64,000 nt of DNA, from contig NZ_JAIHOM010000003.1 of assembly GCF_026130165.1 (NCBI RefSeq), forward strand, positions 1-64,000, in the 5' to 3' direction. How positions within the stretch are numbered: position 1 is the first letter of the stretch; the number at the start of each line of letters is the position of its first letter. Shown here piece by piece: positions 1-64,000 of the stretch. The stretch is from Spirulina subsalsa FACHB-351 (GTDB lineage Bacteria; Cyanobacteriota; Cyanobacteriia; Cyanobacteriales; Spirulinaceae). A program made the translations under genes and the position numbers. The notes under the pieces were generated by a model. It saw only the letters and a program-made list of their open reading frames with translations, searched no databases and was not told the origin of the DNA.

Positions 1-80
1 CTCTCCCCTGCTCCCCTGCTCCCCTGCTCCCCCTCTCCCCTGCTCCCCCGCTCCCCCGCTCCCCTGCTCCCGGGATTAGA
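1..80. repeat. Short tandem repeat tract (CTCCCCTG type)
   Basis: The first 75 bases are imperfect tandem copies of CTCCCCTG/CTCCCCCG, followed at 85-100 by GATTCAGCAGCCCCTA, a diverged copy of the ATTCAGCAAGCCCTA end motif found at several other places in the window. Comparable tracts lie at 30762-30810, 35500-35575, 37050-37100 and 56710-56742. This is the cyanobacterial STRR type of repeat. No coding function is visible. Confidence 0.8.
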
Positions 81-97
81 GCCTGATTCAGCAGCCC

Positions 98-2347
98 CTA
101 GCGTAACCCAACCTCCTGCACAAAAGACTCTAAACCCCTTCGGGGAGTCCACTGTACCGCGCCCACTTCCCCGGTGAGGTAAAAGGGAATCTGGAGTTGT
201 TTGAGTTGGGCGTGAGTTTCGGAGTCTAGGAAAGTCTGGGATAAAATGACCGCTTTGGGTTGGACTTGAGCTAAAACCTTTGGGAGAAGATTGCGCTGAC
301 GCAGCCTTCCGTAGGAATCGCCCCAAATTAACACATCACTTTCTGGGAGTTGCCCGAGGTTATCGGTTGCCCCCATCATCAGTAACCAGCGTAGGGAACC
401 GACTTTAAACTGTAACCCAGTGGGTTCAAGGGATAACACCTGCAAGGTGAGGGAGTCTAATTGTAAGCGTTGTCCGATTTGGAGGGGGGTAAAGCGACCT
501 AATTTAAGCTGCTCTAATAGGGTTTCTTGGTTCTGTGAGCTATGAAAGAGGTTGCGCACCTTTAAACTGTCAGAGATTTCTGTCCAGCCCGATTCTAGGG
601 GATTATTAAAGGGGAGGGCAAGGGCAAGGTTAATGTGATTGAGGCCTTGTTCGCGGAAAAAGGGCAGGATGGCATAGTTGGCGGTGTTGTCATTGCCGCC
701 GTGGAGGAGGGTGACTTTATCCTGTTCTTGAATGATAACTACAGGTTGAGGGGAAGTGGCCAGAACAGTCACTTGTAGGAGGGTAGCGTGATTATACCAG
801 AGGGGCAAGATGAGGATAGCCAAGGCACTCCCCCCTACTATCCCCCACCTGCGCCGCCCGATTGGGGAACACCAGATGAACACCCAGGCCCCGTAACAGA
901 GGAGCAGTTGCCAGAGGGCGATTTTCCCGATATTCCAAGTGCTGAGGGGTAAACTTAGCACCCCTTGGACTAGCTGAATTAGGAAACTAAGGGCGGGAGT
1001 TAAGAGGCAAGCGGTGGTGCTGCCCAAGAGGGGGAAAATTAAGCCTAAAGCCCCGCTAATCATGCCGCCCAAACTGATGAAGGAAATCAGGGGGGTGGTG
1101 GTGAGATTGACTAATAAACTGTATAGGGGGAGGGTTTTAAACTGATAGATTAACAGGGGAAATGTCCAGAGGGAGGCGGCAATGGGAACGGCGAGGATGG
1201 TGGCGACTTTGAGGGGGAGAATGTCTAAACGGCGGGTAATGGCGGGTGTTGTGACCAGTAGGCCGAAGGTGGCTAAAAAACTGAGTTGAAAGCCTAAGTC
1301 CCAAATCCAAAGGGGATTGAAGATTAACAGTCCGGTGGCGGTGACGAGTAATAAGCCCAAGGGTTTGACTTGGCGATCGCTCACTAACCCCAATAATACC
1401 CCCAAACCCATCACTACCGCCCGCATTGCCGAGGGTTGCAGCCCCGTTAAACCGAGATAAAATAACAACACCCCGCCCCCCACATAAAACCGCGTTTTTG
1501 CCCCCCAAGCCCGGGTAAACACCAAGACTAAACCCAATAAAAGAGAGACATGAAACCCCGAGGCGGCTAAGGTATGGGCTAATCCTACCCCTAAAAAACT
1601 ATCTCGCAGGGCTGGGGACAAATCCACCGCCCGGCGACCTAGTACCATTGAACTGAGTAAAGACCCCGACTCACTGCCCAACCAACGGACTTGGGAGCGG
1701 ATGATCCTTTGGCGCAGTTGCCACCAGCCCCAAGGCGTTTCCCCCTGTGCAGCCGCCAGACGACCCGTAAACCCGGTAAAAATGCCTTGACGGGCTAAAT
1801 AGGCTTGAAAATCAAAACCCCCCGGATTTTGAGCGGGGGGCGGTGCATAGATGCGTCCGGTGAGGGTGACAGTTTGTTGGGGGACTAAGCCCGTTCCCTG
1901 TAATAGGGGCAGGGTGACATAGACTTTTCCCTGTAAATCGGGATATTGCGCCACCTGTTGGACTTGGAGATTAAAGCGAATGCGGTTGTTGCGATTGGGT
2001 TGGGGTGGGGTGAGAATCTGGCCCGTGAGTTCAATCTGGTTGGGGGGATTGACTAGCAGGGTGCTGATATCTTGGGGGGAAGGGTGGGGGGTGCGCAGTT
2101 GGAGATAAAAAACGGCGATCGCACCCATCAGCCCCGCCAGCAACCAAGCCCCCCAACGGGGTCCAGAACGCCAAACACGGGGCAAGAGGAACGCTCCAAC
2201 TGCCCCCAAGATTAACCAAATCAGGGCTAGGCTTCCCCAGAGTACACTAGGCTGAGAACTGGTGGGCAACAGAGGGCGCAAAAGGCCTGTAGAAACTAGC
2301 CCCAGCCCATAGACCAAACAGATAGTAGCCCAACCCTGTTGATTCAT
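98..2347 (-). CDS. comEC: ComEC/Rec2-family DNA internalisation protein
   Basis: A 749-residue polytopic inner-membrane protein. The N-terminus has three hydrophobic segments followed by an OB-like DUF4131 region (about 75-200). The competence domain (about 215-520) carries the family signature GLAHTLAASGFHV near residues 255-267 and about nine membrane segments. In ComEC the channel passes single-stranded DNA into the cytoplasm during natural transformation, fitting the pilMNOQ operon at 47-53 kb. The C-terminal part (about 525-730) sits where a metallo-beta-lactamase-like domain is expected, but the usual HxHxDH cluster is not visible: the corresponding stretch reads LALALPFNNPLESG. The stop codon lies in a dispersed repeat end. 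The DUF4079 gene is 7 bp upstream, so the two are probably cotranscribed. Confidence 0.9.
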   Translation of the reverse strand: MNQQGWATICLVYGLGLVSTGLLRPLLPTSSQPSVLWGSLALIWLILGAVGAFLLPRVWRSGPRWGAWLLAGLMGAIAVFYLQLRTPHPSPQDISTLLVNPPNQIELTGQILTPPQPNRNNRIRFNLQVQQVAQYPDLQGKVYVTLPLLQGTGLVPQQTVTLTGRIYAPPPAQNPGGFDFQAYLARQGIFTGFTGRLAAAQGETPWGWWQLRQRIIRSQVRWLGSESGSLLSSMVLGRRAVDLSPALRDSFLGVGLAHTLAASGFHVSLLLGLVLVFTRAWGAKTRFYVGGGVLLFYLGLTGLQPSAMRAVVMGLGVLLGLVSDRQVKPLGLLLVTATGLLIFNPLWIWDLGFQLSFLATFGLLVTTPAITRRLDILPLKVATILAVPIAASLWTFPLLIYQFKTLPLYSLLVNLTTTPLISFISLGGMISGALGLIFPLLGSTTACLLTPALSFLIQLVQGVLSLPLSTWNIGKIALWQLLLCYGAWVFIWCSPIGRRRWGIVGGSALAILILPLWYNHATLLQVTVLATSPQPVVIIQEQDKVTLLHGGNDNTANYAILPFFREQGLNHINLALALPFNNPLESGWTEISDSLKVRNLFHSSQNQETLLEQLKLGRFTPLQIGQRLQLDSLTLQVLSLEPTGLQFKVGSLRWLLMMGATDNLGQLPESDVLIWGDSYGRLRQRNLLPKVLAQVQPKAVILSQTFLDSETHAQLKQLQIPFYLTGEVGAVQWTPRRGLESFVQEVGLR

Positions 2348-2354
2348 GACCCGC

Positions 2355-2837
2355 TTAAATCGACAACCCCAACTTTAACCCCAAAAAGGCATGAACTAAC
2401 AAAATCAGTAAGGCAAAACTGCCTAAATAGGCGTGAGTGGTGCGTAAAGCGGCTTTATTGCCCCCGAACTTCGTGGCCGAAATGAAACCATTAAAGCCCA
2501 ATAAACCCACCGCTAGGGTTCCTGTCCAAAAGTGGGCACTGGCGAAAATAGGCTGTCCTTGCATGACCAAAGACAACACCCCTCCCGTATAGCCCAAACT
2601 AATAAATAGGAATAACCAGGGGGCTATTTTACGGTGATTCTTGCGGTTTTCCACTGCCACACCAGAATCCGTCGCCAGTCGTCCTTGCCAGCCCGCCCAA
2701 GCGGCAAAACTGCCCATGACAAACACGACAATCCCCATCATTAAGGGGTGTCCCCAGTGAACAATCGGTTCGGGGGTGCCAAAGTTGCTAAACCAGTCGG
2801 CAATTGGTTCAAGGTACGGACGAATTAGGGTTTCCAT
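2355..2837 (-). CDS. DUF4079 family membrane protein
   Basis: A 160-residue protein with four predicted membrane helices (about 30-50, 72-92, 100-120, 132-155) and conserved-looking His residues in the helices (HWGHP, HFWTG, HAYLGS, HAFLG). This pattern matches the cyanobacterial/plastid DUF4079 family, which has a cytochrome b561-like arrangement. Function is unknown; haem binding is only an inference from the paired histidines. It is the upstream gene of a probable two-gene unit with comEC. Confidence 0.75.
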   Translation of the reverse strand: METLIRPYLEPIADWFSNFGTPEPIVHWGHPLMMGIVVFVMGSFAAWAGWQGRLATDSGVAVENRKNHRKIAPWLFLFISLGYTGGVLSLVMQGQPIFASAHFWTGTLAVGLLGFNGFISATKFGGNKAALRTTHAYLGSFALLILLVHAFLGLKLGLSI

Positions 2838-3225
2838 TGCTTTTAAGATTTTCTTTATATTTTTGGGACAGTCTTCATTGTACGCGACTTGACACTCCCC
2901 GACCTAGAAGATACTGGGCAAGGCTCACTTATCAAAGTTGGGTAATGGGGAACAGGGAATAGGGAACAGTATACAAGGGTTACAAGGAGCTTGAAGTATG
3001 ATGAGAAACTTCTCTGGGAGTTGATCAATGATTGGAACCCGCTATAGATTTTAGAGAAATGTATTCAGAGACGAAGTATGACCTAAAATTGTTCCCAAAG
3101 TCGAAAGAAAGGGCAGATTAACTAAGACGAGGACAATTTGTAAACTGACTCCTTGCCGGAAACTTATTGAGGGAAATTGCGGTCAGGAGATCAAACGATT
3201 GACTTTTCCCTAAACTGAGAGATTT
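2838..3225. other. Divergent intergenic region carrying one dispersed repeat copy
   Basis: This 388-bp spacer separates the divergent DUF4079 and Omp85 genes, so it should hold both promoters. I could not pick convincing -35/-10 pairs. Positions 2961-3011 hold a 51-base sequence that recurs at the end of the window (63950-64000) with one mismatch; it begins AGGGAACAGTATACAAGGG. No open frame of note. Confidence 0.6.
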
Positions 3226-5055
3226 ATGGTTATGCGCTACTCACTCATTGCTCTTTCTACGCTGACTCTTTTTAATATCGGGATAGTTGGCTCAGTTTCG
3301 GCTCAAACAACTCCAGCCTCTGCTCCCAGCTTAATGGCTAGTAATGATCTAGCCGTTTTAACAACAGATGTAAAAGTGGTCGGAGTTGATGCACAACTCA
3401 CTAATATTGCACTACAAACTGTTAGAACTCGTATGGGTGGTAATACCTCAGCCACCCAACTCCAAGGAGATATCCAAGCCCTTTTAAGTACAGGATTATT
3501 TAGTAGTGCGCGCTATGGAACGCGAGAGAGTTCTAATGGGATTGATGTGGTGTTTGAAGTGCAACCCGTGATTGTGCGATCGCTCGTTTTAAATAATGCT
3601 CAAGTATTGCCCCAGTCTGTGGTCAATGAAGCCTTCTCCACTCAATTAGGTCAACCCATCAGCCCCGCCTTAATTGATCAAGGGATTGCCAACCTGCAAA
3701 AATGGTATGAAGAAAACGGGTATGCGATCGCCCAAGTCGCCGATGTTCGTTCCGTCGGGGATGGAGTCCTCAACGTAGACGTTGCTGAGGGGGTCATTCG
3801 TTCCGTCCAAGTGCGCTTTATTGACGACATGGGACAAGTCACCACAGGTCGCACTAACGATCAATTTGTCAAACAACAACTAGCCCTCCAGCCCGGTAGA
3901 GTCTTCACCACCGAACAAGCACGCCAAGACCTCACCCAACTCTATCGTCTGGGTCTATTCAAAACCGCCAACATTGACCTAGCTGGGGATGCGCGCCAAT
4001 TAGATGTAATCTATGAACTCAGCGAACAATCCACCCGAGGAGTCAATGCTGGGGGCGGTTATAGCGAATCCAGTGGTCTATTCGGTACGGTCAGCTACAA
4101 CGACCGTAATATTGGCGGCATCGGTCAAAACTTGGATCTCATGGTGCAACTCGGACAACGTGACCTACAATTTGATGCCACCTTTGGCAGTCCCTACCGA
4201 CTGAGTGATCCCAACGTCCCCGGTTATAGTATTAACGCCTTCCGCAACCGCACCATTTCCAACAGCTTTGGGGAAAACGTTGCCCTGCCCAATGGCGATC
4301 GCCCCCGAGAAGGTCGCCTAGGGGGAGGTGTCACCTTCACCAAACCCATCGACGACTGGAACGCCAACGTCGGCATTAACTTCAACCAAGTCACCATCCG
4401 CGATAGTAGCGGCAACCTTGCCCCCACCGACCAATTTGGTAACGCCTTATCCGTCAGTGACCGAGGCATGGATGATTTAGTCACCCTACGGGCGGGACTC
4501 TCCCAAGATCGACGAGATAACCCCATAAACCCCACCTCCGGCACCATCTTAGGATTCAGTAGCGAGCAATCCCTCCCCGTCGGCAACGGCAGCATTTTAA
4601 TGAACCGTCTGCAAGCCAACTTCTCCAACTACACCCCCGTTTCCCTATTTGGAGGAGAAAACCCCGAAGTTCTCGCCTTTAACGTCCAAGCTGGCACCAC
4701 CATCGGCGATCTCCCCCCCTACGAAGCCTTCCGTTTAGGCGGCACCAACTCCGTGCGCGGATATAATACCGGGGAATTAGGGGGCGGTCGGAGTTTCGTC
4801 CTAGCTTCAGCAGAATACCGCATTCCCTTGGGGACTTTACCCGCCACAGGTGTAGTATTTGCGGACTTTGGCAGTGATTTAGGTTCAACTAGCCCCACCG
4901 TCGGCGCAAATGGTGCCACCACTAACCGAGGCGTTGGTTTTGGCTACGGGGCTGGCCTCCGTGTCAACTCTCCCGTCGGCATCTTGCGGGCAGATTTCGG
5001 CCTCAATGACCAAGGCGAAAGCCGTTTTCACTTCGGCGTAGGTCATCGCTTCTAA
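3226..5055 (+). CDS. Omp85/BamA-TamA superfamily outer-membrane protein
   Basis: A 609-residue secreted protein. Residues 1-26 form a signal peptide ending in SVSA-Q. Two to three POTRA-like repeats follow (about 50-265; for example the RSVQVRF and GLFKTANI strands). The rest (about 275-609) is a 16-strand barrel with the loop-6 motif SVRGYNTGE and a terminal aromatic signal ending GHRF. Omp85 proteins insert barrels into, or move polypeptides across, the outer membrane. At 609 residues it is shorter than the main cyanobacterial Omp85, suggesting a paralogue. The start could be 3226 or the second Met codon at 3232. It converges on the ABC ATPase across a tandem hairpin array. Confidence 0.88.
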   Translation: MVMRYSLIALSTLTLFNIGIVGSVSAQTTPASAPSLMASNDLAVLTTDVKVVGVDAQLTNIALQTVRTRMGGNTSATQLQGDIQALLSTGLFSSARYGTRESSNGIDVVFEVQPVIVRSLVLNNAQVLPQSVVNEAFSTQLGQPISPALIDQGIANLQKWYEENGYAIAQVADVRSVGDGVLNVDVAEGVIRSVQVRFIDDMGQVTTGRTNDQFVKQQLALQPGRVFTTEQARQDLTQLYRLGLFKTANIDLAGDARQLDVIYELSEQSTRGVNAGGGYSESSGLFGTVSYNDRNIGGIGQNLDLMVQLGQRDLQFDATFGSPYRLSDPNVPGYSINAFRNRTISNSFGENVALPNGDRPREGRLGGGVTFTKPIDDWNANVGINFNQVTIRDSSGNLAPTDQFGNALSVSDRGMDDLVTLRAGLSQDRRDNPINPTSGTILGFSSEQSLPVGNGSILMNRLQANFSNYTPVSLFGGENPEVLAFNVQAGTTIGDLPPYEAFRLGGTNSVRGYNTGELGGGRSFVLASAEYRIPLGTLPATGVVFADFGSDLGSTSPTVGANGATTNRGVGFGYGAGLRVNSPVGILRADFGLNDQGESRFHFGVGHRF

Positions 5056-5069
5056 TCACTCCGCCCCAT

Positions 5070-5240
5070 TCGGTTCCGTTCGTAGTTGGGCTTCAGCCCC
5101 ATTCGGTTCGTAGTTGGGCTTCAGCCCCGCCGTTCGTAGTTGGGCTTCAGCCCCATTCGGTTCGTAGTTGGGCTTTAGCCCCATTCGGTTCGTAGTTGGG
5201 CTTCAGCCCCATTCGGTTCGTGGTTGGGCTTCAGCCCCAT
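5070..5240. repeat. Tandem array of about six GGGCTTCAGCCC hairpins
   Basis: About six copies of a roughly 27-30 bp unit with core CGTAGTTGGGCTTCAGCCCC are arranged head to tail between the convergent Omp85 and ABC-ATPase genes. Each contains the dyad GGGCT-TC-AGCCC, so the transcript would fold as a string of short hairpins. A related single copy with a changed stem (GCGCTGAAGCGC) lies at 34983-35010. The position suggests a role in transcription termination or mRNA 3' protection. There are no unique spacers, so it is not a CRISPR array. Confidence 0.85.
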
Positions 5241-6250
5241 TACACCAAATGACAAGCCACAAAATGCCCCGGTGCAATCTCCCGAAATTCCGGCTCAGGG
5301 GCTTGACCACAGCGTTCTGTCGCATAGGGGCAACGGGTTTGAAAATTGCAACCGGGGGGCGGATTGAGGGGGCTAGGAACATCTCCGGTCAGAATAATCC
5401 GTTGCCGTTGGGCTTCAAGATCAGGGTCTGGAATGGGAACAGCAGACAGTAACGCTTGAGTGTAGGGATGTTGGGGCGTTTCGTAGAGGGTGCGGTGGTC
5501 AGCTAATTCTACGATTTTGCCCAGATACATCACAGCCACACGGTCTGAAATATGGCGAACTACACTGAGATCATGGGCGATAAATAAGTAAGTGAGGTTA
5601 AATTCCCGTTGGAGTGCCTGCATGAGGTTGATGATTTGCGCTTGAATAGACACATCAAGGGCGGCAATCGGTTCATCACAAACGATAAAAGCGGGGTTTA
5701 AGGCCAAGGCACGGGCGATCGCAATTCTTTGCCGTTGCCCCCCCGAAAACTCATGGGGATAGCGGTGGATAAAGCTAGGATTTAACCCCACAATGTCCAG
5801 TAATTCCCGCACCCTCGCCATTTTCCCCTGACCCTGTGCCAGATCATAGATCGCCAAAGGTTCAGCAACAATATCCCCAACCGTCATCCGAGGATTTAAA
5901 GACGCATAGGGATCCTGGAAAATCATCTGCATCTGACGGCGCATCTGTCGCAGATTTTCCCCCGACAGTTGGGTTAATTCCCGTTCCTCAAAGTACACCT
6001 GACCGCCAGTCGGAGCCTGAAGTTGTAGGATAGCGCGCCCGGTGGTACTTTTCCCACAACCCGACTCTCCCACTAAGCCCAAGGTTTCCCCTTGGTAAAT
6101 GGTGAAGTTAACGTTATCGACTGCTTTAAGAACCCCCATCTGTCGGCTAAAGATTCCCCCTTGATAGAGGGGAAAATGAACTTGCAGATTTTCAACTTTA
6201 ATCAGAGTTCTGGCAGTTTTGGGGATAGGGGCAAGGGGGGCTAATTCCAT
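5240..6250 (-). CDS. Oligopeptide/dipeptide-type ABC transporter ATP-binding protein (OppF/DppF-like)
   Basis: A 336-residue ABC ATPase with Walker [10 protein letters not shown] (about 59-67), signature SGGQRQR (about 168-174), Walker [13 protein letters not shown] (about 188-199) and the switch His in FIAHDLS. The C-terminal region holds the oligopeptide/dipeptide transporter extension with three or four cysteines ([14 protein letters not shown]) typical of OppF/DppF. It would energise uptake of peptides, nickel or similar substrates. No permease or binding protein is adjacent, so its partners must be elsewhere. Confidence 0.9.
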
Positions 6251-6495
6251 GCAATTCCAACTCAGGGATCTTCACCGACTATTCTAGTTCAAGGTACTAC
6301 CTTCAAAACCTCCCTTTGTGCCTGTGGCATGGGATGACTAGAAAATCTCTGGCCAAGAGCGATCGCGCCATGTTCTGATACTCTTAACTTCACACTTAAA
6401 TAGTTCCTGCCCCACAGATTCAAGGGTTTCTGTCAACCCGACTCAAAGTCTCCAGAAACCCAGTTTTTCAGGTCAAATCAGCCTCAATCACCATC

Positions 6496-8233
<1,738 letters not shown>

Positions 8234-8723
8234 CTATCCAAAAAAGCTAGGAAGAGATAGGCCTTAAAACATTTAAGAGTAAGTAGACAACGTAAAGGCT
8301 TTGTCCAGAGAGAGGCATTGCGCGTCATTAAATCTAACGATTTTATCGCCTACGAAGACTTAAATGTTAAAGGACTGGTAAAAAACTCGAAACTAGCTAA
8401 ATCTATCAATGATGCGGCTTGGTCAACTTTTCGGCTCAACTTTTCGACAATGGCTAGAGTATTTTGGCTTTAAATATGGTAAGGCTACGGTAGCAGTACC
8501 GCCCCATAATACCAGTCAGAATTGTTCTAATTGTGGAGAAAAGGTATTTAAATCTCTATCGACAAGAACTCATGTTTGTCCCCATTGTGGCTATGTAGAA
8601 GATAGAGATATCAACGCCGCTATTAACATTTTGAAAAAGGGACTAAGTACGGTAGGGCATACCGGAACTCACGCTTGGGGAGAGATTCCCTCTGGCTTGG
8701 TTGGATACGTCCTGCCAAGTTAA
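8234..8723 (+). pseudogene. Degraded TnpB (IS200/IS605-type RNA-guided nuclease) remnant
   Basis: Translating 8234-8434 in one frame and 8409-8723 in another gives the C-terminal half of a TnpB. The RuvC-II region reads DFIAYEDLNVKGLVKNSKL, followed by NDAAWSTF, then a zinc finger CSNCGEKV...CPHCGY and the RuvC-III Asp in EDRDINAAINI. The frame change is caused by a 13-bp tandem duplication (TCAACTTTTCGGC at 8423-8435, partly repeated from 8436); removing it restores WSTFRQWLEYFG. A TAG at 8258 interrupts further upstream and the N-terminal half is missing. The element is dead as a nuclease, but its right-end hairpin (8746-8765) and TCAA end survive. Confidence 0.85.
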
Positions 8724-8745
8724 GGAAACTCGTTGAACCAAGAAT

Positions 8746-8773
8746 CCCTCGCTTTCAGCGATGGGAGTGTCAA
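8746..8773 (+). repeat. IS200/IS605-type right-end hairpin
   Basis: CCC-T-CGCT pairs with AGCG-AT-GGG across a short loop and is followed by AGTGTCAA. It begins 22 bp after the stop of the TnpB relic, the expected position for the element right end, where the reRNA/omegaRNA 3' end would also lie. Similar hairpin-plus-TCAA structures occur at 10725-10763 and 20142-20171. Confidence 0.55.
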
Positions 8774-8786
8774 TCCCCTAGTTATC

Positions 8787-9176
8787 ATGAGTTACTTCAC
8801 TATGCGATCTCGTGCTTTATGGGGGGGAATCTTCCTCTGGAGTGTAATCGGAGTCACTCTACCCCTTGTTTTAGCCCCTACTGCTCCTGTTCAAGCTCGA
8901 ATGCCGCGCCGGGAAATCGAATTATCCCGTCGGCAAGATGAAAGTTACGATGTTTTGTTACGACGCGCCGAAGGAGTAGCCCGCTCTGCTGTCCAGCGTG
9001 CCTTTGATGAGGATATTGTCGTGACAGAAGTTGCCGTCACGATTGTGGGGAAAAATGGCGGTGCCAGCGTCCCTATTCTCCGCTTACAAGTCACTCGCCA
9101 ACTGTGGCAACGAGAACCAGATCCCCAACGTTGGGCGACCTACTTCCCCATGTCCCGAATGTTGCTAGGACTGTGA
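8787..9176 (+). CDS. Secreted cyanobacterial hypothetical protein
   Basis: A 129-residue protein if the Met at 8787 is used; 8802 is an equally plausible in-frame start. A longer frame from 8733 would run through the IS end hairpin, so I reject that start. Residues about 6-38 form a signal peptide or membrane anchor (LWGGIFLWSVIGVTLPLVL) ending near PVQARM. The rest is a basic soluble domain (RRQDESYDVLLRRAEGVARSAV... VTIVGKNGG... LQVTRQLWQREPDP). I do not know a characterised family. Its upstream region is now transposon-derived. Confidence 0.7.
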   Translation: MSYFTMRSRALWGGIFLWSVIGVTLPLVLAPTAPVQARMPRREIELSRRQDESYDVLLRRAEGVARSAVQRAFDEDIVVTEVAVTIVGKNGGASVPILRLQVTRQLWQREPDPQRWATYFPMSRMLLGL

Positions 9177-9300
9177 ACTACCCCACTCAATATCAAAGCC
9201 CATGAGCGCCATTCCGTGAAGTTCTCCCCCGCTAACCCTTCGGGTATAACGGGCTACCCCTGCTGACTTTAGGTTGGCGTTGGGGAGTTTACCTCAACTT
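9174..9300. repeat. Possible miniature IS-derived element
   Basis: GTGAACTACCCCA at 9174-9186 recurs at 10258-10270 (end of a TnpB relic) and, with one base missing, at 14148-14159. An approximately inverted partner TGGGGAGTTTAC closes the stretch at about 9281-9292. The interior (9210-9275) holds GC-rich imperfect hairpins around CCCTTCGGG. Coding capacity is nil. A small non-autonomous relative of the local TnpB elements is the simplest reading, but boundaries are uncertain. Confidence 0.35.
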
Positions 9301-10134
9301 CATGGACGAAAGAGTTTTCAAATCAGGAGGATTGGCAAACCCTTGACGGGCTGCCTCAATAAAATTCTGGACTCGAATGGGATCAATGGGTTCGGTAATC
9401 TTACCCTGACGCTTGAGGGAACTGGCTACAATGACCCCATCGGCGGCTTGTAGCAAGGTTCCGACATTATCCCAATCGGCCCCACTGCCAATAAAGACTG
9501 GAGTTCCTTTCGCTGCACTACAGGCTAACTCCAAATCCTCTAAATTGGGGGGGCTCCCTGTTGCCCAGCCTGACAGAATCACTCCATCGGCCAAGCCTCG
9601 TTCAATGGTATCTTGTACCGCCGTGGTTAAGTTGGGGGTGCCTAAAGGTCGAGCGTGTTTCACTAACACATCGGCCAAAATACAGACCTCACTCCCTAAC
9701 TCTCGGCGATAGCGTAGTAATTCATGGGCGCGACCCTCAATTAGACCTTGATCTGTGGCCATCACGCCTGTTAACACATTAACCCGAATGAATTGGCACT
9801 GACATACCGATGCGATCGCCATTGCACTCAGGGCATCATTCCGCAACACATTAATCCCCACCGGAAGCATCACTAAATTTTGAATCCGTTGGGTAATCAA
9901 CGTCATAGCACTCACCACCGCCGGATTCACATTATCCTTAGTAAAGGGAGCATCAAAGAAGTTTTCTATAATAATGCCATCAACCCCGCCCGCCGCTAAA
10001 GCAGTAGCCTCTTGTTCTGCACGGTCAATCACCTCCCGCAAATTTCCACCCCAACGAGCAGAACTCGGAAGGGGCAAGAGATGAACCACGCCAATGACTG
10101 GGTTTCGGGTTTGGAAAATCTGTGTTAAGTCCAC
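9289..10134 (-). CDS. btpA: BtpA family photosystem I biogenesis protein
   Basis: A 281-residue TIM-barrel protein of the BtpA/SgcQ family. In Synechocystis, BtpA is a thylakoid-associated factor needed for accumulation of the photosystem I reaction-centre proteins. Typical features seen are PVIGVVHLLPLPSSARWGG at the N-terminus, GGVDGIIIENFFDAPF (about 49-64), the central strand PVGINVLRNDA, and GTPVFIGSGADWDN near the phosphate-binding end. Length is normal and the frame intact. It stands alone between transposon remnants. The start is ATG after a short AT-rich leader. Confidence 0.93.
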   Translation of the reverse strand: MDLTQIFQTRNPVIGVVHLLPLPSSARWGGNLREVIDRAEQEATALAAGGVDGIIIENFFDAPFTKDNVNPAVVSAMTLITQRIQNLVMLPVGINVLRNDALSAMAIASVCQCQFIRVNVLTGVMATDQGLIEGRAHELLRYRRELGSEVCILADVLVKHARPLGTPNLTTAVQDTIERGLADGVILSGWATGSPPNLEDLELACSAAKGTPVFIGSGADWDNVGTLLQAADGVIVASSLKRQGKITEPIDPIRVQNFIEAARQGFANPPDLKTLSSMKLR

Positions 10135-10257
10135 TTAAATCTAAAAAATAACAGTCCGATTAATTGATATAACGCCTTAACGCCGGGGGCTGACCTAGGG
10201 CAATTTTCACGAAAACGGGGATAGACCACAAGGCCAACGTCCCCTGAATATTCTATC

Positions 10258-10552
10258 GTGAACTACCCCACCCTGCCGTTGGCGAGGATGGGGCTTCCTG
10301 ATTCAACGGGAACTGCATCTAACAAAACCGATGTTTTGCCAGGTTGTCTTACACTCCCTCCAAAGGCAGTATCGCTGGTTCCCAACGACAAGATCCGCAA
10401 GGCTTCATTTCTGATATTTTGTGCTTGACTAGCTTGTGGTTTCTTACCATCCCTTTTACCTTCAGATTCTCTACAGCAATAACTTGGTTTTCGTTGACTA
10501 TCTTGCGGGATAGTTTTTGTAGAAAGTCCTCACGGCAACGGGCAGTCTTGCC
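10258..10552 (-). pseudogene. Internally deleted TnpB remnant
   Basis: Read on the minus strand from 10552, the sequence translates as GKTARCREDFLQKLSRKIV, then NENQVIAVENLKVKGM (the RuvC-II glutamate region of TnpB) and VRNHKLVKHKISE. It then jumps to the typical TnpB tail (GGSVRQPGKTSVLLDAV in another frame) and ends at GTGGGGTAGTTCAC. The zinc finger and RuvC-III region are deleted, and stop codons interrupt the frame (around 10360 and 10325). The N-terminal half is also missing. It is a different, more diverged copy than the remnant at 8.2 kb. Confidence 0.8.
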
Positions 10553-10825
10553 ATAAACCGCCGATAATATTGTACCTGATCATCCGAGTATTCGCTATCG
10601 CTCAGTTGGTTTATTGGTTGCTATTCATCCCCTCCCTGCCAGCGAGGAAGGGGAATGGGGTCGGATTAATGGCAACCAACAAGGTTCGGACGGCCAACCA
10701 AAATTTCTGCGGAGCGCTCTAGGGGATCTCCACGCACAATCAAAGTGCGTGGAGATCATGTCAATCTCTGTATTGTCTATTGTCTTTCCTCGGAAAGACT
10801 CAAAAAAGGCCTTTTCTCCTGTCCT
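10553..10825. other. Intergenic remainder between TnpB relic and grxC
   Basis: No gene. It contains GC-rich CCCCTCCCTGCCAGCGAGG-like sequence near 10628-10650 and a perfect 13-bp hairpin at 10725-10757 (listed separately). The 3' end of grxC faces this stretch. Confidence 0.5.
10725..10763 (+). repeat. Perfect 13-bp hairpin followed by ATGTCAA
   Basis: Arms GATCTCCACGCAC (10725-10737) and GTGCGTGGAGATC (10745-10757) pair without mismatch around AATCAAA, followed by ATGTCAA. The layout matches the right-end hairpin of the TnpB relic at 8746-8773. It also lies about 70 bp past the stop of grxC, so it could terminate grxC transcription, although no U-tract follows on that strand. Confidence 0.6.
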
Positions 10826-11086
10826 TCATGCACTCAACAGGGAATCTAATTTCCCAGAGCGTTCTAATGAATAAATATCATCACATCCGCCAATATGTTG
10901 ATCATTGATGAAGATTTGCGGCACAGAACGCTTTCCATTTGCCCGTTGCGCCATTTTATCCCGTGCTTCGTTGTCTCCATCAATACAATACTCAGTATAT
11001 TCAACCTGCTTGCGATTGAGGAGTGCTTTAGCACGCAGACAGAAAGGACAAGCACTCCAAGTGTAAATTTCAACCTTTGATGTCAT
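10826..11086 (-). CDS. grxC: Glutaredoxin 3-type (dithiol) glutaredoxin
   Basis: An 86-residue single-domain glutaredoxin. The dithiol active site CPFC is at residues 13-16 in WSACPFCLRAK. The glutathione-binding cis-Pro motif is RSVPQIFIND (about 53-62) and the GGCDD motif follows (about 66-70). It reduces protein disulfides and glutathione mixed disulfides in the cytoplasm. The size is exactly that of GrxC-class proteins. No other gene lies on the strand nearby; TnpB-derived material flanks it on both sides. Confidence 0.95.
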   Translation of the reverse strand: MTSKVEIYTWSACPFCLRAKALLNRKQVEYTEYCIDGDNEARDKMAQRANGKRSVPQIFINDQHIGGCDDIYSLERSGKLDSLLSA

Positions 11087-11432
11087 AAAACGCCAAGTTA
11101 TATTAAGTAATGTTTCAATTATAGCGAAAGCCTTACCCTTGCAACCCTCTAATCCATTGAGAATTAATGATTCATTCTGCCAGCCGCCCTTTGAGAATTC
11201 AATGTAATAATTGATTATTCATGCTTCCCGGAAAACTAAAGTTTTCCTGATTTTGCAGGAAGGGGGTCGGGATTTGCCCTAGAATGACTGAGCTGTATCT
11301 TTTTGGAAGAACGGAAATCTACGCCTAACCAAACTGTTGAACAAAATAGCGACGCCCGAACCCCACCTCGCGCCCTCGCAGGTGGGGGTCAAAGAGCCGC
11401 CGACCTGACAAGCCTTGGGGTATCATACCGTT
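11087..11432. other. grxC promoter region and left end of a TnpB element
   Basis: A 346-bp spacer. The side next to grxC is AT-rich (11095-11230) and should contain its promoter. The right half is the presumed left end of the TnpB element that follows: a stem CCCCACCT/AGGTGGGG (11361-11368 with 11380-11387) with an inner GCG/CGC pair. The short frame at 11303-11485 has no recognisable protein signature and is ignored. Confidence 0.5.
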
Positions 11433-12050
11433 ATGGCAAACCAGAAACCCACATCAATCGTCCGTACAGACCAATGGACTCTTAACCCGACAGCTAGCCA
11501 GCAAGTGCTGTCGAGCCAAACGGTTGAGGTCTACCGTCGTGTCTGTCGGCATTTGATGGGAATCCTCTTAACCCATTGGCCATCTCTAGGAGCATTATCC
11601 AGTCAAAAACGGGTTCTAGCCGTCGAGAAACTCATTCACCAAACCGCCAAGAACCCCAACCCTAAATACCGGCAATGTGACCAAACCTTTTACAAGTTCC
11701 CCAGCTACTACCGACGGGCTGCCATTGTCTTTGCCGCTGGCCAAGTCAGTAGCTACATGACCCGATATCGGGAATGGCAATCGGGAACTCGTCAACGTCG
11801 GGATGCTAAACCGACCGTCCTCAATCCTAACAGTGGCTGTTACCTGACCCTGTATAAAGGTCAATGCTATAAACTCCAGGGCTATGACCCCATCGAAATC
11901 AAGGTCTTTAACGGAACGGATTGGGTCTGGACAACCATTGGGATAAGCAGCTTACGAGAACGGCATACCGTAGATAGTAACAAGCTACTGTCGCCGGGAC
12001 TTATCTTCAATGAGCAGAAAAGAACCTGTCACCTCAGTTTTGCCCCCCTG
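11433..12050 (+). pseudogene. Truncated large TnpB-type transposase, N-terminal part
   Basis: An open frame starting MANQKPTSIVRTDQWTLNPT, with ...VEVYRRVCRHLMGILLTHWP..., ...SSYMTRYREWQSG... and ...GTDWVWTTIGIS.... From memory this is the N-terminal half of a long cyanobacterial IS200/IS605 OrfB-like protein. The RuvC nuclease motifs and zinc finger are absent: recognisable transposase sequence stops around 12040-12050, and the frame then runs on out of phase across the start of glgX (to 12209). A left-end hairpin precedes it. The 3' two-thirds were lost at a junction just upstream of glgX, so the relic now forms the glgX upstream region. Extra N-terminal codons from 11415 are possible. Confidence 0.65.
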
Positions 12051-12087
12051 AATGATCTCTTTCTCCTACCCACACGCTATACACTTG

Positions 12088-14151
12088 ATGATGAAATCGG
12101 ATATTTTACCCGGTCGGAGTTTCCCCCTAGGTGCGACAGTCTACCCAGATGGAGTGAACTTCTGTATTTTTTCGGCAAACTGCACAGCGATAGAACTGTT
12201 GCTGTTTAACTCCCCCGAGGATGCAGTTCCTGCTCGCATTATTCCCTTAGACCCCAAGATTAACTGTAAAATCTTTTACTGGCATATTTTTATCCGAGGG
12301 TTAAAGGCGGGACAGATTTATGGCTATCGCGTCTATGGTCCCTATGCACCGGAAAAAGGCTTATTGTTTGATGGGGATAAGGTACTGCTTGATCCTTATG
12401 CTAAAGCGATTGTCGGCTGGGAAACCTACGACCGGGAAGCGGCTATTTATCCGGGAGATAATTGTGGTCAAGCCTTAAAAAGTGTGGTTGTAGATCCAAG
12501 TCTTTACGATTGGGAAGAAGATGTTCCTCTGGGAATTCCCTATGCCAATAGTGTGATCTATGAGTTGCACGTTGGGGGGTTTACTCGACATCCCAATTCG
12601 GGGGTTTCTCCAGAAAAGCGGGGAACTTTTGCGGGGTTAATTGAAAAAATTCCTTACTTAAAAGAGTTGGGGATTACGGCGGTTGAAGTGTTGCCGATTC
12701 ATCAGTTTGATGAACAGGATGTTAAACCCGGTTTGGTTAATTATTGGGGTTATAGTACCTTGGGATTTTTTGCCCCTCACTGGCAATATAGCTCGCGAAA
12801 AGATCCCCTCGGTCCAGTGAATGAGTTTCGGGATATGGTGAAGGCACTGCATAAAGCGGGGATTGAGGTAATTTTAGATGTGGTGTTTAATCACACAGCT
12901 GAGGGAAATGAAGAGGGACCGACGCTTTCTTTCCGAGGTTTGGATAACCCAACTTATTATTTATTGGAGGATGACCCAAGGTATTACAGTAACTATACGG
13001 GATGTGGCAATACGGTTAATACTAATCATGCTATTGTTTGCCGTTTGATTCTCGATAGTTTGCGCTACTGGGTGGATGAAATGCACGTTGATGGATTCCG
13101 CTTTGATTTGGCTTCTATTATGTCAAGAAATCCTCAAGGTTTGCCTGTAGAACAAGCTCCGGTGTTGTGGGATATTGAAACAGATCCCATGTTGGTAGAA
13201 TCTAAGGTGATTGCTGAGGCTTGGGATGCGGCGGGTTTATATCAAGTGGGTGAATTTATCCGCAGTAGTGAACGTTTTGCGGAATGGAATGGGCCGTTTC
13301 GGGATGATGTGCGGCGTTTTGTGAAAAGTGATTCAGGTGCGGTGGGGTGTATTGCGGCTCGGATTTTAGGCAGTCCTGATATTTATTATCGTCCTGATTT
13401 TAAGACCTATCGCAGTATTAATTTTGTGACTTGTCATGATGGGTTTACGATTAATGATGTGGTGGCTTATAACGAGAAGCATAATGAGGCTAATGGGGAA
13501 AATAGTGAGGATGGATGTAATTATAATTTCAGTTGGAATTGTGGGGAGGAAGGGGAAACAGATGATCCGAAAATTTTAGAGTTACGCACTCGTCAGATTA
13601 AGAATCTGTTCACGATTTTATTTTTCTCTCAGGGAACTCCTATGTTGTTGATGGGGGATGAGGTTCGGCGCACTCAAAAGGGAAATAATAACGCTTACTG
13701 CCAAGATAATGAACTCAGTTGGTTTGATTGGAGTTTGGTGGAAAAGAATGCCGATATGCTGAATTTTGTCAAGGGTATTATTGATTTAACTCAACGCTTG
13801 AAGGTCTTCCAATTGGAGGATTTATTAGTGGTGGCTCAGGATAGTTCTAAGCCTCATTTGTATTGGCATGGGGTGAAGGTGAATCAACCGGAATGGTTCT
13901 ATGATGCCCATAGTTTAGCTTTTACCTTGACTCATCCGGAGGCGAAGGAGAATCTATTTTTGATTTTCAATGCCTATTGGGAGCCGCTGAGGTTTGAGTT
14001 ACCTGGGTTAGCGAAGGGTCAAAGGTGGCATCGGATTATTGACACGGCGCTCCCGTCTCCACTGGATTATTGCGATCGCGCTCTAGCCACTCCAGTCCTA
14101 GAAGATCACTATGAGGCCACCCCCCGTTCCGTTGTAGTTTTAATGGCGTGA
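12088..14151 (+). CDS. glgX: Glycogen debranching enzyme / isoamylase-type GH13
   Basis: A 687-residue GlgX-type enzyme hydrolysing alpha-1,6 branches of glycogen. I use the tandem ATGATG at 12088; the longer frame from 12052 lacks family similarity before KSDILPGRSFPLGATVYPDGVNF. An N-terminal CBM48 domain (about 5-110) is followed by the GH13 barrel with regions DVVFNHTAE, VDGFRFDLAS (nucleophile Asp), VIAEAWD (acid Glu) and FVTCHDGFTIND (third acidic residue). The MGDE and NNAYCQDNELSWFDW motifs are present. The start sits about 40 bp after a truncated transposase. A strong hairpin plus T-tract follows the stop. Confidence 0.93.
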   Translation: MMKSDILPGRSFPLGATVYPDGVNFCIFSANCTAIELLLFNSPEDAVPARIIPLDPKINCKIFYWHIFIRGLKAGQIYGYRVYGPYAPEKGLLFDGDKVLLDPYAKAIVGWETYDREAAIYPGDNCGQALKSVVVDPSLYDWEEDVPLGIPYANSVIYELHVGGFTRHPNSGVSPEKRGTFAGLIEKIPYLKELGITAVEVLPIHQFDEQDVKPGLVNYWGYSTLGFFAPHWQYSSRKDPLGPVNEFRDMVKALHKAGIEVILDVVFNHTAEGNEEGPTLSFRGLDNPTYYLLEDDPRYYSNYTGCGNTVNTNHAIVCRLILDSLRYWVDEMHVDGFRFDLASIMSRNPQGLPVEQAPVLWDIETDPMLVESKVIAEAWDAAGLYQVGEFIRSSERFAEWNGPFRDDVRRFVKSDSGAVGCIAARILGSPDIYYRPDFKTYRSINFVTCHDGFTINDVVAYNEKHNEANGENSEDGCNYNFSWNCGEEGETDDPKILELRTRQIKNLFTILFFSQGTPMLLMGDEVRRTQKGNNNAYCQDNELSWFDWSLVEKNADMLNFVKGIIDLTQRLKVFQLEDLLVVAQDSSKPHLYWHGVKVNQPEWFYDAHSLAFTLTHPEAKENLFLIFNAYWEPLRFELPGLAKGQRWHRIIDTALPSPLDYCDRALATPVLEDHYEATPRSVVVLMA

Positions 14152-14781
14152 ACTACCCACACCATGCCCGATCGGGTTGGTGTGGTTTTTGGCTAAAACC
14201 GGAAAGCGTTTCAACCCCCAAATGAGCAACCGTTGCACCCCCCAGAGCATAATCGCCAAGGAGAGGAGGGTAATCACTGAAAACGGATGTCCGGTGGCAA
14301 GGTGGATGACACTGTAGACCATGACAACGAGGACCGCCCCCCCCCAAGCAATGGCTTCTAGTCTATGGGTGGAGGGCAGTGGTGATGGTTGCTGGTGTTG
14401 TAGGACTTGCTGAATTAACCAGTGGTGCGCACGGTTGAGAGACAGAGCAAGGGTAGGATCTAGTAGGCAGCGATCGCACACTTGATGAATAATATCCCCA
14501 TCCTCCCCCAAATAGCTTCTGAGCAGGGCTTCCGAGCTTCCCTCACCCCCGTAATAGGTGACAAAAGTCAATCCCCCCCCACAGCCTCGACCCGACCGTA
14601 AATAGGCCCGTAAGTCCTGCTGACAGTCGGGGGGAAAGTGCAGGGGATATCCCCCTTGTTGAACCTGTTCAAGCTGACTGAGGGAACGGGGGGTGAGATG
14701 AAACTCAACGTGGTGGTAGAGGACAGGAGAAGTTTCTTCTTCCTCCTTAACCACCTGAATCAGATGGGGAAGATGGAGCAT
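14140..14781 (-). CDS. Hypothetical membrane protein
   Basis: A 213-residue protein I do not recognise. The N-terminal two-thirds is soluble (EVEEEETSP-like acidic start, LYHHVEFHLTPRSLSQLEQVQ, a Gly/Cys patch SGRGCGGGLTFVTYYGGEGS, then CDRCLLDPTLALSLNRAHHWL). Two membrane helices follow (about 147-165 and 170-190). Its start overlaps the cysC stop by one base, so the two are probably cotranscribed. Its last four codons overlap the end of the convergent glgX, and its C-terminal codons coincide with the glgX terminator hairpin. Confidence 0.65.
   Translation of the reverse strand: MLHLPHLIQVVKEEEETSPVLYHHVEFHLTPRSLSQLEQVQQGGYPLHFPPDCQQDLRAYLRSGRGCGGGLTFVTYYGGEGSSEALLRSYLGEDGDIIHQVCDRCLLDPTLALSLNRAHHWLIQQVLQHQQPSPLPSTHRLEAIAWGGAVLVVMVYSVIHLATGHPFSVITLLSLAIMLWGVQRLLIWGLKRFPVLAKNHTNPIGHGVGSSRH
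14157..14190 (+). terminator. Rho-independent terminator of glgX
   Basis: Arms CCACACC (14157-14163) and GGTGTGG (14179-14185) enclose the palindrome CCCGATCGGG and are followed by TTTTT. It begins 6 bp after the glgX stop. The preceding GTGAACTACCCA resembles IS-end sequence at 9174 and 10258, so the hairpin may be of transposon origin. Confidence 0.75.
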
Positions 14782-15314
14782 TACACCGTAAGATAGCCAG
14801 AGGTTTCTAAATATTTCAAGACTTTAGCCTTACTGTCCTCCAAAGTTTCCCGATCCGTGCGACATTCAATTTCCGGGGTAAGGGGGGGTTCATAGGGGTC
14901 ATCAATTCCGGTAAATTGTTTAATTTCCCCAGCCCGCGCTTTTTTGTAGAGTCCTTTCACGTCTCGCGCTTCACAGACTTCTAGGGGAGCGTTTACATAA
15001 ACTTCAACAAAATCCCCAATGCGGCCCCGCACTTCCTCCCGAATCTCGCGGTAGGGAGAAATGGCAGAGACAATGACAATCACCCCATTGCGGGTGAGGA
15101 GATGGGAGACAAAACCAATCCGACGAATATTTTCGTCCCGGTCTTCTTTGCTAAAACCCAAGCCTTTGGTTAAATTTTGGCGTACAATATCGCCGTCAAG
15201 GACTTCTAGTTTACATTGGCGCGATCGCAATTCCGCGGCCACAGCAGAACTAATAGTAGTTTTGCCTGCACCACTCAGACCTGTAAACCATAAAGTAACA
15301 CCACGTTGATTCAT
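14781..15314 (-). CDS. cysC: Adenylylsulfate kinase
   Basis: A 177-residue APS kinase that phosphorylates adenosine 5'-phosphosulfate to PAPS in sulfate activation. Walker A is GLSGAGKTT (about 12-20). The APS-binding motifs LDGDIVRQNLTKGLGFSKEDRDENIRRIG (about 39-67), ISPYREIRE and EVYVNAPLEVCEARDVKGLYKKARAGEIKQFTGIDDPYEPP are complete. The frame is full-length. A one-base overlap links it to the downstream hypothetical gene. PAPS is the donor for sulfotransferases such as the one at 62.9 kb. Confidence 0.97.
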   Translation of the reverse strand: MNQRGVTLWFTGLSGAGKTTISSAVAAELRSRQCKLEVLDGDIVRQNLTKGLGFSKEDRDENIRRIGFVSHLLTRNGVIVIVSAISPYREIREEVRGRIGDFVEVYVNAPLEVCEARDVKGLYKKARAGEIKQFTGIDDPYEPPLTPEIECRTDRETLEDSKAKVLKYLETSGYLTV

Positions 15315-15459
15315 TGTCTAAATTTCTGAAAAATAAAATAGGTTTGGGTTGCGGATTCGATTTTATCAAAACATGGCGCGGGAAACCTCTGCTGATGAAA
15401 ACCGACTTGAGCCAGTCACCTCGTAGAGCCAAGAATCCCCGCACCTTGATTAACGCGAA

Positions 15460-16513
<1,054 letters not shown>

Positions 16514-17287
16514 ATGAACACCACTTATTCCCGCTTAACTTCAACCGACCTCATCTCTCAAACCTCCCACAAACACCCCATTCCCTCCCCCAGTGAACCC
16601 AGACAATACCGAGCCATTGGTTTAGTCAGAGGAATTTATCAACCCGTAGATGATTTACTCACCCGAGGCGTTTTGTTAACCGAAGAAGGAACAGAAATTG
16701 ATGCGGTTCTCCTCGGCAGAATGATTAGCCTAGTTAAAAAACACATTGATTTACACCAAAGTCATCTCTGGGTTGTTTATCCCCGCACTCGTGAGAAAGA
16801 GCAAACCTTGCACGTTCAACTCTCAGGACTATGGAATCCCCAACTCCTTCACCCCGAACTCTTAGAATCAGAAGAATGGAGCCAAGAAACCCCTTCTGCT
16901 GGAGTTCCTGGGATCATGATGCAAGACGGTTATTTTTCCGTGCGAGGAGAAGTCGTATTTTACTCCCACGACGACGAAAAAATTATAGTCCGCATTCAAC
17001 AAATCCCCCGCAAACCGACCGAAAAGCGCAAATTTTTTAAAATTCATCTCCAAGGACTGTTACTAGCTGAACGAGCCGTCGGTCATTTTTGGGACTTGCA
17101 CATCCTGCGACGGGGGAATAATTTATTATTACAGGAAGCCCACGATCTAGGTTTTATCCCCAAAAAACGCATTCCCAGAGGTCGCCACTCTAAGGGACAA
17201 GCCACCAGCCGCAGCCGTTTTAATCACCTCAGCACCAAGGAAAGCACCGCCATCAAACCCTTGAAAAAGCAACGTAAACAGAGTTAG
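16514..17287 (+). CDS. Conserved cyanobacterial hypothetical protein
   Basis: A 257-residue soluble protein starting MNTTYSRLTS; the in-frame Met at 16475 would add 13 residues but has no better context. The core (about 33-190) looks like a compact beta-rich domain (YRAIGLVRGIYQPVDDLLTRGVLLTEEGTEIDAVLLGR, then WVVYPRTREKEQTLHVQLSGLW and FSVRGEVVFYSHDDEKIIVRIQQIPRK). The tail of about 45 residues is strongly basic (PKKRIPRGRHSKGQATSRSR... KPLKKQRKQS), suggesting nucleic-acid or ribosome contact. I recognise it as a cyanobacterial orphan family but cannot assign a function. Confidence 0.75.
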   Translation: MNTTYSRLTSTDLISQTSHKHPIPSPSEPRQYRAIGLVRGIYQPVDDLLTRGVLLTEEGTEIDAVLLGRMISLVKKHIDLHQSHLWVVYPRTREKEQTLHVQLSGLWNPQLLHPELLESEEWSQETPSAGVPGIMMQDGYFSVRGEVVFYSHDDEKIIVRIQQIPRKPTEKRKFFKIHLQGLLLAERAVGHFWDLHILRRGNNLLLQEAHDLGFIPKKRIPRGRHSKGQATSRSRFNHLSTKESTAIKPLKKQRKQS

Positions 17288-17702
17288 GCTCAGTGTGGTC
17301 TCGTCAGTCGATGGTCGGGTATTGCTGGAGTGGGCTGTGGGCTTTGAACTCAAGTACAATCATTGTCTTATTTGACCCAGGGAGATAAAAAGCCATCCTA
17401 GAAGGACGGGGCTTTAGACCCAGTTTTTTGGTACAGAGAACTACCCAAGAGATACTAGAATGTAGATATTCCAGCATCAAGCCTAACGGATCCACCCGCA
17501 CCAAAAAGGTTGTCTCCCCCCTGTAAACGGTTCCTGCCCAAGTTTTGCAGCCCAAGTCTTGTCCCTTGTCTGCTCAAAAAGACCAACCTCTGGGTAAGCT
17601 TGGCGGCTAAGATGTCAATGGTAAAGACTGGTTACGAGTAAGCTTAAAGCAGCAGTTGCTTCATCAACACCCCTTTATTGAGTACGATATCCTCTTCTAC
17701 CT
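17288..17702. other. Intergenic region with TnpB N-terminal relic
   Basis: 415 bp between two plus-strand genes. It contains a minus-strand TnpB start fragment and its left-end sequence (listed separately, 17304-17440). The remainder (17440-17700) includes the presumed promoter of the ACT-domain gene and no recognisable gene. Confidence 0.5.
17304..17440 (-). pseudogene. TnpB start fragment with left-end sequence
   Basis: Read on the minus strand from 17363: MIVLEFKAHSPLQQYPTID then stop. MIVLEFK..QY.AID is the usual beginning of one class of cyanobacterial TnpB (IS1341-like). Nothing of the remaining 350 or so residues is present. Upstream on that strand (17364-17440) lies an imperfect hairpin around CCATCCT/AGGACGG, as in the left ends of such elements. 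The copy was therefore cut off about 18 codons into the gene. Confidence 0.55.
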
Positions 17703-18422
17703 ATGGCTGCGGGTTTAAAACCATCAACGTTGGGACTCTTAAAACGCTTTAATCAGGCGTTTCCTCAATTCTATGAGCAATTTGTCAGCAGTGAGATCCA
17801 ACTGCAAAATCTTCGATTAGCCTATCGGCTGTACAAAACTAAATTAGCAGTCATTGAGATCCAACCCGAAAGCAACAAAAGCGCCTTACATTTCGCCTAT
17901 CGCAATCAGTCCTTTTTACTGAGTGACATTTTTGGCGTATTAGCCGCCTACGGTTTGACTATCCACAGTTTGAGCCTCTATGGTCAAATCAAGCCCCCTA
18001 TGTTGGTTTTCATCAAACTGGTTGTCTCAAGGGGCAATAAAGCCTTAACGGAGAAAACCTCAGAAAATGTCTGTCGCGCCATCCGGGAAGCCTTAGCAGG
18101 ACGCTTCGAGGTCGAGGAAATGCTAGCGGTCGAATTCAATCTAGATGCAGGACTCGAACAAGTCGAAACAGAATTTTATGTAGATCCCGTGTTCCATTTA
18201 CCTGCCCTGTTAATCGAGGCCGATAACCAGCCCGGTTTATTCTATAAGGTCATGTACGCCATTTGGCAAGAAGATTTGCTGGTGGTCAATGCCAATCTAT
18301 TAGTCTGGCGCGGACGGACTCGGTTAATTCTGTACTTACTCGGCCCCAATGAAAGTTTAATTCCTGAATATCTCGGTCAAAAAATCGCCGAAAGTGTCCG
18401 GCAAAGACTCCTCGGGGAGTGA
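17703..18422 (+). CDS. ACT-domain protein
   Basis: A 239-residue soluble protein with two segments typical of ACT (small-molecule sensing) domains. The first (about 75-112) is SFLLSDIFGVLAAYGLTIHSLSLYG with the following FIKLVVSRG strand. The second (about 171-222) is PALLIEADNQPGLFYKVMYAIWQEDLLVVNANLLVWRGRTRLILYL. The layout resembles the ACT pair of GlnD-like or formyltetrahydrofolate-related sensors, but no catalytic domain is attached. It probably binds an amino acid or nucleotide ligand and regulates a partner; the ligand is unknown. Confidence 0.7.
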   Translation: MAAGLKPSTLGLLKRFNQAFPQFYEQFVSSEIQLQNLRLAYRLYKTKLAVIEIQPESNKSALHFAYRNQSFLLSDIFGVLAAYGLTIHSLSLYGQIKPPMLVFIKLVVSRGNKALTEKTSENVCRAIREALAGRFEVEEMLAVEFNLDAGLEQVETEFYVDPVFHLPALLIEADNQPGLFYKVMYAIWQEDLLVVNANLLVWRGRTRLILYLLGPNESLIPEYLGQKIAESVRQRLLGE

Positions 18423-18518
18423 CCTACTCCAATGATAGTGGGGGATCAATTTGCACATTTCGGGTAAATTGATAATAGGGATCTCAAGTTGGAATTCATG
18501 GTTTAGCGCGATGGGATT

Positions 18519-19418
18519 ATGGCAACCGTAAATATACTAGGAGTGCCTCATACCTATGAGTTAACTCCCCCCGTTTCCCAGATGGATCGTCCAGTGCTAG
18601 TCTTTATTCACGGCTGGCTGTTAAGTCGTCACTATTGGCGGCCTCTGGTGGAAAAGCTTTCCCCTGATTATCAATGTTTACTCTACGATTTACGAGGTTT
18701 TGGGGAATCTCAAGGGGAATCACCCAATCCTCGAAATTACAGCCTCCAAGCCTACGGGGAAGACCTCGGCACTCTCCTAGAAACTCTTAAGATAAAACGG
18801 GCTTGGCTAATGGGTCACTCCCTCGGCGGCAGTATTGCCCTCTGGGCGGCTCAAAGTTATCCCGACTTTATTGAGGGGGTGATTTGTCTAAATGCTGGGG
18901 GTGGGATTTATCTTAAAGAAGAATTTGAACGATTTCGGGCGGCGGGACAGCAAATTGTCAAACGTCGCCCGAAATGGCTTTGTTGTATTCCCTTTTTAGA
19001 TTTGGTCTTTTGTCGAGCGATGGTGGCTCAAACTCTGCCCCGGATTTGGGGAAGACAACGTTTATTAGATTTTGTCAATGCGTCCTATCAAGCGGCTTTA
19101 GGTTCTCTTTTGGAGTCTACTACTGAGTCCGAGGTGCATTTATTGCCCCAAGTGGTTGCCCGTTTATCCCAGCCTGTATATTTTTTGGCTGGAGAGGAAG
19201 ATATGGTCATGGAACTAAAGTATGTTAATCATCTTGCTAGTTTCCATCCTTTGTTTGAAATGACCGGGGCTAATGTAATGCAAATTGCTAATTGTGGTCA
19301 TTTATCAATGGTGGAACAAACGGAGGCGGTTTATGATCAGATTCGGGGGATTTTGGATAAGTATACAATCTTATCGTCGGTTTCCCTGCCTTCTAACACA
19401 GAAAAGAGGGGGTGGTAA
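18519..19418 (+). CDS. Alpha/beta-fold hydrolase
   Basis: A 299-residue alpha/beta hydrolase. The oxyanion region is FIHGWLLSRHYW (about 29-40). The nucleophile elbow is GHSLGGS (about 100-106, Ser at the centre). The acid is probably Asp in AGEEDMVME, and the catalytic His is in IANCGHLSMVEQ (about 267-278). No signal peptide, so cytoplasmic. Substrate unknown; the sequence is of the haloperoxidase/esterase-like group common in cyanobacteria. About 96 bp separates it from the ACT-domain gene, so cotranscription is possible. Confidence 0.85.
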   Translation: MATVNILGVPHTYELTPPVSQMDRPVLVFIHGWLLSRHYWRPLVEKLSPDYQCLLYDLRGFGESQGESPNPRNYSLQAYGEDLGTLLETLKIKRAWLMGHSLGGSIALWAAQSYPDFIEGVICLNAGGGIYLKEEFERFRAAGQQIVKRRPKWLCCIPFLDLVFCRAMVAQTLPRIWGRQRLLDFVNASYQAALGSLLESTTESEVHLLPQVVARLSQPVYFLAGEEDMVMELKYVNHLASFHPLFEMTGANVMQIANCGHLSMVEQTEAVYDQIRGILDKYTILSSVSLPSNTEKRGW

Positions 19419-19454
19419 AAGGTTCAGTTCTACGCAGGTTAGACTAAAATATAT

Positions 19455-19724
19455 CTAATTAAGCTCATGTAGTGAAAGTGTCAATCCTCTCATGTTGATA
19501 CATTCAAGGCTCATTGTTAACCAGCCCCTTTGGATGGCTTCGTTATTATTTCTCATGAATTTTTCCCATTTCATAAGCCTTTCGGTGTTTTCATCTTCCA
19601 CCCCGACTGTTGCCCTCCGATGGGCTTCTGATGAGGCAAGTCCAGATTGGATCACTTGAATCATCACTGAATTAAGGGTTAACCAGCTAAGGATGTTCTC
19701 TACCTTCTTTGTGCTGAGTGCCAA
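19455..19724 (-). CDS. Small hypothetical protein (uncertain)
   Basis: An 89-residue frame starting from TTG in the 370-bp gap between the hydrolase and the DUF6679 gene. It has a protein-like amphipathic pattern (STKKVENILSWLTLNSVMIQVIQSGL, then EDENTERLMKWEKFMRNNNEAIQRG) with no low-complexity sequence. I recognise no family. It uses several AGG arginine codons, rarer in the neighbours, and the frame stays open about 12 codons upstream of the TTG. It may be a real small gene, a fragment of a larger lost gene, or chance. Confidence 0.3.
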   Translation of the reverse strand: MALSTKKVENILSWLTLNSVMIQVIQSGLASSEAHRRATVGVEDENTERLMKWEKFMRNNNEAIQRGWLTMSLECINMRGLTLSLHELN

Positions 19725-19788
19725 TTCAACGGTTTTCTGGGTTCTGCACGTTTCAACTATTCATGATCTGCCTAGGAGAAAGTAAACA

Positions 19789-20100
19789 ATGTTACACCGC
19801 AAGATCTATCAGCTTTATGAAGAGGGTCGTGAGGTATGTATTTTCTTGCGGGATCAACAACGCTGGATAGAAGCGGCTCATATTGTTGATGTGGAAGGGG
19901 ATTTAATTACCATGCGTTATGAAATTGAGGATGATGATGAAATTAGTTCTTGGGAGGAGTTGGTTCGTTTAGAGAGTATCGGGGCAATTCAGCGTAAGTT
20001 AGCGTCTGTGCCTCGGGGGGATACGGAGTTGCTGGTGGCGGAGGATTGTCCCGAGGCGGAACAGATTCGCCCTCAGTCTCCAGAGGGAGAGTCGAGTTAG
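19789..20100 (+). CDS. DUF6679 family protein
   Basis: A 103-residue acidic soluble protein beginning MLHRKIYQLYEEGREVCIFLRDQQRWIEAAHIVDVEGDLITMRYEIEDDDEISSWEELVRLESIGAIQRKLA. It is a highly conserved small family in cyanobacteria that I recall as DUF6679. The fold looks like a small beta barrel followed by a disordered acidic tail (EDCPEAEQIRPQSPEGESS). Function is unknown. A hairpin resembling an IS end follows at 20142-20171. Confidence 0.75.
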   Translation: MLHRKIYQLYEEGREVCIFLRDQQRWIEAAHIVDVEGDLITMRYEIEDDDEISSWEELVRLESIGAIQRKLASVPRGDTELLVAEDCPEAEQIRPQSPEGESS

Positions 20101-20141
20101 AGCTTGGAAATTGACACGAAAAAAACTCGGGAGCTTGGTAG

Positions 20142-20171
20142 CCCCGTCTCTTTAGAGCGGGGAGTATTCAA
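20142..20171 (+). repeat. Hairpin followed by AGTATTCAA, IS-end-like
   Basis: CCCCG-T-CTC pairs with GAG-CGGGG around TTTA, then AGTATTCAA. The layout matches the TnpB right end at 8746-8773, but no transposase sequence is adjacent. It may serve as the terminator of the DUF6679 gene. Confidence 0.5.
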
Positions 20172-20221
20172 TTCTGACCTTTTGCCTCCCCCTAGGAGCA
20201 GACTTTTTCAGCAAGCGGGAT

Positions 20222-21259
20222 CTAGTGTTTGGGGTGGGTGAGGGGATTTTCTGGGATTCGCTCAGGCACGGGTTCTAATTGCTTAAACACTGGGGGTATG
20301 GTGTTTTTTTTCCACTTTTGGGCGAGTTGTTCCCGTTGATTGACTAGATAAATACTGACTAAGGTTAACATGACTCCTAACCATTGCAGGGGGGTGAGGA
20401 TTTCTCCGAGGAGGAGGTTACTAAAAATGAGGGCAAAAACGGGGGTGAGGAAGGTAAGGGAGGTAAAACTGGTTAGGTTGCCTTGAGAGGCGATGTAGAA
20501 AAAGAGTCCGTAGGCGATCGCACTGCCAAAAATGGCTGAGTATCCCAACGCGAACCAACCACTAGCACTAATGTTTACCCATTGCTCGGTTTCCCACCAT
20601 CCCGACAGCGCAAACAGGGGAACTCCGCCTAAAATCATGTGCCATCCTGTGGCGACGACGGGATTAACATGACGACTGACAAAACGAATGCTAACGGTGC
20701 CTGTGGCCATTGAGAGGGCGGCTAATAACATTAACCATTGACCATTGTTAAACAGATTTTGCCAACTCCAAGACCAAGTAACCGCTTCTTCGCTAAACCA
20801 ACTCAAGAGCCATCCATCGGGTAAACCGATTAAACTAATCCCTAAGACCCCAATGAGTAGGCCAATTCCCCCCCACAGGCCAATCACTTCCCCGAAAAGC
20901 CAACTGGAGAGTAGGGCGATCGCAATGGGTTGAGAATCAATCATCACCGATCCCAGTCCAGCCCCTGTGCGTGCCAATCCTTCGGCTAAAAATCCTTGAA
21001 ACAAAAACCCATCTAACAGGGCAAATAACCCAATCCAAAGCCATGCTTTCCAGCCCTTAGGTTGCGGGAGTTTCCAGTACCAACTCGCCCCCAAAATCAA
21101 CACCCCGGCCGGAACTAAACGCACTCCGGCTACAAACAAGGGCGTTGTGTCAGCAATCACCCCTTTCATGGCTACCATTGCCGTTCCCCAGAGGAAAAAC
21201 GGCGCAATGAGAACCAAAGGGAGCCAGGGGGATTGAGAAGTTACGGATTTCAACTGCAT
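20222..21259 (-). CDS. EamA/DMT-family transporter
   Basis: A 345-residue protein with ten predicted membrane helices in two EamA repeats (about 13-145 and 170-305). Typical DMT features are WGTAMVAMKGV in helix 1, the RLVPAGVLIL stretch and the closing EILTPLQWLGVMLTLVSIYLVN. Members export amino acids, nucleosides or other small metabolites; the substrate cannot be read from sequence. The tail (about 306-345) is a polar, Pro-rich cytoplasmic extension. Confidence 0.88.
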   Translation of the reverse strand: MQLKSVTSQSPWLPLVLIAPFFLWGTAMVAMKGVIADTTPLFVAGVRLVPAGVLILGASWYWKLPQPKGWKAWLWIGLFALLDGFLFQGFLAEGLARTGAGLGSVMIDSQPIAIALLSSWLFGEVIGLWGGIGLLIGVLGISLIGLPDGWLLSWFSEEAVTWSWSWQNLFNNGQWLMLLAALSMATGTVSIRFVSRHVNPVVATGWHMILGGVPLFALSGWWETEQWVNISASGWFALGYSAIFGSAIAYGLFFYIASQGNLTSFTSLTFLTPVFALIFSNLLLGEILTPLQWLGVMLTLVSIYLVNQREQLAQKWKKNTIPPVFKQLEPVPERIPENPLTHPKH

Positions 21260-21449
21260 GAACTTTAAGAAACATTGCCAACTCTTTAGTTCATTGTAAT
21301 CAAATGTTGAGTTTTATTAAGCACAGGTGAGAATTTTTTCCGGCGAGATGGGATTATGATGGGCGAAAAAGTTGGGGAGATTGAAAGAGATGCAGTGTGT
21401 TAGGGATTTCTGCTCGGAGCGGAGCAAGGTTAATTCCCTCGAAACCCCC

Positions 21450-22112
21450 TCAAACCAACCCAGAGCGTAACGCAATCACCGCCGCCTGTACCCGATCATC
21501 CACTGAAAGCTTATTCATCAACCCTCGAACATGAGTTTTTATTGTATTGGGGCTTAAATAAAGAATCTCGGCAATCTCATTATTACTCTTGCCCTCCACA
21601 ATCCACTTCAACACCTCCATCTCCCGTTCCGATAAGGTATGGAGTGCCTCCCGTTTTTCCGCAGGTACCACGGGATGGAGATTATTCATCACCAAACGAG
21701 CCACTTGTGGATCCAAATAAGATCCCCCCTCCTTGGCTGCCTGAATCGCCGTCACCAAGCGCTCAATATTCGCCCCCTTAATACAATATCCATCGGCTCC
21801 ACTCGATAACGCCGCCACCACCTCCGTTTGTAGTCGATGGGAGGTTAACATGACCACCCCCATGTTGGGAAACTTTTCCTTAATTTGTTTGGTGGCCGAA
21901 ATCCCATCCAAACGGGGTAAACCAATATCCATCACCACTACATCCGGTTTCAAGGTTGCTGCCGCTTCTATAGCTAAATAACCATCTTCTGCTTGCCCTA
22001 CTATCTCGAAATCGGACACTGTACTCAGGGTTTGCTCTAAACCCAATTGCATCATGGGATCATCTTCAACAATCAGGATGCGGAGTTTTGGTTTAGAAGC
22101 AGTTTTAGACAT
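21450..22112 (-). CDS. NarL/LuxR-type response regulator
   Basis: A 220-residue two-domain regulator. The receiver (about 10-125) has the acidic pair in LIVEDDPMM, the phosphoacceptor Asp in VVVMDIGLPRLDG (about 63), Thr/Ser in VVMLTSHR and Lys in YCIKGAN. The DNA-binding domain (about 157-218) is a LuxR helix-turn-helix: LSEREMEVLKWIVEGKSNNEIAEILYLSPNTIKTHVRGLMNKL. No histidine kinase is adjacent, so its partner is encoded elsewhere. Two small genes lie upstream on the same strand. Confidence 0.93.
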   Translation of the reverse strand: MSKTASKPKLRILIVEDDPMMQLGLEQTLSTVSDFEIVGQAEDGYLAIEAAATLKPDVVVMDIGLPRLDGISATKQIKEKFPNMGVVMLTSHRLQTEVVAALSSGADGYCIKGANIERLVTAIQAAKEGGSYLDPQVARLVMNNLHPVVPAEKREALHTLSEREMEVLKWIVEGKSNNEIAEILYLSPNTIKTHVRGLMNKLSVDDRVQAAVIALRSGLV

Positions 22113-22196
22113 GGGAGAGGATTAAAATCCGAGAAAACCCATCGGGGTTCCCCGGTGATAGAACAGATTGAGCTATCCCTATTGTACCAAGCACCG

Positions 22197-22421
22197 TCAT
22201 TCTAATTCCAAGGGGGCGACAAGGTGGGGAGACTCCACAGGGGTCTGGGATGCCTGACATTGATCCCGTAGACCTACTAGGGCGATCGCAAAGCCCAGGA
22301 CAATCCCAATCCCCAATAGCCAAGCATGGGTAGCATCAAGGGAAAGAAGTAGGCGGCGATCGCTGCCGTAGATTTGGATCGACCAGCCTTCAGAACTAAC
22401 AGGATATTGGAGTTTCTGCAT
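22197..22421 (-). CDS. Small single-span membrane protein
   Basis: A 74-residue protein with an N-terminal polar segment (MQKLQYPVSSEGWSIQIYGSDRRLLLSL), one membrane helix (AWLLGIGIVLGFAIALVGL, about 34-52) and a short acidic tail. It starts immediately after the stop of the upstream Mo-nitrogenase C-terminal-like gene (adjacent bases), strong evidence of a two-gene unit. No family recognised. Confidence 0.6.
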   Translation of the reverse strand: MQKLQYPVSSEGWSIQIYGSDRRLLLSLDATHAWLLGIGIVLGFAIALVGLRDQCQASQTPVESPHLVAPLELE

Positions 22422-22748
22422 TTAACCCTCCACGCAAACACCTGTAGCGGGCTGGTCAGCAAGATAGCACAGGGCGCGGAAGCGCAAAGCGATCAACTCA
22501 TCGTAAAGGGGATTGAGCTTACACAAGGGAGGAATCACCAACAGCGTCCGTCCTTGCCAAACAATCTTCCGGGCAAAGGGACATTGATCGGGAATCCAGC
22601 GACAGATTGATTGGGCGATCGCCGCATTGCGAATTTCAAACCGATTGAGCCAGTGGCGCAGGGGGGAGAGGACATCCACCGATAACTCACGAGGTTGATT
22701 CACCGATGGGGAGGATTGAGTCGTTTTGAGGTTGTGGATGAAAGTCAT
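22422..22748 (-). CDS. Mo-dependent nitrogenase C-terminal-like protein
   Basis: A 108-residue protein starting MTFIHNLKTTQ; the longer frame from 22850 has an AT-rich atypical N-terminus and I trim it. The body matches the Mo-nitro_C family: PLRHWLNRFEIRNAAIAQSICRWIPDQCPFARKI...GRTLLVIPPLCKLNPLYDELIALRFRALCYLADQ. The family is named from a tail on some nitrogenase proteins, but standalone copies are widespread in cyanobacteria including non-fixers. No nif gene is nearby, so a role in nitrogen fixation should not be assumed. Three cysteines (CRW, CPF, CKL) plus CYL and CVE may be functional. Confidence 0.8.
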   Translation of the reverse strand: MTFIHNLKTTQSSPSVNQPRELSVDVLSPLRHWLNRFEIRNAAIAQSICRWIPDQCPFARKIVWQGRTLLVIPPLCKLNPLYDELIALRFRALCYLADQPATGVCVEG

Positions 22749-23083
22749 AGAACTTATTTCCTTTGAGTGGCTTGTTTTTAGCTTATAAATAAAACAGGCT
22801 GATGTAAACAGGAAAATAATATAATTTTTATCTATGATTAATAAGTGCAACTTAAGCTTTAGCCCACAGTAGACAGGAGCAAGAGGGCGAAAAATTTTTC
22901 GCCCTCACTGCCCTAGGGTAGGGCTTGCTGAATAGAACCAGACGCTAGGGAATAGAGACTTCCGGCTTGCCTTGCCATTCCCCCCTCTTCCCAAGGGGGG
23001 CTAGAGGGGATAATCCCTCAAAGAGACTTCCGGCTTACCTTGCCATTCCCCCCTTCCCAAGGGGGGCTAGGGGGGATAATCCC
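22749..23083. other. Repeat-rich intergenic region downstream of crtQ
   Basis: 335 bp. Positions 22749-22860 are AT-rich and probably carry the promoter of the Mo-nitro_C-like gene. TAGGGCTTGCTGAATA at 22919-22934 is a copy of the dispersed repeat end. From 22967 two near-identical units of about 66 bp follow (listed separately). Confidence 0.6.
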
Positions 23084-23090
23084 TCAAACA
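22961..23090. repeat. Two tandem 66-bp hairpin repeats at the crtQ 3' end
   Basis: Two consecutive units begin AGACTTCCGGCTTGCCTTG (first) or AGACTTCCGGCTTACCTTG (second) and end GGGGATAATCCCTCAAA. Each contains a CCCCCC...GGGGGG stem around TTCCCAA. The last bases of the second unit include the crtQ stop codon. The hairpins could terminate or stabilise the crtQ transcript. Confidence 0.75.
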
Positions 23091-24526
23091 GCCACAGGTT
23101 CCGCCTTCACCGACGAGAGAATAGCCTTCGCCGCCTGTCGCCCGGAAATCGTCGCCCCTTCCATACTGTCGATATAATCCTGTTGGGTATAACTGCCCGC
23201 CAAAAAGAAATTAGAAATCGGGGTTTTTTGGTTTGGGCGGAAAGGATCCATCCCCGGCGCTTCTCGATAAAGAGATTGAGCCAACTTCACCACACTATAC
23301 CAAGTCATATTCAAATCCCGTGCCGAAGGGAATAACTCCCGCACTTGGGCTAAAACCTGCTGGGCAATTTCATCATTAGGCTTTTTAATAAAAGGATCAC
23401 CGGGCGTTAAGACCAACTGCAATAAAGACCCCTCACCGGGCTTATAATAATCCGCCGGACTGGTTAATGCTAAATCCGCAAAACAAGAAAAATCTGCATC
23501 CGCCGTATAGAGTAAATTATCAAGGCCTACCGCTTTTTCTAACTGTTTGCGTTTTGCCTCATCCTGCATTTCCGTCACCCAGCCATCAAAGCGCAACTGT
23601 ACCGTCGCCACCGGAACCGCTTCTAGTTTATAAATATTGTCAAACTCCGACCACTTGCGCCAACCTTCCGGCAAGAGGCGCTGAATCCCCGGCACATCAC
23701 AAGCGGCCACATAAGCATCTGCTGTGATGGTGGTTTCACTCTCCCCATCAGCCACCACTAAGCCCGTCACCTGCTCATTTTCATACAACACCTCACGCAC
23801 GCGGCGACGGGTGTAGATTTTCGTCCCCCGTGCTTCCAAATAGTCCACAATGGGCTTATGGAGATATTCGGCCGGAGATCCTTCCAACATTCGCAACACC
23901 GAGGCCTCGGTTTTGGCGGCGAAAAACTGGAAAATGGTCAACATACAACGGGCGGAAATGTTTTCTGTATCGATGAAACCCAAAGCATAGGCGATGGGGT
24001 TCCACATCCGCTTTAAGCTGCTATTGTTGCCCCCATGTTGGCGAAACCAATCGGCGAAACTAATGGAGTCGAGATCCCGAATTTGTCTCATGGCTCCCTC
24101 AAAGTCAATTAAACCGCGCACAATGGGGCTAGTGCCGAGGGCGAGGGAGTTGGAGAGTTTATCAAGGGTATTGAGTTGTGAGGTGGTGAAAAAGGCTTTC
24201 AGGCCATTAAAAGGGGCCCCGGTGATGAAGCGAAAGTCTAATTCTCCAATCCGTCCTCCGGTGTTGATGAAGGTGTGGGTATGTTCTTTAAGTCGTAAGT
24301 TATCAAGGGCGCCCACTTTTTCCATTAACCCAAACAGGTTATAGTAGCAACCGAAAAAGACGTGCAATCCCATCTCGATATGGTTGCCATCGGCATCTAC
24401 CCAACTGCCTACTTTCCCCCCCACAAAGGGGCGAGACTCAAAAATTTCGACCTCACAGCCTGCATCCACGAGATCCACTGCCGTCGCCATGCCTGCTAGT
24501 CCTGCACCAACAATTGCAACCCGCAT
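23084..24526 (-). CDS. crtQ: Zeta-carotene desaturase
   Basis: A 480-residue FAD-dependent desaturase of the plant/cyanobacterial Zds (CrtQ) type, converting 9,9'-di-cis-zeta-carotene to lycopene isomers. The dinucleotide fold is at the N-terminus ([17 protein letters not shown]). Zds hallmarks are [37 protein letters not shown] and the C-terminal FAD contact [27 protein letters not shown]. Length is normal. It acts with the carotenoid isomerase CrtH at 29.2 kb. The stop codon lies in the second 66-bp repeat unit. Confidence 0.95.
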
Positions 24527-24596
24527 TCCTCTTTCCTTTTACGTTTCGTTACATTAACTAATGTACTCTAGATTGATCGCCTTTGTGCTAATACTG

Positions 24597-24720
24597 TTCT
24601 CTATTACCTATTACCTGACCTTGACAAGAGGAGAAAAGGCTTAACTTGTCAAGCTTGCCTACTACCTATTCCCTGTTCCCTTTGTGGATTATAAAACTCA
24701 AATGGAAACGCTATATGGGT
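24597..24720. repeat. Composite dispersed repeat with hairpin
   Basis: Heptanucleotide-like TACCTAT runs flank a hairpin TTGACAAG...CTTGTCAA (about 24623-24656). Next comes TGTGGATTATAAAACTCAA... (24683-24715), whose reverse complement recurs at 63892-63924 with two mismatches. The hairpin has a close relative at 37094-37135. The element lies between the divergent crtQ and methyltransferase genes. Confidence 0.7.
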
Positions 24721-24769
24721 TCAATCGCTGAATAAATGACAACTTACTGGTTTCCTATTCTAATCTGCT

Positions 24770-25795
24770 ATGACCTCACTCGTTCCCTTGACTTTTATTG
24801 ACCTTTTCGCAGGAATTGGCGGGATGCGTCTAGGGTTTGAGTATCATAGCGCCCAATGTGTTTTTTCCTCGGAATGGGATGCTTTTGCTCAACAAACTTA
24901 TCAAGCGAACTTCGGCGAAATTCCTCAAGGGGATATCACCCAAATCAGACCGGAAGATATCCCGAATCATGATATTTTGTTGGCGGGTTTCCCTTGTCAA
25001 GCTTTTAGTATTTGTGGGGATCAGAAGGGTTTTTTTGATACGCGAGGGACGTTGTTTTTTAACATTGAAGAAATCTTAAAGGTCAAGCAACCTGCTGCCT
25101 TTTTGTTAGAAAACGTCAAAAATTTAAAGTCTCATGATCAGGGTAGAACGTTTAAAACGATTCTCGATCATTTAAAAAATTTGGGCTATTTTATCCATCA
25201 TAGGGTTTTAAATTCTCTAGATTTTGGTGTTCCCCAAAAGCGAGAACGGACTTTTATTGTGGGGTTTAAAGAAAATTTGCGATTTTCTTTTCCCAAACCT
25301 CTAGGTATTCGTCCCCAACTTCAGGATATTTTAGAACCAGAGAGCCAAGTTGATCCTCAATATTTTTTGTCGGAAGAGATTAAACAAAAACGACTGGCAA
25401 AGGTTAAACCCAATTACCCGATTCCTTCCATTTGGCATGAAAACAAAAGCGGTAATATTTCGGCGTTAGAATACTCTTGTGCTTTACGTGCGGGGGCTTC
25501 TTATAATTATTTGGTGGTCAATGGGGTGAGAAGACCTACAGCGCGGGAATTGCTGAGATTACAGGGCTTTCCTGATAGTTTTAAGGTTGTTGTTCCCTAT
25601 TCCCAACTTAGAAAGCAAGTCGGAAATAGTGTGACTATTCCGGTTATTCAGTCCATTGCCAGTGAAATGGTTAAAAGTCTGAAGAGTCAACCCAAAGTTG
25701 CCACATTTATGGGACTTGACAAAATGCACACAAGCTTAACTTGTCAAGGTTGCTATCCTATATTCGACCATAACGGGCGATCGCATCATCACTAG
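24770..25795 (+). CDS. DNA (cytosine-5-)-methyltransferase, solitary
   Basis: A 341-residue C5 methyltransferase. Motif I FAGIGGMRLGFE (about 10-21), motif IV GFPCQAFS with the catalytic Cys (about 72-79), motif VI LLENVKN (about 112-118), motif VIII QKRERTFIVGF (about 155-165), a short target-recognition region (about 170-255), motif IX RPTARELLRLQGFP and motif X QVGNSVTIPV (about 283-292) are all intact. No restriction endonuclease is adjacent, so it may be an orphan acting on a common motif such as CGATCG in HIP1 (inference). The last 25 or so codons read through a hairpin repeat copy (25719-25755), an atypical tail, and overlap the convergent dipeptidase gene. Confidence 0.93.
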   Translation: MTSLVPLTFIDLFAGIGGMRLGFEYHSAQCVFSSEWDAFAQQTYQANFGEIPQGDITQIRPEDIPNHDILLAGFPCQAFSICGDQKGFFDTRGTLFFNIEEILKVKQPAAFLLENVKNLKSHDQGRTFKTILDHLKNLGYFIHHRVLNSLDFGVPQKRERTFIVGFKENLRFSFPKPLGIRPQLQDILEPESQVDPQYFLSEEIKQKRLAKVKPNYPIPSIWHENKSGNISALEYSCALRAGASYNYLVVNGVRRPTARELLRLQGFPDSFKVVVPYSQLRKQVGNSVTIPVIQSIASEMVKSLKSQPKVATFMGLDKMHTSLTCQGCYPIFDHNGRSHHH

Positions 25796-26468
25796 AATTC
25801 TCCTGTTGCCCTAACCATGCCCACAGTTGATCCCCGAGGGAAAAGTGCCACCATTCCCGAGGATGACGACGAAATCCAGCCTGAGTCATGATTCGATGGA
25901 GGAGTTGGCGATGTTGGTGATAGGTTTGTTCGGGGGGCGTTTGGGCGGTGGCGTAATAGTCGGGGTGCGATCGCGCTGATAACTCATCAATCTCGGAACC
26001 CATATCTACCACGTTCCCCTGTGCGTCTACTAACGTAATATCTAAGGCGGCCCCGGTGCTGTGGGGGGGCGGTGTGGCGGGATCGGAACTCGGCAGCGCC
26101 CAGAGTTCATAAACCACTTGCCAAAGGTCTTGTTTTTCGGCTTCGGATAGGTTGGCTTCGTTCAATCCTCGTTGTTGCAGGAGAGTCTGAAAACTATAGT
26201 CCACCATGAATTGCTGGACGCTAATGGGTCGAAAGGCATCAAAAATTAGGATTTTCCAGTGGGGATGTTCTTCTTGTAGGGCTTGCTGGGCTTGCTGGAG
26301 GGCTTGAATCACCCCTTGGCGCAGAAAATAAGGCGATCGCCCTTGATAATCTGCCCCCAAGGCCGCGTAGGGGTGGGTGGGGGGGATAACAAACACCTCG
26401 CGGGGAATGGGGGCTAAAGGTTCGTGACATTCCACAATGGGAATCTGTTGATAGGGTTTCAAGTTCAC
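25758..26468 (-). CDS. VanX-type D-alanyl-D-alanine dipeptidase (M15D)
   Basis: A 236-residue zinc peptidase. The metal-binding motif is [14 protein letters not shown] (His and Asp ligands, about 121-134), the second half being [12 protein letters not shown] with the catalytic Glu and third ligand His. [15 protein letters not shown] (about 65-79) contains the substrate-binding Arg typical of VanX-like D-Ala-D-Ala dipeptidases. In cyanobacteria these recycle peptidoglycan dipeptides and need not mean vancomycin resistance. No signal peptide. Its start overlaps the stop of yidD by 4 bp, so the two are translationally coupled. Confidence 0.9.
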
Positions 26469-26689
26469 TCTTCGGGTTTGGGGGGTACGGGATCATAGCC
26501 TCCGGGGTGGAAGGGATGACAGCGCGCAATACGGCACAGGGTCAACCATCCGCCCTTGATCGCTCCGAAACGGGCGATCGCCTCCATCCCATATTGAGAA
26601 CAAGTCGGCTGGAAACGACACATGGGGGGAAAGAGAGGGGAAATTAAGGCGCGGTAGGCTCGGATTAGCCCAATTAATAACATTTTCAT
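26465..26689 (-). CDS. yidD: Membrane protein insertion efficiency factor YidD
   Basis: A 74-residue protein with the full YidD signature: [62 protein letters not shown]. The four cysteines and amphipathic N-terminal helix are conserved. YidD assists YidC in membrane protein insertion. Here it is not next to yidC or rnpA, but overlaps the downstream dipeptidase gene by 4 bp. Confidence 0.95.
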
Positions 26690-26809
26690 GATCTTCTTCC
26701 GAGAAACCCCATCCTACAAGTGGAGTGGGGTTGTTGACGGTGGGTTATTGTTGCAGAAGTCCTGCTTCTTGCAGTTTTCTTAACACGGGATTAGGATCAA
26801 ATATGCCCA

Positions 26810-26841
26810 TAAAAAACAGGAGATAGTGCTATTCTATCTCC
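26810..26841 (-). terminator. Rho-independent terminator of tRNA-Arg
   Basis: On the minus strand the stem GGAGATAG...CTATCTCC (plus-strand arms 26819-26826 and 26834-26841) is followed by TGTTTTTTATG. It lies 14 bp beyond the tRNA 3' end. Confidence 0.8.
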
Positions 26842-26855
26842 TTGTTCTTGTTCTA

Positions 26856-26929
26856 CGGGCTAGGAGGGATTCGAACCCCCGACACCGTGGTCCGTAGCCA
26901 CGTGCTCTAGTCCACTGAGCTACAAGCCC
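26856..26929 (-). tRNA. tRNA-Arg (anticodon ACG)
   Basis: On the minus strand the sequence begins GGGCTTGTAGCTCAG and folds into a complete cloverleaf. The D arm is AGCTC...GAGC. The anticodon stem CGTGG/CCACG encloses loop CTACGGA, giving anticodon ACG (ICG after A34 modification, reading CGN). The T arm is GGGGG-TTCGAAT-CCCTC with one possible mismatch, and the acceptor ends TAGCCC plus discriminator G. CCA is not encoded. A terminator follows. Divergent from moaC. Confidence 0.93.
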
Positions 26930-26984
26930 TTTTCTTTAGCGCTGCTGTATGCAACGATTAATAAATATAACACAGGAATCTAGA

Positions 26985-27479
26985 ATGGCGCAAGAGTTTT
27001 TAGAAAAAAAAGGGTTAACTCATTTAAACAATCGCGGGGAAGCCCAAATGGTGGACGTTTCGGGGAAACCCATCACCCAACGGCGAGCCATTGCTCAAGG
27101 ACAAATCCGCATGGCTCTAAGTACCCTAGAAGCGATTGAACAAGGCAATGCGCCGAAAGGGGATGTGATCACCACGGCGAAACTGGCGGGGATTATGGCC
27201 GCGAAACAGACAGCCCAGCTAATCCCGTTGTGTCATCCCCTGCCCTTGCACAAGATTCAAGTTGAGATTGAGTGCGATCGCCATCTCCCCGGTTATCAAA
27301 TCCGCGCCACCGTCGGCACTAAGGCCGAAACGGGAGTAGAAATGGAAGCCCTAACCGCCGTTTCCCTCGCCGCACTGACGCTGTACGACATGGCAAAGGC
27401 TTTAGATAAAACCATGACCATTGAAGGGATTCAGGTGATCGAGAAAACCGGAGGCCAATCCCAAACTAGCGACAAGTGA
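26985..27479 (+). CDS. moaC: Cyclic pyranopterin monophosphate synthase
   Basis: A 164-residue MoaC, acting with MoaA to make cyclic pyranopterin monophosphate, the first molybdenum-cofactor intermediate. The start at 26985 is chosen because [19 protein letters not shown] matches the family N-terminus; a frame from 26949 adds 12 unrelated residues. Conserved regions are [25 protein letters not shown] (active site), [30 protein letters not shown] and the tail [12 protein letters not shown]. moaE is 7.5 kb away at 35.0 kb. Its stop overlaps the convergent gene by 14 bp. Confidence 0.97.
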
Positions 27480-27786
27480 TTGTTCGGTTGCCTGTATACT
27501 GACAAGTGGTGGTACTGCTCCCACGTCCCCCGGTGGTAGTGGTGGTGCGGGTGGTGCTGCTTCCCCCGCTGGTGGTGGTAGTGGTAGTTCGGGTGCGGGT
27601 GGTGCTACCTCCCCCTGTATTCGTGACGGTTCTGGTTCTCGTGCGGGTGGTTTGTGCCATTAACCCCGTATTTTCCGAGGATTCCCCTACCCTACTGGAG
27701 AGATGGGATAGAGCGGCTGAGGAGGGAAGTTGAGAACCCAGTAAGACGATAGCCGCTAGAGACAAGACAAGGCTGTTTTTATTCAT
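27466..27786 (-). CDS. Secreted Thr/Arg/Gly repeat protein
   Basis: A 106-residue protein with a clear signal peptide ([26 protein letters not shown]). The mature part (about 45-95) is low-complexity, alternating TRTRT with GGGSTT/GGSSTT blocks, and ends in a small domain with two Cys ([13 protein letters not shown]). The two terminal cysteines could form a disulfide. The composition suggests an extracellular or cell-surface flexible protein. Function unknown. It overlaps the moaC stop by 14 bp on the opposite strand. Confidence 0.6.
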
Positions 27787-28171
27787 TTTAGCGTTGTGAA
27801 CGTTGAATAAGGATGAGGTAATCTGAGAAAGTCTTCGGGGAAAATTCGGGGAAATACCGGATTTTGGTCAGGTGCATGAGCTTGTTCTTTTCACGGATTG
27901 GGAGACTTTCCCCTGCACGCAAGATAGGGCTACAAATCGAGTGGGGTCAGTTACGGATAATTCTGCTCTAGGGAATAATAATTCCCTATTCCCTTGTTGC
28001 ATTCAAAGAGTGGGGAGGTCAACTATTGGGAACAATCCTGATTGACCTACGTCTAGAAGACAGAAATAAGGTCTGCTCTACCATCACCTATTGCACCCAT
28101 TGCAATTAACAGGATTTCAACTCTCATCCTTCTTGTACACCTAAATATAGTCCTCAATACCATCAGATATC
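27787..28171. other. Divergent spacer upstream of the COP23 gene
   Basis: 385 bp, presumably holding the promoters of the flanking divergent genes. A short palindrome AGGGAATAATAATTCCCT (about 27970-27987) sits in a heptanucleotide-like stretch. No gene seen. Confidence 0.5.
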
Positions 28172-28978
28172 ATGGAATATCGAACCAGCTACTCAACTCT
28201 CTCTTTGCCTCTGGTTGGTCTTGCGCTGCTGCTGAGTGGTGGAAGCGCCCAAGCTACAGAACACACCCCACTCCTGCTAAGTCAAGCCACCCCGGAAGCC
28301 GAAGATGTCATTATACAAACGGAAGATGACCCCCGTTTTACCTGCCAATCTAACAACGGGTCTTATACCGTTATGTATACCCCCAAAGAACAACCAGAAT
28401 ATGCTTATCCTTGGGCATCTCCCCAAGACTTAGGGGGGGGCTGGACGGCCGATAAACGCTGTAATACAATCAGCCAACGTTTAGAACAATATCGTCCCGA
28501 TGGTTTGTTAGAACTACGAACCGGGGTAGAAAATAACTATAATGTTATTTGCGTAACCACTCAAACAGATCCCAGTTGTCGTATTGTCTTAACGGTGCCT
28601 CCCGGACAAGATCCCATCGCTACAAGGGACCAGGTGTTCCAAAATCTAACACTGGCAGATAGTGGCCAGGCGACTCAAGGGGTAAACACTTTTATTAACG
28701 GCGGTAATATGGGGGGTATTATCGGCGAACTGGGCAATATGTTAGGGATTGATCCCTCTAGCTTAGGGGGCATTTTGGGCGGCAGTGGAGCCACAGGTGG
28801 GGGAGCGCCTCTTTCTTCGCCCGGTGGGATTAATTTACGCCCCTTCCTCGCTCCGTCTGATGGAGGCACCGGAACCCACTTACGGCAAAGTAGCCCGATT
28901 CGGAATACTCCTCGCCCCGTCCGTAATCCCGGGAATCCGGGGTCTGGTCGGACTTTAAACCCGGATAATTTCCGTTAA
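28172..28978 (+). CDS. COP23-domain secreted protein
   Basis: A 268-residue protein. Residues 1-28 form a signal peptide (SLPLVGLALLLSGGSAQA). The central domain (about 48-170) resembles the circadian oscillating protein COP23 family: RFTCQSNNGSYTVMYTPKEQPEYAYPWASPQDLGGGWTADKRCNTISQRLEQYRPDGLLELRTG...NVICVTTQTDPSCRIVLTVPPGQDP. The cysteines (CQS, RCN, ICV, SCR) probably pair. The C-terminal 90 residues are Gly/Pro/Arg-rich and disordered. COP23 was found in Cyanothece as a membrane protein with circadian abundance; the role is not known. A strong hairpin follows. Confidence 0.82.
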   Translation: MEYRTSYSTLSLPLVGLALLLSGGSAQATEHTPLLLSQATPEAEDVIIQTEDDPRFTCQSNNGSYTVMYTPKEQPEYAYPWASPQDLGGGWTADKRCNTISQRLEQYRPDGLLELRTGVENNYNVICVTTQTDPSCRIVLTVPPGQDPIATRDQVFQNLTLADSGQATQGVNTFINGGNMGGIIGELGNMLGIDPSSLGGILGGSGATGGGAPLSSPGGINLRPFLAPSDGGTGTHLRQSSPIRNTPRPVRNPGNPGSGRTLNPDNFR

Positions 28979-28992
28979 GGTTGTAGGAAGAG

Positions 28993-29028
28993 GAAACCCG
29001 GCGCTAGTTATTCCGAGCGCCGGGTTTC
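28993..29028 (+). terminator. Perfect 13-bp hairpin after the COP23 gene
   Basis: Arms GAAACCCGGCGCT (28993-29005) and AGCGCCGGGTTTC (29016-29028) pair without mismatch around a 10-base loop, 15 bp past the stop. No long T-tract follows, so termination would be imperfect. The stem belongs to the AAACCCGG-type hairpin family also at 30838-30899, 36942-37003 and 38952-39026. Confidence 0.65.
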
Positions 29029-29185
29029 TCGTTGTTAGGGCATAGTGCAAAATGGGCTAATCGAGTGGTTGATGGTCTATGGTGCCTCTGAGAACTTTTT
29101 GCTCGTAAGACAGAGGATAGAGTCAACAAAACCGCCTAAAATAAGGGTTGCTCTCCTAGTTGTGCAACTTGATTGTTGAAGACCA

Positions 29186-30721
29186 ATGACGAAAATAGCC
29201 CCGACTCCTTCCCATCCTGCATCGACTCGCCCCGATTATGATGTAATTGTCATTGGTTCAGGCATTGGTGGACTGGTGACGGCCACCCAACTGGCGGCGA
29301 AGGGGGCAAAGGTTTTGGTTTTAGAACGGTATTTGATTCCGGGGGGGAGTGCGGGGTATTTCGAGCGAGAGGGCTATTGTTTTGATGTGGGTGCCTCGAT
29401 GATTTTTGGGTTTGGAACCGAAGGCACGACCAATTTACTCACTCGCGCTTTGGATGCAGTGGGGATGAAAATTGAGACGATTCCCGATAGTTGCCAGATT
29501 CATTATCACTTGCCCCAAGGTCTGGAACTCAAGGTGCATCGGGATTATGAGCAGTTTTTAGGGGAATTAGGCGATCGCTTTCCCCAAGAACGTCAAGGCA
29601 TCCGTCGCTTCTATGACGAGTGTTGGCAGGTGTTTAACTGCCTCAATGTTATGGAATTACTCTCCCTCGAAGAATTGGGCTATTTATTCCGCGTCTTTTT
29701 TCAACACCCCCTCGCCTGTTTAGGTTTAGTGAAATATCTGCCCCAAAATGTAGGCGATATTGCCCGACGCTACATTAAAGACCCCGAATTACTCAAATTC
29801 ATTGACATGGAATGTTACTGCTGGTCTGTAGTGCCGGCCGCCAAAACTCCCATGATTAACGCTGGAATGGTCTTTTCTGACCGACATTATGGGGGAATTA
29901 ATTACCCCAAAGGGGGAGTCGGACAAATTGCCCAGAAACTGGTGGAAGGTTTAGAAAAAGCCGGGGGACAAATTCAATATAAAGCCCGAGTGAGTCAGAT
30001 TATTCTAGAAAATGGTCGGGCCGTAGGGGTGCAACTGGCAACCGGAGAACATTACTATGCCACACGGATTGTTTCTAATGCCACCCGTTGGGATACCTTC
30101 GAGAAACTCCTCCCCTCAGAACTCATGCCTCCCTCCGAAAAACGTTGGAAAGAGCGTTATCAAAAGTCCCCCAGTTTCCTCAGTTTACATTTAGGAGTCG
30201 ATGCCTCCGTGTTAGCCGAAGGAACCGAATGCCATCATATCCTGTTAGAAGAGTGGGAGAAGATGGAAGAAGCCGAGGGAACTATTTTTGTCTCGATTCC
30301 CACCCTCCTTGACCCCAGTTTAGCCCCGGCTGGCCATCACATTATTCACAGTTTTACACCCAGTTGGATTAAGGATTGGCAAAACTTATCGACCAAGGAA
30401 TATGAAGAGAAAAAAGAAGCCGCCGCCGACCGTATTATTGACCGTTTAGAGCAGATTTTCCCCCATTTAACCCAAGCCATTGATTATCAAGAAGTAGGAA
30501 CAGCACGCACCCATCGCCGCTTTTTAGGGCGGGATGATGGTACCTATGGCCCCATTCCGCGCCGCAAGTTGGCGGGATTGTTAGGGATGCCCTTCAATCG
30601 AACCGCTATTCCGGGCTTATATTGTGTGGGGGATAGTACGTTCCCCGGACAAGGTTTAAATGCGGTGGCTTTTTCGGGGTTTGCCTGCGCCCATCGGGTG
30701 GCCGTGGATTTGGGCTATTAG
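29186..30721 (+). CDS. crtH: Carotenoid (prolycopene) isomerase
   Basis: A 511-residue flavoprotein of the CrtISO/CrtH family, which isomerises tetra-cis-lycopene to all-trans-lycopene after CrtQ. The FAD fold is [31 protein letters not shown] (about 19-49) with [25 protein letters not shown] next. Other family blocks are [24 protein letters not shown] and the C-terminal [32 protein letters not shown]. Length and motifs point to CrtH rather than the bacterial CrtI desaturase. A dispersed repeat starts 20 bp after the stop. Confidence 0.92.
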
Positions 30722-30740
30722 GCTCCCGCAGACCCTACTT

Positions 30741-30966
30741 AGGGCTTGCTGACTTCGGGAGTCGGGAGTCGGGGAGCAGGGGAGCAGGGGAGTGGGGGGT
30801 CAGGAGTCGGGTGTAATGTCATTGACTAACTTTAGCCAGAAACCGGGTTGCGTTCATTGTCTAGTTTTCTCGATACACCCTAGCAAAAACCCGGTTTCTA
30901 ATATCAATTATCAATTATCAATTCCCTATTCCCTAGCCCCACGAGTAGAGTTATTCAGCAAGCCCT
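30741..30966. repeat. MITE-like dispersed repeat with inverted ends (copy 1)
   Basis: Bounded by AGGGCTTGCTGA (30741-30752) and TCAGCAAGCCCT (30955-30966), 12-bp perfect inverted repeats, with ACTT flanking both sides as a possible target duplication. Inside are GGGAGTC/GGGAGCA runs, a hairpin with arms AGAAACCGGGTT/AACCCGGTTTCT (30838-30849, 30888-30899) and TCAATTA repeats. A highly similar copy lies in opposite orientation at 36868-37085. No coding capacity. Confidence 0.85.
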
Positions 30967-30968
30967 AC

Positions 30969-32042
30969 TTAACGAGAGGGATAGGGAATGAGCAGTAAAC
31001 GCCCTCCCTGTAACTTCCCTGCCCTCTCCTCTCGGTCAAAACGCCAATATTGTTGATACTCGTTCAAGAAGTTCTGCCCTAGAATGCCATCAACTTCTAA
31101 GAGTTTCAATACGGGAGAGGCCAGAATAATGGCATCTAAATCCTGTTGCTCGTGCTGCTCTAACTTCACCTGACGTAAGACCGTTGCTTGAGCGGGTTCT
31201 AAGCCACAAAATCCCTGAATTTGAATGGGAGAACGGTCTTCCTCTCCTAAGTTTAATAATTCTGCTAATCCTTGGGAAATAAACATCCGATCAGCCCCAT
31301 TATCAATTAAAAAGGTAAAGGGGCCTTCGCCATTAATCTCCACCTGCACTAATAACACCCCCAAGCGTTCTACTAATGGCACCTCTGCCTCTAAATTTAG
31401 TTCAGGGTTACTACCGGGAGGGAGCAGGGTTAACATTCGTTGGCGGGGGTCTACTTCTAAATCATAATGACCTAGGACATCCATTCCTAACACTCCGTCG
31501 AGTCTCCCCGGAATGATGACATCGGTAAATTCTAGACCTTGGAGGCCTTCAATTCTCAGGGAATCCCGCGTTAAGGGGGGGAAGGTGTGCAAATTGGCGT
31601 TCATGGTTTCACACTCGTCTCCAGCTACGGCAGAGGTGAGGAGTTCTTGGGGTAAGGCTTTCCCTTGGAGTCCTAAATCCTTGACGGTGGGGGTGGATAA
31701 CATGGAGGTAGAGGCTCCGATGTCAAATAAAAAGGTTGCGGTGCGATCGCCTAGCGTCTCAGAATGAGAATCGCCAATGTGCAAATCCAAGACAAAAACC
31801 CGGGTTCCCGTCAGCGCCCTCAAGGGAATTGTCTCCTCTCCCGTGGTTTGGGGGTGGGGCAAATCTAAATCTTGCAGTTGCACAATAGCACGTAAACCTT
31901 CCGTCAGGGGGAGGGGAGCCGTAGACTGTAACGGATGGAGAATGACCGGGGGGGCGATTTCTGCGAAGGTAGGCTGTTCTCGATAGGGGGTGAGGAACAG
32001 GGTTAAACAAGCTGTAGCGATATAGGAAAATCTGTGCATCAT
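30969..32042 (-). CDS. Secreted retropepsin-like aspartyl protease with two domains
   Basis: A 357-residue protein with an N-terminal signal segment (IATACLTLFLTPYREQPTFA). Two aspartyl-protease-like half domains are visible. The first has FLFDIGASTSMLS (about 103-115) and the second FLIDNGADRMFIS (about 238-250). Each has the D-x-G-A core in which Ser/Thr of the classical DTG/DSG is replaced. Both are followed by hydrophobic-Gly flap-like strands (GRLDGVLGMDVLGHYDLEV, LEVDGILGQNFLNEYQQYWRFD). The internal duplication means one chain could form an active pseudodimer. It is divergent from a large metalloprotease. Confidence 0.8.
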   Translation of the reverse strand: MMHRFSYIATACLTLFLTPYREQPTFAEIAPPVILHPLQSTAPLPLTEGLRAIVQLQDLDLPHPQTTGEETIPLRALTGTRVFVLDLHIGDSHSETLGDRTATFLFDIGASTSMLSTPTVKDLGLQGKALPQELLTSAVAGDECETMNANLHTFPPLTRDSLRIEGLQGLEFTDVIIPGRLDGVLGMDVLGHYDLEVDPRQRMLTLLPPGSNPELNLEAEVPLVERLGVLLVQVEINGEGPFTFLIDNGADRMFISQGLAELLNLGEEDRSPIQIQGFCGLEPAQATVLRQVKLEQHEQQDLDAIILASPVLKLLEVDGILGQNFLNEYQQYWRFDREERAGKLQGGRLLLIPYPSR

Positions 32043-32246
32043 TTTGGGTGAATTGCTCTGAATCTTGAACGGAGAAAACTTTTTCGATAAGCAGGAATCC
32101 GACGAGCTTTTACCCGTCTAGAGAATGCCCCTGATTTGAGGATCTGTCGTCCCGATATTAGCAAAAATCAGAGGGTATACTTAAGAAAAGAGTGGAGTAG
32201 TTGTCCGTTGCTGGTGCGCCGCACTCGATCTGTACCGATTTGTACC

Positions 32247-34976
32247 ATGAAAAGAATTCGCTTCTGGTTCGCTTTAACGCTCTGGTTTCTTGTCGGGTTA
32301 TTGATGGTGCTGTTCCTGTTTCCCCTAACCCTACAAGCTCAATTAACCCCCCCTTGGCAAATCTCCCGCACTCAGAGCCAATCCTTTGAGGACTTGGTGC
32401 AAGGGAAGCGGGAAAAAGAGGGACTTTTTCGACTTTATGAAGGTGCGGGGAAACTCTATCTGGAAATCCAACCAGAACAACTGAATCGAGATTATCTCTT
32501 AATCACCTCCCTAGCCAGTGGTATTGGGGAAGATCGATTAGTCGCTGGGTTTCCCATTCGTAGTTTTCTCTTTCGCTTGCGTCGGGTCAATAATCAGATT
32601 CAGTTTGTTTTACCGAATCTAAATTTTCGGGTAAGTCAAGATCCGGCTGTGGAACGTTCTTTGCAACAGTCTTTTAGTGATTCGGTGTTACAAGTTTTAC
32701 CCATTGCGGCCACTCATCCCACGCGCAATAGTTTGTTAGTGGATTTTACCCGCTTGTTAATGTCTCAGGATGATGTGTCGGGGTTGGGAAATTATTTGAG
32801 TCCCCACTATACTATTGACGCGGACAAGTCCTATCTCAACCAAATTAAGGCTTTCCCGGAAAATATCGAATTAAATGTAGTTTATGGCTTTTCGTCGGGT
32901 AGTCGAGGAACGCTGCCTATTCCTTCGATTCCCGATGCTCGTTCGTTTAATTTAGGGGTTCACTATAGTATCTCTCAACTGCCCCAAGATAATCGCTATG
33001 TTCCCCGCCTCGCGGATGATCGGGTGGGTTATTTTATTAATACTTATCAAGATTTGGGAGATACCCGCAGCCGGGATCCGGTGGTGCGGTATATTAAGCG
33101 CTGGCGACTGGAACCGCAAGATCCCCTCGCGGTGTCTTCTCCTCCGGTGAAGCCGATTGTGTTCTGGTTGGAAAATACGATTCCGGTGGAGTATCGGGAA
33201 GCGGTACGGGAGGGGGTTTTAGCTTGGAATAAGGCGTTTGCAAAGGCGGGGTTTCAGGATGCTATTGTGGTGAAACAAATGCCCGATGATGCGACTTGGG
33301 ATCCGGCGGATGTGCGCTACAATACGGTGCGCTGGTCGAGTACGTCGAGTTCTGGGATTTTGGGGATTGGCCCGTCTCAGATGAATCCGCTCACGGGGGA
33401 AATTCTGGCGGCGGATATTGTGATTAATGGCAATGTGGTGCGCTATCTGCAAGATCAATATCAGAACCTCTCGGGGTTGCATCATGGGTTAGAGGATTCT
33501 CTGTTTACGGAGGATTGGTGTCGCCAAGGGTTAGGGTTTCAACAGTATTGGGGACAAAGTACGGAGGGATGGTCTGAAGAAAGGGAACAGGAGAAGGTTT
33601 CGGCGTTGGAACACCTGATGACGGATTATGACCTCTGTTATGGTTTTGGGGCGTTGGAACAGGCCAATATGGGTATGGTGGGGATGACGTTGTTGGGGGA
33701 TGTGATTCCCCGACAGGCGGCCCGTGAGCAGTATATTAATCAGTTTTTGCGTTTTTTGGTGGCGCACGAAATTGGCCACGCTTTGGGTTTGCGACACAAT
33801 TTCCACGGCAGTACGTTGTTAAAACCGGAGGAGTTGAATAATCTGGATGTGACTCATGATAAGGGCTTAGTGAGTTCGATGATGGACTATGTGGGGGTGA
33901 ATTTGGCTCCGGCTGGTACTCCTCAAGGGGATTTTTTCCCGGTGGTGGTGGGGCCCTATGATTGTTGGGCGATTGAGTATGGCTATAAGCACAGTGGGGC
34001 GTTAGTTTCGGCGGCTGAACGGCGGTTTTTAGATGAGATTGCGAGTCAGTCTAGCCGTCCGGAGTTAGCCTATGCGACGGATGAGGATTTATTCGGGTTT
34101 CAGGATCCGAATGTGAATGCGTTTGATTTGAGTGGGGATGTGTTGACGTTTACTGAGTGGCAATTGGAGAATTCCCGTCGGATGTGGCAACAGTTGGAAC
34201 GGCGCTATCCGGTGGCGGGCGATCGCTATAGTGATATGCGGGCGAAGTTTAATCAGATTTTTAGTTACTATTCCCGCCAAGTGTCTTTTATCTCGAATTT
34301 TATCGGCGGACGTTCGTTTAATCGCGATCGCCCAGGCCGCCCTAATAGTCGTTTACCCTTTCAACAGGTGTCGTTACAGCAACAACGGGAGGCTCTGAAT
34401 TTGTTGCAAAAATATGTTTTTTCGACGGAAGGGTTTAGTTTTTCTTCGCAGTTATTGAATCAATTGGCTCCTTCTCGTTGGCCGGGTGTGGGACGACCGG
34501 TTCCGTTGTTAAATCTGGACTATCCCATTCATGACAATGTTTTGGCACTGCAAGGGCGAATTTTGCGATCGCTGCTTTCCCCCCAACGATTGAGTCGTCT
34601 ACGAGATCAGGAGTTGAAAACCCCCCAAGAGGCCTTAAGTTTGCCGGAGTTGTACGATACCCTTCAAGGGGGTATCTGGTCGGAAGTCTTGCAGGCGGAA
34701 CGATCTGGGATTAATATTTCTAGTCTGCGTCGTTCTTTACAACGGGAACATCTCCAGATTTTGGGGGCTATGGTGCTAGGACGCTCGTCCGTGCCGGAGG
34801 ATGCTAGAACACTCGCTTGGTATGAGTTGAGGCAGCTTCAAGGGGCAATTAACCACGTTCTAGGGCGTTTTGGGGGGCAGTTGGATGCCTATACTCGCGC
34901 CCATCTTGCGGAAACGAGCGATCGCATTACGGGACTATTAAGTGCTACTTTTGAGCAAGTGAGTGTTGACTTATAA
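32247..34976 (+). CDS. Large secreted zinc metalloprotease (DUF5117/DUF4953-type)
   Basis: A 909-residue protein starting MKRIRFWFAL; the longer frame from 32136 adds 37 residues without family character. The N-terminus is a signal or anchor helix (ALTLWFLVGLLMVLFLFPLTLQA). The N-domain has YLEIQPEQLNRDYLLITSLASGIGEDRLVAGFP. The zinc site is HEIGHALGLRHNF (about 507-519), with the metzincin-like third ligand from LRHNFHGS; a downstream SSMMDYVG looks like the Met-turn. This matches the zinc-dependent metalloproteases seen next to DUF5117/DUF5118 domains. Substrate unknown. The short gap to the divergent aspartyl protease suggests linked regulation. Confidence 0.85.
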   Translation: MKRIRFWFALTLWFLVGLLMVLFLFPLTLQAQLTPPWQISRTQSQSFEDLVQGKREKEGLFRLYEGAGKLYLEIQPEQLNRDYLLITSLASGIGEDRLVAGFPIRSFLFRLRRVNNQIQFVLPNLNFRVSQDPAVERSLQQSFSDSVLQVLPIAATHPTRNSLLVDFTRLLMSQDDVSGLGNYLSPHYTIDADKSYLNQIKAFPENIELNVVYGFSSGSRGTLPIPSIPDARSFNLGVHYSISQLPQDNRYVPRLADDRVGYFINTYQDLGDTRSRDPVVRYIKRWRLEPQDPLAVSSPPVKPIVFWLENTIPVEYREAVREGVLAWNKAFAKAGFQDAIVVKQMPDDATWDPADVRYNTVRWSSTSSSGILGIGPSQMNPLTGEILAADIVINGNVVRYLQDQYQNLSGLHHGLEDSLFTEDWCRQGLGFQQYWGQSTEGWSEEREQEKVSALEHLMTDYDLCYGFGALEQANMGMVGMTLLGDVIPRQAAREQYINQFLRFLVAHEIGHALGLRHNFHGSTLLKPEELNNLDVTHDKGLVSSMMDYVGVNLAPAGTPQGDFFPVVVGPYDCWAIEYGYKHSGALVSAAERRFLDEIASQSSRPELAYATDEDLFGFQDPNVNAFDLSGDVLTFTEWQLENSRRMWQQLERRYPVAGDRYSDMRAKFNQIFSYYSRQVSFISNFIGGRSFNRDRPGRPNSRLPFQQVSLQQQREALNLLQKYVFSTEGFSFSSQLLNQLAPSRWPGVGRPVPLLNLDYPIHDNVLALQGRILRSLLSPQRLSRLRDQELKTPQEALSLPELYDTLQGGIWSEVLQAERSGINISSLRRSLQREHLQILGAMVLGRSSVPEDARTLAWYELRQLQGAINHVLGRFGGQLDAYTRAHLAETSDRITGLLSATFEQVSVDL

Positions 34977-35021
34977 TCTTGTGCGCTGAAGCGCTACTAC
35001 GAACCGAACGACTAACTGGAG

Positions 35022-35507
35022 ATGTCCTTAGCGAACGCGGATCAATTTAAAATTACCTTGGCTCCCCTAGAACTAGAGGAAGTCTACCGCCTAGCAGATA
35101 ACCCCGGCAATGGGGCCATTGTCCTGATGAGTGGCACTGTGCGCAACAATACGGACGGTAAGGGGGTGAGGTTTCTAGAGTATCAGGCCTATGAACCTAT
35201 GGCGATCGCAATTTTCCAAAACATCGCCCAGAATATCCGTCGAGAGTGGCCTGCAACCAATCAGGTCATTATTCACCATCGCATCGGACGGCTACAGATT
35301 GGGGAAATTAGCGTCCTCGTCGCCGTAGGATGTCCCCATCGCGGAGAAGCCTTTGCTGCTTGTCAGTATGCCATTGATACCTTAAAGCACAATGCACCCA
35401 TCTGGAAAAAAGAACACTGGGTAGACGGTTCCAGTCAATGGGTGAGTATTGGGGCCTGTGAAGAGGATTCAGGGAAGACAAAAACTCCTCTGAGAAGTGA
35501 GAAGTGA
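35022..35507 (+). CDS. moaE: Molybdopterin synthase catalytic subunit
   Basis: A 161-residue MoaE, which transfers sulfur from MoaD to precursor Z. Family blocks include GAIVLMSGTVRNNTDGKGVRFLEYQAYEPMA (about 27-57), VIIHHRIGRLQIGEISVLVAVGCPHRGEAFAACQYAIDTLKHNAPIWKKEHWVDGSSQWV with the catalytic Lys residues. The last 15 or so residues (GKTKTPLRSEK) run into a GAGAAGTGA tandem repeat, so the C-terminus is repeat-derived. No moaD is adjacent; moaC is at 27.0 kb. Confidence 0.95.
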   Translation: MSLANADQFKITLAPLELEEVYRLADNPGNGAIVLMSGTVRNNTDGKGVRFLEYQAYEPMAIAIFQNIAQNIRREWPATNQVIIHHRIGRLQIGEISVLVAVGCPHRGEAFAACQYAIDTLKHNAPIWKKEHWVDGSSQWVSIGACEEDSGKTKTPLRSEK

Positions 35508-35600
35508 GAAGGGAGAAGTGAGAAGTGAGAATTATTATCGACTCCCCCTCTCCCCCGCTCCCCCGCTCCCCGAGTTATTCAGTAAGCCCTAGCTAGGGAT
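35490..35600. repeat. Mixed tandem repeat and dispersed-repeat end
   Basis: A run of AGAAGTGAG units (35492-35530), which encodes the moaE tail, is followed by CTCCCCCG units and then TTATTCAGTAAGCCCTA (35574-35590), the dispersed repeat end motif. It fills the space between the convergent moaE and egtD genes. Confidence 0.75.
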
Positions 35601-35604
35601 GCCA

Positions 35605-36630
35605 CTAAAATTGAACCTTTTGGACTTGACAAAGCATTAAGCCAAACCACTCTTTTTCATCAACCCATCCCCCAATAGATTTTAAACCCTGTTGACTTAA
35701 ATAGTCGGGTAACGTTTGCCAGTTAAACTTACGAGAAATTTCCGTGTGGATAGTTTCTCCAGCTTTAAAATCTAGGGTTAAATTGAGGCTGTTTAAACTT
35801 ACTTTATGGTCCGCTTGCGCGTCTAAGTACATCTCAATTTGATGGTCTTTGCTGTTATAAATTGCCCGATGTTTAAACAAACTCAAGTTAAAGTTACCAT
35901 CAAAGCGCCAGTTCAAATGTTCGAGCATATTTAGATTAAAAGCGGCCGTGACTCCTTGACTGTCATTGTAAGCCGCTTCCAGCACATCAGGGGACTTTTG
36001 TAAATCCACTCCCAGTAAAAAATAGTCTCCCGGTTGTAATCCTTGGGCGACTTCTTGTAAAAAGCGATCGCAATCTTGGGAAGTAAAGTTACCAATACTA
36101 CTCCCTAAAAAGATGACCAAGCGCCCCGGAGGAGTATTTTCGATCAATTGTTCTAATGCCTCATCATAAGTGCCAACTAACCCAGTAACTTTTAAATTAG
36201 GGTAATCTGTAACCAATTGTTTGGCACTTTCCACTAGAATCTCTGCACTCACATCAATGGGAACATAATGCACAGAATCCCCCAACGTTTGATAGGCATT
36301 TAACAACAAACGGGTTTTTGTAGAACTGCCACTGCCCAACTCGACAATTTCACAAAGTCCAGTCATAGCAGCAATTTCATTGGCACACTTTTGTAGAATA
36401 CTCGCCTCAGTGCGGGTGGGATAATATTCCGGGAGTTGACAAATTTGCTCAAACAGTTGAGAACCTTTGGCATCATAAAAGTAACGAGCAGGCAAGGTTT
36501 TAGGAATTTTTTTAAACCCTTCAATAATTTCTGGGTCAAAGTTAGGGTTATAAATGGGTTGATTGTGATGCAGATATTGAATCTCAATATCACCAACAAG
36601 CGACGGGCTAGTTTGAGCAGATGAAATCAT
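35605..36630 (-). CDS. egtD: L-histidine N-alpha-methyltransferase (EgtD-like)
   Basis: A 341-residue SAM-dependent methyltransferase of the EgtD family that trimethylates histidine to hercynine, the ergothioneine precursor. Seen blocks are PKTLPARYFYDAKGSQLFEQICQLPEYYPTRTEASIL (about 42-78), motif I VELGSGSSTKTRLLL (about 93-107), VPIDVSAEIL and the GSSIGNF loop with LLGVDLQK. The pattern identifies the family strongly. The sulfoxide synthase EgtB, often adjacent, is not in the window. Confidence 0.92.
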   Translation of the reverse strand: MISSAQTSPSLVGDIEIQYLHHNQPIYNPNFDPEIIEGFKKIPKTLPARYFYDAKGSQLFEQICQLPEYYPTRTEASILQKCANEIAAMTGLCEIVELGSGSSTKTRLLLNAYQTLGDSVHYVPIDVSAEILVESAKQLVTDYPNLKVTGLVGTYDEALEQLIENTPPGRLVIFLGSSIGNFTSQDCDRFLQEVAQGLQPGDYFLLGVDLQKSPDVLEAAYNDSQGVTAAFNLNMLEHLNWRFDGNFNLSLFKHRAIYNSKDHQIEMYLDAQADHKVSLNSLNLTLDFKAGETIHTEISRKFNWQTLPDYLSQQGLKSIGGWVDEKEWFGLMLCQVQKVQF

Positions 36631-36867
36631 TAGGCTAAAGAGCGAATCTGTGTGAGTAAGAACCTATTTGCAAAGTACCTTACTTGGGATTCTTGAGCAA
36701 GGACTTATAGCTAATGATACTTCCCTTGGCAGAGGGGACCGAGGCCTTAAGATGGCTTTTGACTTCTGAGGGCTGAGTTTCCCCTTGAACCAAGGCTGAC
36801 AACTTAAGCTTGTGTGCCTTTTGTCAAGTCCCAGATATAGCGTTTAATAAATTTGACAACGCTATTT

Positions 36868-37085
36868 AGGGTTTACTGAATAACTCTACTCGTGGAGCTA
36901 GGGAACAGGGAATAGGCAATTGATAATTGATAATTGACATGAGAAACCGGGTTTTTGCTAGGGTGTATCGAGAAAACTAGACAATGAATGCAACCCGGTT
37001 TCTGGCTAAAGTTAGTCAAAGTTAGTCAATGACATTACACCCGACTCCTGACCTCCCCTGCTCCCCTGCTCCCCTGCCCCCCTGC
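36868..37085. repeat. MITE-like dispersed repeat (copy 2, inverted relative to copy 1)
   Basis: The sequence from AGGGTTTACTGAATAACTC onward is nearly identical to the reverse complement of 30741-30966. It includes the AGAAACCGGGTT/AACCCGGTTTCT hairpin (36942-37003). This copy carries a 10-bp duplication (AGTTAGTCAA twice near 37014-37032), and its far terminal repeat is missing or eroded. Confidence 0.85.
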
Positions 37086-37093
37086 TCCCCTAT

Positions 37094-37135
37094 TCCCTAA
37101 CCTTGACCAGAGGAGAAAAGGCTTAACTGGTCAAG
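37094..37135 (+). repeat. Hairpin repeat TTGACCAG/CTGGTCAA
   Basis: The stem TTGACCAG...CTGGTCAA is separated by AGGAGAAAAGGCTTAA, almost identical to the loop of the hairpin at 24623-24656. The single difference in the left arm (C for A) is matched by a compensating change in the right arm (G for T). Confidence 0.75.
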
Positions 37136-37385
37136 ATTGCCCAAGACCTGTTCCTCAACTCTGCAAATAATTATGGCAAAAATTTAAGAATTATTGCACT
37201 TAAACAACTGTCATGTTGTTAAAATTATCCCCTAAAAGCGCGCCAAACTAGGGATTATAGGCACTTGTAGCCCTTCGTTCTGCCCATTGAAGGATGAAAC
37301 AGGAAATTCCCCTATCTGAGAAAATGCTTTAGCAATGCAGGCCAAAAAATCGGGTCGCATTCAACCTACTGGAGGCAGAGATTCT

Positions 37386-38912
37386 ATGAAATTGGCTTAT
37401 TGGATGTATGCGGGACCAGCCCATATCGGCACCCTGCGGATTGCAAGTTCTTTTAAAAATGTTCATGCCATTATGCACGCCCCTTTAGGGGATGATTATT
37501 TTAATGTTATGCGTTCGATGTTGGAACGAGAGCGCGATTTTACTCCAGTAACGGCCAGTGTGGTAGATCGGAATGTCTTAGCGCGGGGATCTCAAGAAAA
37601 GGTCGTTGATAACATCACCCGGAAAGATCGCGAAGAATCACCAGATTTAATTGTTCTCACCCCCACTTGTACCTCCAGCATCTTACAAGAAGATTTACAA
37701 AACTTTGTAGATCGCGCTCAACTCGATGCGCGGGGGGATGTACTGTTAGCGGATGTAAACCATTATCGGGTGAACGAATTGCAAGCAGGCGATCGCACCC
37801 TACAACAAATTGTCCAGTTTTACCTCGAAAAAGCCCGCAAAAAAGGGGACTTACCCACCGAGAAAACCGCCAAACCCAGCGTTAATATTATCGGGATTTC
37901 CACCCTCGGATTCCACAATCAACACGACTGCACCGAATTAAAACGCCTCATGTCCGACTTAGGCATTGAAGTCAACGAAGTTATCCCCGAAGGTGCCAGC
38001 GTTCACAACCTCAAAAACCTTCCCCAAGCGTGGTTTAACCTCGTCCCCTATCGGGAATTAGGCTTAATGACCGCCCAATACTTAGAACAAGAGTTCGGGA
38101 TGCCCTGTGTAGATATTACCCCGATGGGAGTAGTAGAAACAGCCCGGTGTATTCGCAAAATTCAACAGCTACTCAATGCACAAGGGGCGGGGGTAGACTA
38201 TGAAGAGTATATTGACCATCAAACGCGCCATGTCTCCCAGGCCGCTTGGTTTTCCCGTTCCATCGACTGCCAAAACCTCACCGGGAAAAAGGCCGTCGTG
38301 TTTGGGGATAACACCCACGCCGCCGCGATGACCAAGATTTTAGCGCGGGAGATGGGGATTCATGTAGTCCTAGCGGGGACTTATTGCAAGTATGATGCTG
38401 ACTGGTTTAAAGCCCAGGTGAGCGAATATTGTGACGAGGTACTGATTAGTGATGATAACGGAGCGATTGGGGATGCGATCGCCCGTTTGGAGCCTGCCGC
38501 CATCTTCGGCACCCAAATGGAACGTCATATCGGCAAACGTTTAAACATCCCCTGCGGAGTCATTGCCGCCCCCATTCACATCCAAAACTTCCCCATTGGC
38601 TACCGTCCTTTCCTCGGCTACGAAGGCACAAATCAAGTCGCCGATTTAGTCTACAATTCCTTTACCTTGGGCATGGAAGATCATCTCTTAGAAATCTTTG
38701 GGGGTCATGATACTAAAGAAGTGATCACTAAAGGAATGTCCGCCGATTCTGATTTGAATTGGACCAAAGAAGCCCAAGCGACCTTAAATCAAGTCCCCGG
38801 TTTTGTACGCGGTAAAGTCAAGCGCAATACAGAAAAATTCGCCCGTGAACGAGGTTTAAGTGAGATCAGCCTAGAAGTGTTCTATGCCGCTAAAGAAGCC
38901 GTAGGCGCTTAA
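37386..38912 (+). CDS. chlB: Light-independent protochlorophyllide reductase subunit B
   Basis: A 508-residue ChlB, part of the nitrogenase-like dark protochlorophyllide reductase with ChlN and ChlL. I use ATG 37386, giving the canonical N-terminus [77 protein letters not shown]; the frame extends 17 codons upstream without family character. The cluster-liganding Asp/Cys region ([14 protein letters not shown]) and the C-terminal domain are complete. chlN and chlL are not in the window. An AAATCGGGTTT-type hairpin follows the stop. Confidence 0.97.
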
Positions 38913-39298
38913 CTTTTAACCGCTAATCTGGTTCAAAAATCCTTGCACCAGAAACCCGATTTCTTGACCGTTATTCGTCATCCGTTCACCTGACCGATTA
39001 CTAATAATCGGTGAGAAATCGGGTTTTTCTCCCAAGATATAAAGCAACATCTCCAAGCTGTATAAGCCCTTGCTTTTCAGTAAAACTACGCAACCCTAAC
39101 TATAATATAGCTATTCCTAATGAGACGTGAACTCTGGGCTATTGTCCTATGTCGATTCCAGGCGAGCCTTTTTTGCACGACTCAGATAGGTTCGCTATAT
39201 TACACAAATATTACAAAAAATAAAGTTTGACTTGACAACCCAACGCAATCTTAGGGATAAGTAGAAAAATTCATCCATCCCACTAGACTTTAAGCGTC
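38913..39298. other. Spacer between chlB and the 39-kb gene pair
   Basis: 386 bp. It begins with a nested terminator-like hairpin (38952-39026). The remainder (39100-39298) is AT-rich and probably contains the promoter for the pair. TTGACTTGACAACC at 39227-39240 holds a TTGACA-like -35, but no good -10 at the right spacing. No small gene seen. Confidence 0.5.
38952..39026 (+). terminator. Nested hairpin downstream of chlB
   Basis: Outer arms AAACCCGATTTCT (38952-38964) and AGAAATCGGGTTT (39014-39026) pair perfectly. Inside, ACCGATTA/TAATCGGT (38993-39000 with 39005-39012) forms a second stem with a 4-base loop. A T-run (TTT) and C/T tract follow, suggesting termination. It belongs to the AAACCCG hairpin family. 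Confidence 0.6.
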
Positions 39299-42200
39299 AT
39301 GGTCAATCAACTCAGAGAAAATAACAATGATCTGCCTACCGTAGATTATAAGGACTTACTGACACAGATTATTGACACACTGCAAACCTCATCAGGACCC
39401 TATTTTAGCATTATTGAAAAAACAGTTGAAAACAAATCTAACAAAACTGGAACATCCGATCAATCCGAAAAAAAATCCTATCAACGTTTTATTTTAGATA
39501 TTGATCAAATTGCTACAACTGTCTCTCAAAAACCAATCCCCAATCCATTAAGTCGTATTGGTTATCATAAAATAACAACCCTTAACCTAGTCGCAGAATG
39601 CCAAGAACAATTTCCCAGCCAGATTAGGCAAATCCAGCAACTTCTTCAAAACCTACTACAAAACGCTGTCAAACAATATTTACAAAAACAGAGAAAATCA
39701 CCCCTTCCTCTTCCAGAATTTATCAAGCAGTTAATTGTCAATTTGTCAAGTTTTGACCAGAGCAAAGCTACAGCTAATTTTAACTATCCTTTCAGCACCC
39801 CTAACCAACTGTACAAGCAGCGATTAACTCTTGATAATCAATCCACCCGAGAAAAATGTTTGCGCTTTCACAAGTTAACCATTCGCGTCAATCATGGGAC
39901 AAACTTTGACGAGCAAGTTAAAGAGGGAATTTTCAACTATTTAGACCAAAATTTTAACAACTACTCTGCACAGGAGCAAGAGGAATTAGAGGAGATTGTT
40001 GACGACTTATATAATAAACGGCAAGAACCGAACAATGATTTTTCTAAACTGAAGAAAATCATTAATCAAGAGACATTAGGTAAATTAAAACGCAAAACTC
40101 AGATTTTTTATCTCCAGTTTTTGTTAGACCAATATTATCAGAACAGAAAAGAAGAAACCGAGGAAGAAGGAGCAATTTATTTACAAACTTTAATTCGACG
40201 ACTCCAGTATATTGATGAATTTATAAATTTAGAGCATTACGCTGACGGTGATTATGAAATTACGCACTCCAAGGGCAGCATTAATTACCGAGATATATTT
40301 GCTCGTGAAGATGCCTTTAAGGAATTGCCTGTTATCCCCCTGATTGTCGGAAATCTAGGGGAATCTCGTCTAGATGGAGCCATTGAATTTACACTGGGTC
40401 TAAAACTTAAGCTCAATGGAGATGTTAACACATCTGAAGGTGAATCTTCTTTTCAGTATTACCTTGATTTGTTCAATCCTGATAGTTCACTTCATCAAGA
40501 AACCCTCAAAAAACGATTTGGTTTGCAAAGAATCCTCAAAGTTGCTTTGCTTTATTTCTTTGTCTTTGCTTGTGACAATCCTAATGAACCAGATTATCAC
40601 CCAATTAAGGATCTAAACTATAATCCCATTGAAAAATTCGAGTCAAATATTTTACCCGCTTTCCGAATATCTGAAACGGATATGTTCGCTATGTTAGTGA
40701 AAATTCGTAAAGGTTTGATTGGTTATAAAGTCGAAGAAAAAATCAATAAACTTGTTGGTTTTCTTAAAAAGGTAATTGACTATAAAACTCTAGCAAAACC
40801 CCAAGAAAAGCCAGCCTATCTGACCTTAAAAAACCGTCTACTGAAAGACAACCTCCGAGAAATCATTGACGAACAAACAGTATTTGATAAATCGGTGACA
40901 GGTAATCCTAAGTTAGCGTTGAAATATATAGATGTTACTGAAGCACGATCTCAAGAAAATACCTTTTTGAGTATTCCTGTCACCCTGATTATTGGTGATT
41001 TGCACTATTTTTTAACTCAAGACAAGCAATCTTTCAAGATGCAGTATGACATTGAACCTGTTAAAGCGTTACCTATCATTTTCTATGTGAAGAATCATCC
41101 AGCATCTGCTCAATACTATGAAAATCAATTCAACAAACGGAATTGCTTAGTTTTCCCCCATCAACAAGCAAAACCCAGTGAGACAGAGAACTTTTTCTAT
41201 AACTTCACTTTTTCGCTCCTGACTTTCACTACTTTAAGTATTTTGCTCAAAAAAGAACGCTTATTTTTACCCCTTTTACGTCTAGATATTGAAAAAGGTG
41301 ATAGTGCGGGATTGCGCGAGAAGTTTATGTATAACTTCTCTAAAGTTTTAGCACATTTATTAAATGAACAACATCGTTCTAATGCACAGGGGATTGATGT
41401 TCGTTCTCCCAACTCTTATAAGGTTCTCAATGCCATGAGTTCCCTATATTCTGTGCTACCCAAAACCTTTACCCTTCCTCAGCTAACACAACTAGATAAA
41501 CTGGCAATTATTATTGTCTCTAGTCGTGAACATGATCGGAGTTGGAAACCGGAGATTAAGCAGAAATATTCTACCCTTATGGGGGAAGTGGTAGGCATCC
41601 TGCGGGAACCTAATAATACAATCAAGTATCGTCTCATTCAGACCTTTTCTGCCAATTATGATCGGGAGACATTATTCACACAACCTATTGTCATGGCTGA
41701 TGTTATTCAAAAGTTATATCGTCAAGGATATCGACATATTATTTATATTGCCAAAGCACCCTACACCAGCACCTTACATTTAACCCAAAATCAAGATGAT
41801 GAGGACTTATTCTTTATGTCTAAGGATATCATGCGGTTACTCAAGGGACAGTATCAGGATTTAAATATCTACCCCATGTTTTTCGACAAATACTATGTAG
41901 TCCCCTTGGAAAAACTAGCCCAATCCCTTTATATTGAAGATACAGCAGAACTGACTCGTTTAGCTGAAGATGACAATAAAATGTTTGCTGTTTTCTTCAA
42001 CCTATTTAATGGTCAAGCCGTAAGAGAAGTCAATCGAACCTATCGAGGAGTGATTTCCTACAGCACCTTGTTGAATTTTTATGAGGGAATTCTAGGAGAT
42101 CAAAAAATTCGGCAAGGATTAATTGATGCAGGACAACTTAAGCAAGATATCTTACAGTATCTAACACTGTTTCACTTTGCCAAATATGAGAAAGGGGGTA

Positions 42201-42355
42201 AAAAGCTCCAGTTAAAACTTGACCCCTATGAGAATTTAATCGGAGATAAGTCGGTGAGTAAGTTAGCGTTAATTCCCCATGCTAACGAAAAGGTTGAGTT
42301 CAATGTTTTGGCTTTTTTAACTCGCGTTCAAGAAATTTTACACACCAAACAGTAA
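39299..42355 (+). CDS. Large protein of unknown function; possible PIWI/RNase H-like C-terminus
   Basis: A 1018-residue soluble protein I cannot assign to a named family. The N-terminal 500 residues are Lys/Gln/Asn/Leu-rich and mostly helical, with an acidic E-rich stretch (about 223-292). Residues about 540-720 look alpha/beta. The C-terminus (about 728-935) has alternating strands and helices: LAIIIVSSREHD (about 731-742), RHIIYIAKAPYTSTLHL (about 812-828), LFFMSKDI, IYPMFFDKYYVV (about 857-868), YRGVISYSTLLNFYEG (about 915-930). That order resembles an RNase H/PIWI-like fold, but the catalytic tetrad is not evident. The stop lies 2 bp before the start of the helicase gene, so the two form an operon. 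Codon use is AT-richer than the neighbours, and no HIP1 octamer was seen in this gene, hinting at acquisition. Confidence 0.6.
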   Translation: MVNQLRENNNDLPTVDYKDLLTQIIDTLQTSSGPYFSIIEKTVENKSNKTGTSDQSEKKSYQRFILDIDQIATTVSQKPIPNPLSRIGYHKITTLNLVAECQEQFPSQIRQIQQLLQNLLQNAVKQYLQKQRKSPLPLPEFIKQLIVNLSSFDQSKATANFNYPFSTPNQLYKQRLTLDNQSTREKCLRFHKLTIRVNHGTNFDEQVKEGIFNYLDQNFNNYSAQEQEELEEIVDDLYNKRQEPNNDFSKLKKIINQETLGKLKRKTQIFYLQFLLDQYYQNRKEETEEEGAIYLQTLIRRLQYIDEFINLEHYADGDYEITHSKGSINYRDIFAREDAFKELPVIPLIVGNLGESRLDGAIEFTLGLKLKLNGDVNTSEGESSFQYYLDLFNPDSSLHQETLKKRFGLQRILKVALLYFFVFACDNPNEPDYHPIKDLNYNPIEKFESNILPAFRISETDMFAMLVKIRKGLIGYKVEEKINKLVGFLKKVIDYKTLAKPQEKPAYLTLKNRLLKDNLREIIDEQTVFDKSVTGNPKLALKYIDVTEARSQENTFLSIPVTLIIGDLHYFLTQDKQSFKMQYDIEPVKALPIIFYVKNHPASAQYYENQFNKRNCLVFPHQQAKPSETENFFYNFTFSLLTFTTLSILLKKERLFLPLLRLDIEKGDSAGLREKFMYNFSKVLAHLLNEQHRSNAQGIDVRSPNSYKVLNAMSSLYSVLPKTFTLPQLTQLDKLAIIIVSSREHDRSWKPEIKQKYSTLMGEVVGILREPNNTIKYRLIQTFSANYDRETLFTQPIVMADVIQKLYRQGYRHIIYIAKAPYTSTLHLTQNQDDEDLFFMSKDIMRLLKGQYQDLNIYPMFFDKYYVVPLEKLAQSLYIEDTAELTRLAEDDNKMFAVFFNLFNGQAVREVNRTYRGVISYSTLLNFYEGILGDQKIRQGLIDAGQLKQDILQYLTLFHFAKYEKGGKKLQLKLDPYENLIGDKSVSKLALIPHANEKVEFNVLAFLTRVQEILHTKQ

Positions 42356-42357
42356 TC

Positions 42358-45300
42358 ATGATGAAATCAGAAATTTCTGCGGATTTAGGCCGTTTATTTG
42401 AAGTTGGCTTTAATTTAGGGTTGTTAACGGGCATCAAGCAGTCTAAGGTACAACATTCCTATGGAAATTTGTATCAAAAAGACTTGCAAAATATCCGATT
42501 TTCTGAGATGGCGAAAACCTTATTAAGTCAAGTCACCAGTCCTCAAGAAAAAAGGGTTTTAGAAAAGTGGAGTCAGTTCTTTTTGTTACGAGGTTTTTTA
42601 GCGGGGTTAAATTTTTGGCGAGAGTATCTGGAATTTGTTTTTCCGGGGGAAAGTTCAAGGGTGGAGGTGGTTTATTTGCAATGTTGTTTTAGGGGAGACA
42701 ATAGTTTAGGACAAAATCGCAAGGAGGGGGACAGTTGGGAACGAGATGTTTTGCAACAGTTTCCTAATCTTTCTTCGGTGGATTCTATTATTGCACGCTA
42801 CAAACAAGGAGGACAGTTTCTCAAGGCAGATACTCTGTTATTGTTGCGCTTAAATAGGAGACAGGTTAAGTATAGACTGGTGTGTGTTGATTTATCTGCT
42901 TTTGTTGCTCAGTTTGCTCCTGAAGGGGAAGATTTAGGTTTTATTCGGATTATCAAGAATTTATTGTGGCGAGAGATTAATCATTTTCGCTCTAAGAGTG
43001 TGTTTGCTCAGTTACGACTGGATACCAGTTGCTTAGACTACTCATTATCACAGGCTTTGCGCAGTTATTTCAATGCGTTTTACTCTTCTGATAAGGAGAT
43101 GGTGAAGTTAATTCAAGCTGGGGGATATGCTTACAGTTTTTATCAATTTCTCTGCGAGAGGGAAATTATTAATCCAGAGGATGGGAAAACCTCAATTCTC
43201 TTTAATATTATTGGATATACCAATCGTGGACTCTCTTCTGTTTGCGTGAATCCCCAACAACAGGAAAGTCAGGAATTTTTAGCCACTTGCCAGAAGATTT
43301 ATCAAGAATACGAAAGAGATCAGGGGATTGATGAGACTCGGGAGCGTGTGTTAAATAAGATTAAACGGAGTGTGTCGCGCAGTTTTGAGGGGGGGAGGGA
43401 TTTTGTTAATCAACTCCTGAGTATTACTCCGAATCAGAGGACTTGTATAGAACATCAAGAAATCATTACAGGATTTGCTAATTCTGTGGGGGAGGTGTCT
43501 CCTGAGTTGCGGGAGAAACTGGGATTGGGGGAGGGGATAAATCTACAAGATGCCCATCAGGAGTTAGTGATGCGATCGCTTTCTCCCGACAATTCCCGTC
43601 CTTTCCTCTTCCTGACGGGGAATCCGGGAATTGGGAAAACCACCGCGATCGCCAAATTCCTACAAAATCATGCCGACGAGGGGTTTTTATTCCTCTATGC
43701 CAGTCCTCGGAAACAGGTCAATCTCGATATCCTAGAGAAGTTCAAAAAGCGCCACACTCAGCAACTCTTTCAGGATGGGGTGTTTACCCTTAACTCCCAC
43801 GCCAACCTGATTAAAAACAACTCTGGCCGCCCTACCATTCAATATCAGTCTAATACACACCAAGAACATTTTCAACAATCCGGTATTGATTTTAAGGATA
43901 GTCGGATTCCAGAGAGTAGCAGAAACCGTCAAATTCCCCTAGAACGTCTTGATCAAAAGACCATTACTCCAGCCGAAAAATCTTCAGCAGGAGTCTTGCA
44001 GAGTGTTGCTAAAGCTATAACTGTATTAATCAATGAAAACATTTCTCATCAAATTGTGGCTACCGTTTCCATCCAATCTCTTAAACAAACTCGTCAAGGG
44101 GATACATTAGACCATTTGCAGGAAATCTTTAAAAATGCTTACCAGGAACGCGACCGAAAAATTTTGCCCGATAAAATGCAGAATATCTCCCGCAAACTCA
44201 AACATCTAATTATTATGATTGATGAAATTACGGGAGATGATACGGGAGTTGCTTTTTTACAACGCATTGAAGAATTTATCCGTAAATATAAATTAACCGA
44301 TCCCCAGTATGGCTTTAACTGCAAAGTGATCATTGCCGATGCGTCTTTAGTCGATGCCTCGGTAATTAATAAACACTTAGAAAAAATTGAACCAGAACCG
44401 GATAAAATTTACTTCAGACATTGCCAAACTCCCCCTGAAGCCATTTCCCTAAAAAGTTTCCAATTCAAACATCATCCCGCTACTCTGATCAATACCAATG
44501 CTTACCCAGCCAAACGTTTAACCATCACCTATAAAGTTTTTGTTCAATCCTATGCGTCTCAGGAGTCTGACAGCTTGCGTAGACAATATGAAAAGCAACT
44601 CGAAAAACAAGAAACCGACCGAATTTTTTCCGATGTGCAAACCTTGTTAGCCAATCCCCAAGTTGAACAGATTATTGTTTATATCCAAAATAAAAGTAAA
44701 CTGACCATCCTGATTGACCAATTAACCCAAAGCTTACCTAAATTTAGCAAAGGAGAAGACTATTTAGAAGTTCATGGCGACATTTCAGAATGGGAAAAAC
44801 AGCAACTTGAGCAATATAAAAATCAAGTCCGCGTGATTTTCATGACATCCTCTGGGAGTCGAGGTCTATCCTTCCCTAAAGCGAGACATATTCTAGTTGA
44901 AATCCCTCGCTTTGCCATTGAAAAAAACCTGATGGAAATTATCCAAGTCATTTATCGAGGTCGGGGAGATCGAGAGATTGATCAACAGGATAAGTTTTTA
45001 ACATTTTACCTGACAGAACGAGCCGTTTATTATAAAGAAGATGTAAAAAGTTCCTTGCAGAAAAGTATTTTAAACCTGTTTAATATTCTACTCTTACTCA
45101 AAGCTGCGATTTTAACCCGAATTCAGGGAGTGAGTCCGATTGGTAGTGATCAATTTTTAATCATTCCCATTGGGGGAAAATCCATGAGTGCAGCCGGACA
45201 AACCTTTTCTAATCAATTGGCTAGTTTAGTTCAGAGATTGCAAAAAGAAACCGCTAAAAATCCCAAGGATACTGTTCTTAAAGAGATTTTAGAGCAGTTA

Positions 45301-46041
45301 GAACCATTATTGGCGGCAACTGATTTTAGGCTGCATCAGAACAATGAGATCCCTAGCTTATCCCATGATATTGCTCAAAACTCCCTGTCGTACCTCCAGT
45401 TAAATCAAGATTTTACCCAGCAGTTTCTTAAACCGTTGCAGGGTAAAACTTTAGATCATTTACTCCAGTTTAATCATCTCGAATTAAGCTATTTAACGGG
45501 TAGTTTATTAATTGTTCCGTTAGCAGAAAAAAGGCTTGAAGAGACGTATTTATTGCGCCTAAATAACATTCTAAAATATCAAGATGGTCACTTACTAGAA
45601 TTGATGAAAAAAGTCAGTTTCCGTCCCCAATATCCAGATGAGTTAAAAGAGCAGATAGTCAATGCTATCCAGTTAATTGAAGCGGTGAGAGACTCGGAAC
45701 GCTCCCAACAATTTCAACAATTCAGTCAACGTTTAGAACGATATTATGCTATTCCCCTTTTCGTCTTTATTGTGGGTGATATTTTGCGAGAATTTTTTGA
45801 GCAAAAGCAAGAACAAGCAAAAGAAGATTCATTTCGGGAAATTTTAGCTCAATATGTCCGGTCAATCTATCCCGTTGATTCTAATATTTTACCGATTGGC
45901 TATCAGTATGAAGAATTTCCTTTTGTCGTGTTTCACAGTTGTAGTTTGAAAGAAATCCGTCAACAGGCTTTCTCAGAACAATACTTACTAAACTCTCCGA
46001 CGTTAAATGTTTTGAACTTAATTTTATCAAAACCTGATTAA
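42358..46041 (+). CDS. Large SF2-like helicase/NTPase with long N-terminal region
   Basis: A 1227-residue protein translationally coupled to the preceding gene. Helicase motifs: Walker A FLTGNPGIGKTTAIAKF (about 417-433), motif Ia-like LYASPRKQVNLDILEKF, Walker B LIIMIDEITGDD (about 616-627), motif IV-like QIIVYIQNKSKLTIL (about 780), motif V VRVIFMTSSGSRGLSFPKARHILVEIP (about 823-850), motif VI QVIYRGRGDRE (about 862-872). DEIT replaces the classical DEAH/DEAD. The N-terminal 400 residues hold KADTLLLLRL...YRLVCVDLS (about 156-180), reminiscent of a PD-(D/E)XK strand pair, unproven. The C-terminal 300 residues have no obvious domain. Two HIP1 octamers lie near 43571-43652. Confidence 0.75.
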   Translation: MMKSEISADLGRLFEVGFNLGLLTGIKQSKVQHSYGNLYQKDLQNIRFSEMAKTLLSQVTSPQEKRVLEKWSQFFLLRGFLAGLNFWREYLEFVFPGESSRVEVVYLQCCFRGDNSLGQNRKEGDSWERDVLQQFPNLSSVDSIIARYKQGGQFLKADTLLLLRLNRRQVKYRLVCVDLSAFVAQFAPEGEDLGFIRIIKNLLWREINHFRSKSVFAQLRLDTSCLDYSLSQALRSYFNAFYSSDKEMVKLIQAGGYAYSFYQFLCEREIINPEDGKTSILFNIIGYTNRGLSSVCVNPQQQESQEFLATCQKIYQEYERDQGIDETRERVLNKIKRSVSRSFEGGRDFVNQLLSITPNQRTCIEHQEIITGFANSVGEVSPELREKLGLGEGINLQDAHQELVMRSLSPDNSRPFLFLTGNPGIGKTTAIAKFLQNHADEGFLFLYASPRKQVNLDILEKFKKRHTQQLFQDGVFTLNSHANLIKNNSGRPTIQYQSNTHQEHFQQSGIDFKDSRIPESSRNRQIPLERLDQKTITPAEKSSAGVLQSVAKAITVLINENISHQIVATVSIQSLKQTRQGDTLDHLQEIFKNAYQERDRKILPDKMQNISRKLKHLIIMIDEITGDDTGVAFLQRIEEFIRKYKLTDPQYGFNCKVIIADASLVDASVINKHLEKIEPEPDKIYFRHCQTPPEAISLKSFQFKHHPATLINTNAYPAKRLTITYKVFVQSYASQESDSLRRQYEKQLEKQETDRIFSDVQTLLANPQVEQIIVYIQNKSKLTILIDQLTQSLPKFSKGEDYLEVHGDISEWEKQQLEQYKNQVRVIFMTSSGSRGLSFPKARHILVEIPRFAIEKNLMEIIQVIYRGRGDREIDQQDKFLTFYLTERAVYYKEDVKSSLQKSILNLFNILLLLKAAILTRIQGVSPIGSDQFLIIPIGGKSMSAAGQTFSNQLASLVQRLQKETAKNPKDTVLKEILEQLEPLLAATDFRLHQNNEIPSLSHDIAQNSLSYLQLNQDFTQQFLKPLQGKTLDHLLQFNHLELSYLTGSLLIVPLAEKRLEETYLLRLNNILKYQDGHLLELMKKVSFRPQYPDELKEQIVNAIQLIEAVRDSERSQQFQQFSQRLERYYAIPLFVFIVGDILREFFEQKQEQAKEDSFREILAQYVRSIYPVDSNILPIGYQYEEFPFVVFHSCSLKEIRQQAFSEQYLLNSPTLNVLNLILSKPD

Positions 46042-46066
46042 CGACCAAGCCCTAAGAAAAAGACCC

Positions 46067-46100
46067 GGGGACAAGCAAACGAGTGAAGATCGCTTGCCCC
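46067..46100. terminator. Hairpin between convergent helicase and ABC genes
   Basis: GGGG-A-CAAGC (46067-46076) pairs with GCTTG-CCCC (46092-46100) around a 15-base loop with one bulged A. It sits between the helicase stop (46041) and the stop of the convergent substrate-binding protein (46111). There is no long T-tract on either side, so termination is only probable. Confidence 0.5.
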
Positions 46101-46110
46101 CAATATGTCC

Positions 46111-47394
46111 TTAACTTTGGGCTTGGTCCCACTGTTGAGCAGCATCAGCCAGCGCTTGTTCTACAGTTTTTTGCCCTAACATCGCCGCCTGTAAGTTTTC
46201 ATAAATTGCCCTTTGCAACACATTCAAATTGTCCATGACGGGGATTAACACCTCAGCATCCTGTAACTGTTTCGCCCCCACTAAAACCGCCTCCTCTTGG
46301 GGTGACAACTCACTAGAGCTTTCCAATACCTCAATAAATTCCGCCACCGCTTCCTGAGTCGAGGGCAACACCTTCGCCTCTTGGGCAAACGCTAACTGGT
46401 TTTGACTATTGGTGACAAACAGAGCAAACTTAACCGCTTCTTCCGGGTGTCGGGTGGTGCGGGGAATGGTTAAATTCATCACCGCCACATTCTTCTTGCC
46501 CGTCTCCCCCGTGATTTCCGGTGCAACTCCCGAGACTTGAGCAATATCCGGCGCATTGGTGGCGATCGCATTTAAAAACTGTGGTCCCGTCGCCACCAGC
46601 GCCGCCTCCCCCGTTTGATACAGGTCTATACCATAACGATGCCCCCTTGTCAAGATTTCCGGCGGTAATAATCCCTCCCGATAGAGATTAACCCAGTATT
46701 CAAACGCCGCCACCCCTTCAGGACTATTAAACGCCGCCTTCCCCGACTCATCCACCAACATCACCCCCATTTTGACCAAAGACTCCAAAACCGCCCCCGA
46801 ATCTTCAGGAATCAGAGTCACAAACAGCGTAAACTTACCCGTCCTATCCTTCACCTGACGCGCCACCCTAGCCAAGTCCTCATAGGTTTGGGGCGGATTC
46901 TCAATCCCCGCCGCCTCCAACAGCGCCCGATTATAAATCGTCACCTGAGTCGTTAAATACCAAGGCAGACCAAACGTCTTCCCATTCAGCGTGCTAGCCT
47001 GCCAAATCTTCGGTAAATACAGCCGTTGGTCATCCTCAGACAATTGTTCATCCAAATTCAGCCAAGCCTCACGACTCGCCAACTGAGAGGCAAACTTGGG
47101 ATTCAAGTTCACCACATCCGGAGCCGTATTGGCCGCCACCGAGGTGAGAATTTTACTCTCCATCGCCTCCCAAGGCACATCCACCCAGCGCACCTTAACC
47201 CCCGGATTTTCCGCCTCAAACTCCTCAATCAACCCCTCAAAATAGGCCGTAAATTGGGGTTGGAGTTGCATCGTCCAGAACTCAATCTCCGTTCCCGACG
47301 TAGCCGCCGGACGGGAACAACTCACTAACCAACTGACCCCAATCCCCAACAGGGCAAACAGCCCCAAACGAAACCATTTCGACCATTTATTCAT
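46111..47394 (-). CDS. ABC transporter sugar-type substrate-binding lipoprotein
   Basis: A 427-residue extracytoplasmic protein of the bacterial extracellular solute-binding family 1 (COG1653). I use the ATG at 47394 because MNKWSKWFRLGLFALLGIGVSWLVSC has a proper lipoprotein signal with the lipobox LVSC; the longer frame from 47472 adds 26 acidic residues. The domain has EFWTMQLQPQFTAYFEGLIEEFEAENPGVKVRWVDVPWEAM, ...DVVNLNPKFASQLASREAWLNLDEQL and ...TFGLPWYLTTQVTIYNRALLEAAG. The ligand is probably a carbohydrate. No permease or ATPase genes are adjacent. Confidence 0.9.
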   Translation of the reverse strand: MNKWSKWFRLGLFALLGIGVSWLVSCSRPAATSGTEIEFWTMQLQPQFTAYFEGLIEEFEAENPGVKVRWVDVPWEAMESKILTSVAANTAPDVVNLNPKFASQLASREAWLNLDEQLSEDDQRLYLPKIWQASTLNGKTFGLPWYLTTQVTIYNRALLEAAGIENPPQTYEDLARVARQVKDRTGKFTLFVTLIPEDSGAVLESLVKMGVMLVDESGKAAFNSPEGVAAFEYWVNLYREGLLPPEILTRGHRYGIDLYQTGEAALVATGPQFLNAIATNAPDIAQVSGVAPEITGETGKKNVAVMNLTIPRTTRHPEEAVKFALFVTNSQNQLAFAQEAKVLPSTQEAVAEFIEVLESSSELSPQEEAVLVGAKQLQDAEVLIPVMDNLNVLQRAIYENLQAAMLGQKTVEQALADAAQQWDQAQS

Positions 47395-47529
47395 AAAATC
47401 GCCTTCCAATTGACTTCCGTCCAGAGAAAAATCTTCCCAGTCCAGCCATTCTAGGCTAGATTTGAGTAGCATTAGAGAAAAGCCCCTCTAGGCATTCATC
47501 CAGCTTCAAGCTCAACGACCAAAACACCT

Positions 47530-48627
47530 ATGTTTGTTAAGAACCTATTTGGCAAAAAAACCAAAGGGATTGGCATTGAAGTAGCGCCAGAACGCATTAA
47601 CATCGTTCAACTGCGTAAACAGGGACAAAACTACAAACTAGAAACCTACCTCACCCGAGAAGTTCCCGAGGGCATCTTTGAAGAAGGTCAGATTGTAGAT
47701 TCCCCTGCCCTAGCCGAACTAATCCAAGAACTCCTCACTGAAAATAACATTAAAGTGAAAAAAGTGGCCACCTCCGTCCCCATGCGAGAGGCGATCATTC
47801 GCATTATTCCCATTCCGGCAGAACTAGACGACCAAGAATTACGGGATATGGTCTTGAATCATGAGGCCGGGCTTTATTTGCCCTACCCTCGGGAAGAAGT
47901 GGATTTAGACTATCAAAAGTTGGGCTTTTTTGAAGACGAGGACGGCATTGAAAAAGTGCAAGTCCTGCTCGTGGCCACCCGTCGGGAAGTCACAGACACC
48001 TATCTCGACACCTTCCAACAAGCCGGCCTAGAAGTAGATGTGCTAGAAATTAATAGTTTTGCTCTGATTCGTACCATTCGCGAACAACTGCGCCAATTTG
48101 GTCCCCAAGAAGCCGCCGTCTTAGTCGATATAGAATTTGAAAGTACAGAAATTGCTATCGTAGTGGATGGAGTCCCTCAATTTTCTCGCACGGTTCCCAT
48201 TGGTACCTTTCAACTGCAAAGCGCCCTATCCCGTGCCATGAACTTACCCACCAAACGGGATACCGAGATGTTGCAGGGGATGACTATTCCCAACACCCCC
48301 GTAGATGGGTTACGCACAGGAGCAACGGGAATTAACCCCGGGATGGCCGCCTTGTTACGGGTGCTAGGGGAATTAGCCGATGAGTTACGTCGTTCCATTG
48401 ACTTTTACTTGAATCAAAGTGGGGAATTAGAAGTGGCTCAACTGTTGCTCGCCGGACCGGGGGGGGGAATTGGTCAACTAGATGAATTTTTTACCAATCG
48501 TCTCAGTTTACCCACCGCTCAAATTGACCCCGTGGCCGCACTTTCCCTAGAAATGGATGAAGAAATTCCCTCAGTGGTGCGGCCGAGTCTGGGCATTGCT
48601 TTAGGGTTAGGTTTAAGGGAGATTTAA
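47530..48627 (+). CDS. pilM: Type IV pilus assembly protein PilM
   Basis: A 365-residue actin-like cytoplasmic ATPase of the pilus inner-membrane complex. GIGIEVAPERINIVQLRKQG (about 14-33) is the first phosphate-binding strand; AVLVDIEFESTEIAIVVDG (about 197-215) is the second, and LLLAGPGGGIGQLDEFF the adenosine motif. PilM binds the N-terminal peptide of PilN. It is the first gene of the pilM-N-O-Q operon (6-bp gap to pilN), divergent from the substrate-binding lipoprotein. Confidence 0.95.
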   Translation: MFVKNLFGKKTKGIGIEVAPERINIVQLRKQGQNYKLETYLTREVPEGIFEEGQIVDSPALAELIQELLTENNIKVKKVATSVPMREAIIRIIPIPAELDDQELRDMVLNHEAGLYLPYPREEVDLDYQKLGFFEDEDGIEKVQVLLVATRREVTDTYLDTFQQAGLEVDVLEINSFALIRTIREQLRQFGPQEAAVLVDIEFESTEIAIVVDGVPQFSRTVPIGTFQLQSALSRAMNLPTKRDTEMLQGMTIPNTPVDGLRTGATGINPGMAALLRVLGELADELRRSIDFYLNQSGELEVAQLLLAGPGGGIGQLDEFFTNRLSLPTAQIDPVAALSLEMDEEIPSVVRPSLGIALGLGLREI

Positions 48628-48633
48628 CATAAA

Positions 48634-49443
48634 ATGTATAGTTTAGACATTAATTTTCTTAAAGATAGAGCCGCCATTCCCACAGGCGGGGGGTCAGGAT
48701 TTGTCCAGGCCAAAACCCCCAAACGGCAAATTGCCAAAGAGGAATTAATCCCCCTGGGGATTGGAGGAGGTATTGCTGTATTGTGTTTAGGGTTAGTGGG
48801 AGCGGCTTATTTTTGGATTGATTATGAAACCACCCGCACCCAGAACACCTTAAGTGGTTTACAGGCGGATATTAGCCAGTTGGAACAAATTGAAACCCAA
48901 ATTGCCCAGTTAGAAGCTCAATTAACGGTTGCCCAAGAGCAAACCCGAGGATTAGCCGGGGTTTTCGCCCATATTATCCCCCCATCGGCCATCTTACAGT
49001 CCGTTCGCGATGTCACCCCGAGCAGTTTAAAAATCTCTGCCATTGAAACCATTACCCCTCAAGATACCGGGCAAGAGGTCGAGGGGGGCGGGCGACCTAT
49101 GCCTATCCTGCGGATATCTGGGGTCGCAGATTCTTATGATAATGTGAATATCTTCTTGCTAAATCTCAAAGAATCGCCCTTGTTTAATGGTGAATCGGCG
49201 CGCATCACCGAAGCGGAATTAGTCGATGATCCCCACAAACCGGAACCGGCCGAAGGAGTCACCATTGAAGTGGGAGATGCTTTGGATGATATCAAAGTGG
49301 TGCGTTATAGCTTAGAAATTGCGATGCAGGATGTGAGCGAGATTCCAACGGCTGAATTAATTGCCTATTATGGCAACCGAGGTGCGGCCGGATCGGTAAT
49401 CCGGTTACAAGCCTTAAAGAATAAGGGGATTCTTGAAGAATAA
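48634..49443 (+). CDS. pilN: Type IV pilus assembly protein PilN
   Basis: A 269-residue bitopic protein. The N-terminus MYSLDINFLKDR carries the conserved PilM-binding INxLxxR-type motif. One membrane helix (GIGGGIAVLCLGLVGAAYFWI, about 42-63) precedes a coiled coil (SGLQADISQLEQIETQIAQLEAQLTVAQ, about 74-110) and a ferredoxin-like periplasmic domain (SLKISAIETI... MPILRISGVADSYDNVNIFLLNLK). It is longer than proteobacterial PilN, as usual in cyanobacteria. It heterodimerises with PilO and links PilM to the periplasmic ring. Confidence 0.93.
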   Translation: MYSLDINFLKDRAAIPTGGGSGFVQAKTPKRQIAKEELIPLGIGGGIAVLCLGLVGAAYFWIDYETTRTQNTLSGLQADISQLEQIETQIAQLEAQLTVAQEQTRGLAGVFAHIIPPSAILQSVRDVTPSSLKISAIETITPQDTGQEVEGGGRPMPILRISGVADSYDNVNIFLLNLKESPLFNGESARITEAELVDDPHKPEPAEGVTIEVGDALDDIKVVRYSLEIAMQDVSEIPTAELIAYYGNRGAAGSVIRLQALKNKGILEE

Positions 49444-49458
49444 GGGGGTTTTTCAACC

Positions 49459-50217
49459 ATGACATTTGCCGATGATTTTGCCCCAATGGAGGGCAGTGAA
49501 CTAGAGGAACAATCACCCTATCCTAATGTGATGGGGGTTGTCATGACTCCCACAATTGGGGGTGCGTTATTGGGGGTGTTGGGGTTGGCTGGTGCGATCG
49601 CCTTGGGCTGGTACGTGGTCAAACCCAACTGGGACACCCTGAACAGTTTGAACTTTGATGTGGATGCCGCCGAAACCCGCAAACAGGAACTTGAACTGAA
49701 ACGGGAGCAGATTAGCCAGCTGCAAAGTCAACTCCAACAAACCCAAAACAATCAACGGGAAGTCCTAGGACTCTTTTCCGGTCAAGATACTATGGACACC
49801 TTGCTGTTTGTGATCAACCAGCAGATTAGAACTCGGGGGCAATTTGTCCGTTATACTCCCCCTAGCACGGGTTTAGAAGCCATTCCCCCCGAAGATTTAC
49901 GCTATGAAGAAACGGTGAAAGGACTCCTCAAGCGGCAAACCCTAAGTTTACAAATTGAGGCCACTTTCCAAGCGACCCAAGACATTCTACGCAGTTTAGA
50001 ACGGTTGCAATCGGTGTTAGTGATCCACAATCTGCGCACAGAAGTCACGACTCAGGAATCCCGGATCATTGACGCTCAAGGAAATATCGGAATTCAGGGG
50101 CAACCGATCCTCACCAGTACGTTTGATGTAGATTTACTCGTGCCACTCACGGAGGAAGAATTACTGGAGACGATGGGCGGTCAACAAGGGGCTGAAGGGG
50201 AAGCTCCGGTTGAGTAA
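49459..50217 (+). CDS. pilO: Type IV pilus assembly protein PilO
   Basis: A 252-residue inner-membrane protein following pilN by 15 bp. A short acidic cytoplasmic tail precedes one membrane helix (GALLGVLGLAGAIALGWYVV, about 34-54) and a coiled coil (AAETRKQELELKREQISQLQSQLQQTQNNQREV, about 72-104). The periplasmic PilO-fold domain follows (about 110-240; LSLQIEATFQATQDILRSLERLQSVLVIHNL). It pairs with PilN and controls pilus dynamics. No pilP gene follows, in keeping with cyanobacterial operons. Confidence 0.92.
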   Translation: MTFADDFAPMEGSELEEQSPYPNVMGVVMTPTIGGALLGVLGLAGAIALGWYVVKPNWDTLNSLNFDVDAAETRKQELELKREQISQLQSQLQQTQNNQREVLGLFSGQDTMDTLLFVINQQIRTRGQFVRYTPPSTGLEAIPPEDLRYEETVKGLLKRQTLSLQIEATFQATQDILRSLERLQSVLVIHNLRTEVTTQESRIIDAQGNIGIQGQPILTSTFDVDLLVPLTEEELLETMGGQQGAEGEAPVE

Positions 50218-50444
50218 CACCCGGGATTTAACTTGTTCTCAAGGGAGTTGTCACCCCCTAGGAATTTTTTCTGGGCGAGGGAATTTCTCCCAATCCTAGA
50301 GAATATGGGGTATTATCCATATATCTTAAAAGCCCAGATCGTGGCAGAAAAACCCCCCGTCTGGGGGAAAGAAAGTCCTAATATTGTGTTGCTAGGTCAA
50401 TTAAATTAATTTAATAACAATTCGTTTGATGGGTTGAGGAGTGA
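50218..50444. other. pilO-pilQ spacer
   Basis: A 227-bp gap unusual in length inside a pil operon. It contains a GC/AT-mixed stretch with TAACTTGTTCTCAAGGGAGTTG and an AT-rich segment (50398-50425) that may hold an internal promoter for pilQ. No gene visible. Confidence 0.4.
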
Positions 50445-52868
50445 ATGGTGAGTATTAATTTTAGGCAAGTCGGGATTTTAACCGGAGCAGCAGCCGTTTT
50501 AATGGTGTCCCAGCCTGTGGGGGCGGCTCAAGTCCAAATTACCCAAGTTCAAGTCCAATCCAACAATAATGGCTTTCAGTTGGTTCTCGGTCTAGCAGAC
50601 AGCGACACCATCCCCCAAGTGTTAACGGTGGTGCAAGGGAATAGTCTGGTGGCTGAGATTTTGGCCAGTGAGCTAGCGTTACCGGAAGGGGGCAGCACCT
50701 TCCGACAAAATAACCCCGTCCCCGGTATTGCGCGAGTGGAGATGATTCAGGTCAACTCAGAAACCGTGCGGGTGATTGTCTCGGGAGAAAACCGCCCCCC
50801 CGTAGGTCAAATTTTGCGCCAACAGTCGGGTCAGTTAGTGTTCGGTTTTGCACCGGGGGGAGCAACGGCTAGCGGTGAGACTCCTCGGGTGGCGGCACAA
50901 CGACAAACCGATGAGGTGCGACCTCTCCCTCCTCCTCAAGGGAATGCTCCCCTCCCTTCTACTATTCCTCTCCAAGACCCTCCCCCTCAGCTTACGGTGC
51001 CTGAAAATACGGTCAATCCCCAGATTCCTCAACCCGAAGGGAATTTACCCCAGTTTGACCCTTCGTTATTTTCCCAAACCCCCCGCTCTGAGGTGTTGGT
51101 GCCGAATCCGGCCATTACCATTGAGGGCAGTCCGGCCACTCCAGCGGCCCCAGCCCAACCCATTGCTCCGGCTCCCCCGTTTCTACCTCGGGCGGTGGCT
51201 CCCCCGGTGGGTGATATTGCGGTGGCGAATCTGGACTCTTCTCCAGAAATTATCGATTTAGGCACGAGCGCCCGAGTGCCGAATATTGTGTTACAGGATG
51301 CTCCGGTGCGTGAGGTGTTAGGTCTGTTGGCGCGTTCGGCCGATTTGAACTTGATTTTTGCTGAAACTGGGGAAGGGGGAGCAGATGGCGGCCCGACTAT
51401 TTCCTTGGATTTGCAGGATGAGCCGGTGCAGGATGTGTTTAATTATGTGATCCAAGCGGCGGGTTTACAAGCGGCTCGGCGGGGGCGGACGGTGTTTGTG
51501 GGGACGGAATTGCCCCAAGCGGCTAAAAATATTGTGACGCGCACGTTTCGCTTAAACCAAGTGACGGCATCAAGTGCGGCGAACTTCTTGGCTACTCAAG
51601 GGGCTGAGGTGCAGTTGTTGGTGGAGTTGGAGGAGGATATTATTAACCCTCAAACTCAGGAAAGAATTGGTACTCGACAGTTGCCTCCCCGTTTAGAACG
51701 GATTACTCCCGAGGTGGATAATTCCCTGGGCCCCCTGTTGTTGGTGGGGACTTCGGTGGCGGCGGATTCTCGGTTAAATACGGTGACAATTGTCGGAGAA
51801 CCGCGCAAGGTTCAGATGGCGACGAATTTTTTAAAACAGTTGGATGCGCGCCGTCGTCAAGTGGCGGTCAATGTGAAAATTATTGATGTCAACTTGAGTA
51901 ATATTGGACGGTTTGGGACCAGTTTCTCTTTTGGGATTAATGACACGGGGGTGATTAATCAGTCGGGGATTGGGATTATTAATTTTGGAACTAGCGATCG
52001 CAATGTTCCCCTGAGAACCACTACGGGTTCTATTGAACCTCGATCTGCGGACCCCAATACGTTTATTGGAGCCGAACCTTTCCAAGTGGGACGGGGAAAT
52101 ATTGGTCCGACTCAACCCAGTATTGGTCTAACCAGTGAAACCGTCGGTCAGTCTGCGGTGGCGACAGCAGGCAATCCCTCCTTTAACATGGTCAATGCGT
52201 TTTTATTGCAGCTTCAAGCCTCGATTCAAAATAATAACGCTAAAATTCTCACGGATCCGACGCTGATTGTGCAGGAAGGCCAAACGGCGGCGGTGAATTT
52301 AACCCAGGATGTGGTGACGAATATTGAAACCGATGTTCAAGCGGCGGCGGGTGTTATTACCTCGACGGTGACGGTGGAGGTGAGTCGCGGTGATGCTGGG
52401 GTGGGTCTAGTCTTGGCGGTCAATGTGGAACGGATTGATGATAATGGTTTTATTACCATGCAGGTGAGTCCTCAAGTGAGTACCATTGGGGAAGTTCAAA
52501 CGATTAATATTGGGGGATCTTCCAATAATATTAGTTTGCTCAGTCGTCGGAATTTGTCCACTGGAGTGGTGCGGATGCGGGATGGTCAGACGTTGATTCT
52601 CTCGGGGATTATCCAAGACCAAGACCGGGTACAGGTGCAGAAGGTGCCGATTTTGGCCGATATTCCCCTGATTGGCTCCTTGTTCCGTCGGACGAATCGC
52701 ACGAATCAACGGAATGAGGTGATTGTGATGGTGACTCCCCAGGTGTTGGATGATTCGGAACGCTTTGGGGGAACGGGTTACACTTACACCCCGGGTCAAG
52801 AGTCTCAGCAAATGTTACAGCAGCAAGGGTTCCCGGTGCCGGGTCAACCTGTACCCCCCAATCGCTAG
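50445..52868 (+). CDS. pilQ: Type IV pilus secretin PilQ
   Basis: An 807-residue outer-membrane secretin. The signal peptide is residues 1-27 (ILTGAAAVLMVSQPVGA). An AMIN domain (about 30-130) binds peptidoglycan (VQITQVQVQSNNNGFQLVLGL). A Pro-rich linker (about 160-265) follows, then an STN/secretin N-domain (VPNIVLQDAPVREVLGLLARSADLNLIF, about 280-420) and the secretin core with VAVNVKIIDVNLSNIGRFG and the C-terminal LILSGIIQDQDRVQVQKVPILADIPLIGSLFRRTNRTNQRNEVIVMVTPQVL. The channel exports pilus fibres and serves DNA uptake with ComEC. It ends the pilM-N-O-Q operon. Confidence 0.95.
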   Translation: MVSINFRQVGILTGAAAVLMVSQPVGAAQVQITQVQVQSNNNGFQLVLGLADSDTIPQVLTVVQGNSLVAEILASELALPEGGSTFRQNNPVPGIARVEMIQVNSETVRVIVSGENRPPVGQILRQQSGQLVFGFAPGGATASGETPRVAAQRQTDEVRPLPPPQGNAPLPSTIPLQDPPPQLTVPENTVNPQIPQPEGNLPQFDPSLFSQTPRSEVLVPNPAITIEGSPATPAAPAQPIAPAPPFLPRAVAPPVGDIAVANLDSSPEIIDLGTSARVPNIVLQDAPVREVLGLLARSADLNLIFAETGEGGADGGPTISLDLQDEPVQDVFNYVIQAAGLQAARRGRTVFVGTELPQAAKNIVTRTFRLNQVTASSAANFLATQGAEVQLLVELEEDIINPQTQERIGTRQLPPRLERITPEVDNSLGPLLLVGTSVAADSRLNTVTIVGEPRKVQMATNFLKQLDARRRQVAVNVKIIDVNLSNIGRFGTSFSFGINDTGVINQSGIGIINFGTSDRNVPLRTTTGSIEPRSADPNTFIGAEPFQVGRGNIGPTQPSIGLTSETVGQSAVATAGNPSFNMVNAFLLQLQASIQNNNAKILTDPTLIVQEGQTAAVNLTQDVVTNIETDVQAAAGVITSTVTVEVSRGDAGVGLVLAVNVERIDDNGFITMQVSPQVSTIGEVQTINIGGSSNNISLLSRRNLSTGVVRMRDGQTLILSGIIQDQDRVQVQKVPILADIPLIGSLFRRTNRTNQRNEVIVMVTPQVLDDSERFGGTGYTYTPGQESQQMLQQQGFPVPGQPVPPNR

Positions 52869-52877
52869 AAGCTTAAA

Positions 52878-54506
52878 ATGCGATCGCCCCTAAAACTTCT
52901 GTTCATCGTAGCCCTGTTGTGGGGCGGGTTTAATCTGTTTTGGCAAAATGGGGCGATCGCACTCTGGGACCAAGATGAGGCCGCCTACGCCGGATTTGCC
53001 CATAATATCTTGAGTACAGGCAACTGGGTTACACCGGATTTTCTCTGGTCTGACCCCCACCGTAAACCGCCCCTACATTTTTGGGCGATCGCACTTTCCT
53101 TTCAAGTCTTCGGCGAACAAGAATTTGCCCTGCGTTTCCCCAGTGCCTTAGCCGTCCTCTTGACAGGATGCACTATTTATGCTATGGGGCGGTCGGCTTT
53201 TGGGGAGAAAACCGCCCGACTGGCGACCATCATTGTTTTTTCCTCCCTCTTCCTACCCAACTTCGGCAAAGTCTCCCTCACCGATGCCCTCTTAGTCCTC
53301 TGGCAAACCATCGCCCTGTTAGCCCTCTGTAATACCCTAGTGCGACCGCGAGGGCTTTGGACAGTGTTATTATGGGGGGCCGTGAGTTTGGGAGTCTTAA
53401 CCAAAGGCCCCCCCATCTTGATTTTAGTTCTCGGCTCCCTCGTCACCCTCGCCCTGTTTTCCCCCCAGCGCCGTCATCTGATCGCCCTCCATCCTTGGCT
53501 GGGGTTGCCCCTATCCCTGATTCCCCTATTCCTGTGGGGGCGTATGGCTTGGGTGGCCGATGGGGGGGAATATATTCAATGGATGATTGATTGGTATATT
53601 CTCAAACGGGCCAGCGGGGGGATTACCTTTGGACAGTGGGGGCCACCGGGGTACTTTTTGGTTGTATTTTGTCTCGGCTTTTTGCCCTGGGTGATTTTCT
53701 TCCCGGCCGCTTTAGGAGACTTAGGGCGTAATCTGTGGCGCAAACGGGAGCAGCCCTTTTATAGTGGGATTACCGCTTGGTTACTTTGGGGCTGGTTGGC
53801 CTACGAATTCATTCCCAGTAAACTCCCCTCCTACGCCTTGGGGGCCTATGGTGCGATCGCCCTATTAATCGCCCATACTATTATTCACCCTCCCCGTCCT
53901 AGCTTTCCTTGGGGCGTGCGCCTTTTCCTCCTGCTGTCCTTCCTCGTCACAGTAGGTTTAGGAGGGGCTGGCTTTTGGCTACTGGGTATCAGGGGCGGGG
54001 TTTTGAGCCTGTTGGTGGGAGTCTTTTGGTTGGGGTGGGCGATCGCAACCGTTCACCAACTCCAACGAGGAAACCTAGAAAACGCCATCACCCTCACCAC
54101 CTGCAACGGGTTAATCCTCACCTTCCTGATTTGGGGATTCATCATGCCCCTAGTCAACCTCAACCATTCCGCCACCCAACGAGTCGCCCAACAAATCGCC
54201 CAAACCACCTCCCCCGAAACCCTAGTGATCTTTGCTGACTACTTCGACCTACCGAGTCTGCCCTTTTACGTCGCCCAACAACAACGGGAGTTTATTGGCT
54301 TAGAAAACAATCCCCTGCCCCAATTACAAGCCTATTATGAAGGAGAACAGGATACCGTCCTTGTTTTTGCTCAAACCCAAGCCCTCCAACAGTTTTTAGA
54401 CCAATTAGAAACCGACAACCAACCCACCCCCAAAACAGTGCAAATCCAAGGCTGGTTCAGTCAGATGGGAACCCTTGAAACCTATACATTAGTTTACGGT
54501 CGATAA
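52878..54506 (+). CDS. Glycosyltransferase family 39 (ArnT/PMT-like) membrane protein
   Basis: A 542-residue polytopic membrane protein. It starts with an N-terminal helix, then the loop FNLFWQNGAIALWDQDEAAYAGFAHNILSTGNWVTPDF holding the conserved acidic pair (DQDEAAY) that binds the polyprenyl-sugar substrate in GT39/GT83 enzymes. KPPLHFWAIALSFQVFGEQEFALRFPSAL is the following family block. About 11 membrane helices and a short periplasmic C-terminal domain (about 440-542) follow. It begins 9 bp after pilQ and may glycosylate pilus or surface proteins, by inference from context. Its tail overlaps the convergent SPOR-like gene by 13 bp. Confidence 0.88.
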   Translation: MRSPLKLLFIVALLWGGFNLFWQNGAIALWDQDEAAYAGFAHNILSTGNWVTPDFLWSDPHRKPPLHFWAIALSFQVFGEQEFALRFPSALAVLLTGCTIYAMGRSAFGEKTARLATIIVFSSLFLPNFGKVSLTDALLVLWQTIALLALCNTLVRPRGLWTVLLWGAVSLGVLTKGPPILILVLGSLVTLALFSPQRRHLIALHPWLGLPLSLIPLFLWGRMAWVADGGEYIQWMIDWYILKRASGGITFGQWGPPGYFLVVFCLGFLPWVIFFPAALGDLGRNLWRKREQPFYSGITAWLLWGWLAYEFIPSKLPSYALGAYGAIALLIAHTIIHPPRPSFPWGVRLFLLLSFLVTVGLGGAGFWLLGIRGGVLSLLVGVFWLGWAIATVHQLQRGNLENAITLTTCNGLILTFLIWGFIMPLVNLNHSATQRVAQQIAQTTSPETLVIFADYFDLPSLPFYVAQQQREFIGLENNPLPQLQAYYEGEQDTVLVFAQTQALQQFLDQLETDNQPTPKTVQIQGWFSQMGTLETYTLVYGR

Positions 54507-55627
54507 ACCTGAGCCGTAATCCCCTGATCCTCTAAACGCTCTACCAACTGCTTGGCATCAGACTCCCGAATAAACGCCCCCATTTGTAACTGTACCCCTT
54601 GAGAAAAGCGCCGCGCATAGGCATCCGGAATCGCAGAACGAGCCTGTTGTAAAGAAGACGGCCCCGTATAAGGAACCAACACATAGTAGAAATCGCTCGT
54701 CGTTGGACCCGGTGCCGCGTTGACAACGACAGGATCATTGGCCAAATCTGAGGCAGGAGAGGGACTCGGAGACACTTCCGGACTCGGAGCAGGGGAGGGA
54801 CTCGGAGACGCTTCCGGACTGGGGGAGGGTTGAATCGGCTGTAACAGAGCCGTAGTTAAGTCCGTGGTTTCTTCCGGGGGCGGCGGTGGAGGAGCCGAAG
54901 GACGACTAGGAGAAGGGTTGAGGAGTTCTATATTAGGCAGTTCTAACGTCGGGCTAGGATTCGCCGTAATAGTGCTTAAGGTGTCTAAATTTAACTCCCC
55001 AAATTCATCCTGAGCGAGGTTAGGGCCTTGAATCGTCAGGGGGGGAAGATTCGGCGCGGGAGTCGTGGCAACCGGGGCATCCGGGGCAGGGAACAAGCGG
55101 TCATAGAGAGCGCTGAGGCGTTCCGGCTCTAAAATCGCAACCGCCGTGAGGGTTAAGGCACTGCCTAACAGCACCATAGACCCCAGTCCAATGGGCGTTA
55201 AAAGACGATTACGGGGGGGAGTGAGCGGGGGTTCTTTTTCCCCTTCAGCAAGATTGCGGCGCAGTTGGGCTGAGGACGCTAAATCATCTTGAGGGAGGTC
55301 GGAGTCTGGGACGGGGGGGTTGCCCTTTTGGGTGAGGTTAGCAACATGGCTTTCCAGTTCAAGGGGCGGTTTTGGGGCTTCTGGGCTAGGGAGTGCATGA
55401 GTTGGGGCGGCCTCAGTATCTGGACGGAGGGGAGCAAAAGCCACCTCAGCCGCCACTCGTTCCGTGAGGGGGGGCATAGTGGGAGTAGGTTCAGGGGTGG
55501 CTGTCCGTTGGCGACGGTAGCGGGCTAACTCTTCTTCGAGTTGCACATCTAAGCAACTGAGGGCGCTTTCTAATACCGGACTCATGCCCGATGGGGTGGA
55601 ATATTGTCCTGAACCGTTTTTTGCCAT
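54494..55627 (-). CDS. SPOR-domain-like membrane protein
   Basis: A 377-residue protein starting MAKNGSGQYSTPSGMSPVLESALSCLDVQLEEELARYRR; an upstream in-frame extension to 55720 is rejected as Lys/Arg-rich leader without similarity. A cytoplasmic Pro-rich segment leads to one membrane helix (LTPIGLGSMVLLGSALTLTAVAIL, about 143-166). A long Pro/Ser-rich region (about 180-300; SPSPAPSPEVSPSP) ends in a SPOR-like domain (about 305-377; DFYYVLVPYTGPSSLQQARSAIPDAYARRFSQGVQLQMGAFIRESDAKQLVERLEDQGITAQVYRP). SPOR domains bind denuded peptidoglycan, so a role in wall or septum biology is likely. Confidence 0.8.
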   Translation of the reverse strand: MAKNGSGQYSTPSGMSPVLESALSCLDVQLEEELARYRRQRTATPEPTPTMPPLTERVAAEVAFAPLRPDTEAAPTHALPSPEAPKPPLELESHVANLTQKGNPPVPDSDLPQDDLASSAQLRRNLAEGEKEPPLTPPRNRLLTPIGLGSMVLLGSALTLTAVAILEPERLSALYDRLFPAPDAPVATTPAPNLPPLTIQGPNLAQDEFGELNLDTLSTITANPSPTLELPNIELLNPSPSRPSAPPPPPPEETTDLTTALLQPIQPSPSPEASPSPSPAPSPEVSPSPSPASDLANDPVVVNAAPGPTTSDFYYVLVPYTGPSSLQQARSAIPDAYARRFSQGVQLQMGAFIRESDAKQLVERLEDQGITAQVYRP

Positions 55628-56182
55628 AACTTCACTCCTGAATCTAGTCGCCGTGTCTATTTTGGCACAGACCCCGCCCAGTTTGCCGAGGCGGAACTTT
55701 TTTCTCCCAGTGGGACTCATGGGAACTGTTGGCAGGTCTTTTGAGCAAATCTTGCGGAAACGACTAGGGGACTGGTGAAGACCTAAAGGACGGGGATCAA
55801 GGGTTTTCCTAGACTCAACAGGGTGTTATGGAGAAAAACGCATGATTATAACGTTTCTACTATGAAGAAAACATAAAGAAATAAATTAACCCTTCTTAGC
55901 CTGAGTTACGCTGAAAATGTAGGGGGCGTTTTTTTCGTGTTGATCATTGATTAAAGTCCGGCATTGAGATTGATCCCCAAGTTGATCCCCGTGATCTCAG
56001 AGGGTTATCCTCCCAATAGTGTCCGATAAAACAACAAAGTCTAACAAATTTGTATCTATTTATTGCACAAGCCCACAGACTTTAAAAATTGAATTCAAAA
56101 TGGAAGAATGAAGTGCGAATAGCATTCCTGTGAGCCTTCCCGAACCAGTCCCTCTAGCCCTTCTCCCCCCCCAAGAGTTGCC
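55628..56182. other. 555-bp intergenic region with no gene
   Basis: Divergent spacer between the SPOR-like gene and the Cys-rich small gene. The middle (55860-56100) is AT-rich, with the direct repeat TTGATCCCC (55970-55993). I see no open frame, RNA gene or hairpin strong enough to report. Confidence 0.5.
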
Positions 56183-56494
56183 ATGAATAATCAGCGTTTT
56201 TGCACGTCTACCTGTCGCCTCTGTAGCTATTATCAGCCAGAAGGGCGGCGGGGTGGTCTTTGCGCACAACTAGGTGTTCCGGTCAAAGGATGCTGGAAAG
56301 CCTGTAGTCTGGCGGTTCAACCCTTTGCCCATACTAACTGGACTCCTTTGGGTGAAGATATTGCCTTGTTGGAACAGTCTTTGGCGTTGCCCAATCATTA
56401 TGGAAAACCGGGTGAATTGAAGCCGTTGGAGCCGATTCGGGATGAGTTTTTCCCTGACTCTCACCCCCACAGAGAAGAAACCCTAATCTCTTAA
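56183..56494 (+). CDS. Small Cys-rich hypothetical protein
   Basis: A 103-residue protein. The N-terminal half has six cysteines in MNNQRFCTSTCRLCSYYQPEGRRGGLCAQLGVPVKGCWKACSLAVQPF, arranged C-x3-C-x2-C and C-x9-C-x3-C, which suggests a metal (Zn or Fe-S) site. The remainder is Pro/Glu-rich and partly disordered. I recognise it as a cyanobacterial orphan family; no function is known. It is followed by a near-perfect terminator. Confidence 0.75.
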   Translation: MNNQRFCTSTCRLCSYYQPEGRRGGLCAQLGVPVKGCWKACSLAVQPFAHTNWTPLGEDIALLEQSLALPNHYGKPGELKPLEPIRDEFFPDSHPHREETLIS

Positions 56495-56575
56495 TTAACA
56501 AGTTGTGATGGTCTGAGGATAAAATCAAAAATTTTTCAATTTTTTTTGTTAAAACTTTTTACTGAATATTCTTGA

Positions 56576-56614
56576 ATCGCGCTCAAATCGTTTTAAGGTT
56601 TGAGCGCGATTTTT
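56576..56614 (+). terminator. Rho-independent terminator
   Basis: A 12-bp perfect stem (ATCGCGCTCAAA 56576-56587, TTTGAGCGCGAT 56599-56610) around TCGTTTTAAGG is followed by TTTT. It terminates the Cys-rich gene. Confidence 0.9.
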
Positions 56615-56617
56615 AGA

Positions 56618-56763
56618 TGGGGTCTGCTGAAAAAGCCCAACGCTAGACTTAACAAGGGAATAGGTAATAGGTAATAATTATCAATTGTCAATTATCAATT
56701 ATCAATTCCCCTCTCCCCTGCCCCCCTGCTCCCCTGCTCCCGGACTTATTCAGCAAGGCCTAA
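56618..56763. repeat. Dispersed repeat copy at the 3' end of the radical SAM gene
   Basis: It starts near GGTCTGCTGAAAAAGCCC, has GGGAATAGGTAATAGG and TCAATTATCAATTA runs and CTCCCCTG tracts, and ends with CTTATTCAGCAAGGCCTA (56745-56762), the dispersed repeat end motif. The final codons and stop of the radical SAM gene (56746-56763) lie inside that end motif. Confidence 0.7.
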
Positions 56764-59367
56764 CTGCTCTCGGTGGGCGTGTAATAACTCAAGGGGTTGC
56801 CCAGAAACCTGCTCCAACATGAACAGAATATGTTCAGGGTGGAGAACCACGCCCTCGTTGGTGTAACTGCCCAGATAGTGGAGTTTCGCCCCACTGGGGG
56901 TAGAAGAGAGGAGAGAGAGGGAGAAAAGGCGATCGCGCAGGTTAATCATTTGCCGTTTCCCGGACTTGGTGGTTTTCTCAAACAAAATCTCAGAACGCCC
57001 CAACACCTCGTTAATCCAGCCCTCCCAGTTGGCCTCCTCTCCGGCCACCTCTAGGGTATATTCCGCTTGTTGTAACAAACGATTGGCCGACTTACTTTGT
57101 AGATCAATCTCTTGGACTTCATACACCGGAATATCCGGGGGAAGTTTCTCCTTCAGCAATCGTTCAAACTCCGCCACCTCATAGCGTTGAGTCAGTTCAA
57201 AATCTACTAACTCGCCGCAACTGGTCATTCCCAAGGGTAGGGCTGAGGTGATAGAAATGCGCGGCATGGGATGATATCCCCCATTAAAGGAGATGGGAAT
57301 CCCAGCGCGGCGGATCACCCGTTCCCACAGTCGCACTAGGTCGAGGTGGCTGAGGAGGCGCATTTCCCCTAATTTGCCAAAACGCACCCGCAGGCGCTGA
57401 ACCCGGTCTTGATTGGGCTTAAAATGCCCTTGGAAAGCGGGAATGGGTGGGGGTTCAATGACGATATTTTGACCAAAATCCGCCCCACAGATGCCACATT
57501 GAGAACAGCCTTCAAAGGCACAATCAGGGACCGTAGCGGCTTCTAGTGCCCGTTGTAGGTCAGCTTTGAGCCAGTCTTTATCAATGCCTGTGTTGATGTG
57601 ATCCCAGGGGAGACGGGCGTTAAGGCGCTCATCCCAAGAGTATTGGGGGCGCTTGCGTTTGGAGTCCAGACGGGTGTTTTGGGACTCCATGACGTTCCAT
57701 TCTCCCTCCTCAATTTGGCGATATTTCCAACTGAGGTCGGATTCTGCAATGGCCTGTTCCCAAGCGGCAAAGGCCTGATCTAACCCTTCCATCCAAGCAT
57801 CCATCCCCGCGCCCAATTCCCAAGCGCGACGGATTACCGGGGCTAGGGTGCGATCGCCTCGTCCCAGAAAATCCTCCATCACCGAAAAGCGCACATCGGT
57901 AAAATTCGCCTTCACCCCTCGCATTCCCCGCAACTCTTGGCGCAATAACTCCTGTTTGCGCAAAAACTCCGCCGTCGAGACAGAATGCCACTGAAAAGGG
58001 GTGTGGGGTTTGGGCGTAAAATTCGAGATGGTGACATTAAAATCTAAGCGTTTGCGTCCCTTCACCGCACATTCTCGCCGTAGCCAGCGCAGGGTTTCCG
58101 CAATGCCCAAAATATCCGCATCGGTTTCCCCCGGCAAGCCAATCATAAAATACAGCTTAACCTTATCCCAGCCCTGTTCGACGGCCGTTTTGATGCCCCG
58201 TAATAACTCCTCATTGGTGAGGCCTTTATTAATCACATCCCGCATCCGTTGGGTACCTGCTTCCGGGGCAAAGGTTAAGCCCGTTTGCCTGGTGCCACCG
58301 ATAATCTGGGCAATATTTTCATCAAACCGATCCACCCGTTGACTGGGCAGGGAAAGGGCGATATTTTCGTCCTTGAGGCGGTTTTTAATCTCCATCCCCA
58401 CCGCAGGCAGGGCTAAATAGTCGGAACAGGAAAGGGACAAGAGGGAAAACTCATTATAGCCCGTTGCCCGCATTCCCTCAGTAATGGCTTGTACGACCTT
58501 TTCCGGCTCCACATCCCGGGCGGGGCGGGTTAACATTCCCGGCTGGCAAAAACGGCAGCCCCGCGTACATCCCCGGCGAATTTCCACTGTCAGGCGATCG
58601 TGTACCGTTTGGATATGCGGCACTAAACCGATGGAATATTCCGGTAGGGGGGCGGCGACGCGGCGTAAAATGCGGGGGGGAACGTCGGGATGGTTCGGAT
58701 GCACTGACCCATCCTCGGCCAGATCATAGAAGCAAGGAACATAAACCCCTTTGACTTCTTGGGCGAGTTTGAGTAATAAGCCATGGCGAGACAATCCGGC
58801 GGCTTTTCCCTCATCAACAGCTTGGCCGATTTCTGGGAGGAGTTCCTCTCCATCCCCTAGGGCGATAAAATCGAAAAAGTCGGCGTAGGGTTCGGGGTTC
58901 GATGTAGCTGTTTGTCCTCCAGCAAAAATAAGGGGATAATGGAGGCTAGATTCTTCCTGTAAGCGTTGTTGTGCGGTGAGGGGAATTCCTGCTAAGTCGA
59001 GCATTTCTAGGATATTAGTTGCCCCTAACTCGTAGCTGAGACTAAAACCGAGAATATCAAAATCGAGTAGGGGGCGACGGGCTTCTAAGGCCCAGAGGGG
59101 GGTGTGGGTGTCGCGGAGTTTCTGGGCTAAGTCGGGGGCGGGGAGATAAGCGCGATCGCACAGTTGACGCGGTTGAGCATTCAGCACATTGTAGAGAATA
59201 ATATGCCCCAAGTTAGAAGCCCCCACTTCGTACACTTCAGGATAAGTCAGCACCCAACGCACGGCGGCACTGTCCCAAGGTTTATGCACCGCCCCCACTT
59301 CATTCCCTAAGTAGCGGGCTGGTTTATTGATTTCTGGGGTGAGTAAGTTTTCAATCGCAACAACCAA
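56746..59367 (-). CDS. TIGR03960-type radical SAM protein fused to DUF2344
   Basis: An 873-residue protein. The N-terminal part (about 1-230) is a B12-binding-like domain without bound cofactor motif. The radical SAM core starts with CTRGCRFC (about 264-277, C-x3-C-x2-C). A later region (about 600-650) has CAFEGCSQCGICG, possibly a second metal site. The C-terminus (about 640-873) is the DUF2344 domain (QRLRVRFGKLGEMRLLSHLDLVRLWERVIRRAGIPISFNGGYHPMPRISI). The fusion is the standard cyanobacterial/firmicute form. Substrate unknown. Its last codons come from a dispersed repeat end. Confidence 0.9.
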   Translation of the reverse strand: MVVAIENLLTPEINKPARYLGNEVGAVHKPWDSAAVRWVLTYPEVYEVGASNLGHIILYNVLNAQPRQLCDRAYLPAPDLAQKLRDTHTPLWALEARRPLLDFDILGFSLSYELGATNILEMLDLAGIPLTAQQRLQEESSLHYPLIFAGGQTATSNPEPYADFFDFIALGDGEELLPEIGQAVDEGKAAGLSRHGLLLKLAQEVKGVYVPCFYDLAEDGSVHPNHPDVPPRILRRVAAPLPEYSIGLVPHIQTVHDRLTVEIRRGCTRGCRFCQPGMLTRPARDVEPEKVVQAITEGMRATGYNEFSLLSLSCSDYLALPAVGMEIKNRLKDENIALSLPSQRVDRFDENIAQIIGGTRQTGLTFAPEAGTQRMRDVINKGLTNEELLRGIKTAVEQGWDKVKLYFMIGLPGETDADILGIAETLRWLRRECAVKGRKRLDFNVTISNFTPKPHTPFQWHSVSTAEFLRKQELLRQELRGMRGVKANFTDVRFSVMEDFLGRGDRTLAPVIRRAWELGAGMDAWMEGLDQAFAAWEQAIAESDLSWKYRQIEEGEWNVMESQNTRLDSKRKRPQYSWDERLNARLPWDHINTGIDKDWLKADLQRALEAATVPDCAFEGCSQCGICGADFGQNIVIEPPPIPAFQGHFKPNQDRVQRLRVRFGKLGEMRLLSHLDLVRLWERVIRRAGIPISFNGGYHPMPRISITSALPLGMTSCGELVDFELTQRYEVAEFERLLKEKLPPDIPVYEVQEIDLQSKSANRLLQQAEYTLEVAGEEANWEGWINEVLGRSEILFEKTTKSGKRQMINLRDRLFSLSLLSSTPSGAKLHYLGSYTNEGVVLHPEHILFMLEQVSGQPLELLHAHREQLGLAE

Positions 59368-59459
59368 GGTGTTTTCCTCCTGCGTGAATATATCTATACT
59401 ATCGCGTTCCCGTATTGTCTCGGCTTTGCTTTGACCTCCTCAGTCAATCTTGACGGGTT

Positions 59460-59560
59460 TGATAATTAATTGATAATTGATAATTGAATTGTTCCCTATC
59501 CCCTATCCCCTATCCCCTATTCCCTATTCCCTATTACCTATTCCCTATTCCCATGAGTTG
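59460..59560. repeat. Heptanucleotide repeat tract (CCCCTAT/TTCCCTA)
   Basis: Several tandem copies of CCCCTAT and TTCCCTA, preceded by TTGATAATTGATAA runs, lie upstream of the radical SAM gene and downstream of the GTPase gene. Typical cyanobacterial STRR. Confidence 0.8.
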
Positions 59561-59563
59561 TGT

Positions 59564-59587
59564 TAGGGGGAACATGAATTCCCCCTA
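59564..59587 (-). terminator. Hairpin downstream of the GTPase gene
   Basis: A 9-bp perfect stem, TAGGGGGAA (59564-59572) with TTCCCCCTA (59579-59587) around CATGAA. It lies about 45 bp past the GTPase stop on the minus strand. No T-tract follows, so it may be a weak terminator. Confidence 0.5.
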
Positions 59588-59630
59588 GGATATGGGTTAA
59601 ACTTTCCAAAATGTCACCACTTCAAATTGT

Positions 59631-60731
59631 TTAACCCTCCACTAAACAATCCTTTAACTGTTGACGCAGTTTATCATGATCCAAATCTTGACCAATCAAG
59701 ACAATTTGATTCTTTTTCTCCCCTTTCCACTCGTCATCCTCAATAGAAAACCGCTTACCGCTTAAATGAAAAATATGACGATTGGGACTTTCTTCAAACC
59801 AGAGAATCCCCTTAGCACGGAAAATATTAGACGTTAACTGGTTATCTAAGAAAGACTGAAACTTCCGAATGGCAAAAGGTTTATCACTACTAAAAGAAAT
59901 AGAGGTGAAACCATCATTTTCTAGGTGATTTGAGTGATGATGATGGTGGTGATCATGATCGTGATCATGGTGGTGATCATGGTCACAAGTTTCATCACAA
60001 ACATGATCCTCATGATCATGATCATGGTCATGGTGGTGATGATGATCATGGTCATCTTCCACCTGATCAAAGTATTTGTCAGACTCAAATAAACCTACAC
60101 TTAAAATCAGGGGTAACGGCACTTGTGAACGAGTTGTCCGTAAGATTCGCGCCTCGGATTTAATATCCCGAATTCTCACCTCTAGCGCATCTACATTAGC
60201 CTCATCGACTAAATCAACTTTATTCAATAAAATCACATCACCATAGGCAATTTGACTGTAGGCCGCTTCACTGTTAAATAAATCTAGACTGAAGTTCTCA
60301 CAGTCTACTACCGTGACAATAGAATCTAACCGGGTCATATCCCGAATTTCTGTGCCTAAAAAGGTTAAAGCTACAGGTAAAGGGTCAGCTAATCCGGTGG
60401 TTTCAACCACTAAATAATCGATCTTATCATCCCGCTCTAAAACCCGATACACGGCATTGACTAGATCTTCATTAATCGTGCAGCAAATACAACCATTGCT
60501 CAGTTCTACCATATCATCGCCTGTGCTGACGATTAGTTCATTATCAATACCAATCTCGCCAAATTCATTGACTAAAACTGCCGTTTTAAGACCTTCTTGG
60601 TTGGTCAAAATATGATTAAGGAGGGTGGTTTTACCACTGCCGAGGAATCCTGTGATAATCGTCACAGGTAAACCGACTTTAGGAATGTCCATATTGTGGA
60701 CTGAGTTGTTTTTAGGATCGACTGTCTGCAT
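59631..60731 (-). CDS. COG0523 (CobW-family) GTPase with His-rich loop
   Basis: A 366-residue GTPase of the COG0523/CobW family of metallochaperones. Walker A GFLGSGKTT (about 28-36), the metal-binding GCICCTI (about 79-85), LNKVD and the C-terminal domain (DNQLTSNIFRAKGILWFEESPNRHIFHLSGKRFSIED) are complete. A low-complexity His/Asp stretch (about 227-265) includes over twenty His and one CDETC pair, indicating storage or delivery of zinc or another divalent metal. The start at 60731 or the Met 14 residues later is possible. A putative structured RNA lies in the divergent upstream gap. Confidence 0.92.
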   Translation of the reverse strand: MQTVDPKNNSVHNMDIPKVGLPVTIITGFLGSGKTTLLNHILTNQEGLKTAVLVNEFGEIGIDNELIVSTGDDMVELSNGCICCTINEDLVNAVYRVLERDDKIDYLVVETTGLADPLPVALTFLGTEIRDMTRLDSIVTVVDCENFSLDLFNSEAAYSQIAYGDVILLNKVDLVDEANVDALEVRIRDIKSEARILRTTRSQVPLPLILSVGLFESDKYFDQVEDDHDHHHHHDHDHDHEDHVCDETCDHDHHHDHDHDHHHHHHSNHLENDGFTSISFSSDKPFAIRKFQSFLDNQLTSNIFRAKGILWFEESPNRHIFHLSGKRFSIEDDEWKGEKKNQIVLIGQDLDHDKLRQQLKDCLVEG

Positions 60732-61186
60732 AAGCTTGGTCTGAAAACCTATGGGAATCTACATCTCTATCTTATCGGTTTAGGTGTATGCCTTGATGGG
60801 GTTAGTCCTTTGGGGGGATGATCAGCGACTGTACCCCTAGCAGATCAACTGGGAAAGAGCATACTAGGTGAGGGATGGGCTGTTTTTGCCGTTGCAGCAG
60901 GGAAAAGGCCCTCTGTCTCGCGAGAGGAGACTGTTAGAATGGGGGGTGAGTCCCTCGGATGCAGGCTTTAGTGTGAACTTACCAATCTCCTGTTCAAGGG
61001 TAGCCTAACGGGAGAGTCTGTCAAGACCTCTGATCTGTTTCTGCGGGTGATCTGTTTCTGCGGGGGGGTTGGGTTTTGCGATCGCCTCCCTCAACTTCGT
61101 CCCTTGATTATTTTAGCGGATAATACGGTTACAGGGATGTTTAAAGAAAATGGGATCACCTCACTATTTTGAGTGTAACAGAAAAA
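60732..61186. other. Divergent spacer with candidate structured RNA
   Basis: 455 bp between the GTPase and kinase genes. 60917-61030 folds into a plausible compact RNA (see the separate entry). A perfect 17-bp tandem duplication TGATCTGTTTCTGCGGG lies at 61031-61047 and 61048-61064. Promoters of the flanking genes must also be here. Confidence 0.5.
60917..61030 (+). ncRNA. Candidate structured RNA, possibly 6S-like
   Basis: The sequence can fold with an outer stem AGAGG-AGACT (about 60922-60932) against AGTCT...CCTCT (about 61014-61030). An inner 9-bp arm TCTCCTGTT/AACGGGAGA (60986-60994 with 61007-61015) includes one G-U pair and is capped by AGG/CCT. An interrupted, mostly double-stranded rod with a large central bulge recalls 6S RNA, but I cannot verify it and the length is short. 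It could instead be an attenuator or a transposon remnant. Strand is a guess. Confidence 0.3.
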
Positions 61187-62905
61187 ATGACACCCACTTT
61201 ATTAAATAATCGCTATTTAATTATCAATAAACTCGGTCAAGGGGGCTTTGGTGAAACCTTTTTGGCCAAAGATACCCATATGCCCTCCCAGCGCATTTGT
61301 GTCGTTAAAAAATTACAACCCATTGGTCATAAACCCGCCGTTTATCAATTAGTACAAGAACGGTTTCAACGGGAAGCTGCTATTTTAGAGAAACTCGGCA
61401 CAGAACAAGTCCAAATTCCCCAACTTTACGCCTATTTTGTAGAAAATAATCAGTTTTATCTGGTGCAAGAATACATTGAAGGGCTACCTCTCTCTAAACG
61501 GATGCAGCAAGGAACATTAAGCAGCCCAGAAGCGCGGGAAATCCTCATGGGTTTATTACCTGTCTTACACTATATCCACAAGGAGGGGATTATTCACCGT
61601 GACATAAAACCCGATAATATTATTTTGCGTCAGTCTGATTTTAAGCCTGTCCTCATTGATTTTGGTGCCGTTAAAGAAACCATGGGAATCGAGGTCAATT
61701 CTGAAGGAAAAATGACTTCTTCTATTGTCATTGGAACTCCCGGATTTATGCCTTCAGAACAAGCCGCCGGACGACCTATTTTTTCCAGTGATTTATATAG
61801 CTTGGCTTTAACCATTGTTGCCCTCTTGACAGGTAAGCAACCCTCGGATTTAATCGACCCACAAACGGGAGAAATTAAGTGGCGAAATCATACATCTAAC
61901 CTAGACTTAGAATTAGCAGAAGTATTAGATCGTGCCTTAGAATATCATCCTCGCGATCGCTTCCGCACCGCACAGGATATGTTAGACGCATTACATCCCC
62001 TTGCCGCGACAGTCGTAGCCAGTCCTCCCCCTCCCGTCACTCCCACCCCCTCAAAAACCCTCCCTCTGTGGCTGTTTGCAGCCATTATAGGGACAATTAT
62101 AGGCGTGAGTGGGGTAAGTGCCGTCATGTTTTTGAACGCCTCTAATCCCCCCCAAAACCCCCCCACTCCCTCAACTCCTACCACTCCCTCAACTCCTACC
62201 CCTCCCTCAACTCCTACCCCTCCCTCAACTCCTACCCCTCCCTCAACTCCTACCCTTTCCCCTTTCTACTTTGTCGCGGATTCTGCCTATGAAAACCGGG
62301 AAAATGCTCAACAGCGCTTGCGGCAGTTGAGACAAGCAGGATATAGCAGCGCGGGGGAATTTTGGATTCCTGACTATGCCAACTTATCCGGTCGGCCCTA
62401 TTATCAAGTTTATGCGGGGAAATTTGATCAGCGCGATCGCTGCCTTGAACTATTGCGACAACATGGACAACAAATCCCTGATGCCTACTGTTCTTTCGCC
62501 AGTCCTAACCCCAACGATAACCCCAATGTCGTTAAATTCCAAGACCTGCCCACAGACACCCCAAACTCTAACACTAACCCCTCACCCGCTCAAGCCGTGC
62601 AAGACTATTATGCAACGATTAACCGTCGTGACTATAACAGCGCTTGGCAACAACTTTCCCCCGACTTTCAACGCAAACATTCCAACAATCGTTACAGTGA
62701 CTATACCAACTGGTGGGAGAGTGTAGAAAATGTAGACGTTCAACAAGTGCAAGTCATCCAAAATACCGGAGAAACCGCAACAGTAATGACCCAACTCCGT
62801 TACCAACTTAAAAATGGTCAAACCTCAAGAGATCGTCTCCGTTTTCGCTTAGAATGGGATGCAAACCGGGAAATATGGGTATTTCAAGACAGCCATCGCC
62901 TGTAA
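61187..62905 (+). CDS. Ser/Thr protein kinase with SPOR-like and NTF2-like C-terminal regions
   Basis: A 572-residue membrane kinase. The kinase domain (about 1-265) has GQGGFGETF, the catalytic loop HRDIKPDNI and DFGAV, with activation region GTPGFMPSEQAAGRP. I prefer ATG 61187; a TTG at 61169 would add six residues. A membrane helix follows (LPLWLFAAIIGTIIGVSGVSAVMF, about 290-313), then Pro/Thr repeats encoded by an 18-bp tandem repeat (62155-62260). An extracytoplasmic SPOR-like stretch (about 362-446; FYFVADSAYENRENAQQRLRQLR...YYQVYAGKFDQRDRC) and an NTF2-like domain (about 475-572; AVQDYYATINRRDYNSAWQQLS) complete it. It probably senses wall or periplasmic state. Confidence 0.9.
   Translation: MTPTLLNNRYLIINKLGQGGFGETFLAKDTHMPSQRICVVKKLQPIGHKPAVYQLVQERFQREAAILEKLGTEQVQIPQLYAYFVENNQFYLVQEYIEGLPLSKRMQQGTLSSPEAREILMGLLPVLHYIHKEGIIHRDIKPDNIILRQSDFKPVLIDFGAVKETMGIEVNSEGKMTSSIVIGTPGFMPSEQAAGRPIFSSDLYSLALTIVALLTGKQPSDLIDPQTGEIKWRNHTSNLDLELAEVLDRALEYHPRDRFRTAQDMLDALHPLAATVVASPPPPVTPTPSKTLPLWLFAAIIGTIIGVSGVSAVMFLNASNPPQNPPTPSTPTTPSTPTPPSTPTPPSTPTPPSTPTLSPFYFVADSAYENRENAQQRLRQLRQAGYSSAGEFWIPDYANLSGRPYYQVYAGKFDQRDRCLELLRQHGQQIPDAYCSFASPNPNDNPNVVKFQDLPTDTPNSNTNPSPAQAVQDYYATINRRDYNSAWQQLSPDFQRKHSNNRYSDYTNWWESVENVDVQQVQVIQNTGETATVMTQLRYQLKNGQTSRDRLRFRLEWDANREIWVFQDSHRL
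62155..62260 (+). repeat. 18-bp tandem repeats encoding PSTPTP
   Basis: Four to five copies of the unit CCCTCAACTCCTACCCCT encode the Pro/Thr linker between the kinase membrane helix and the sensor region. Copy number probably varies among strains. Confidence 0.8.
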
Positions 62906-62907
62906 TC

Positions 62908-63858
62908 TTAATGATTTCCCCCAACTCCCACCCAGTGGCTTAAATCTCGATGTAATAACTCGCTCAACTGTTCAATTTCTGGCCTAAATTCTCGCTGTAA
63001 ACGTTCTTTTAACTCAGGATTAAGAGGTGAACGAGATTTTTGTTCAACATTGTATTGTTCTAGACTCCCTCTTAAGCTTTTGCGAATCCGAGAGGGAATC
63101 AGAAAGCGCACAACAGAACGTAAAGATTTAGGGGGACGACGTAAAAATTGCTGAACAGCAATATTGCGGACTTGACGATTAGCATTAACCACCTTAAAAT
63201 CGGCTGCAAAATCATCTCGACACCCTAAAAACTGTAAAGTCTTTCGATACACAGCTAGGGTATCTTGCTTGAAATCATCAAAAATAATGATCTCTACATT
63301 CTCTCGTCCAAAAATATCTAGATACCGCTTGACCTGTTCCGTATAACAAGCAATTTTCGAATAAAAAAAACATTCAACGGGATGATCCCTTTTTTCAGGA
63401 ATACCCATCCCTTTTTGCCGGGTAGCTTCTGCCTTTAAAGCTGTTGCAAAATCTGCAATATTTTCATCTCCCCAAAAAACCAACTGTGAATGCCAAGAAT
63501 ACATCATTTCTAGAGGATTCCTGAGCATAATCAAAATTTTTGCCTCAGCATTAAACTGCTTAATCTCCTGTGCCGCCCGCTTAAAATAGAGATAAAATAC
63601 AGATGATTCTCCCCGAATTTTTTCATCCTTAGTCTCATTAAAATAACTGAGATATTCCTCAAGAGTAGGTCGGCTAAAATTTAAATCACTACCAAAAAAG
63701 TGGATTTCCCTTTTCCCTCCAGCTAAATTGTCCGGGGAGTCGGGGATGTTGAGCATAAAAATTTCTGGGTGTTGCTCTAAATAGCTGTGCATTGCCGTTG
63801 TGCCGCATTTAGGAGCGCCAACAATGAAAAAGTTGGGTTTTTGAGTAGGTGTTGTCAT
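62908..63858 (-). CDS. PAPS-dependent sulfotransferase
   Basis: A 316-residue sulfotransferase starting MTTPTQKPNFF; an upstream frame to 63888 adds ten residues without similarity. The 5'-phosphosulfate loop is VGAPKCGTTAMHSYLEQHP (about 11-29). The 3'-phosphate-binding motif is LIMLRNPLEMMYSWHSQLV (about 118-136). The pattern fits the Sulfotransfer_1/heparan-type group that modifies carbohydrates or other acceptors. PAPS could come from CysC (14.8 kb). The acceptor is unknown. Confidence 0.85.
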   Translation of the reverse strand: MTTPTQKPNFFIVGAPKCGTTAMHSYLEQHPEIFMLNIPDSPDNLAGGKREIHFFGSDLNFSRPTLEEYLSYFNETKDEKIRGESSVFYLYFKRAAQEIKQFNAEAKILIMLRNPLEMMYSWHSQLVFWGDENIADFATALKAEATRQKGMGIPEKRDHPVECFFYSKIACYTEQVKRYLDIFGRENVEIIIFDDFKQDTLAVYRKTLQFLGCRDDFAADFKVVNANRQVRNIAVQQFLRRPPKSLRSVVRFLIPSRIRKSLRGSLEQYNVEQKSRSPLNPELKERLQREFRPEIEQLSELLHRDLSHWVGVGGNH

Positions 63859-63891
63859 GAAGAATTTCTCACTATAATGGGGTTGCACTGT

Positions 63892-64000
63892 TATAGCATT
63901 TCCATTTGAGTTTTGTAATCCACAAGGAAAAGCAAAGGGAACAAGGAACAGGGAACAGTATACAAGGGTTACAAGGAGCTTGAAGTATTATGAGAAACTT
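63892..64000. repeat. Dispersed repeat element running off the window
   Basis: TATAGCATTTCCATTTGAG... (63892-63924) is the reverse complement of 24683-24715 with two mismatches. 63950-64000 repeats 2961-3011 with one mismatch. The element therefore joins parts seen at two other loci and continues past the end. Confidence 0.75.

What the first reader, a model, noticed from the sequence alone, without database searches (positions are those of the whole stretch)
39299..46041. Two-gene island: large unknown protein plus SF2-like helicase
Two very large genes (1018 and 1227 codons) sit 2 bp apart, forming an operon bounded by hairpins. The second encodes a helicase with a DEIT Walker B and motif VI QVIYRGRG; the first has no recognisable family. 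Their AT-rich codon use in a GC-mixed neighbourhood, large size and coupling are typical of accessory nucleic-acid-acting modules such as defence systems. A PIWI-like protein next to a helicase is known in the pPIWI-RE conflict modules (Burroughs, Iyer and Aravind), but I do not see their third gene, the REase, and no motif match is claimed.
Basis: partly seen in the sequence, partly recalled or inferred. Interest (0 to 1): 0.75.

Follow-up and report, generated by a model that had tools for sequence, protein, structure and literature searches.

The report
Hidden Argonaute paired with helicase-nuclease
Two large neighbouring genes that looked like nothing known appear to encode a disguised Argonaute-like protein and a helicase fused to a likely DNA-cutting domain, a pair found in a minority of cyanobacteria and on plasmids of several bacterial groups that probably destroys foreign DNA.

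Summary
In detail: genes A (39299-42355, 1018 aa) and B (42358-46041, 1227 aa) are 2 bp apart and the most AT-rich of 38 ORFs compared. No sequence family covers A. Its AlphaFold model (pLDDT 86) matches Argonaute/Piwi structures (Foldseek E 9e-6; VIA Z 11.6): A is a deeply diverged Argonaute-fold protein with a MID-PIWI half, an invariant Gln-Gly (77 of 77 relatives) and no acid at the expected second catalytic position. B is an SF2 helicase behind an N-terminal domain with the order and invariant residues of a PD-(D/E)xK nuclease, except that the usual Lys is Ser.
All 44 cyanobacterial genomes with A (of 386) also have B. The pair is patchy, its trees agree (r 0.994), it sits on six conjugative cyanobacterial plasmids and recurs in Chloroflexota and Proteobacteria. 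Best reading: an Argonaute-directed helicase-nuclease system against foreign DNA that works like DdmDE and ApsAB, with the nuclease at the opposite end; sequence kinship to them could not be tested directly. It fails defining features of pPIWI-RE. Guide binding, nuclease activity and defence are inferred, not shown. New variant of a known kind.

The parts
39299..42355 (+). Gene A: Argonaute-fold protein, 1018 aa
   Evidence: ORF; AlphaFold model pLDDT 86.3, pTM 0.85; Foldseek top hits are Argonautes; VIA Z 11.6 to Piwi
39818..40975 (+). Gene A aa 174-559: N-terminal lobe; structural alignments to many full-length Argonautes start at aa 174; domain borders approximate
   Evidence: model ranges 174..1012; DSSP
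41144..41473 (+). Gene A aa 616-725: MID-like domain (alternating strands and helices)
   Evidence: DSSP; within matches to short chains such as SPARTA and AfAgo (model 568..1012 and 578..1005)
41387..41392 (+). Gene A Q697-G698: Gln-Gly in the MID-like domain, at the place expected for 5'-guide-end binding (equivalence inferred)
   Evidence: Q and G invariant in 77 of 77; QG is part of the published ApsB motif
41498..42343 (+). Gene A aa 734-1015: PIWI-like RNase H fold (three strands, helix, strand, helix, strands); K/Q/H/A where the second catalytic Asp is expected
   Evidence: DSSP; column counts at aa 734-760 and 810-830
42358..46041 (+). Gene B: nuclease-like domain plus SF2 helicase, 1227 aa
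   Evidence: ORF; model of aa 1-1200 pLDDT 81.9
42358..43257 (+). Gene B aa 1-300: N-terminal PD-(D/E)xK-like domain; fold not tested on its own
   Evidence: DSSP; invariant E15, D158, S180, K246, K250, Q253, Y257 in A11 (18 sequences) and in the 77-row alignment (S180 in 76)
42829..42831 (+). Gene B D158: candidate first catalytic acid
   Evidence: 77 of 77
42889..42897 (+). Gene B D178-L-S180: candidate (D/E)xK position with Ser in place of Lys
   Evidence: position 178: D 64, E 13 of 77; position 180: S 76, T 1 of 77
43093..43128 (+). Gene B K246...K250..Q253xxxY257: candidate relocated lysine and RecB/Cas4-like QxxxY motif (motif name recalled)
   Evidence: all four 77 of 77
43525..45177 (+). 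Gene B aa 390-940: SF2 helicase core
   Evidence: Pfam Helicase_C; VIA Z 14.8, rmsd 4.0, 389 aligned, to Brr2 6qws
43618..43644 (+). Helicase motif I, GNPGIGKTT
   Evidence: G421 and P423 to T428 77 of 77; N422 and T429 75 of 77
44221..44232 (+). Helicase motif II, DEIT
   Evidence: D622, E623 77 of 77
44944..44967 (+). Helicase motif VI, QVIYRGRG
   Evidence: Q863, Y866, R867, R869, G870 77 of 77
45178..46038 (+). Gene B aa 941-1227: C-terminal extension, no known family; last 27 aa not in the model
   Evidence: Y1184, P1188, N1217 conserved in 76 of 77 each
38952..39026 (.). Imperfect inverted repeat between chlB and gene A
   Evidence: arms 34 nt, 76% complementary

Best explanation
A two-protein system against foreign DNA. 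Gene A is a strongly diverged Argonaute-superfamily protein that seems to have lost the second acidic residue of the RNase H active site and so probably does not cut by itself; it would hold a short nucleic-acid guide by its 5' end in the MID pocket and find a matching invader (plasmid, or replicating or transcribed foreign DNA). It then recruits gene B, an SF2 helicase that loads on the opened DNA and moves along it, while B's N-terminal PD-(D/E)xK-like domain cuts. Supported by computation here: A has the Argonaute MID-PIWI fold (predicted model); B is a helicase with an extra N-terminal domain that has strictly conserved nuclease-type residues; the two genes are inherited as a unit, patchy and also plasmid-borne. 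Inferred: guide binding, loss of slicing, nuclease activity of B, recruitment, and defence as the purpose. Estimated separately: A is an Argonaute-superfamily protein 0.93; B N-domain is a PD-(D/E)xK-fold nuclease 0.65; A binds a guide 0.65; defence against mobile DNA 0.7.
For: Fold of A: the six Foldseek hits with E <= 0.001 are all from Argonaute-type entries (AaAgo 2f8s 9.1e-6, TtAgo twice, RsAgo, human Ago2, SPARDA); VIA Z 11.6 EfPiwi (rmsd 4.5, 333 aligned), 11.3 MpAgo (rmsd 5.7, 406 aligned), 11.2 chain D of yeast CKM (Med13 according to PMC12477606, passages), 10.9 SPARTA. Among predicted viral proteins no match reaches E 0.001. B: SF2 helicase with an N-domain in which D158, K246, K250, Q253 and Y257 are 77 of 77 and position 178 is acidic in 77 of 77. 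Coupling: A always with B (44 of 44 genomes); A, or a piece of it, on the same strand upstream of a B in 70 of the 80 loci kept, in 12 of 12 distant cyanobacterial loci and in 4 of 4 proteobacterial plasmid loci; tree distances correlate r 0.994 (0.955 in 61 close-clade pairs; best of 500 shuffles 0.253). Mobility: the 6 plasmids on which tblastn finds A are all typed conjugative; a plasmid copy and a Fischerella copy of B differ by 0.03. Hand-picked neighbours in the outer clades include type I restriction, Hma-type, DUF4011/MTES and DUF2357/PDDEXK_7 proteins. Published analogues work this way: DdmDE (PMC12409362, passages) and ApsAB (PMC11096173, section 11).
Against: No guide, cleavage or defence phenotype is shown. 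Many copies sit beside housekeeping genes rather than in an obvious defence island: a PurQ homologue is within three genes in 17 of the 80 loci, a YciI-like gene in 19 (names from sequence). The genes next to the pair in this window are chlB and a sugar-binding protein. The third PD-(D/E)xK residue, normally Lys, is Ser, so the domain could be a binding relic. The N-domain of B was never folded or searched alone; Pfam and PDB profile searches gave nothing convincing. The MID Tyr-x3-Lys of ApsB is not conserved here (position 678 is Ala in 32 of 64, position 682 Lys in 45 of 64). D746 (D 73, N 4 of 77) lies near the end of the first PIWI strand, so a remnant active site cannot be wholly excluded. 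Some loci have the genes apart: 15 of 70 pairs by more than 250 bp, one by 5.7 kb; in G142 they lie on different contigs. The agreement of the trees could come from shared descent alone, and 11 of 48 well-supported A splits conflict with a B split.
Confidence: 0.6

Rival explanations
1. A direct but very diverged member of the DdmDE/ApsAB family rather than an independent lineage; the domains were permuted in one branch.
For: Same two-gene logic, Argonaute-like protein plus fused helicase and nuclease; ApsAB-like systems are reported in some cyanobacteria (the supplement listing them was not read, so this pair might be among them); the QG of the ApsB MID motif is invariant in A.
Against: ApsA and DdmD carry the nuclease at the C-terminus, B at the N-terminus. 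ApsA motif VI is QAVGRVER and its motifs I and VI lie about 920 aa apart, against QVIYRGRG and about 440 aa in B. ApsB is said to lack the RNase H fold of PIWI, which A has. By sequence A matches no PDB chain convincingly, and B only generic helicases at best (SMUBP-2 E 1.2e-4, MSS116 7e-4). The ApsA, ApsB, DdmD and DdmE sequences themselves could not be fetched.
Confidence: 0.2
2. A variant of the pPIWI-RE system in which the REase has been fused to the helicase.
For: Same three ingredients: PIWI fold, SF2 helicase, REase-like domain.
Against: No Arg column reaches 93% in the PIWI half and E964 is E in 64, Q in 10, D in 3 of 77; no DinG-type cysteines in the helicase core; order A then B; PF13032 misses it. 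hhalign to pPIWI-RE gives a probability under 1%, but the control (Argonaute against pPIWI-RE) fails as well, so this is uninformative.
Confidence: 0.07
3. A DNA repair or replication helper (Argonaute-like clamp with a helicase-nuclease) without a primary defence role.
For: Recurrent sites next to purQ or next to a YciI-like gene in related genomes (17 and 19 of 80 loci); a PIWI-RE mutant of Pseudomonas stutzeri is reported to be more sensitive to ciprofloxacin (PMC10991935, passages).
Against: B is absent from 333 of 386 cyanobacterial genomes; the genes are broken in several (G063, G319; L085, L120), tandemly duplicated (L126, L132, L199) and carried by conjugative plasmids.
Confidence: 0.12
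4. A plasmid-versus-plasmid competition or maintenance module: the pair is mainly an exclusion system of plasmids that also lodges in chromosomes.
For: The six plasmids on which tblastn finds A are typed conjugative; four proteobacterial plasmids also carry the pair; no B in 50,697 phage records nor among the candidates of one IMG/VR scan.
Against: Many copies lie beside housekeeping genes. The four proteobacterial plasmids are typed non-mobilizable (three) or mobilizable (one), not conjugative.
Confidence: 0.25

Closest known systems
DdmDE (DNA defence module of Vibrio cholerae)
   Same: Two-gene operon: catalytically inactive long Argonaute protein (DdmE, at first without discernible domains) plus one protein with SF2 helicase and PD-(D/E)xK nuclease (DdmD); acts on plasmids (PMC12409362, passages).
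   Different: DdmD has the helicase N-terminal and the nuclease C-terminal; here the nuclease-like domain is N-terminal and its (D/E)xK Lys is Ser. The Ddm sequences could not be fetched, so sequence kinship is untested.
ApsAB (E. coli ST38 antiplasmid system)
   Same: Argonaute-like protein plus helicase-nuclease, plasmid destabilisation, QG in the MID motif; ApsAB-like systems reported in some cyanobacteria (PMC11096173, section 11).
   Different: ApsB lacks the RNase H fold of PIWI, A has it; ApsA has a C-terminal nuclease with DVK, a different motif VI and very different motif spacing. Sequences not compared.
pPIWI-RE three-gene system
   Same: PIWI-fold protein, SF2 helicase and restriction-endonuclease-type domain encoded together (PMC3702460, abstract and passages).
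   Different: Two genes, not three; helicase not of DinG type; the family-defining Arg is absent and the Glu is not invariant.
Classical prokaryotic Argonautes (long and short, SPARTA/SPARDA)
   Same: MID-PIWI fold.
   Different: A is not detected by the Pfam Piwi model; second active-site acid absent; the partner is a helicase-nuclease.
Med13 (MedPIWI)
   Same: A PIWI-fold protein that lacks the first and second catalytic residues; its chain scores Z 11.2 against A.
   Different: Eukaryotic Mediator subunit, no helicase partner in one operon.

Membership tests
Argonaute/PIWI superfamily (fold) | MID and RNase H-like PIWI domains in one chain | tested here: met
   Model pLDDT 86.3; Foldseek E 9.1e-6 and probability 1.00 to AaAgo; the 50 VIA entries shown have Z 10.4-11.6 and are, by title, nearly all Argonaute or Piwi
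Argonaute/PIWI superfamily (sequence family PF02171) | Match to the Pfam Piwi model | tested here: not met
   No Piwi match for A nor in the genome G000
Catalytically active Argonaute | DEDX catalytic tetrad | tested here: not met
   Strand and loop HIIYIAKAPY (aa 813-822): position 819 is Q 32, K 31, A 1 of 64 in A6 and H 8, K 6, Q 3, A 1 of 18 in A2. Position inferred from secondary structure, not from a residue-level superposition
pPIWI-RE | Absolutely conserved Arg and Glu in the PIWI sheet extension | tested here: not met
   No Arg column reaches 93% in aa 734-1018; E964 is E 64, Q 10, D 3 of 77
pPIWI-RE | Operon order REase, DinG helicase, pPIWI-RE | tested here: not met
   A then B in 70 pairs and 16 outer loci
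pPIWI-RE | DinG-type iron-binding cysteines in the helicase | tested here: not met
   Cys columns of 80% or more in B: only 109 and 311, outside the helicase core
pPIWI-RE | Extra helix after the first three PIWI strands | tested here: inconclusive
   Only a one-turn helix (aa 789-792) before the main helix 797-808 in the model
DdmDE | Argonaute-like protein and fused helicase-nuclease in one two-gene operon | tested here: inconclusive
   Argonaute fold, helicase and operon met; the nuclease part rests on motif and secondary structure only
DdmDE | PD-(D/E)xK nuclease at the C-terminus of the helicase protein | tested here: not met
   The candidate nuclease is N-terminal, aa 1-300
DdmDE | DNA guides and plasmid elimination | not testable with these tools
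   needs biochemistry
ApsAB | MID motif Y-x3-K...QG...K | tested here: inconclusive
   QG 77 of 77; Y678 and K682 present in the window protein, but across A6 position 678 is A in 32 of 64 and 682 is K in 45 of 64
ApsAB | ApsA helicase motifs (GFGKS, DELH, SAT, QAVGRVER) and C-terminal DVK nuclease | tested here: not met
   B has GNPGIGKTT, DEIT and QVIYRGRG with different spacing and an N-terminal nuclease-like domain
PD-(D/E)xK superfamily (B aa 1-300) | helix-strand-strand-strand-helix-strand core with acid, acid-x-Lys | tested here: inconclusive
   Order of elements (with further helices between) and acids present, Lys replaced by Ser; fold not searched on its own; no Pfam or convincing PDB profile match
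SF2 helicase | Walker A, DExx and motif VI in two RecA-like domains | tested here: met

The most novel reading that the evidence does not exclude
A previously unrecognised deep branch of the Argonaute superfamily, invisible to the sequence models tried, that together with its own helicase forms an independent third design of guided DNA destruction: the nuclease sits in front of the helicase and uses a restriction-type site with a relocated lysine (D...D/E-x-S...K...K..QxxxY). It spread between Cyanobacteria, Chloroflexota and Proteobacteria, in part on plasmids, and in some cyanobacteria one B stands between two diverged A proteins (A-B-A arrays, 46-47% identity between the As), suggesting two guide loaders sharing one effector.
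Probability: 0.4. Interest if true: 0.8.

Novelty: new variant of a known kind. Interest (0 to 1): 0.62.

Why it matters
Argonaute-fold proteins that the common sequence models cannot see imply that the census of guided defence systems is incomplete; this one is found in roughly one in eight of the cyanobacterial genomes searched and on conjugative plasmids. If the mechanism holds, it is a further solution to recruiting a helicase-nuclease with an Argonaute-like sensor, useful for comparing how such machines stay switched off and for explaining why some cyanobacteria resist plasmids. It also makes a concrete prediction about a restriction-type active site without the classical lysine.

Tried and rejected
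Rejected: pPIWI-RE membership (defining Arg/Glu, operon and cysteines absent). Rejected: core housekeeping gene (patchy). Rejected as evidence: hhalign of A against pAgo and pPIWI-RE profiles, because the known pair pAgo against pPIWI-RE scores no better (0.3-0.4%) and reversed controls reach 1.4%. PDB profile searches of the B N-domain and of the A MID-PIWI half gave no convincing match (best E 0.043, TDP-43, and 0.046, an alpha/beta hydrolase). Pfam on ten isolated N-domain and MID-PIWI pieces gave nothing above cut-off. The list of B structural matches (top 50) does not name DdmD, and that of A does not name DdmE; neither absence is evidence. PADLOC on neighbours: 102 close-clade neighbours, hand-selected from the 271 listed, matched 20 families at 1e-8; 107 outer-clade neighbours matched 77 families (25 shown) at 1e-20; 38 window genes matched 73 families at 1e-20 (the 25 shown are methyltransferase-type models, PD-T4-6 and mad6, one member each). 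The numbers are not comparable and members are not named by the tool, so only named examples are used; the ten proteins were hand-picked, and some of them matched nothing (four of ten in PADLOC at 1e-10; three of ten in Pfam at 1e-6). Co-occurrence with canonical Argonautes: of 17 genomes with a Piwi match one, G111, has B; too few to judge. On the 11 plasmid records with B, A was sought by tblastn (6 records) and by profile in the four proteobacterial ones; the Stanieria plasmid has a partial B (53% covered) and was not read further. Literature: the searches listed no paper whose title or abstract start describes this pair; the library holds only openly licensed papers, and the ApsAB paper's supplement, which lists cyanobacterial relatives, was not read.


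Full report
Observation. The window is a cyanobacterial contig (G000:C183). Gene A (39299-42355, 1018 aa) and gene B (42358-46041, 1227 aa) lie on the plus strand 2 nt apart, between chlB (37335-38912) and a sugar-binding lipoprotein gene on the other strand (46111-47472), both named from their sequence. Their GC content (0.361, 0.391) is the lowest of 38 ORFs compared; the other 36 average 0.487, SD 0.040. The hairpins claimed at the borders are only partly there: one imperfect inverted repeat upstream (38952-39026), no terminator-like site at either end.

Gene A by sequence. No Pfam, NCBIfam, PADLOC or PHROGs family and no PDB chain matches A convincingly. Pfam's Piwi model finds nothing in this genome although it matches in 17 of 194 cyanobacterial genomes; the pPIWI-RE RNase H model matches in 6 of 194, again not in this one.

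Gene A by structure. An alignment of the window protein with 63 relatives gave a model with mean pLDDT 86.3 and pTM 0.85. Foldseek against the PDB returned six hits at E <= 0.001, all from Argonaute-type entries: AaAgo 9.1e-6, TtAgo (two entries), RsAgo, human Ago2 and SPARDA. VIA-align gave Z 11.6 (rmsd 4.5, 333 aligned) to a sponge Piwi, 11.3 (5.7, 406) to MpAgo, 11.2 (6.0, 362) to chain D of the yeast Mediator kinase module (Med13 according to PMC12477606, passages) and 10.9 (4.6, 345) to SPARTA; these rows are tied within 1. Short Argonaute chains such as SPARTA's align to model residues 568-1012. The same model found no viral protein at E <= 0.001. The strand and helix order of aa 616-725 is MID-like and that of aa 734-1015 is the RNase H order. 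I had guessed PIWI by eye before the model; the model decides.

Active site and guide pocket. In the alignment of 64 relatives the strand and loop that should hold the second catalytic Asp read HIIYIAKAPY; the key place (819) is Q 32, K 31, A 1, and in an 18-row alignment with the distant clade H 8, K 6, Q 3, A 1. The first strand carries S741 in 64 of 64 where I expect the first Asp, with D746 near its end (73 D, 4 N of 77). I infer that A does not slice; the residue equivalence rests on secondary structure and was not superposed. In the MID domain Q697-G698 are 77 of 77. The published ApsB motif is Y-x3-K...QG...K (PMC11096173 section 11); the window protein has YNFSK and QG in that order, but Y and K vary in the family.

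Gene B. Pfam Helicase_C E 3.3e-8. A profile of B reaches only generic helicases in the PDB (SMUBP-2 1.2e-4, MSS116 7e-4). The model of aa 1-1200 has pLDDT 81.9; the best VIA rows are Z 14.9 (rmsd 4.1, 391 aligned) to an unnamed chain of a human spliceosome and 14.8 (4.0, 389) to Brr2. Motifs I (GNPGIGKTT), II (DEIT) and VI (QVIYRGRG) are nearly invariant in 77 relatives. Before the helicase lies a domain whose main elements, helix 62-94, strands 102-109, 159-165 and 170-180, helix 246-267, strand 278-288, with shorter helices between, follow the order of the PD-(D/E)xK core (recalled). Its conserved polar residues are E15 (77 of 77), E89 (74), D158 (77), acid at 178 (77; D 64, E 13), S180 (76), K246, K250, Q253 and Y257 (77 each), and eleven of its columns are invariant in an 18-row alignment that includes the proteobacterial members. 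QxxxY after the acids recalls RecB and Cas4 nucleases (recalled). The usual Lys is Ser; a lysine from the following helix could replace it. This is a motif and topology argument: the domain was not folded or searched alone, and Pfam and PDB profile searches are negative.

Distribution. Of 386 cyanobacterial genomes drawn evenly from the phylum, 53 have B at E <= 0.001 (three, G074, G371 and G379, only at about 5e-4 to 6e-4) and 44 have A; all 44 with A are among the 53 with B. In the window's own family the figures are 4 of 13 for B and 3 of 13 for A. A second clade shares 23-24% identity with the window protein in B and 13-15% in A; a profile finds A beside B in 12 of 12 of its loci, in L077 as a 344-aa piece. 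A scan of 84,980 species genomes found 229 encoding stretches, of which the best 80 were kept: by title all cyanobacterial except Ktedonobacter robiniae (Chloroflexota, recalled). In those 80 loci A, or a piece of it, lies on the same strand upstream of a B in 70 (several are broken or cut by a contig end, such as L138, L172, L177, L122). Of the other 10, seven have B at or within about 200 nt of a contig end; L124 and L133 have upstream sequence without A; L159 appears to be the stretch of G142:C82, whose A lies on another contig. Distances: 37 of 70 overlap or lie within 30 bp, 55 of 70 within 250 bp, and 15 are further apart, up to 5.7 kb.

Mobility. B occurs on 11 of 72,556 plasmid records, A (by tblastn) on 6; these 6 are cyanobacterial and typed conjugative. 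Four proteobacterial plasmids (Acetobacter, Cupriavidus, two Acinetobacter), typed non-mobilizable (three) or mobilizable (one), carry B at about 24% identity; a profile finds A directly upstream in all four (E 4.5e-27 to 1e-109), and in Acetobacter B is split into two ORFs. Phage records have no B, and an IMG/VR scan of 83 candidate stretches confirmed none. A plasmid copy from Aulosira and a Fischerella copy are 0.03 substitutions apart in B. A and B trees from 77 pairs agree (r 0.994; 0.955 within 61 close-clade pairs; best of 500 shuffles 0.253), though 11 of 48 well-supported A splits conflict with a B split, so partners may occasionally be exchanged; common descent alone also gives agreement.

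Genomic sites. In this genome and its congener G012 the pair follows chlB directly; the downstream neighbours differ. In eight other genomes of the family chlB is not followed by A or B in the stretch read (L304-L311; L307 ends about 0.4 kb past chlB and so says little). Among the 80 named loci a PurQ homologue lies within three genes upstream in 17, a YciI-like gene in 19 and PheT in 13; a peroxiredoxin lies within three genes downstream in 13 and TrpE in 10 (names from sequence), the PurQ type in titles such as Anabaena, Nodularia and Dolichospermum, the YciI type in Microcoleus and Tychonema. A relative without the pair (G031, L293) has another gene between purQ and trpE, and in G042 (L292), also without the pair, the same interval holds a canonical Argonaute. 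In the outer clades hand-picked neighbours include a type I restriction enzyme (L075), Hma-type ATPases (L078, L079), a DUF4011 protein with an MTES nuclease domain (L288) and DUF2357/PDDEXK_7 (L287).

Mechanism. The published models are DdmDE, where a catalytically inactive long Argonaute binds DNA guides and loads an autoinhibited helicase-nuclease onto the displaced strand (PMC12409362, passages), and ApsAB, where both proteins, the helicase site and the MID Lys are needed to destabilise plasmids while the nuclease-site mutation has a partial effect (PMC11096173, section 11 and passages). By anatomy A would be the guided sensor and B the motor and cutter. What differs: the nuclease-like domain is in front of the helicase, its Lys is missing, and A keeps a full PIWI fold. 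pPIWI-RE has the same ingredients (PMC3702460, abstract and passages) but its defining features fail. Whether this is an independent lineage or a remote, permuted branch of the DdmDE/ApsAB stock is open, because their sequences could not be fetched here.

Verdict. It is a hidden Argonaute-fold protein with a helicase-nuclease partner, a new variant of a known kind, most likely a defence against plasmids or other foreign DNA.

Noticed in passing
L292 6318-8609 (G042), between purQ (1632-2306) and trpE (9262-9999): A relative without the pair carries a canonical Argonaute (Pfam Piwi match), preceded by a 273-aa gene, in the purQ-trpE interval that holds the A-B pair in some other genomes.
   Followed up: partly
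L126 511-10683, L132 3957-13668, L199 3969-13659: Tandem arrays A-B-A-B (the last B cut by the contig end) and A-B-A; the two A proteins of one array are only 46-47% identical, so these are old duplicates kept side by side.
   Followed up: partly
L181 5774-7956 (Okeania): Three near-identical copies of the first 60-70 codons of B, spaced 662 bp, stand between A and the full-length B.
   Followed up: no
L085 4787-8137 (G273): An in-frame remnant that joins the front of A to the back of B in one reading frame of about 1116 aa.
   Followed up: no
window 24770-25795: An apparently lone cytosine-type DNA methyltransferase gene (PCQ motif); probable source of the PADLOC methyltransferase matches in the window.
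   Followed up: no
L188 3789-10744 (Ktedonobacter robiniae): A full-length A-B pair outside cyanobacteria, about 41% identical to the window's B, pointing to transfer between phyla.
   Followed up: partly
L210 (G142): This genome has a pPIWI-RE gene and also the A and B genes, the latter on two different contigs, so the two systems can coexist.
   Followed up: no
window 38952-39026: Imperfect palindrome between chlB and gene A with AAACCCGATTTCT-type arms, possibly a dispersed cyanobacterial repeat.
   Followed up: no
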